Shown one piece after another: positions 1-35,580 of a stretch of DNA of 35,580 bases. Under the pieces are notes generated by a model. That model searched no databases. It saw nothing but the letters and a program-made list of their open reading frames with translations, and had not been told where the DNA came from. Source of the stretch: an uncultured Clostridia bacterium (GTDB lineage Bacteria > Bacillota > Clostridia > TANB77 > CAG-508); the NCBI GenBank assembly GCA_947626555.1, contig CANQSP010000012.1:1-35580 (forward strand), in the 5' to 3' direction. Position 1 is the first letter of the stretch. Each line of letters begins with the position of its first letter. A program made the position numbers and the translations under genes.

Positions 1-240
1 GAGGAAAATGCTATGGCAGGAATGCTAATAACAAATTTAATGGAAGAGAGGAGAAAATTAATAGCAGAGAGTGAAAAGCGAGGAGAAAAGCGTGGAATCA
101 AAGTTGGAGTTATAAATGTAGCAAAAGAAATGATAAAAAAATCCATACCAATAAAAACCATAGAAGAAATAACAAAATTAAAAGAAGATGAACTAAATAA
201 AATACAAGAGGAATTGTTAGCAATGGATAAAAGTGAATAA
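1..240 (+). CDS. C-terminal fragment (5' truncated by window edge) of a protein resembling the tail of Rpn-family nuclease/putative transposases
   Basis: Frame is open from base 1 (EENAMAGMLITNLMEERRKLIAESEKRGEKRGIKVGVINVAKEMIKKSIPIKTIEEITKLKEDEL...); the 'RGxxxGxxxVAKxMIKKxIPIxxIxxITKL' tail is typical of Rpn/PD-(D/E)XK transposase-like proteins. Confidence 0.5.
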   Translation, partial: EENAMAGMLITNLMEERRKLIAESEKRGEKRGIKVGVINVAKEMIKKSIPIKTIEEITKLKEDELNKIQEELLAMDKSE

Positions 241-282
241 AAATAAACAAATATATAGCTAACTAAAAAAGCCAAAATCTGT

Positions 283-311
283 TTGACAATAGTTATAAAA
301 GATAATATAAT
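283..311 (+). promoter_or_regulatory. sigma-A-type promoter upstream of exodeoxyribonuclease III
   Basis: TTGACA (283-288), 17-bp spacer, TATAAT (306-311); exact consensus. Confidence 0.8.
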
Positions 312-377
312 ATCTACATCAATTTTATAAAATATAGTAATAAAAATAGCCTTTAATAGAAGGAAGGATGAATTCAA

Positions 378-1133
378 ATGAAATTAATATCATGGAATGT
401 AAATGGAATAAGGGCAGCGGTAAATAAAGGTTTTATGGATTTTTTTAAACAAATTGATGCAGATATTTTTTGTTTGCAAGAAACAAAAATGCAAGAAGGT
501 CAATTAGAATTAATATTAGACGGCTATTATCAATATTGGAATAGTGCGCAAAAAAAAGGATATTCTGGAACTGCCATATTTACAAAGAAAAAACCATTAA
601 ATGTAACATATGGAATAGGCATAGAAGAGCATGATAAAGAAGGAAGAATCATAACATTAGAATATGAAAAATTTTATATTGTAGATTGCTATACACCAAA
701 TGCTAAAAGAGAATTAGAAAGACTAGAATATAGAATGGTTTGGGAAGATGAGATAAGAAAATATTTAAAAAGATTAGATAATAAAAAGCCTGTAATATAT
801 TGTGGGGACTTAAATGTTGCTCATAATGAAATAGATTTAAAGAACCCTAAATCAAACAGAGGTAATGCGGGTTTTACAGATGAAGAAAGAGGCAAAATGA
901 CAGAACTTTTACAAAGTGGTTTTACAGATTCTTTTAGATATCTATATCCAAATAAAGAGGAAAGCTATTCATGGTGGTCATATATGGGTCATGCAAGAGA
1001 AAAAAATATAGGCTGGAGAATAGATTATTTTATAGTGTCAAAATCAATTGAAAGTAAAATAGAAGAAGCGTCAATTTATGAAGAAATATTTGGCAGTGAC
1101 CATTGCCCAGTAGGCTTACAAATAAAGATATAA
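378..1133 (+). CDS. xth: exodeoxyribonuclease III (AP endonuclease, EEP family)
   Basis: 251 aa; motifs MKLISWNVNGIRAA, FCLQETKMQ, GDLNVAHNEIDL, RIDYFIVS, GSDHCPVGL. Confidence 0.95.
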   Translation: MKLISWNVNGIRAAVNKGFMDFFKQIDADIFCLQETKMQEGQLELILDGYYQYWNSAQKKGYSGTAIFTKKKPLNVTYGIGIEEHDKEGRIITLEYEKFYIVDCYTPNAKRELERLEYRMVWEDEIRKYLKRLDNKKPVIYCGDLNVAHNEIDLKNPKSNRGNAGFTDEERGKMTELLQSGFTDSFRYLYPNKEESYSWWSYMGHAREKNIGWRIDYFIVSKSIESKIEEASIYEEIFGSDHCPVGLQIKI

Positions 1134-1210
1134 GTTATGGCAAATTAACAAAATAAGCTTTAATCTTGATAGAGCAAAAGAATAAAAATGTAATAGGGGG
1201 ATTTGATAAA

Positions 1211-2362
1211 ATGGAAAAAGAAAAAAGACATTGGACAAAATGGTTATATTGGTTATCATTAGTAGCAGTAGCAATATTTTTATATAAAGTTTTGGATAAT
1301 TTTGCAGATATTATGAATTCAATAGGAAGTTTTTTTAAATTAATAACGCCATTTTTTATAGGAATTTTAATTGCTTACATATTATATTTGCCTTGTAAAA
1401 AAGTGGAAGAATTATTAAGAAAAACGAAAAAAGGTATATTATATAATAAGGCAAGACCTATAAGTGTAGTATTGGTGTATATTATAGCTCTTATATTAAT
1501 AATAATACTTATGACATTTATATTGCCACCAGTAATAGAAAGTGTTATAGATTTAACAAACAACTTTCAAAATTATTATAATATAGTAACTTCACAAATA
1601 AATACACTTCCAGAAGATTCATTTTGGAAAACCACTGTTATTCAAAATATAATGGATGCTGTTAAAAGTTTTGATTTAACACAATTTATAAATATAGAAG
1701 CAATTTCACAATATGCAAGAGGTGCGATTGATTTTGCAAATGGCATAATTAATACATTTGTAGCAGTTATAGTTTCTACATATATTTTAATAAGCAGAAA
1801 ATCAATAATAGATTTTCTAAAAAAATTAACAGGCGCAATGGTAAACAAGAAAACATACCAAAATATAGAAATGTATTTTAATCGTTCAAATAAAATATTT
1901 TTCAACTTTATTGCAAGCCAATTAATAGATGCAGTAGTAGTGGGAGTAATAACATCAGTAGCAATGTCTATAATGGGAATAAAATATGCGGTGTTATTAG
2001 GATTTATGATAGGTCTATTTAATATGATTCCGTATGTTGGTGCAATTATAGCAGTAGTTATTTCAGCAGTTATAACATTCTTTACGGGAGGAATAGAAAC
2101 AGCAATATGGATGGTAATTGTAGTCACGATATTACAACAAATAGATGCTAATATTATTAATCCAAGAATAATAGGAAACTCTTTAAAAATAAATCCATTA
2201 TTGGTTATTTTTGGTATAACTGTTGGTGGCGAATATTTTGGAATAATAGGAATGTTTTTAGCAGTACCAGTAGTTGCCATTTTAAAGGTTTTGGTAACAG
2301 ATTTTATAGATTATAGATATAAAAAAAGAAAATTATTAGAAGAAAACATAGAAGAAGTTTAA
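1211..2362 (+). CDS. AI-2E family transporter / PerM-like permease
   Basis: Multi-TM protein with GLFNMIPYVGAIIA and ANIINPRIIGNSLKINPLLVIFGITVGGEYFGIIGMFLAVPV motifs; start placed at ATG 1211 behind AGGGGG rather than the ORF-track start 1166. Confidence 0.88.
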   Translation: MEKEKRHWTKWLYWLSLVAVAIFLYKVLDNFADIMNSIGSFFKLITPFFIGILIAYILYLPCKKVEELLRKTKKGILYNKARPISVVLVYIIALILIIILMTFILPPVIESVIDLTNNFQNYYNIVTSQINTLPEDSFWKTTVIQNIMDAVKSFDLTQFINIEAISQYARGAIDFANGIINTFVAVIVSTYILISRKSIIDFLKKLTGAMVNKKTYQNIEMYFNRSNKIFFNFIASQLIDAVVVGVITSVAMSIMGIKYAVLLGFMIGLFNMIPYVGAIIAVVISAVITFFTGGIETAIWMVIVVTILQQIDANIINPRIIGNSLKINPLLVIFGITVGGEYFGIIGMFLAVPVVAILKVLVTDFIDYRYKKRKLLEENIEEV

Positions 2363-2493
2363 AAATAATATGCCCTTAAAGACATAAGAATAGTAGCATA
2401 AGTGCATAAAAATAGAAAAGTAATAAAAAAATAATATTTGAAAAAAAGTAAATTTAAAAGGCAAAAAAATAGCGAAATTTTAGCAAAAAAATG

Positions 2494-2522
2494 TTGACAA
2501 CCCTAAAAATATGTTATATACT
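2494..2522 (+). promoter_or_regulatory. strong sigma-A-type promoter in the gap upstream of rpoB
   Basis: TTGACA (2494-2499), 17-bp spacer, TATACT (2517-2522). Confidence 0.75.
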
Positions 2523-2528
2523 TATAAA

Positions 2529-2690
2529 AGTATAAGGGGAGTTTTATCACAAGTTAAAAAGATGAAACGCAAAATAACTCCAAAATATACGGAATAACGG
2601 GGTTGGTAAAAATAAAAATTAATATAAATTTCTTAATACAAAAATAAAAAACAAAAAGGTATCCTATAAATTGGAATACCTTTTTGTTGC
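2529..2690 (+). ncRNA. candidate structured leader or stand-alone small RNA (family not assigned)
   Basis: Lies between a near-consensus promoter and a terminator-like hairpin; no convincing ORF; GGAGTT...AACTCC pairing with outer GTATA/TATAC pairing near 2529-2590. Confidence 0.4.
2650..2688 (+). terminator. intrinsic terminator/attenuator-like hairpin
   Basis: AACAAAAAGGTATCC - TATAAATT - GGAATACCTTTTTGTT with T-tract; nearly perfect stem. Confidence 0.65.
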
Positions 2691-2899
2691 GTCTTTATGA
2701 AAAAATAAGATTTAGTAAAGTTCGCAAAAGTCAGCCAAATTCCGTGGTACATTTAAAAATTTGTAAATTTAAAAAAGAAGAGGAATTGTTAGTGCTTTCT
2801 TCGTAAAATAAGTTCTTATGAGCAGTAGAACCCTATCTTGCGTAAGCAAAACACAAAACAAGAAGGACTTCTTTTAATATAAATTTAATTCACAAAAGG

Positions 2900-2965
2900 G
2901 AACTAAAAATTAAATGCTAATTTTAAATTTTTTTAATTCCAATAAAAGCATTTAAAAATTAGTTC
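2900..2965 (+). other. AT-rich inverted repeat in the rpoB leader
   Basis: GAACTAAAAATTAAATGC (2900-2917) pairs with GCATTTAAAAATTAGTTC (2948-2965), 18-nt arms with a 3-nt central mismatch; no T-tract follows. Confidence 0.55.
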
Positions 2966-3011
2966 AAAATTAAAATCTGCTTAAATTTTTATCAATTTAG
3001 GGGTGATTAGT

Positions 3012-6000
3012 TTGGTAAAAGATATCAAACACGAAAAATGCACACGTAAAACGTTTGCAAAAATAGGCGATTTTATTGATATGCCTAACCTTATTAAGGT
3101 TCAAAAAGACTCATACGATTGGTTTGTAGAAGAAGGGCTTGGAGAAGTATTAAGAGACATTTCACCAATAGTAGACTACTCTGGAAATTTAGTTCTAGAA
3201 TTTTTCGATTATTACATGGAAGAAAAGACAAAATATAGTGTAGAAGAAGCGAAAGAAAGAGATGCAACATATTCTACAAGGTTGCATGTAAAAGTTCGCT
3301 TAATTAATCGTGAAACTGGAGAAATTAAAGAGCAAGAAATTTATCTTGGAGATTTTCCACTTATGACTAACAGTGGAACATTTATCATCAATGGTGCAGA
3401 AAGGGTTGTAGTAAGTCAGCTTGTTCGTTCACCAGGTTGTTACTATGCAACAGAATACGATAAATCTGGAAAACGTATTTACACATCAACAGTTATGCCA
3501 ATTCGTGGAGCATGGATTGAATACGAAACAGACGGAAACGATGTATTTTGGGCAAGAGTAGACAGAACAAGAAAAATTCCAGTAACTTGTTTGTTAAGAG
3601 CATTAGGAATAGAGACAGATGAGCAAATATTAGAATTATTTGGAGACGAAGAAAAAATAAAAGCAACAATTCAAAAAGATCCAATAAAAAATCCAGATGA
3701 AGCATTAATTGAAATTTACAAAAAGTTAAGACCAGGAGAACTTCCTACTGTAGATGCTGCTAGAAACTTATTTACAGGTTTATTCTTTGATGAAAGAAGA
3801 TATGACTTAGCAAAAGTTGGAAGATACAAATTCAACAAAAAATTAAGTTTAGCATCAAGAATAAAAGGATTAGTTGCATTTGATAACATAGTAGACCCAG
3901 AAACAGGAGAAGTATTAGTAGAAAAAGATAATGTTATATCAAAAGAAGTAGCAGAGCAAATTCAAAATACAGGAATAAATATAGTAGACGTAAAAGTTAA
4001 CGACAAGAAAGTAAAAATAATAGGAAACGGAACAGTAAATATCTATAAATATTTACCAGACTTAGACCTTTCAGATTTACACTTCAAAGAAGAAGTAAAC
4101 TTTGCAGTATTAAAATCAATATTAGATACTACAGAAAAGAAAGACTTAAATAAAGTATTAAAAGAAAGAAAAGATGAATTAATACCAAAACATGTTACAA
4201 ACGAAGATATAATAGCATCTATAAGCTATTTGTTAAATTTAGACCATGGTTTAGGAAATGTAGATGATATAGACCATTTAGGAAATAGACGTATAAGATG
4301 TGTTGGTGAGTTATTACAAAATCAATTTAGAATTGGTTTAACAAGGTTAGAAAGAGTTGTTCGTGAAAGAATGACAATACAAGATTTAGACATAGTAACA
4401 CCTCAAACATTAATAAATACAAAACCAATTACTTCATCAATTAGAGAATTCTTTGGAAGCTCTCAATTATCACAATTCATGGATCAAACAAACCCATTAT
4501 CAGAGCTTACACATAAAAGAAGAATTTCAGCATTAGGACCTGGAGGTTTATCTAGAGAAAGAGCAGGTTTCGAAGTTAGAGATATTCACTATACTCACTA
4601 TGGAAGACTTTGCCCAGTAGAATCACCAGAAGGACCAAACATAGGACTTATATCAGCACTTTCATCATTTGCAATTATAAATGAATATGGTTTCATAGAA
4701 ACACCATATAGAAGAGTAGATAAAGAAACAGGAAAAGTTACAGATATAGTAGATTACATGCCAGCAGACGAAGAAGACAATTATATTATCGCGCAAGCAT
4801 CAGAACCATTAGATGAAGAAGGAAAATTTATAAATAAAAGAATTCGTGTACGTCATAAATCAGAAATAACAGAGGTAGATAGAAGCGAAGTAGATTATGT
4901 AGACGTATCACCAAAGCAATTAGTTTCAGTTGCTGCTGCAATGATTCCTTTCTTGGAACATGATGACGTTAAGCGTTCATTAATGGGTTCAAACATGCAA
5001 AGACAAGCTGTTCCACTTCTTATGCCAGAAGCTCCAATAGTTGGAACAGGTATAGAATATAGAGCAGCAAGGGATTCAGGAATAACTATTATAGCAGAAA
5101 ATGATGGTATAGTAGAAAAAGTTACAGGAAATGAAATAAAAGTAAGAAATTCAAAAGGTAGTGTAGATACATACAAACTACGTAAGTTCAAAAGAACAAA
5201 CGGTGGTACATGTATAAATCAAAGACCAGTTGTAACAAGAGGAGAAAAAGTAAAAGAAGGAGACATTCTTGCAGATGGTCCAGCTACTAAAAATGGAGAA
5301 ATGGCACTTGGAAGAAATGTTTTAATAGCATTTACAACATGGGAAGGTTACAACTATGAGGATGCGGTTTTAATTAGTGAAAGATTAGTTAAAGAAGATG
5401 TTTACACATCAATTCATATAGAGGAATATGACTGCGAATGTAGAGATACAAAATTAGGTCCAGAAGAAATTACAAGAGATATACCAAATGTTGGTGATGA
5501 CGGATTAAAAGACTTAGACGAAAACGGAATAGTAAGAATAGGTGCAGAAGTAAGACCAGGAGATATTCTAGTTGGTAAAGTTACTCCAAAGGGTGAAACA
5601 GAACTTACTGCAGAAGAAAGATTATTAAGAGCAATATTTGGAGAAAAGGCAAGAGAAGTTAGAGATACATCACTTCGTGTACCACACGGAGAAGCAGGAA
5701 CAATAGTAGATGTTAAAATATTTACTAGAGAAAATTCAGATGAATTAGGACCTGGTGTAAATCAAGTAATTAGATGTTATATAGCAACAAAGAGAAAAAT
5801 ATCTGTTGGAGATAAAATGGCAGGACGTCACGGAAACAAGGGTGTTATTTCAAGAATTTTACCAGTAGAAGATATGCCATTCTTAGAGGATGGAACTCCA
5901 GTAGATATAGTATTAAACCCACAAGGTATACCATCTCGTATGAACTTAGGTCAAGTTCTAGAGGTACACTTAGGTATGGCAGCAAAAGTATTAGGCTGGA

Positions 6001-6767
6001 AAGTTGCAACACCAGTTTTTGATGGTGCATCAGATGATGAAATAAAAGAATTACTTAGAGAAGCAGGATTAAGAGAAGATGGAAAGCAAATAGTATATGA
6101 TGGTCGTACAGGAGAAAAATTTGATAACCCAATTACAGTTGGAGTTATGTATATGCTTAAATTACACCACTTAGTAGATGATAAAATACATGCTCGTTCA
6201 ACAGGACCATACTCATTAGTTACACAACAACCACTTGGAGGTAAAGCTCAATTCGGTGGACAACGTTTCGGAGAAATGGAAGTTTGGGCATTAGAGGCAT
6301 ATGGTGCAGCATACACATTACAAGAAATGTTAACAGTAAAATCAGATGATGTTGTAGGACGTGTAAAAACTTATGAAGCAATAGTTAAAGGCGAAAACGT
6401 TCCTGAACCAGGAGTACCAGAAAGCTTTAAAGTTTTAATAAAAGAATTACAGTCATTAGGACTAGATATTCGTCTATTCTCAGAAGATAACCAAGAGTTA
6501 GAATTAAAAGAACATATTGATGAAGGTATAGACTATGAAGAAGCTAAAGTTGAAGACTTAGAAGGAAATGTTGTAAATGAGTCAGAACTTGAGGATAGCT
6601 ATATACAAGCAGATGAGGATACTCAAGATTTATTAATAGATAATCCAGAAGATGCAGATGAAGATTCAGATGATTTATTTGAAGATTTTAATGATGATTT
6701 TGATGATGAAATTCTTTTTGATAATGATTTAGCAGATGACAATTTAGATAATGATGGATTAGAGTAA
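3012..6767 (+). CDS. rpoB: DNA-directed RNA polymerase subunit beta
   Basis: Conserved RpoB blocks ([99 protein letters not shown]). The ORF track starts at GTG 3003, but TTG 3012 behind AGGGGTGA fits the RBS better. Confidence 0.97.
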
Positions 6768-6859
6768 TGTCTTATAATTAAAAATGAATTTTAACTAAAT
6801 GTATTTAACAAATTTAAGAGATTTAACAAGTTTTAATTTAATAAATTTTAAAAGGGTTT

Positions 6860-6904
6860 TAAGAGGCGACAGTAAAGTGTGCAAGAGCGGGGGTTAGCCT
6901 CTTA
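6860..6904 (+). promoter_or_regulatory. hairpin in the rpoB-rpoC intergenic region
   Basis: TAAGAGGC (6860-6867) pairs with GCCTCTTA (6897-6904); sits in a ~187-nt rpoB-rpoC gap. Confidence 0.5.
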
Positions 6905-6954
6905 GCCAGTTTGAAATTACCAAAAGGTTAAGAAGAAGGGGGCTTCTAAATAAA

Positions 6955-9900
6955 GTGGATGAGTTAGAATTATTTGATAAAATCAAAATAGGTTTAGCAT
7001 CAGATGAAAAAATAAGAGAGTGGTCAAAAGGTGAAGTAAAAAAACCAGAAACAATAAACTACAGAACTTTAAAGCCAGAAAAAGATGGACTATTTTGTGA
7101 AAGAATATTTGGGCCAACAAAAGATTGGGAATGTCATTGTGGTAAATACAAAAGAGTTCGTTATAAAGGAATAGTTTGTGACCGTTGTGGAGTAGAGGTT
7201 ACAAAATCTAAAGTTAGACGTGAAAGAATGGGACATATTGAACTTGCTGCCCCAGTAGCACATATTTGGTATTTCAAAGGAATACCTAGTAGAATTGCAT
7301 TAATGTTAGATATTTCTCCAAGAAATCTAGAAAAAATAGTATATTTTGCATCATATATAGTTACAGACAAAGGTACTTCAGGTTTAATGAAAACACAAGT
7401 GTTGTCAGAAAAAGAATACCATGAAGCTGTTGAAAAATATGGAGAAGGAAGCTTTAAAGCAGAAATGGGAGCAGAGGCTCTAGAAAAATTGTTAAAAGAA
7501 ATAGACTTAGACAAATTATCAGCAAAATTAAAGAAAGAACTTGAAAAAGCAAGTGAGCAAAAGAAAGCAAAATTAGTAAAAAGATTAGATACAGTAGAAT
7601 CATTTAGATTATCTGGAAACAGACCAGAATGGATGATAATGAACGTTATTCCAGTAATTCCACCAGAATTAAGACCAATGGTACAATTAGATGGTGGTAG
7701 GTTTGCTACATCAGACTTAAATGACTTATACAGAAGAGTTATAAACAGAAATAACAGATTAAAAAGATTAATAGAGTTAGGTGCACCAGAAATTATAAAA
7801 AGAAATGAAAAGAGAATGTTACAAGAGTCTGTAGATGCTTTAATAGATAACTCAAGACGTGGTAGACCAGTAACAGGTGCAGGAAATAGACCTTTAAAAT
7901 CTTTATCAGATTTATTAAAAGGAAAACAAGGACGTTTCCGTCAAAACTTACTTGGAAAACGTGTTGACTACTCAGGACGTTCAGTTATAGTAGTAGGACC
8001 AGAATTAAAAATATATCAATGTGGTCTTCCAAAAGAAATGGCAGTAGAGTTATTCAAACCATTTGTTATGAAAGAATTAGTTGGCAGAGGTATAGCACAC
8101 AATATAAAAAATGCAAAGAGAATGGTAGAAAGACTTCGTCCAGAAGTTTGGGATATATTAGAGGATGTTATAAAAGATCATCCAGTAATGTTAAACCGTG
8201 CTCCAACACTTCATAGACTTGGTATACAGGCATTCGAGCCAGTATTAGTAGAAGGTAGAGCAATAAAATTACACCCATTAGTTTGTACTGCATTTAACGC
8301 AGACTTCGACGGTGACCAAATGGCAGTTCACGTTCCATTATCACCAGAAGCTCAAGCAGAAGCAAGATATTTAATGTTATCTGTAAATAACTTATTAAAA
8401 CCACAAGACGGTAAGCCAGTTACAGTACCTACACAAGATATGATTTTAGGAAGTTATTATTTAACAATGGAAGTTGATGGAGAAAAGGGAGAAGGCAATT
8501 ATTTTTCATCTCCAGAAGAAGCAGTAATAGCTTACGAAAACAAAGATGTAGGAATGCATGCAAAAATATTTGTAAGAATGAGCAAAAAAGATGAAGATGG
8601 AACAGAGAGACATAAAAAGGTACAAACAACAGTTGGAAGAATTATATATAATAAAGGAATACCTCAAAATTTAGGCTTTGTAGATAGAAGCAATCCAGAA
8701 AATGAATTTGAACCAGAAATAAATTTTGTCGTAAATAAGAAAAAATTAGGGAAAATTGTCGAAAAATGTATTAATGCATATGGTTTAGGTAGATCTGCTG
8801 AATTATTAGACTACATTAAATCTACAGGTTTCAAATATTCAACAACAGGTGGTATAACAGTTTCAATAGATGATGTAAAAGTACCAGAAGAAAAGCAAGC
8901 AATATTAGAAGGAGCATCACAAGAAGTTGAAAATGTATTAAAACAATATAGACGTGGTTTAATAACAGAAGACGAGAGATATCAATCTGTAATTAAAATA
9001 TGGGAAAAAGCTACAAATGATGTAAGAGATGCCATGAAAGCAAACTTTACACAATTGAACCCAGTATTTATGATGTCAGACTCTGGAGCTCGTGGTAACT
9101 TAGACCAATTAAAGCAAATAGCAGGAATGAGAGGACTTATGGCTAGTACAACAGGTAAAACAGTTGAAATACCAATTAAATCTTCATTCCGTGAAGGTCT
9201 AGATGCACTAGAATACTTTATTTCAGCACATGGTGCTCGTAAAGGACTTTCAGATACAGCTTTAAGAACAGCAGACTCTGGTTATTTAACAAGAAGGTTA
9301 GTAGACGTATCACAAGACATTATAGTAAGAGAAGATGACTGTGGTTCACATGAAGGAATAGAATTAAGAGCAATAAAAGACGGAAATCAAGTAATAGAAA
9401 CATTACAAGAAAGAATAATAGGAAGATATCCATTAGAAGATATAATAGATCCAAATACAAATGAAGTAATAGTAGATACAGAGACCTTAATAAACGATAA
9501 AATTGCAGATAAAATAGTAGCATCAGGAATAGAAGCTGTAAAAGTTCGTAGTGTATTTGGATGTAGAACAAAGAATGGTGTATGTTCAAAATGTTATGGT
9601 ATGGGATTAGCAAGTCGTGAAAGAGTAAATATAGGTGAGGCTGTAGGAATAATAGCTGCTCAATCAATTGGTGAGCCAGGTACACAGCTTACAATGAGAA
9701 CTATTCACTCTGGTGGTGTTGCTGGTGTTGCCGACATTACACAAGGTCTTCCTAGAGTTGAAGAATTATTTGAAGCCAGAAAACCAAAGGGTGTTGCAAT
9801 TATATCTGAAATAGATGGAACAGTTAGAATAGATGATGAGAAGAAGAGAAAAGAAGTAATAGTAACATCTAAAGATGATAGCAAAACATATGTAATACCA

Positions 9901-10488
9901 TTCGGTTCAAAATTAAGAGTAAAAGATGGAGATGAGCTAAAAGCTGGAGATCCTATTACAGAGGGTTCAATAAATCCAAATGAATTATTAGTAATAAAAG
10001 GAACAGATGGAGTATATAATTACTTAGTACAAGAAGTACAAAAAGTATATAGAAACCAAGGTGTTGATATAAATGATAAGCACATAGAAGTAATAGGAAG
10101 ACAAATGCTTAAGAAAGTAAGAGTAGAAGATAATGGAGAAACTCCAATGTTTGCAGGATCTTTAGTAGATATGTATGAATTCGAAGACATAAACGAAAAA
10201 GCAAAAGCAGAAGGAAAACGCCCTGCAACAGGCAAGAGAGTACTTTTAGGAATAACAAAAGCATCACTTGCAACAGACAGTTTCTTATCAGCAGCATCAT
10301 TCCAAGAAACAACAAGAGTTCTTACAGAAGCTGCCATAAAAGGAAAAGTGGACGAACTTATAGGCTTAAAAGAAAATGTTATCATTGGTAAATTAATACC
10401 AGCTGGAACAGGACTTGCAAAATACAAAAATACACAAATAAGCACAGAAGAAGTAGAAGAAGTAAATTCAGAAGTTCCAGTTAATTAA
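6955..10488 (+). CDS. rpoC: DNA-directed RNA polymerase subunit beta'
   Basis: 1177 aa; zinc motif [20 protein letters not shown] and catalytic NADFDGD; GTG start behind AAGAAGGGGG. Confidence 0.97.
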
Positions 10489-10534
10489 AAAAGTAACTTA
10501 ACATTGATAGAAAATACAAAATTGCAATAAAAAC

Positions 10535-10571
10535 AAGAGTACATTTAAAAAATAATTTTAAATGTACTCTT
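10535..10571 (+). terminator. intrinsic terminator downstream of rpoC
   Basis: AAGAGTACATTTAAAA ... TTTTAAATGTACTCTT hairpin followed by AT-rich tract. Confidence 0.7.
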
Positions 10572-10611
10572 AAAATTTTATTTAGGAAAATCGCGAGCAA
10601 AATGTGCTTCC

Positions 10612-10640
10612 TTGACAAAATTGCCTAGAAAGAGTACAAT
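10612..10640 (+). promoter_or_regulatory. sigma-A-type promoter upstream of gdpP-like gene
   Basis: TTGACA (10612-10617), 17-bp spacer, TACAAT (10635-10640). Confidence 0.75.
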
Positions 10641-10670
10641 AGTACTGTAAAAATTTAAAAGGAGGTTTAT

Positions 10671-12722
10671 ATGCTCAAAAACAATAATAGAGTAAATAAT
10701 AGAATTGTATTTGAAAAGTTAGTATCAAAAACTAAAATATATTTAGTAATAATAGCTATATTACTAATGATTTTGTGTATATACGAAATAAATTTCATAA
10801 TACCATCAATACTAATATTTATATTAATAGTAATGTATGCATATTGGACAAATAATAAAAGAAGAATAGAGCTTTCAGAGCATATAAAGGATTTAACATT
10901 AACAGTAGATACAGCAGCTAAAGGAACTTTAATTAATTCTCCATTTCCTCTAGTAATTGTAGAAACCGATGGAAATATAATATGGAAAAGTTCAAAATTC
11001 ATTCATGAATTTGCCAATATAGATATAAATAATTATTTAATAGATATAGTAAAAGAATTGAAGTTAGAAATTGAAAATGGTAGTGAAGAAAATAAAAAAG
11101 ATTTATCAGAACTTATAAAAAGATATGTTACTATAAATGATAAAACATATGAAATATTAGGAGAATTTGTGAAATCAAAGGATAAATCAAAAGATAAGTC
11201 AAAGCAAGATGAATATATGATGACATTGTATTTTATAGATGAAACTAATAACGTAAAATTAGAGCAAGAGTATGAGGATTCTAAAGTATGTGTTGGAATA
11301 GTTATGATAGATAACTATGAAGAAATAGTGCAAAGAATTTCAGACCAAGCAAGACCAGTAGTACAAGCAAAAGTAGAAAAAGCTCTATATGATTGGGCTA
11401 ATGAATTCAAAGCATTAATAATAAAGTCAGATAGGGATACATTCGTTTTAATAATGGAAAAGGCGCAGTTAGAACTATTACAAGAGAACAAATTTAATAT
11501 ATTAGATAGCATAAAAGAAATATCAATACCTGGAAAACTTCAATCTACATTAAGTATTGCTATTTCAAATGAGGGCAATACAAATTACGAAAAATATAAA
11601 TCAGCACAATCAGCAATAGATATTGCATTAGGACGTGGTGGAGACCAAGCTGTAATTAGAGAAGATGGCAAGTATGTATTCTATGGAGGAAGAGCTCAAG
11701 AGGTAGAAAAAAGAACAAAAGTAAAGGCTAGAATAGTATCCAGTGCTTTACAAGAATTGATGGAAGAAGCAGAAAATATAGTAATAATGGGACATACAAA
11801 CAGTGATATTGATGCTATGGGAGCAGCTTTAGGTATATATAGAATAGCAAAAACAATAGAAAAAGATGCATATATAGTAAATAATACTGTGGGACTAAGT
11901 TTGGAAAACTTCATACAGACAGTTACTCAAGAAGAAGAATATAAAAATGCGTTAATAACTAAAAACGAAGCTTTAGAAAAAACAAATGAAAATACATTAT
12001 TAGTTGTTGTAGATACTCACAAAACATCATATGTAGATGTGCCAGAATTATTAGAAAAAACTAGTAAAATAGTAATAATAGATCATCATAGAAGAAGTAC
12101 AGATTTTATAGAAAACTCAATATTAACATTACATGAAGTGTATGCTTCATCTGCTTCAGAGCTTGTTACAGAACTTATTGAATATTCAGAAAATGATATA
12201 AAATTAACAGAGATAGATGCACAAGGATTGTATGCCGGAATAATGATGGATACTAAAAACTTTACATTTAAAACTGGAGTTAGAACTTTTGAAGCAGCCG
12301 CATATTTACGTAGATGTGGAGTAGATATAATAAAGGTAAAAAAATGGTTCCAAAGTGATTTGGAAACGTATAATAAAATTTCAGAGATTGTAGCAAAAGC
12401 TGAAATAGTAAATGACACAATAGGAATTTCTGTGTATGAAAATGAAGATGAGAATTCTAACATAGTTTGTGCAAAGGCAGCGGATGAACTATTAACTATA
12501 AGCAATATTACAGCATCATTTGTAATAGGAAAAATGGGAGAAAAAGTTTGCATTAGTGGACGTTCAATTGGAGATATAAATGTCCAAGTTATACTTGAAA
12601 AACTTGGAGGTGGAGGACATATAACATTAGCAGGTGCTCAAGTTGAAGGAATGGACATAAATGAAGTAAAGCAAGAATTAATAAATAGAATAACGGAGTA
12701 TTTTAGTGAAATAGATGGTTAA
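10671..12722 (+). CDS. gdpP: GdpP-like c-di-AMP phosphodiesterase (2 TM, PAS-like, degenerate GGDEF, DHH/DHHA1)
   Basis: 683 aa; N-terminal TM pair, GHTNSDIDAMGAALGI, VVVDTHKTSYVDVPELL, IIDHHRR, GGGGHITLAGAQ; RBS AAAGGAGG. Confidence 0.92.
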   Translation: MLKNNNRVNNRIVFEKLVSKTKIYLVIIAILLMILCIYEINFIIPSILIFILIVMYAYWTNNKRRIELSEHIKDLTLTVDTAAKGTLINSPFPLVIVETDGNIIWKSSKFIHEFANIDINNYLIDIVKELKLEIENGSEENKKDLSELIKRYVTINDKTYEILGEFVKSKDKSKDKSKQDEYMMTLYFIDETNNVKLEQEYEDSKVCVGIVMIDNYEEIVQRISDQARPVVQAKVEKALYDWANEFKALIIKSDRDTFVLIMEKAQLELLQENKFNILDSIKEISIPGKLQSTLSIAISNEGNTNYEKYKSAQSAIDIALGRGGDQAVIREDGKYVFYGGRAQEVEKRTKVKARIVSSALQELMEEAENIVIMGHTNSDIDAMGAALGIYRIAKTIEKDAYIVNNTVGLSLENFIQTVTQEEEYKNALITKNEALEKTNENTLLVVVDTHKTSYVDVPELLEKTSKIVIIDHHRRSTDFIENSILTLHEVYASSASELVTELIEYSENDIKLTEIDAQGLYAGIMMDTKNFTFKTGVRTFEAAAYLRRCGVDIIKVKKWFQSDLETYNKISEIVAKAEIVNDTIGISVYENEDENSNIVCAKAADELLTISNITASFVIGKMGEKVCISGRSIGDINVQVILEKLGGGGHITLAGAQVEGMDINEVKQELINRITEYFSEIDG

Positions 12723-12760
12723 AAAATAAATTTTATTAAGAAGTAAAAATATTGTATATA

Positions 12761-12799
12761 AAAGCATTTCAGATATAAAATATAAATGAAATGCTTTTT
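12761..12799 (+). terminator. intrinsic terminator downstream of gdpP
   Basis: AAAGCATTTC ... GAAATGCTTT followed by T residues. Confidence 0.75.
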
Positions 12800-12824
12800 T
12801 GCGTAAGAAAAATATAAATAAATA

Positions 12825-12853
12825 TTGACAAATTGTTAAAAAATATATATTAT
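12825..12853 (+). promoter_or_regulatory. promoter of surface-protein gene
   Basis: TTGACA (12825-12830), 17-bp spacer, TATTAT (12848-12853). Confidence 0.65.
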
Positions 12854-12884
12854 TAAAAAAGATAAAATAAATGGAGGGAAAAAA

Positions 12885-14267
12885 ATGAAAATACAAAAGA
12901 TTTTAGGAATACTATTAGCATTAGTTATGCTATTAAATGTAGTAACACCAGTACTTGCAGCTAATGAAATAAATGACGAAGATACACAAGATTCTAAGAA
13001 TGAAATAGCTTCAAATAATAGTGTTGAATTAGAAAAAACAACAGCAAAAACTACTAATGAAAAATCAGGAGAGCCTACGGAAGAAACAGTTGCAACTGAA
13101 GAAAAAACTTCAAAAACTGTAAGTGCAACAACAAAAAGTGCACAGGAAAATAATAATGATACTACTGATAATGATGAAGGTACAACATCTACTAAAGCTA
13201 ACGATACTACATCAGATTCAAATAGTAATACTGCTACAGATGATGATAGTGATACTAATGAAGAAGATGAAACAGTTTGGACGGATTTTTCAAAGGCTAA
13301 ATATACATTAATAAAACAAGGAATATCAGGTGCTGCTATAGAAATTACAGGTGTTACTCCTATAGAAAACAGAAATTATTATTTAACAATAGGTGGTAGC
13401 AATGCTAAGCCTAATTTAGACCAAATAAGTTCAAAGGATAGGATTAGGTTAAGATATGATAAAGATTCAAAAAAACTTATTGCAGATAATGACTCAAAAA
13501 TAACAGAGAATGTTGAATTAAATCAGGATTTATATATAAGTATTATAGAGCAAGATGCACTAGATTACAATGTATTAGTATATGGCAAAAAAATAGAGAG
13601 ATTTAGTGAACCAAAATATAGTGATGCATTTTTTGCTACATTTGTGTCACATGAGGCAGATCAAATTGTAACTTATTTTACACATGGAAAAGCTAATAAT
13701 AGAAAGATGCAAATAAAAATTGGAAAAATAACGGATAATTCTATATTACAAAAAATAAAAAATGAAGATGCTACTGGTTTTTCTGATTTATTAAAATATG
13801 CTAAATCTAATACAGGAATTTTTAATAAAACATTATCTGCCGATAAAGATACGGATTATGCTATACAATATAATGTTGGTTATGGAGAAAAAACAAATAA
13901 TGAACTTATAAGCTTAAATGGAGTAGAAGATGGGGCATACTATTATTTGTATGTAAAAACAGATGATGAAAACGGAAAATATATTTCTAATGAAGCTGTA
14001 ACATTATCAAAAGCAAGTTCTTATAAAATGAATAATAAACCTGATGAATGGTATATGTCATTTTATGGCTCAGACAATTTTAAGTGGTCAGATTTTTCAA
14101 ATAATCCAGGAAATACTATAGATAATAATACTGTAGATAATACAATAGCAAGTGGAAAAATACCTCAAACAGGTGAAACTGCTTTTGTTGCTACTTTAAT
14201 GGTATTGGTAATAGCACTTGGAAGTGTTGGTTACATCAATTATAGAAAATATAAAGGTATAAAATAG
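12885..14267 (+). CDS. secreted, sortase-type cell-surface protein
   Basis: Signal peptide MKIQKILGILLALVMLLNVVTPVLAA, Ser/Thr/Asp/Glu-rich stalk, C-terminal IPQTGE + hydrophobic segment + RKYKGIK tail. Confidence 0.85.
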   Translation: MKIQKILGILLALVMLLNVVTPVLAANEINDEDTQDSKNEIASNNSVELEKTTAKTTNEKSGEPTEETVATEEKTSKTVSATTKSAQENNNDTTDNDEGTTSTKANDTTSDSNSNTATDDDSDTNEEDETVWTDFSKAKYTLIKQGISGAAIEITGVTPIENRNYYLTIGGSNAKPNLDQISSKDRIRLRYDKDSKKLIADNDSKITENVELNQDLYISIIEQDALDYNVLVYGKKIERFSEPKYSDAFFATFVSHEADQIVTYFTHGKANNRKMQIKIGKITDNSILQKIKNEDATGFSDLLKYAKSNTGIFNKTLSADKDTDYAIQYNVGYGEKTNNELISLNGVEDGAYYYLYVKTDDENGKYISNEAVTLSKASSYKMNNKPDEWYMSFYGSDNFKWSDFSNNPGNTIDNNTVDNTIASGKIPQTGETAFVATLMVLVIALGSVGYINYRKYKGIK

Positions 14268-14332
14268 TATAAAGTAATATTAAAAATTAAGTAAAATAAG
14301 AGGTAATGAAAATATATAAAACCTCTTTGAAA

Positions 14333-14397
14333 TAAAAAAATAGAGAATAGTTACCATTTATATGGTAAGATGTTCTCTATTTTTTTATTTAAACATG
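14333..14397 (+). terminator. intrinsic terminator downstream of surface-protein gene
   Basis: AAAAAAATAGAGAA...TTACCAT-TTAT-ATGGTAA...TTCTCTATTTTTTT long hairpin with T-tract. Confidence 0.8.
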
Positions 14398-14489
14398 TAG
14401 GATTTACTATGATTTTACAATTTAAAAATTTAATAGTGGAGGTATTGGTAAATTTACGTGTTAAATCTTTAAATTAAAGTTAAGATATG

Positions 14490-14518
14490 TTGAATTAAAG
14501 GAATATTTGTGATATTAT
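14490..14518 (+). promoter_or_regulatory. promoter of rplI-dnaB cluster
   Basis: TTGAAT (14490-14495), 17-bp spacer, TATTAT (14513-14518). Confidence 0.55.
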
Positions 14519-14563
14519 ACAATACACAGGTAAGAGATGAAAAAGAGAAAGGATGGAAGGTAA

Positions 14564-15010
14564 ATGAAAGTAATTTTGTTACAAGATATAAAAGGAGTTG
14601 GCAAAAAAGATCAAATAATAAATGCAGCAGATGGATACGCAAAGAATTTTTTATTGCCTAGAAATTTAGCAGTAGAAGCTAATAAAGGTAATTTATCTAA
14701 TTTGCAGGCAAAACAAAATTCAATACAATTTAATAAAAATAAGGAAAAAGAAGAAGCACAAGAAATTGCTGAAAAACTTAAGAAAATAGAACTTCAAATA
14801 AAAGTTAAAGCTGGAGAAAATGGAAAAATTTTTGGTGGTGTTACTGCAAAAGAAATATCAGAAAACTTAAGAAATCAATATAAATTAGAAGTAGATAAAA
14901 AGAAGATTCTATTAGGAGAAACTATAAAGAATATAGGAGTTTATAACATAGATATTAAATTATTTGAAGGTGTTGTTGGAAAAGTTAAAGTGAGAACTAT
15001 TTCAGAATAG
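14564..15010 (+). CDS. rplI: 50S ribosomal protein L9
   Basis: MKVILLQDIKGVGKKDQIINAADGYAKNFLLPRNLA signature; 148 aa. Confidence 0.97.
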   Translation: MKVILLQDIKGVGKKDQIINAADGYAKNFLLPRNLAVEANKGNLSNLQAKQNSIQFNKNKEKEEAQEIAEKLKKIELQIKVKAGENGKIFGGVTAKEISENLRNQYKLEVDKKKILLGETIKNIGVYNIDIKLFEGVVGKVKVRTISE

Positions 15011-15114
15011 AAGGTCAAAATACAATAAAAATAATATAATAGATAAAAATGAATGTCTACTGTGTTCTAAAAACGAATATAAGGGACAATCCACATAATA
15101 AGGAGAGAGGAAAA

Positions 15115-16446
15115 ATGGAACTAGGAAAAGTGCCACCACATGATGTAGAAGCTGAGCAAGCAGTTATAGGAAGTATGCTTACAGATAAGGAAGCCATAAT
15201 CTCAGCGATAGAAGTGCTAACTGAACAAGATTTTTATAGAGAAGATAATAAAACAATATATAGTGCAATAATGAACTTATATAATAAGTCAGAACCAGTG
15301 GATATTATTACTTTGAAGTCAGAACTATCATCAATGGGTAAACTAGATGCAGTTGGTGGCTTGGAATATTTAGCAGAACTTCCAGATAAAGTTCCAACAA
15401 CGGCAAACGTAGATAAATATATAAAAATTGTTGAAGAAAAATCTATATTAAGAGAACTATTAAGGACAGCAAATGAGATAATAAAATTAGGTTATGATGA
15501 AACTCAAGAAGTAGATTCCATAATGGATCAAGCAGAAAAGAAGATTTTTGACACGATACAACAAAGAAACCAAAAAGGTTATGTTTCAATTAAAGAAATA
15601 TTAGTAGATACATTTACAGAACTGGAACAATTGTATAATCAAAAACAACACATAACAGGTATACCAACAGGTTTTATAGATTTAGATAATAAAACAGCAG
15701 GACTTCATAATTCAGATTTAATATTAGTTGCTGCAAGACCAGCTATGGGAAAATCTGCATTCGCACTAAATATAGCAACAAATGCAGCAATAAAAGCTAA
15801 TACACCAGTTGTAATTTTTAGCTTGGAAATGTCAAAGGAACAAATGACAAGTAGAATTCTTTGTAGTGAAGCAATGGTAGATAGCAATAAAGTAAAAACA
15901 GGAAAAATAGATGATGATGAATGGGTTAAGCTTGCTACAGCATCAGGTAGATTATCAGATTCACAAATATTTATAGACGATACCCCGGGTATATCTATAA
16001 TGGAAATAAGAGCAAAGTGTAGAAAGTTAAAACTAGAAAAAAATATTGGTCTAGTAGTAATAGATTATTTGCAATTGGTACAAGGTACAGGGAAAAGGGG
16101 AGCAAGTCGTGAACAGGAAATAGCTGAAATAAGTCGTTCTTTAAAAATACTTGCTAAAGAAATACAAGTGCCTGTAATTGCTTTGTCACAATTATCAAGA
16201 GCTCCAGAGCAACGTCCAGACCACAGACCTATGCTTGCAGATCTTCGTGAATCTGGTTCAATAGAACAAGATGCTGACATTGTTATGTTTTTATATAGAG
16301 ATGATTATTATAACGAAAATAGTGAAAAAAAGGGTGTGGCAGAGGTAATTTTAGCAAAGCACCGTTCAGGTTCAACTGGTACAGTAGAATTAAAATGGCT
16401 TGGTGACTTTACTAAGTTTGTAAATATAGAAAAATATAGAGACTAA
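15115..16446 (+). CDS. dnaB: replicative DNA helicase DnaB
   Basis: MELGKVPPHDVEAEQAVIGSML, AARPAMGKSAFALN, IDYLQL, SQLSRAPEQR, RESGSIEQDADIVMFLYR; start at ATG 15115 behind AAGGAGAGAGG (ORF track 15049). Confidence 0.96.
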   Translation: MELGKVPPHDVEAEQAVIGSMLTDKEAIISAIEVLTEQDFYREDNKTIYSAIMNLYNKSEPVDIITLKSELSSMGKLDAVGGLEYLAELPDKVPTTANVDKYIKIVEEKSILRELLRTANEIIKLGYDETQEVDSIMDQAEKKIFDTIQQRNQKGYVSIKEILVDTFTELEQLYNQKQHITGIPTGFIDLDNKTAGLHNSDLILVAARPAMGKSAFALNIATNAAIKANTPVVIFSLEMSKEQMTSRILCSEAMVDSNKVKTGKIDDDEWVKLATASGRLSDSQIFIDDTPGISIMEIRAKCRKLKLEKNIGLVVIDYLQLVQGTGKRGASREQEIAEISRSLKILAKEIQVPVIALSQLSRAPEQRPDHRPMLADLRESGSIEQDADIVMFLYRDDYYNENSEKKGVAEVILAKHRSGSTGTVELKWLGDFTKFVNIEKYRD

Positions 16447-16518
16447 GAAATAGGACAATTTTGATATTTGTTCAAAAATGAATAATCAAGGTTAGTTCTT
16501 CTAAAAAGAAGGAGAAAC

Positions 16519-17514
16519 ATGTTACAAGAAAAGGTAGTAAATACAATTAATAAGTATGAATTAATTAAAAGTGGCGATAATATAGTTGTTGGGGTATCTG
16601 GTGGACCAGATTCAATGGCTTTATTAAATGTACTAATTAATTTAAAGGAAAAGCTTAGTTTTAATATAGTTGTGGCCCATATCAATCACATGATAAGAGC
16701 GGAGGCAGATGATGAAACTAAGTATGTTCAAGATTTTTGTAAAAAGCATGATATTGAATGTTACGTAAAAAGAGAAGATGTATTAGAAATATCAAAAAGT
16801 AAGAAAATAGGAACAGAAGAAGCAGGTAGAAAATTAAGATATACTTTTTTTGATGAAATTATGATAAAGACTAATGCAAATAAAGTTGCAACTGCACATA
16901 CTGCAAATGATAGAGCAGAAACAGTGCTTATGAATATAATGAGAGGAAGCGGTACATCAGGTCTTAAAGGAATAGAAGAAAAAAGAGGAAATAAATTTAT
17001 AAGACCATTAATTGAATGTACTAGAAGTGAAATTGAAGAATATTGTGAACAAGAAAAGTTAAATCCTAAATATGATAAAACGAATGAAGAAAATATATAT
17101 ACAAGAAATAGAATAAGAAATGAACTTATTCCATATATTCAAAAAGAATTTAATCCAAATATAATTGAAACATTAAATAGATTATCAAAATTGGTGGCAA
17201 TAGAAAATAAATATTTGGAAGAACAAACTCAAAAGGCATATAAAGAAATTTACTTAGGGAAACAAGAGTTAGACGGTAAAAAAGAAATAATTTTAGATCT
17301 AAAGAAATTTAATAATTTAGATTTAGTAATAAAAAATAGAATTGTGTTATATACTATAAATAAAGTTGTAGGAAATGCCCAAAATATAGAAAAAATACAT
17401 ATTGAAGATATTATAAAATTGTGTTCAAATAACATAGGAAATAAATATTTAACGCCACATAAAAATATAAAAGTTTTAGTAAATAAGCAAAAAATATTTT
17501 TCAAAAATGTATAA
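16519..17514 (+). CDS. tilS: tRNA(Ile)-lysidine synthetase
   Basis: PP-loop SGGPDSMAL, AHINHMIRAEADDE, GTEEAGRKLRYTFF, TAHTANDRAETVLMNIMRGSGTSGLKGI; 331 aa. Confidence 0.92.
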   Translation: MLQEKVVNTINKYELIKSGDNIVVGVSGGPDSMALLNVLINLKEKLSFNIVVAHINHMIRAEADDETKYVQDFCKKHDIECYVKREDVLEISKSKKIGTEEAGRKLRYTFFDEIMIKTNANKVATAHTANDRAETVLMNIMRGSGTSGLKGIEEKRGNKFIRPLIECTRSEIEEYCEQEKLNPKYDKTNEENIYTRNRIRNELIPYIQKEFNPNIIETLNRLSKLVAIENKYLEEQTQKAYKEIYLGKQELDGKKEIILDLKKFNNLDLVIKNRIVLYTINKVVGNAQNIEKIHIEDIIKLCSNNIGNKYLTPHKNIKVLVNKQKIFFKNV

Positions 17515-17589
17515 AATGGTATAACAAGTACTTCCGTAATGAAATGCTTGATACAGGCAGATTTGCGAATAAAAAAATTAAAAAAATGC

Positions 17590-17618
17590 TTGCAAATAGA
17601 AAAATTGTATGCTATATT
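17590..17618 (+). promoter_or_regulatory. promoter of ftsH
   Basis: TTGCAA (17590-17595), 17-bp spacer, TATATT (17613-17618). Confidence 0.55.
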
Positions 17619-17665
17619 TCATAAATAGAAAAAGGAAATTAAAGTACTTGAAGGAGGAAATTAAA

Positions 17666-19468
17666 TTGAAAAGCGGAATTAAAACATTAGCAATGTGGCT
17701 AATTATATTATTAATTTTTATAGTGGTAGTTTCATCAATAGTAAATAATAAGGACAATGAACTTGCATATTCAGAGTTAGTCAGCAAAATAGAGAGTGGA
17801 GAAGTTAAAGAAGTTAAAATTTCAGCTGATGGAACTAATGCAGAAATTTTATTAAAAAATGAAAATATAGCTAAAAAAGCAAATATTCCTAGTGTAGACA
17901 ACTTAATGGAAGTGGCAAATGATTCAATGAAAGCAAATAATATAGTAATATCACAAGAATCTGAATCAATATTTGTTATGCTATTAAGTTTACTTACACC
18001 GGTCGGAATACTTATAATATTCTTAATATTCTGGTTCTTCATAATGAGTGGAGGAAATCAACCAGGTGGCAACAAAACAATGACATTTGGCAAGAGTAAA
18101 GCAAAAATGATTAATCCACAAGATAAAGCCAAAGTAACATTTAAAGATGTTGCAGGTGTTGATGAAGAAAAAGAAGAATTAGAGGAAATAGTAGAATTTT
18201 TAAAGAATCCAAGAAAATTTACAGAAATGGGTGCAAGAATACCTAAAGGAGTTTTATTAGTCGGAAATCCTGGTACAGGTAAAACATTACTTGCAAAAGC
18301 AGTTGCAGGAGAAGCAGGAGTACCATTCTTTATTATAAGTGGTTCAGACTTCGTAGAAATGTTCGTTGGTGTTGGTGCATCTAGGGTAAGAGATTTATTT
18401 GAAGAAGCAAAGAAAAAAGCACCATGTATAGTATTTATAGATGAGATTGATGCAGTTGGTCGTCAAAGAGGAGCAGGCTTAGGTGGTGGACATGATGAAA
18501 GAGAGCAAACATTAAATCAATTATTAGTTGAAATGGATGGTTTCGCAGAAAATGAGGGAGTTATTGTATTAGCAGCTACAAACAGACCAGACATATTAGA
18601 CAAAGCATTATTAAGACCAGGAAGATTTGATAGACAAATAGTAGTATCTAGTCCAGATGTAAAAGCAAGAGAACAAATATTGGAAGTTCACAGTAGGAAA
18701 AAACGTTTAGCAAATGATGTAGACTTACGAGTAATTGCAAAAAACACATCAGGTTTTTCAGGAGCAGACCTAGAAAATGTATTAAATGAAGCAGCACTTT
18801 TAGCAGCAAGAAGAAATGTACCAGAAATATCTATGAAAGAAATAGAAGATGCCATGGTAAAAGTTACAATGGGACCTGAAAAGAGAACAAGAGTAAGAAG
18901 TGAAAAAGAAAATAAATTAGTAGCATATCATGAAGCAGGTCATGCAGTAGTAAGTAGATTCTTACCAACACAGGATCCAGTACATCAAATATCAATAGTA
19001 CCAAGAGGTATGGCTGGTGGTTATACAATGTATAGACCAACAGAAGACAAGAACTTCATGTCAAAATCAGAAATGGAAGAAACAATTGTATCACTATTAG
19101 GTGGTAGAGTTGCAGAAAAATTGATATTAGATGATATTTCAACAGGGGCAAGCAACGATATAGAAAGAGCAACAAAAATTGCAAGAAACATGGTTACAAA
19201 ATATGGTATGAGCGATAAAATAGGAACAATAATGTTAGGAACAGGTCAAGAAGAAGTCTTTCTAGGCAGGGATATTGCTCAAGGAAAAGAGTATTCAGAA
19301 GAAACAGCTTCAATTATAGATGAAGAAGTTAAGAAAATTATAGACACAGCATTCAACAGAGCAGCACAAATTTTAAGAGATCATGTAGACAAATTACACA
19401 GCGTAGCAGGAGTTCTTTTAGAAAAAGAGAAAATTGACGGAGAAGAATTTGATAAAATATTTGAGTAA
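17666..19468 (+). CDS. ftsH: ATP-dependent zinc metalloprotease FtsH
   Basis: [44 protein letters not shown] 17666 with GGAGG 8 nt upstream preferred over ORF-track 17609, which overlaps the predicted -10. Confidence 0.96.
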
Positions 19469-19472
19469 ACTA

Positions 19473-19611
19473 TTAAACTATTAGGGACGGGGTTAAATAG
19501 TTTAACAAAAAAGTATTTACATTGTATGCAAAACATTAATATTAATGTTTTGCATACAGGCATATAATTTTACTTTTGTTAAACTATTTAACCCCGTCCC
19601 TAATAGTTTAA
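19473..19611. repeat. 139-bp nested palindromic element (BIME/MITE-like): two 38-bp perfect inverted arms flanking a 36-bp perfect palindrome
   Basis: TTAAACTATTAGGGACGGGGTTAAATAGTTTAACAAAA (19473-19510) vs its exact reverse complement (19574-19611); centre TGTATGCAAAACATTAATATTAATGTTTTGCATACA (19523-19558). Confidence 0.9.
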
Positions 19612-19639
19612 TGCTTTGAAGGAGAGTGAAAATATCAAT

Positions 19640-20563
19640 ATGAGTGATAATATTAATGATAATATGAATATTAATAAAATGCCTATAGCGCTAGTTACAG
19701 GAGCATCTTCTGGAATAGGAAGAGACATGGCGAGATACTTAAATAAATTAGGATATAATCTTATTATAACTTCAAGAGATAAGGACAAGTTAGAGCAATT
19801 AAAAACTGAATTAGAAAATGATAACAAGCAAAGTGAAGAAATTAATAAGAATAGCAAAAAAGATAAAGATAAGAATATGAAAAGAAATATAAAAAATAAT
19901 ACAAAAAGTAATATAAAAAGTAATGCAAATGTTAATACGAGTGCAAATATAGATATAATTTTAGCGGATTTAAGTAAGCAAGAAGAATGTATTAGCTTAT
20001 ACAAACAGGTAAAAGAAAAGTATAAAAATATAGATATATTAATTAATAATGCTGGTTTTGGACTATTTGGTTCATTTCTAGAAACAGATTTACAAACAGA
20101 AATGGATATGATTGATGTAAATGTAAAAGCAGTACACATATTAGCAAAACTATTTATGCAAGATATGGTAAGAGCAAATAAAGGCACTATTTTAAATGTT
20201 GCCTCTGTTGCAGGCTTTATGCCAGGACCATTAATGGCAACTTACTATTGTACTAAAAATTATGTATTTAGACTATCTGAAGCATTAAGAGAAGAACTTA
20301 AAAAGAAGAACTCAAATGTAAAAATATCTGTACTATGTCCAGGACCTGTAGCTACTAATTTTAATAAAGTAGCAAAGGTAAAGTTTAACTTAAAAGAGGC
20401 ATCTAGTGAATATGTTGCAAAATATGCAATAGACAAGCTATTAAAACATAAATTTTTAATAATACCAGGCTTATCTGTAAAGATGGTTAGATTTTTTAGT
20501 AAAATAACACCAGATAATATTTTAGCTAAAGTTTGTTATCACATGCAAGAGAAAAAAGGTTAA
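19640..20563 (+). CDS. short-chain dehydrogenase/reductase (SDR family)
   Basis: ALVTGASSGIGRDMARYL, NNAGFGLFG, ATYYCTKNYVFRLSEAL, LCPGPVATNF; ORF track begins at TTG 19616, ATG 19640 also possible. Confidence 0.9.
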   Translation: MSDNINDNMNINKMPIALVTGASSGIGRDMARYLNKLGYNLIITSRDKDKLEQLKTELENDNKQSEEINKNSKKDKDKNMKRNIKNNTKSNIKSNANVNTSANIDIILADLSKQEECISLYKQVKEKYKNIDILINNAGFGLFGSFLETDLQTEMDMIDVNVKAVHILAKLFMQDMVRANKGTILNVASVAGFMPGPLMATYYCTKNYVFRLSEALREELKKKNSNVKISVLCPGPVATNFNKVAKVKFNLKEASSEYVAKYAIDKLLKHKFLIIPGLSVKMVRFFSKITPDNILAKVCYHMQEKKG

Positions 20564-20595
20564 AAGTAAAATTTAGGCGAAAATTATTTAACGAA

Positions 20596-20647
20596 AATTT
20601 GGGGACGGAGGAAAAAATGAGAAATTTTTCCTCCGTCCCCAAATTTC
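20596..20647. repeat. REP-like perfect hairpin with 22-bp arms
   Basis: AAATTTGGGGACGGAGGAAAAA (20596-20617) - AATGAGAA - TTTTTCCTCCGTCCCCAAATTT (20626-20647). Confidence 0.88.
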
Positions 20648-20853
20648 ATATTTCCGTAGAATTTATAATAATATATTACAAAATATTACAAAAAAGATTA
20701 TAAATTGAAAAATAAAATAAAAAATGAGTACCCGTAAAAATTAAAGATACTAACTAATAGATATACCTAAAATAGCCATTTACAATTTATGCAGAAGAAT
20801 ATAAAATTCTAGTAATTATAACAAAAGTCTAAAGAAGAAGGGGTATGAGAAAA

Positions 20854-22146
20854 ATGAAAAATAGAGAAGAGACAAAAATGGAAAATGAGGGAATAAAAAG
20901 AAGAACTAATGTTAAAGCAGTAATTGTTAAATTAGTTGCATTAATATTGGTAGTTGCTTTATTAGTAGTTGCAATGCAAATAGTTGTATTTTCTAGAAGA
21001 ACAACACAGCAGACAGAACAAGCAGAAGTACAAGCATTAGCTGAAAAAGAAGATTTTATAAAATCAATTCAGAAGGTAACAACAGATAATGAATATATGG
21101 TAATAAAAACAGATGCAAATGGAGTAAAGGTACCAGTACCAAGGGGATACGTAGGAAGTGATGTACCAGGAGAAAATACAGTTGCTGGCGGGTATGTAAT
21201 ATATGAAGGTGAAACGCCAGTTAATAGTTCGAATGCATTACAAGCACAAAAAGAGAGAAATCAATTTGTATGGGTACCAGTACCAGATATAAGCAAGGTG
21301 TATGGAATGGACGCTAATGGAAAAATGTGGGGAAAAACATATCGTTTTACAACTGAAACTGGTGAAAATATAGACTCTATGACCGGAACAAAGCCAAGTT
21401 CTTGGTCTTTAGATAGTAATGGTTTATTTATAAATTCTGGTGTTAAAGAACCAGATATATTAAAAACATTTGATGTACCAAAAAACTTTAAATTATATGG
21501 ATTACATAAAGAAAGTACAGAAGAATTTTTAATGGATATAGAAAAAGAATTTGAAACAAGTCTAATATGTATAGCTAAATATGGAGGATTTTATATAGGA
21601 AGATATGAAACAGGAGGATTAAGTGCACAAGCTGTAGTAAGAAAATTTGATAAAGATATTGGAAATCAAACTTGGTATACGATGTATGAGAAATGCAAAA
21701 AAATAAGAGGAGCAAATATGAATGTAGTAACTGGCATGATATTTGGAAGTCAATATGATAGAACATTAATGTGGATAATAGAAAGTGGAAACAAAACTAA
21801 AAAACAAGTAATAGAAGATAGTGAAGATTGGGCAAATGCGATAAATGTGGAATTAAAATATGACGAAGATGGTGACGGAACTGCAGAAAAAACAAAGAAA
21901 GCAAATTATGGTGCAATAATTCCAGCAGGTTCATGTGAGAAAACAAAAGCAAATAATATATATGATTTAGTAGGAAATGTATATGATTGGACATTACAAG
22001 GTAGTAGTGCTGAAAAAAGTAGAATAATACGAGGAGGTAGCTATTATATTAAGAGTACTGCTTCAACAGCAACGTCTTTTCTTGTTGGAGATTTGGATAA
22101 GACTAATATTAATGGAGGTTGTAGAGCGGTTCTATATATTAAGTAA
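20854..22146 (+). CDS. membrane-anchored SUMF1/FGE-sulfatase-fold (C-type-lectin-like) protein
   Basis: N-terminal TM (VIVKLVALILVVALLVVAMQIVVF); FVWVPVPDISKVYG, GNVYDWTLQ, RIIRGGSYYIK...NINGGCRAVLYIK motifs; ORF track start 20845, RBS spacing favours ATG 20854. Confidence 0.75.
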   Translation: MKNREETKMENEGIKRRTNVKAVIVKLVALILVVALLVVAMQIVVFSRRTTQQTEQAEVQALAEKEDFIKSIQKVTTDNEYMVIKTDANGVKVPVPRGYVGSDVPGENTVAGGYVIYEGETPVNSSNALQAQKERNQFVWVPVPDISKVYGMDANGKMWGKTYRFTTETGENIDSMTGTKPSSWSLDSNGLFINSGVKEPDILKTFDVPKNFKLYGLHKESTEEFLMDIEKEFETSLICIAKYGGFYIGRYETGGLSAQAVVRKFDKDIGNQTWYTMYEKCKKIRGANMNVVTGMIFGSQYDRTLMWIIESGNKTKKQVIEDSEDWANAINVELKYDEDGDGTAEKTKKANYGAIIPAGSCEKTKANNIYDLVGNVYDWTLQGSSAEKSRIIRGGSYYIKSTASTATSFLVGDLDKTNINGGCRAVLYIK

Positions 22147-22190
22147 AGCTAAAAAATTATATATGTATATATAACTTTTGGAGGTATAAT

Positions 22191-25100
22191 ATGAAAGATA
22201 TTGATAAAAAACTAATTAAGATGGAGAAAAGCAAAAGGACAGACAAGAAAAGAGTTATAAATAAAAAGCTGGTTACAAGTACAGGAATAGGGTTAATAGT
22301 AGTAATATTATTAGGAATATTACTATTTAATGCTATGTTTAATAATACGCAACAAATGAGTAATAAATATAATCCAGAACTAGCAGTTGCGATGGAATAT
22401 CCAAGGGTTACAGCTGGAGAAGAAAATGTTCCAAACACAAATTATGTCAAATTCGATGCATTCTTTTTAAAAGACTTAGATGGTGATGGTTATGCAGATA
22501 AAATAAGAGGAACATGTTTGGGATTATCAGATACAGATACTTTATATTTAAATCTAAATGTTCTAACTAATGGTACTTTAGAAAATGGACATATAGAAAT
22601 ACAAGGAAAAAATATAAATTTTAAAACAGCAATAGTGGAAGATGATGTAATACTTGGAGATTATATATCAGAGAATACAACAGAAATTAATTTAAAAAAT
22701 GTAAAAAGAGGAACTCAAAAGCTAATATATGGAACTATTAAAGCTCCAAGTTTAGACAATGATACCAAAAAATATAGTAGTAAAATAAACAAAGTAATAT
22801 TAACAGGAACACATAGAGCAGATAATGGACAAACTACAGCAATTAGAAAGGAAATAAATTTTACAGTAGATTGGCATGCAAGCGTATCATGTAACATTTA
22901 CAATTCTAAAGAAGCACAAGATGTAAGCAAAGCAGTAGATAGAGAAAATGGAAGTGTAAACTTGTCATTCTATATAGGAACAAAGGAAGAAAAAAATGAG
23001 GCAATTCTTAAATCTTCATATTTAAGTGGAACTATACCACCACTTAATGGATATATGCCAATAAAGGTAGAAATAACAGGAGCAGACATAACATCTACAT
23101 ATGATTATAATACAGGAAATTTTGAAATAACAAAATTGTCTGAAATAAATTCAAATAAGGTAGTAACGAAAGCTGTACCAAGAGATAATACATATGATTT
23201 TAATGTAATGTATCCAATACAAGCTTATGATGAATTAGGTTCAGATACAATAAGTATACAAATTCCAGTTCAAGCATATTATGAAGGGTATAATAATGAA
23301 AATAAAGAATTTGAAAATCCTATAAAATCAAATATTGCTACAGAAACATTGTGCTTCTTGTGGAGAAAAGGTGCTTTTGGAGGAATAGCAAGATTTGATG
23401 TAACAGTTGGAACGTATAGAAAATTTGACAAGCAGTATGTAGTATCAAAAAGAGAGCCACTAAAATTATATAATAAAACAGAAGAGCAAACATATGATAC
23501 TTATAAAGTTGATTGGTATGCAAGTATTGGTTCAGATGGAAATGGATATTCTATACGTATGAAGGAACAACCACAGGAGAAAGATGAAGATAGATTATTA
23601 AATAGCGAAAATCAATGGTATGATATGTCTGCATTCACAAAAAATATTGGAATATATTTTAGCGGAGCAAGCTTAACCTTAGGGGATAATGGAGAAATAA
23701 GAGTATATAATGCAGATAATGAACAATTATTACATACATTTACAAAAGATGATTGGGGAAAATATAATGATTCAACACCATTTATGTATGGAACACCAGT
23801 TACACACATAAAAGTAGAAACAAGTAGTGCAAATAGAAATACTGAATTAATAGTGCATAACATAAAAGAAATTAATGATGCAGAAGTAGTATCAAAATTT
23901 GGAAAGACAGAATTTGATAAATTACAATATATATATTCATATTTGGATGGAGATGTAAAAGCACAAAATGGGAACCAATATACAGATATAAATATGGATG
24001 AAAATTTTGCTTTATATGAGGCACCAATTTCTGTAGCAACAATAGATATAACAAAAGATATATTTGGAACTCAAAAAGAAGAAGAAGATGTTAATATAAC
24101 AATTAAAGCAGATGCATCTGGATATAATATGGAAAAGTGGAAAAATGGCAAATTTTTGGTAGAGTTACCAAAAGAAGTATTAGACATAAAAATTAATAGC
24201 ATTATATCTTCAGATAAAAGTGTTAATATTTTAGCACACGAAATATATGAACAACAAGGACAGAAATTCATACAAATAGAAACAGAAAATGAAACTCCTA
24301 CTAACTATGATTTAGTAATAAATTGCAATCTAACAGCTGATCCAAGAATTACAACACAAACAAAGCCATTAAAATTATATGCAATAAATGAAAATAATGA
24401 AAATTATAAAAATGCAATTAACGATACATATGATATAGATGGAGATTTAAACATAGTAGAAAAAATAAATTATGCAGAAGATGATATGTATTTCATATCA
24501 CCAAGCTCATTGATAACAGATCAACAAGCTACGAATTATAATAATAATGGAGATATAGTAGTAGCACCGCAAGTAGCAATGATAGACAAAAAAGAAGCTC
24601 ATACTGCGACTATAAAAGTAAATATTAAAAATGATTATGGTAGTACAGTAAGTGAAGTAAAGATTGTAGGAAAAATACCAACTAAAGGAAATACATATGT
24701 AATAGATGGAGAAAGTTTAGGCTCAACATACAATACAACAATGCAAGGTGCAATGACAATCCCAGAAGAACTAAAACAATATGTAACAGTATATTATTCT
24801 GATAAAGAAGATGCAACAGCGGACTTAGAAGATGAATATTGTAATTGGACACAAACTCCTGATTTTACAAAAGTAAAATCATACTTAATAGATTTTGGAA
24901 ACTATAAATTAAGTGTAGGTGAAGAAAGAAGTTTCAGTTATAATATAGAGATACCTACAGGAGTAAAATATAATGATATATCATATAGTACGCACGCAGT
25001 ATATTTCTGTTTAGATACAACTGGAGGAAAGTTCAAAACTGAAACAGAAACAAGTAAATTGGGATTTAGTATAGAGAGAAAATATAATCTTGTTTTAAAG

Positions 25101-28100
25101 AAATTAAGACAAGGAATGCAAACCGCAGTACAAGGTGCAGTATTCACAGTAAAAGAAGAAAATACTAATGATAGTAAGATAGGAACAACAAATGGACAAG
25201 GAACATTTACAATAAAAGATTTATATGTAGATAGAACATATATACTAGAAGAAGTTCGTACACCAAATTCTTTTGAAAAAAATACAGTAGAATACAAGTT
25301 TAAAGTTAAAGTATCTGAAAGTACTGATGAATTAGTACTAGAGCCTATATCAGGTCAAGGAACTATAAAGACTGCAAATATAGTACAAGCAAGAGAAGAA
25401 AATAAAGGTGCATTAAATATCGATGTAGAAAATATACCAAAATATCAAATAGTATTAACAAAGAAAGAAAAAAATTCAGCAAATACAATACCAGGAGCAA
25501 CATATAACATAAAAGGTGGAAATCTAGGAAGTGAAGGAATAACAATAGCTACAGATGGTAAAGGAAAATTAACAGTATTAGACTTATCAAGAGAAGTAGA
25601 ATATACTATAACTGAAATTTCTGCTGAAGGTTATTATGTAGATGAAACACCTAGAAAATTTAAATTAACAAATAACGGTGGAACGCTTCAATTTAAAACA
25701 TTATCAGGAACATTTACAAATACAAATGTAGTAATAGGAACAGGAGTATCGGGTACAGAAGCACTAGATAAAGTAGAGTTAGAACTACAAGATGAAAAAA
25801 TACCAACATACTCTGTAACATTAAAGAAATATGCTAAAGATAAAGATACTACTTTAAATGGAGCACAATTTAAAATTGAAGGAGAAGGAATAAAGGCAGG
25901 AGGAGAGATACTTACAACAAGTGATGCAGGAACTATAACTATAAATGGGTTATATGAATATATTGCAAGCAAACCAAAGATAACAGGAATATATACTGTA
26001 ACTGAAATAACTCCGCCTCAAGGGTATAGCTTAAATACGACACCTTTAAAATTTAAAGCACAAAAAAATGGTCAAAATTTAGAATTGAAAGTAATAAGTG
26101 GAAGCGAATTTATAAGGTCAGTAGGCTCAGATGGAGCAAAGAAGCAAGATATTACAGTGACAGGCTCAAGTATACAAATAGGATTGCAAGATGAACCACT
26201 ATTTAAAATAACGAAAGTAGAAAAAGGAACAAAAACACCTATACCAAATACTAAATTTAGGTTAATTGAATTAAACGAAAGATATGTAGAACAAGGACCT
26301 GCAAGAGATATTAATGGAGAAGAAGTCGGTGAATTAGAAACAATAAATGGAAAGACAATAAGAGTAGTAACAACAGATGAAGAAGGTGTAATTTCTTATG
26401 GATTAAGAAGCGGTTTATATAAAGCAGTAGAAGTTCAACCAGCAGATGGATATATACTTTCAGATAATGAACAAAGTAGAACATACTATTTTGGTATAGA
26501 TGTAAGTAAAGCACAAGAAACAAAACAAGGAGTATCTTGGGCAAATGAGGTAGCTAGTGGCAATTGGAACAAAGTTGAATCTGCTAAAAAGACTCAAGAC
26601 GAAGGAATTATAACAGTAGGATATTTTTCAGGTAAATTAGACTTAAATGGAGATGGAGTAGCAGATTTAACAGGTAAAAATAATGACTACAATGGATTTA
26701 TAGCAAAATATAATGGAGATGGAAGTTTACAGTTTGCAAAGAAAGTTTCATGTGATGAAAATACAAAGATTAAAGATATAATTGTAACACAAGATAGAGA
26801 ATATATAGTAGTTGGTTATTTTAATTATGGTAGTTTAAAAGTAGATGAACAGCAAACAGGTTTAACAAATACTACATTATTTGAAAAAGGTTTTGTTATG
26901 AAATTTACAGCCGATGGAACTTATTCTTGGAGTAAAGAAATTGCAGAAGCAAACAAAAATGTTAAAGCTGTTAGCGTAGTGGAAAATGGAAATAAAAATA
27001 TAATAGTTGGTGCAAATACTGATGGAAATGCAAAAATAGTAGAATATAATCAATCAGGAAACGAACAGAATAGAGCAGAAATACAAGATACAGTAGATAT
27101 AGAAGATATGACTACTAATTTAACGAATACTAGTATAATAGTAATAAGTTCAGGAAAGGAAGCAACAGAAACATCTACAACAGGAAGAATAGATACATAT
27201 CAAAATGGTGCAATTACATCAAATGCAACAGTAGATTTTAATCCATCAGCAATTACAAAGTTAAATACAGGAAGATATATTATAGTAGGAAACTATTTAA
27301 ATAGATCTCAAGAAGTAGAATCTAGTGGAGATTATGATAGTATTATTTTACAATATGATGGAAACTCTGCATTAAGTAATGCAAAGTTTATTAAAGGAAA
27401 TCTAGATGATATAGTTACATCAGTAGAAGCGACAAAAGATGGAGGCTTCTTAGTCGGTGCTTATACTCATAGTAGTACAGTAGATTTTAATAATGATGGA
27501 AATAATGAGATACAAGGCAAAGTAGGAAATACAGAGGCTTTAGTATTAAAGTATGATAATTCAGGAAATTATAGTTCATATAAACAAATTTCTGGTTCAG
27601 AAATGCAACAAGTAACAGATGTAGTAGAAAGAAAAGAAAATGAATTTGTAGCGGTAGGTTATTTTAACAGCCAAACAGTATCAGCAAATAAACCAAATTC
27701 ATACGAAATAAATTTGAACCGATTAAAATATACAGATGGATTTATATTAAACTATGGTGAAATAGTAACAGCACCAGAAATACCACAAAAGACAAATATT
27801 GAGGTAGAAAATGAATTAAAGAAATATGTTATTACTACAGAAGTAAAATTACTACAGGGTCAAAGCGAAAAAGGAGGAAGTATAACAGGGGATTCAGCAG
27901 GAGTTATTGAAACGGTACAACATGGCAAAAATAGTACATCAACAATTCAAATACAACCAAATTCAGGGTATAAAATTTTAAGTATAACAATAAATGACGA
28001 AGAGTATCCATTTACAGTAGAACAAAGTGGCACTGGATTAACATTACCAAATTTTACAAATATGACGAGTAACAAGCACATAGTAGTAACATTTAGTAAT

Positions 28101-31100
28101 ACAGTATCTAGTATAATAGTGCATCACTATTTAGATGGAACGCAAACTAATCCTCAACCTACAAAAGTATCAGATGATGAGACAAAAACAGGAAATATAG
28201 GAGAATATTACACAACAGCTCCACATACAGAATTAGAAAGATATGATTTGAAGAGAAAAGCAGATAATCAATATGACTTACCAACAAATAAGAGTGGTAC
28301 ATATACACAAAATGTTCAAGAGGTTACATATTTATATGTAGAGAGAAAAGTGCCATTAACAGTACATCATTACTTAGAAGGAACACAAACACCAGTAACA
28401 TTAGCAAATGGAAGTAGGGCTCAAGACGTAATAACGCAAGAAAATATAGGAACAGCATATACAACACAAGCATTAAAACCATATGATGATGGAACAGAGA
28501 CAGATAGAAGCAAAAAGCTAGCTGAAAAATATGAACTATGCAGAACACCAACCAATGCACAAGGACAATATCAATATCCTGGTGTAGAAGTAACATACGA
28601 ATATAGAATAAAGTCATATAATGTAATAACAAAAGTAAAAACACATACAGAATTAGATAAATATGATAATGGAGTACAAGTAAAAGGCGGAAAAATATTA
28701 GGAGAAGGACAAACTCCATATGAAAAAGTATTGCATGGAGAAAGTAATGAATTACCAATAACAGCAACACCGGATTCAAAATACAGAATAAAAGGAATAA
28801 CATTAAATGATAGACCATTGGTAGAAGGAACGGATTATACAGTAAATATTGCAGACGGAAGTATAACATTAAAAACAATAAAGAACATAACACAAGATCA
28901 AATAATAGTAGTAGAATTTGAAAAAGAGAAAACAGATATATTAGTTACAAAAGAGTGGAATCACGAAAATAATGTGTATGAGAAACCTACGAAAGCAGAA
29001 GTAAAATTAATTGATGTAAATCATCCAGAAAGAATATTAGGAACGGTAGAATTATCAGCAGCAAATGGCTACACACATACATTTACAGGACTAGAAAAAT
29101 ATTATAATAATGATGAAGAAATAATATATACAGTAATAGAAGAAGAAACAGATGGGGAAAATCCAATATATTATGAGCCAGTAATTACAACAGGGGAAGG
29201 TTCAATAAAAGTAGTAAATACATTTATAGGACCAGTTATTTCACAAAATAAAACATATGAAATAATAGCAAAAGATGGTTCAAAAGTGACAACAAGAGAT
29301 TATGTAATGGAACAAGAAAAAATAAGGTACACAATAACAGTAACAAATGAAGGACAAATAGAAAGAGATGTAGCAATAAAAGATGAAATACCAGCAGGAA
29401 CAACATTTGTAGAAGGCTCAATAAAAATAAATGGAAATGAAAGCTATGAATTAAAAGATGGTAGCCTAGCAAGCGAAAAAACACAAGCAAATTTAAGAGA
29501 TGGAATAACAGTAACAGTACCACCTAGAGCTCAAAAAGAAAATGGTCAAATAGTATTAAGCTTTGAAGTAATAGCTAATAAAATAGCAGAAGGTGCAGGT
29601 TATGCAAAAGATATATACAATACTGCAGTAGTTGAAGATGGTTCAATAGACAAAACAGAGCAAGAAAAAGAAGCTTCATCAGATAAAGTTACAGAAAAGA
29701 AACCACATATAACAATATCAAAGGCATCAGCAGAAGGAGAAAAAGTATCATATGCAAAACCAGGAAGAATAGCAATAGGAGACGAAATAATATATACAAT
29801 AACAGTAAGAAATGATGGAGAAGCTCCAGGAACGGTAAATATTAAAGACAAAATTCCTACAGCAACAGTGTATAAAGATGAAAGCTTAAGCGTAACAGGA
29901 CAATTAGAAACAGAGCAAGAATATACAATAGATCAATTAACCGGAGAGGGAATAGAAGTTACTGTACCAGAAAAAGAGGGAGAAGTAGTAGTTCAATTTT
30001 CTGTAATAGTAACAGGAATGAAAACAGTAGAAGTAGAAGGAACAGAAGGACCTGAAGAACAAGAAGTAGAATTAGATAACGAAGAATTAATAGTAAATAG
30101 TGCAACAGTAGAGAAGAACTTAGAAAATCCAAATATAGAAAAGGAAACAGAAACAACAAATGAAGTAGAAAATGTATATGTAAAACCAATAATTTCAGAA
30201 AACAAAACATTAACAACACAATATGGATTTGGATATGTTGTAGAAGATGAAATAATAACATATGCAGTAGTAGTATATAATGCAGGAGGATTAGCAAAAG
30301 ACGTAAAAATACAAGATATAATACCAGATGGAACAACGTTTATACCTGAAAGTATAAGAGTAAATGGAAATACTATGTATAGAGAAGAAGATTACTCTAC
30401 AAAAACAGCAGAAAACTTAGAAGAAGGAATAATAGTATATGTTCCAGAAAAAGAAAATGGAATAGATGGACAAACTATATTAAGCTTTAAAGTATCAGTA
30501 AATAAATTACCAGATGGAATACTTATGAAACAAATAAGAAACACAGCAATAGTAGATGATAGGCAAACAAATGAAAAACAAACAATGGTAAATAAAACAG
30601 ATATAGAATTTAAGAAAACAAGTAATCCAGAAACAGGCTCAATAGTAAGAAAGGGAGACGAAATAACATATACAATAGAGGCAGAAAACAAAGGAACAGC
30701 AGCACAAGACATAGTTATAAGAGATGATATACCAGAAGGAACAGAATTTGTAGAAGACAGTTTAACGATTACAAGAACAATAGGAGAAAATTACTTTAAA
30801 TATGGAAAAGCAGACTTAGAAAGAGGAATAGAGATAAATCTATTTGATGGAGAAAAATTAACATTAGAATTTAAAGTAAAGGTAAAAAATATAAAAGATG
30901 GAGACAAAATAAAGAATGTAGCTGTAATAAATGGTATACCATCGAATGAAACAGAGCATACATATTCAGAAGCAGTAATATCAGGAGAAAAAATAGCAGA
31001 AACAACAAATAAAAAAGCATATGTAATACAAGGAGAACAAATAACATATACAATTAAATTAAAGAACGAAGGAACAACAGCAGGATATGCTATAGTAAAA

Positions 31101-34100
31101 GACACAATACCAGCGAGAACTACATTTGTAGAAGGCTCTATAAAAGTAAATGGAGAATCTAGTTACGAAATAGGAAGTAAATTAAATCATGAAGGAAAGG
31201 AATTAGAACCAAAAACAGAGATAGACTTGAGTCAAAAAACTCCAGAATATCTAGAAGAAGGAATAAAAGTATATGTTCCAGAAAAGACATACAATGCAGA
31301 AACAAGTAGATGGGAAAATGGAGAGGTAACAGTAAGCTTTGATGTAACAGTAAATGAAGAAACAGAAGGAGATGTAAGAAATAAAGCAGTAATAGACAAA
31401 GATCCAACAAATCCAGATGACCCAGATTTAGACGATCCAGATAATCCAAAAGAGCCAGAAGAGCCAACAAATGAGGTAGTAATACCAGTAGTAACATATG
31501 AAAAAGAATCAGCAATAATAGAAAGAAGAAAACCAGAACTAGCTTTAGAAGAAAACGAAGCAAGTGTAGGAGACAAAATAAAATACACAATTAGAATAAG
31601 CAATACAGGAAGTATAGACGTAGAAAATATAGAAGTAAAAGATAATATACCAGATGGTGTAGAAATAATAAACATAGAAAATGAAGGACACTTAGAAGAT
31701 GGTATAATAACATGGCAGATAGCACAAGTACAAGCAAATTCAGAAAAGACAGTAAGCTTCACAGTAAAAGTAAAATATACAAGAGATGAATACACAATAG
31801 CCAATATAGCTACAGTAGATGGAAAGGAAACAAACGAAACAGAAAATCCATATAAAAAGCCTGATCCACAAATAGAAAGCCAAGTTGATAAAACTGGAAC
31901 AGAAAAAATAACAACAAAAGATTCAAAAGTATATTATGAAATAAGATATAATGCACAAGTAGATGAATTTGTAGGAAAAGCAAGAATAACAATAGTAGAT
32001 ACTTTACCATACCCAATAGACACAGAAGATGAAAACTTAATATTAGACGAAGGAGAATATGAAGAAGTAGAAGATTTAGAAACAGGAGAAACAAAATACA
32101 CAGTAACATGGGTACAAGAAATAGATCCAATAGATACATTTGAAGCAGGAGAAGCAAAAGAAATATCAATAACAAAAGTATTAGGAGTAAACTTCATATA
32201 TGGAAGTCTAAACGATAATACAGGAAGTATGGAAAACAAAGTAGATGCAAAAATAGAATTATTAGAACCAATAACAAAAGAAGATCCAGATGAGCCAGAT
32301 GAGCCAACAGAATATGAGAAAGTAAAAGAAGACAATAAAGAAGATACGCATGATACTTCAATAGAAATACCGGCAAAAGTAGTAGTACATCACTACATCT
32401 ATGATGAAGAATTACAAGAAGAAACAGACGTAAGCATAGCACCAGATGTAACAATGGATGGATTTGTAGGAAGAGAGTATACTACAACACCATCAGAAGA
32501 GGTACCAGCAAACTACACATGTAAAAATGCAAAGCCAGATAAATACGAAGGAAAATTTACCGAAGAAGACATAGAAGTAACATACTACTATAGTTTAACA
32601 ACACCAGAAGTAACAAACGAAGTAGAAAAAACAGCAACAGTGGTACAAACTGACCCAGATGGGTCAATTGGGGACAGTCCCCAATTGAGAAGAGAAGACG
32701 GAATAGTAACATACACAATAAGATACAAAGCAACAATAAAAGACTACATAGGAAAAGCAGTAATAGAGATAGTAGATACATTACCATATGCAATAGACAC
32801 AACTAAAGCGGAGGTAGACTTAGATGGTGGAGAGTATAACGCAGAGAATAATACAATTACATGGCTAGAGACAATAGAGGGAATAGATACGTATGCTAAT
32901 AAAGATGTGCAACAAGAAAATGAAGAAGAAAGTAGTCAAGGACAACAAGGAACTAGCGAAGAACAAGGCGAGGGTTCTGTAGGACAAGGAACTGATGAAG
33001 AACAAGAAAAAATACAAGGACAATATGAAAACGGAACATATACAATAGAAATAGTAAAAGAAATTAAAGTAGTATATGTAGACCAAGATGTAACAAAAGA
33101 TATAGTAAATGAAGTAACAGGAAAAACGAATTTATATTATCCAGAAAATCATCCAGGAAAGGATCCAGAAGATGAGTTAGTAACGGAAGAAGCAACAGAT
33201 GACGAAGTGGTAAAACAAAAATACAAGGCAAATTTAAGAGTAGAGAAGATATGGCAAGATAATGATAATTTAAAACAACATCGTCCAGAAAGTGTAATGA
33301 TAACAATAAAAGAAAAAAATAGTGAAGAAATAGTATTTGAAAATATGGAAGGACTAGATGAAGAAGTAAAAGAAGTTCTAATAGAAATACTAAGTGAAGA
33401 AGGAAAGACAGTAGAGCTTAGCGAAGAAAACAACTGGTTATATGAAGTAACAGATTTACCAAAATATGATGAAACAGGAAGGAAATTAGAATATGTAGTA
33501 ACTGAAAGTGAAGTAAACGAAAATGACTTAGAATACTATGAGGAGCCAGAGATAGTAAACTTAGAAGATCAAACAGATGAAGCGACAAACTATGTGGTAA
33601 GAGTAAAGAATGCATACAAACTATTTGAAACAGATTTAAATACAGAGTTAACAAAAGATGGACCAGAGCAAATACATGCATCTAGAGAAATATTAAATTA
33701 TAAGATTCACTTTACAGCAGAAATAACAGATTATATAGGCGAATCAAAAGTAATATTAGTAGATACATTGCCATATGAAATAGACGAAGAAAAACCATAT
33801 GACTTAGCTGGAGGAACATATGATAGACTAGAAAAAACAATAACATGGGAAGATGACTTAGGACATATTAATGTAGGAAAAGAAGGAACATATTTAGTAG
33901 ATATAACAAAAGAAATATCATTAGTATATAAAGATTTAGATGCAACACAAGAAGAGATGATAAATGAAGTAAAAGGACGAATAGAGTTATATGAAACAGA
34001 ACAAAAAGACGAAAAAGAAACAACATATGAAACCGACATTAATATAAATGGAAAAGTAATAGTAAGATATGTAGATATAGACTCTAAGGAAGATATAACA

Positions 34101-35573
34101 TATAAAGAAATAGACGAAAATGGACAAGAACAAGTAAAATTATATAATTATGAAATAGAAGAAAAAGTCGGAACAGATTATGAAACAGAGCAAAAAGAGA
34201 TAGAAAACTACATATTTGTAGAACATACGGGCAATATACAAGGAAAAGTAACAGAAGAAGAGCAAGAAGTAATATACTATTATACAAGAGTACCAGCAAA
34301 AGTAATTGTAAAATATCAAGATGAAGAAGGAAATCCTTTAGATGAAGATGAAACAATATTAGGACAAATATGGGACCCATACACAACAGAAGAAAAAGAA
34401 TTTGAAGACTACATATTAGAGGAAGTAAAAGGCAATAAAGAAGGAACAATGGAAGAAACGGAGCAAGAAGTAGTATATGTATATAGAAGAATACCAGCAA
34501 AAGTAGTAGTAAGATATCTAGAAAAAGATACAGAAGAAGTGCTAGCAGAAGAGCTTATAATAGAAGGATTATCAGGATACAACTATGAAACAGAAAGGAA
34601 ACCAATTGAGAATTATAGGTCAGCAGAGCCAGAACCAGAAAATGCAACTGGAAAAATGAAAGTAGAAAAAGACTTAAGTAAGAAACCAACAGAACCAGGA
34701 TACATAGTAAATGACACAATAATAGTAACTTACTATTATGAAAAAATACCAAGTGGAACAGTAAAAGTAAAACATGTAGATATAGACACAAGAGAGGATA
34801 TAACATATACAGAAGAACATGCAGATGGAACAATAGAAGAAAAGACATATGGATATGATATAGAAGGATATGTAGGAGACAAATATGAGACAAAGCCAGA
34901 AGACATACCATATTACAATTTAGTAAAAGTACCAGAAAATGCAGAAGGAGAGTTAACAGAGGAAGAAGATACAGTAATATACTACTATGAAAAGAAACCA
35001 TTTAACTTTAGTGTAGAAAAAGTATTCAGAAGTGTAATATTAAATGGAGAAGTAAAAGACATAATAAATAATAAGTCTATGAAAGTAGAATTAGTATCAG
35101 CAACTATTCCAACTGCAAAATTACAAGTAACATATAAAATTATAGTAAAGAATACAGGAGAAATAGATGGAAAAGCAAAAGTAGTAGAAATGTTACCAGA
35201 AGGATATAGACTAGTAAATATAGCAGATTACTGGAATCAAATATCAGATGTAAGCTTAGAAGCAGTGGTAGAACTAAAAGCAGGAGAAGAAAAAGAATTA
35301 GAAGTAACAACAGAATGGATAAATGGAGAATCAAACTTTGGAATATTTGAAAATACAGTAAAAGTAGTAGATGTAGAAAATCCAGCAAACTTTGCAGAAA
35401 CAAGTGAAGAAGACAACACTGCGACAGCAGAATTAATAACAAGTATCAAAACAGGTATAGAAGTAAATATAATCTCAATACTTACTATAATAAGTTTAAC
35501 AATTTTATTAATAATATTAATATATGTATATAAAAGAGAAAAAAAGATGAAATTTTATAATAAAAACTGGTAA
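22191..35573 (+). CDS. giant (4460 aa) modular cell-surface protein/adhesin with Cna-B, propeller-like, MucBP-like and DUF11-like modules
   Basis: Single uninterrupted ORF; RBS GGAGG; N-terminal TM, DLDGDGYADKI, repeated Cna-B and DUF11 patterns ('ITYTIxVxNEG...VxDxIPxGTTFVEGSIxVNG'), C-terminal TM followed by KREKKMKFYNKNW. Confidence 0.93.
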   Translation: MKDIDKKLIKMEKSKRTDKKRVINKKLVTSTGIGLIVVILLGILLFNAMFNNTQQMSNKYNPELAVAMEYPRVTAGEENVPNTNYVKFDAFFLKDLDGDGYADKIRGTCLGLSDTDTLYLNLNVLTNGTLENGHIEIQGKNINFKTAIVEDDVILGDYISENTTEINLKNVKRGTQKLIYGTIKAPSLDNDTKKYSSKINKVILTGTHRADNGQTTAIRKEINFTVDWHASVSCNIYNSKEAQDVSKAVDRENGSVNLSFYIGTKEEKNEAILKSSYLSGTIPPLNGYMPIKVEITGADITSTYDYNTGNFEITKLSEINSNKVVTKAVPRDNTYDFNVMYPIQAYDELGSDTISIQIPVQAYYEGYNNENKEFENPIKSNIATETLCFLWRKGAFGGIARFDVTVGTYRKFDKQYVVSKREPLKLYNKTEEQTYDTYKVDWYASIGSDGNGYSIRMKEQPQEKDEDRLLNSENQWYDMSAFTKNIGIYFSGASLTLGDNGEIRVYNADNEQLLHTFTKDDWGKYNDSTPFMYGTPVTHIKVETSSANRNTELIVHNIKEINDAEVVSKFGKTEFDKLQYIYSYLDGDVKAQNGNQYTDINMDENFALYEAPISVATIDITKDIFGTQKEEEDVNITIKADASGYNMEKWKNGKFLVELPKEVLDIKINSIISSDKSVNILAHEIYEQQGQKFIQIETENETPTNYDLVINCNLTADPRITTQTKPLKLYAINENNENYKNAINDTYDIDGDLNIVEKINYAEDDMYFISPSSLITDQQATNYNNNGDIVVAPQVAMIDKKEAHTATIKVNIKNDYGSTVSEVKIVGKIPTKGNTYVIDGESLGSTYNTTMQGAMTIPEELKQYVTVYYSDKEDATADLEDEYCNWTQTPDFTKVKSYLIDFGNYKLSVGEERSFSYNIEIPTGVKYNDISYSTHAVYFCLDTTGGKFKTETETSKLGFSIERKYNLVLKKLRQGMQTAVQGAVFTVKEENTNDSKIGTTNGQGTFTIKDLYVDRTYILEEVRTPNSFEKNTVEYKFKVKVSESTDELVLEPISGQGTIKTANIVQAREENKGALNIDVENIPKYQIVLTKKEKNSANTIPGATYNIKGGNLGSEGITIATDGKGKLTVLDLSREVEYTITEISAEGYYVDETPRKFKLTNNGGTLQFKTLSGTFTNTNVVIGTGVSGTEALDKVELELQDEKIPTYSVTLKKYAKDKDTTLNGAQFKIEGEGIKAGGEILTTSDAGTITINGLYEYIASKPKITGIYTVTEITPPQGYSLNTTPLKFKAQKNGQNLELKVISGSEFIRSVGSDGAKKQDITVTGSSIQIGLQDEPLFKITKVEKGTKTPIPNTKFRLIELNERYVEQGPARDINGEEVGELETINGKTIRVVTTDEEGVISYGLRSGLYKAVEVQPADGYILSDNEQSRTYYFGIDVSKAQETKQGVSWANEVASGNWNKVESAKKTQDEGIITVGYFSGKLDLNGDGVADLTGKNNDYNGFIAKYNGDGSLQFAKKVSCDENTKIKDIIVTQDREYIVVGYFNYGSLKVDEQQTGLTNTTLFEKGFVMKFTADGTYSWSKEIAEANKNVKAVSVVENGNKNIIVGANTDGNAKIVEYNQSGNEQNRAEIQDTVDIEDMTTNLTNTSIIVISSGKEATETSTTGRIDTYQNGAITSNATVDFNPSAITKLNTGRYIIVGNYLNRSQEVESSGDYDSIILQYDGNSALSNAKFIKGNLDDIVTSVEATKDGGFLVGAYTHSSTVDFNNDGNNEIQGKVGNTEALVLKYDNSGNYSSYKQISGSEMQQVTDVVERKENEFVAVGYFNSQTVSANKPNSYEINLNRLKYTDGFILNYGEIVTAPEIPQKTNIEVENELKKYVITTEVKLLQGQSEKGGSITGDSAGVIETVQHGKNSTSTIQIQPNSGYKILSITINDEEYPFTVEQSGTGLTLPNFTNMTSNKHIVVTFSNTVSSIIVHHYLDGTQTNPQPTKVSDDETKTGNIGEYYTTAPHTELERYDLKRKADNQYDLPTNKSGTYTQNVQEVTYLYVERKVPLTVHHYLEGTQTPVTLANGSRAQDVITQENIGTAYTTQALKPYDDGTETDRSKKLAEKYELCRTPTNAQGQYQYPGVEVTYEYRIKSYNVITKVKTHTELDKYDNGVQVKGGKILGEGQTPYEKVLHGESNELPITATPDSKYRIKGITLNDRPLVEGTDYTVNIADGSITLKTIKNITQDQIIVVEFEKEKTDILVTKEWNHENNVYEKPTKAEVKLIDVNHPERILGTVELSAANGYTHTFTGLEKYYNNDEEIIYTVIEEETDGENPIYYEPVITTGEGSIKVVNTFIGPVISQNKTYEIIAKDGSKVTTRDYVMEQEKIRYTITVTNEGQIERDVAIKDEIPAGTTFVEGSIKINGNESYELKDGSLASEKTQANLRDGITVTVPPRAQKENGQIVLSFEVIANKIAEGAGYAKDIYNTAVVEDGSIDKTEQEKEASSDKVTEKKPHITISKASAEGEKVSYAKPGRIAIGDEIIYTITVRNDGEAPGTVNIKDKIPTATVYKDESLSVTGQLETEQEYTIDQLTGEGIEVTVPEKEGEVVVQFSVIVTGMKTVEVEGTEGPEEQEVELDNEELIVNSATVEKNLENPNIEKETETTNEVENVYVKPIISENKTLTTQYGFGYVVEDEIITYAVVVYNAGGLAKDVKIQDIIPDGTTFIPESIRVNGNTMYREEDYSTKTAENLEEGIIVYVPEKENGIDGQTILSFKVSVNKLPDGILMKQIRNTAIVDDRQTNEKQTMVNKTDIEFKKTSNPETGSIVRKGDEITYTIEAENKGTAAQDIVIRDDIPEGTEFVEDSLTITRTIGENYFKYGKADLERGIEINLFDGEKLTLEFKVKVKNIKDGDKIKNVAVINGIPSNETEHTYSEAVISGEKIAETTNKKAYVIQGEQITYTIKLKNEGTTAGYAIVKDTIPARTTFVEGSIKVNGESSYEIGSKLNHEGKELEPKTEIDLSQKTPEYLEEGIKVYVPEKTYNAETSRWENGEVTVSFDVTVNEETEGDVRNKAVIDKDPTNPDDPDLDDPDNPKEPEEPTNEVVIPVVTYEKESAIIERRKPELALEENEASVGDKIKYTIRISNTGSIDVENIEVKDNIPDGVEIINIENEGHLEDGIITWQIAQVQANSEKTVSFTVKVKYTRDEYTIANIATVDGKETNETENPYKKPDPQIESQVDKTGTEKITTKDSKVYYEIRYNAQVDEFVGKARITIVDTLPYPIDTEDENLILDEGEYEEVEDLETGETKYTVTWVQEIDPIDTFEAGEAKEISITKVLGVNFIYGSLNDNTGSMENKVDAKIELLEPITKEDPDEPDEPTEYEKVKEDNKEDTHDTSIEIPAKVVVHHYIYDEELQEETDVSIAPDVTMDGFVGREYTTTPSEEVPANYTCKNAKPDKYEGKFTEEDIEVTYYYSLTTPEVTNEVEKTATVVQTDPDGSIGDSPQLRREDGIVTYTIRYKATIKDYIGKAVIEIVDTLPYAIDTTKAEVDLDGGEYNAENNTITWLETIEGIDTYANKDVQQENEEESSQGQQGTSEEQGEGSVGQGTDEEQEKIQGQYENGTYTIEIVKEIKVVYVDQDVTKDIVNEVTGKTNLYYPENHPGKDPEDELVTEEATDDEVVKQKYKANLRVEKIWQDNDNLKQHRPESVMITIKEKNSEEIVFENMEGLDEEVKEVLIEILSEEGKTVELSEENNWLYEVTDLPKYDETGRKLEYVVTESEVNENDLEYYEEPEIVNLEDQTDEATNYVVRVKNAYKLFETDLNTELTKDGPEQIHASREILNYKIHFTAEITDYIGESKVILVDTLPYEIDEEKPYDLAGGTYDRLEKTITWEDDLGHINVGKEGTYLVDITKEISLVYKDLDATQEEMINEVKGRIELYETEQKDEKETTYETDININGKVIVRYVDIDSKEDITYKEIDENGQEQVKLYNYEIEEKVGTDYETEQKEIENYIFVEHTGNIQGKVTEEEQEVIYYYTRVPAKVIVKYQDEEGNPLDEDETILGQIWDPYTTEEKEFEDYILEEVKGNKEGTMEETEQEVVYVYRRIPAKVVVRYLEKDTEEVLAEELIIEGLSGYNYETERKPIENYRSAEPEPENATGKMKVEKDLSKKPTEPGYIVNDTIIVTYYYEKIPSGTVKVKHVDIDTREDITYTEEHADGTIEEKTYGYDIEGYVGDKYETKPEDIPYYNLVKVPENAEGELTEEEDTVIYYYEKKPFNFSVEKVFRSVILNGEVKDIINNKSMKVELVSATIPTAKLQVTYKIIVKNTGEIDGKAKVVEMLPEGYRLVNIADYWNQISDVSLEAVVELKAGEEKELEVTTEWINGESNFGIFENTVKVVDVENPANFAETSEEDNTATAELITSIKTGIEVNIISILTIISLTILLIILIYVYKREKKMKFYNKNW
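25080..26500 (+). other. four tandem Cna-B/SpaA-like domains
   Basis: Repeated pattern 'L-KK...GA-F-V...T-G-GT-TI--LY---TY-L-E---P-GY' beginning at YNLVLKKLRQ, YQIVLTKKEK, YSVTLKKYAK, FKITKVEKGT. Confidence 0.7.
26528..27770 (+). other. SBBP/beta-propeller-like repeat module
   Basis: Recurrent 'VGYFxG..DLNGDG....GFIAKYNGDGSLQFAKKV' type units: IITVGYFSG, YIVVGYFNYG, NIIVGANTDG, YIIVGNYLN, FLVGAYTHS, FVAVGYFNS. Confidence 0.6.
29240..31860 (+). other. about six tandem DUF11-like repeats
   Basis: Six modules beginning ISQNKTYEI, ITISKASAE, ISENKTLTT, IEFKKTSNP, ISGEKIAET, PELALEENEA, each with xxYTIxxxNxGxxxxxVxIxDxIPxGTxF. Confidence 0.75.
32651..32688. repeat. compound REP-like palindrome inside the giant gene
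   Basis: TGACCC-AGAT-GGGTCA (32651-32666) overlapping perfect palindrome TCAATTGGGGAC-A-GTCCCCAATTGA (32664-32688). Confidence 0.85.
34040..35000 (+). other. C-terminal tandem MucBP-like modules
   Basis: Repeats of '(K)V(I/V)V(R/K)Y-D-D-...G--Y-TE...Y-L-----N--G---EE---V-YYY' (GKVIVRYVDIDSKED, AKVIVKYQDEEGNPL, AKVVVRYLEKDTEEV, GTVKVKHVDIDTRED). Confidence 0.65.
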
Positions 35574-35580
35574 TTATAAC

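Follow-up and report, generated by a model that had tools for sequence, protein, structure and literature searches.

The element between ftsH and the SDR gene

The window, by which we mean the whole stretch of 35,580 nucleotides that was analysed, carries an ftsH gene on the plus strand (17609–19468; Peptidase_M41, AAA and FtsH_ext domains) followed on the same strand by a short-chain dehydrogenase (SDR) gene (19640–20563; adh_short domain), whose Shine-Dalgarno site GAAGGAG lies at 19618–19624. The gap between them holds a 139-bp sequence that starts 4–5 nt past the ftsH stop codon and ends 6–9 nt ahead of this Shine-Dalgarno site, in agreement with the position given in an earlier note on this DNA. 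It is bounded by a left arm of 38 nt (19473–19510, plus strand) and a right arm of 38 nt (19574–19611, minus strand), which were verified to be exact reverse complements of each other. Within them, the consensus arm of the repeat family described below occupies 19474–19504 on the left (TAAACTATTAGGGACGGGGTTAAATAGTTTA, with GGGACGG at 19484–19490) and 19580–19610 on the right. Each arm alone also forms a hairpin, as the note had claimed: TAAACTATT pairs with AATAGTTTA and AGGGACGGGGTTA makes up the loop.

The note had further described an independent 36-bp palindrome between the arms. The palindrome is present (19523–19558) and perfect, but it is not independent. When the 75-nt interior between the family arms (19505–19579) was aligned with that of another locus, L058, the two matched except for a central deletion of 100 nt, the 175-nt interior being intact in L058. 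The 175-nt interior contains an inverted repeat of its own (GCAAAACATTAATATT), and the outer portion of this repeat, left over in the shortened copy, forms the 36-bp palindrome.

The predicted folding energy of the 139 nt as single-stranded DNA is −53.3 kcal/mol, where dinucleotide shuffles average −10.8 (z = −16.9), and a z of −18.2 was obtained for the RNA fold. None of 200 dinucleotide shuffles matched either fold. A search for T-run terminators found no terminator-like site at the element, and the Rfam search returned only sub-threshold miRNA and snoRNA matches, which are due to the long hairpin.

An extra partial copy, TAAACTAT (19466–19473, plus strand), abuts the outside of the left arm, and the same duplication is found beside the left arm in two sister species (G008 and G020). 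Since this copy holds the ftsH stop codon (19466–19468), the original end of ftsH seems to have given way to sequence derived from the element. The FtsH end of the outgroup G019 differs from that of the window. Downstream of the SDR gene lies a second, different GGGACGG palindrome (20595–20646), composed of AAATTTGGGGACGGAGGAAAAA and its inverse. Its arm resembles those of a RAYT in genome G003 (L098), which places it in another family than the window element, so that two RAYT-type families flank the SDR gene. Further on, a single open reading frame of 4460 codons (22191–35573) fills the end of the contig.

A family of short intergenic elements

The genome to which the window belongs (G000), that of an uncultured gut Clostridia bacterium, is a draft of 1.45 Mb in 65 contigs, 76% complete, and all genomes compared here are draft MAGs, a type of assembly in which repeats can be mis-joined. 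In its own genome the 139-mer gave 234 BLAST matches, and GGGACGG occurs 282 times against 14 times for the reversed control pattern. Reading 53 stretches around the copies resolved at least 63 element clusters: 28 simple arm pairs, 25 nested double pairs, in which two arms point inward and two point back, and 10 partial ones. The 53 complete elements measure 68–343 bp and are non-coding, the longest ATG-initiated reading frame among them having 43 codons. They are intergenic and often lie 0–12 nt from a Shine-Dalgarno site or a stop codon.

The family arm is 31 nt long (TAAACTAnnnGGGACGGGGTTAAATAGTTTA) and consists of a 7-bp stem, TAAACTA/TAGTTTA, with a GGGACG core. In three species the stem is paired at 93% or more at every position, and arm columns 8–10 and 17–20 are variable; in these statistics the presence of GGGACG was required for an arm to be counted. 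The conserved GGGACG is located in the loop of the arm hairpin. The two arms of an element are identical to each other in 70 of 81 pairs in G000, in 53 of 60 in G008 and in all 14 in G020, as compared to about 15, 15 and 6 after shuffling. No excess of target-site duplications was detected: their mean length was 1.74 versus 1.66 in shuffles, and duplications of at least 4 nt were seen at 3 of 53 elements versus 4.25 expected.

Two further features were considered and dropped. Some flanks are complementary beyond the arms, as if elements had inserted into hairpin tips, but in the long cases (L048, L058 and L165) the complementary flanks are better explained as the decayed outer arms of an older element, inside which a younger one lies. 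An extension of the arm hairpin into the flanks was seen at one position in G000 only, and was absent from G008 and G020.

A RAYT-like transposase is bracketed by the same arms

The genome contains two Y1_Tnp genes. The RAYT-like one, on contig C28, is single-copy, encodes 252 aa and is bracketed by inward-pointing copies of the 31-nt family arm. These flanking arms are identical in G000 and in G020. In G008 they show an exact inverted match over 16 nt. The gene occupies the same locus (E60–E62) in G000 and G008. The protein matches PF01797 with 51–54 bits (cut-off 23), retains both the HUH motif (as HMH) and the tyrosine motif (CINYIHQNP), and is weakly similar to the solved TnpAREP structure 4er8 (E = 0.015). 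NCBIfam REP_Tyr_transpos is matched below its cut-off only. About 110 aa follow the Y1 domain, in which a strong C-terminal HTH domain was looked for and not found; weak HTH-like matches were obtained in relatives only (HTH_23 and Sigma70_r4 in L082, Sigma70_r3 in L090). The dN/dS values of 0.06–0.12 between the three species show that the gene is under purifying selection.

The arm pattern GGGACGGGGTTAAA occurs 190 times in G000, 178 times in G008 and 132 times in G020, and 0–2 times in 36 other relatives. A RAYT with 85% identity is likewise found in exactly these three genomes, the other relatives having RAYTs of about 30–45% identity or none. Hundreds of arms and this RAYT thus occur together in exactly 3 of the 27 genomes of the genus.

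A comparable arrangement is seen at other RAYTs. GGGAC cores were found near 28 of 30 RAYT loci, in nearly all of them pointing inward from both sides, with stems that differ from locus to locus; exceptions or weak cases are L115 (other repeats), L108 (where only one side has a core) and L026 (where there is just one palindrome). Arm types at these genes include GAGTCAAAAGGGACGGCC.., TAAATTTTAGGGACGGGTC.. and GGAAAGATTTGGGACGC.., and GAACAAGGGGACGGACTTTTTGTTC outside the genus. Several relatives' arms carry GGGGACAC or GGGGACAG, and those of the C28 RAYT do not. One arm pattern was counted 21 times in G019 and in no other genome. Another, restricted to G007 and G040, occurs six times in each of them, where it belongs to one RAYT unit and two short elements. 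On the sequences compared, most RAYTs of the genus have a private arm type.

At several RAYT loci (e.g. L089–L097) each end has two cores about 33–35 nt apart, GGGACG outside and GGGGACAC inside; such ends recall the nested double-arm elements of the C28-arm family. The second RAYT of the window's genome (L026, C53:310–1080) lies beside a GGGGACAGTCCCC palindrome, upstream of a radA-like gene, and its core is unlike that of the C28 family.

Sites are kept and interiors are replaced

Orthologous sites were compared through element-masked flanks within contiguous stretches, G008, G020 and G019 being read in part. One element (E25) was left out of the counts as a non-orthologous match, and the comparison from G008 to G000 was not used because it is circular, G000 having been read only around elements. 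Flank identity was 96% between G020 and G008 and about 87% for both G000/G008 and G000/G020. Orthologous sites were occupied in 42 of 43 cases (14/14 for G020/G008, 19/20 for G000/G008 and 9/9 for G000/G020), and the sole vacant site, in the G000/G008 comparison, retains a CCGTCCCT remnant. No movement was seen across the three species; as nearly all sites are common to them, insertion could have ceased.

The interiors behaved otherwise. Although pair numbers are small, identity was below 60% in 4 of 11 interiors between G020 and G008, in 14 of 18 between G000 and G008 and in all 9 between G000 and G020. A separate G000/G008 comparison gave a median identity of 0.47 for orthologous interiors, with 0.41 in the shuffled control, and the interior was nearer to a paralogue of the same genome than to its orthologue in 18 of 19 and 17 of 19 cases. 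Several kinds of change were seen: unrelated sequence had taken the place of the interior, a nested layer had been added or lost, an apparent inversion was accompanied by a deletion, or the centre had been deleted. Interior lengths run from 6 to about 280 nt, and a single site may have 6–8 nt in one species and about 280 nt in another. Outer arms differ at only 0–2 of 31 positions between G000 and G008, and the differences between species mostly consist of the same variant on both sides. Across the three species, sites are hardly ever gained or lost, while what the elements contain is renewed quickly, with both arms changing in concert.

The ftsH site is a case in point. Its arms are identical in the three species, and it contains one interior in G008 and G020 (94% identical) and another in G000. 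The element is absent from this site in the outgroup G019 and in several other members of the genus. Other types of GGGACG hairpin lie in or after the ftsH–SDR gap in G005, G011 and G016. More generally, the same intergenic gaps hold GGGAC palindromes of different families across species (the ftsH–SDR gaps L119–L136, and E22 and E44). Such gaps look as if they had been colonised repeatedly.

Nature of the element

We consider that the 139-bp sequence is a non-autonomous, MITE- or REPIN-like element of a RAYT/TIRYT system, with a probability of about 0.85. The C28 RAYT is most likely the mover of these elements, a role suggested by its co-occurrence with them and by their common anatomy. The inverted arms would be the putative recognition ends of this Y1/HUH transposase. 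In single-stranded DNA, such as the lagging-strand template, each arm could form its 7-bp hairpin and present GGGACG, and the whole element could fold into one long hairpin, a potential substrate for cutting and joining by the transposase.

The earlier note had likened the sequence to a pair of inverted REPs (BIME) or a small MITE, and had proposed a search for other copies, for a RAYT and for empty sites. All three were found, in the form of the family, of the C28 transposase lying between copies of the same arms and of the ftsH–SDR gap without element in G019, and the overall comparison is supported. Its two specific versions are not. An element of the GTAG type known from enterobacteria and Pseudomonas would share the inverted hairpin doublets, the intergenic location and the tie to a RAYT, but the foot of the hairpin lacks GT[AG]G, what is conserved is the GGGACG of the loop, and the sub-threshold REP_Tyr_transpos match does not fit; we regard this assignment as very improbable. 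Still harder to maintain is a classical MITE, i.e. an insertion sequence of the DDE-transposase type that was shortened by deletion and has terminal inverted repeats and target-site duplications. Short, dispersed, non-coding elements with inverted ends would be expected of it. Yet each end is a palindrome in its own right, a Y1 transposase is the sole gene that was found enclosed by such ends, and the lack of target-site duplications above chance argues against this origin.

The note had also held that the same palindrome at orthologous ftsH 3' ends, with no other copy in the genome, would point to a local terminator or regulator. A bidirectional terminator or an mRNA-stabilising hairpin of ftsH, kept by virtue of a function of its own and without any link to mobile DNA, would account for the very stable predicted RNA hairpin, for the occurrence of the element behind ftsH in G008 and G020 as well, and for the many copies that lie a few nucleotides from a stop codon or a Shine-Dalgarno site. 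The same arms nevertheless recur in dozens of copies elsewhere, the site is without the element in G019 and several other members of the genus, a T-tract is lacking and the arms are those of a transposase gene. Since the genome contains many other copies and the interior at the ftsH site is a different one in the sister species, the palindrome cannot be explained as a purely local terminator. We thus judge this origin improbable and largely refuted; a secondary regulatory effect may exist. Any local function of the element as a terminator is hypothetical, although a very strong RNA hairpin is predicted between ftsH and the SDR gene.

How interiors might be exchanged

The interiors would have been exchanged by recombination or by transposase action at resident arms, and not by fresh insertion elsewhere. 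Exchange of this kind would account for the conserved sites, the conserved flanks and the paired changes in the arms. It may be brought about by the RAYT, by homologous gene conversion or by a template switch inside the hairpin. We tentatively propose, at odds clearly below even, that resident arm pairs are long-lived docking sites at which the RAYT, or hairpin-mediated strand exchange initiated by it, swaps whole elements in place. If this is true, a domesticated single-strand transposase carries out cassette exchange genome-wide, by which new interiors and matched new arm variants arrive at an unchanging set of sites.

The turnover of interiors, as distinct from the nature of the elements, could instead reflect ordinary homologous gene conversion between copies or errors of metagenome assembly, with no exchange driven by a transposase; we give this somewhat less than an even chance. 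The copies have 31-nt arms and related interiors in common, arm pairs with mixed variants exist at two sites (E5 and E7), and the genomes are draft MAGs. On the other hand, outer arm variants only about 8–10 nt from the element boundary change in both arms together and the adjacent flanks are unchanged, which would leave very little homology for two crossovers. The extreme difference in interior length at one site, together with the agreement between G008 and G020 in their interiors at several sites, argues against assembly error. One RAYT clade with private arms in three sister species, at two distances (flank identity of 96% and about 87%), separates two processes that are usually lumped. 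With site gain and loss set apart from content turnover and concerted arm change, the role of the RAYT becomes directly testable.

Relation to known systems

RAYT-linked repeats rank with the most abundant bacterial repeats. Among the systems compared, the family most closely resembles the TIRYT elements described in 2013 by Di Nocera et al. (PMC3733652). A literature search on the term TIRYT found only this paper and Quentin et al. 2018 (PMC6006769). TIRYT genes are described there as flanked by TIRs, some of them double-palindromic, with the motif GGGGWSAS and moderately abundant dispersed copies (PMC3733652). The TnpAY1 survey equates most TIRYTs with its subclass 2.1 and finds no REP-like sequences near that subclass (PMC6006769), whereas hairpin ends of REP-like character are present here at TIRYT-type RAYTs of an uncultured Clostridia genus.

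As in the TIRYT/TIRtron system (PMC3733652), a Y1/HUH RAYT-like gene is located between inverted, potentially self-complementary TIRs, which recur genome-wide as dimers and carry a G-rich motif (GGGGWSAS there, GGGACG here). The core here, GGGACGGGG, is one position off GGGGWSAS, and some relatives have GGGGACAC. Unlike the moderately abundant TIRYT/TIRtron copies, hundreds of arms are found in about 1.5 Mb, and nested double-arm elements occur. Turnover of interiors at fixed sites was not found in the portions consulted of PMC3733652 and PMC6006769.

REPINs (Bertels & Rainey 2011, PMC3116915) are a functional analogue of the family: inverted doublets of short hairpins form one larger hairpin, and an intergenic population is tied to one vertically inherited RAYT. 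In contrast to REPINs, a GTAG-type foot is lacking here, the conserved motif lies in the loop, and interiors of 6 to about 280 nt change and the arms stay. Two other groups described in PMC3733652 bear comparison. The ORF1152 TIR family of Stenotrophomonas maltophilia likewise has self-complementary TIRYT TIRs that mostly form close dimers, but its sequence is another and it belongs to another phylum. CGTC-tagged REPs recall the CGTC found on the reverse strand of the core here; their tag is terminal, unpaired and without a transposase, whereas in the present family CGTC is an internal part of the arm and there is an associated transposase.
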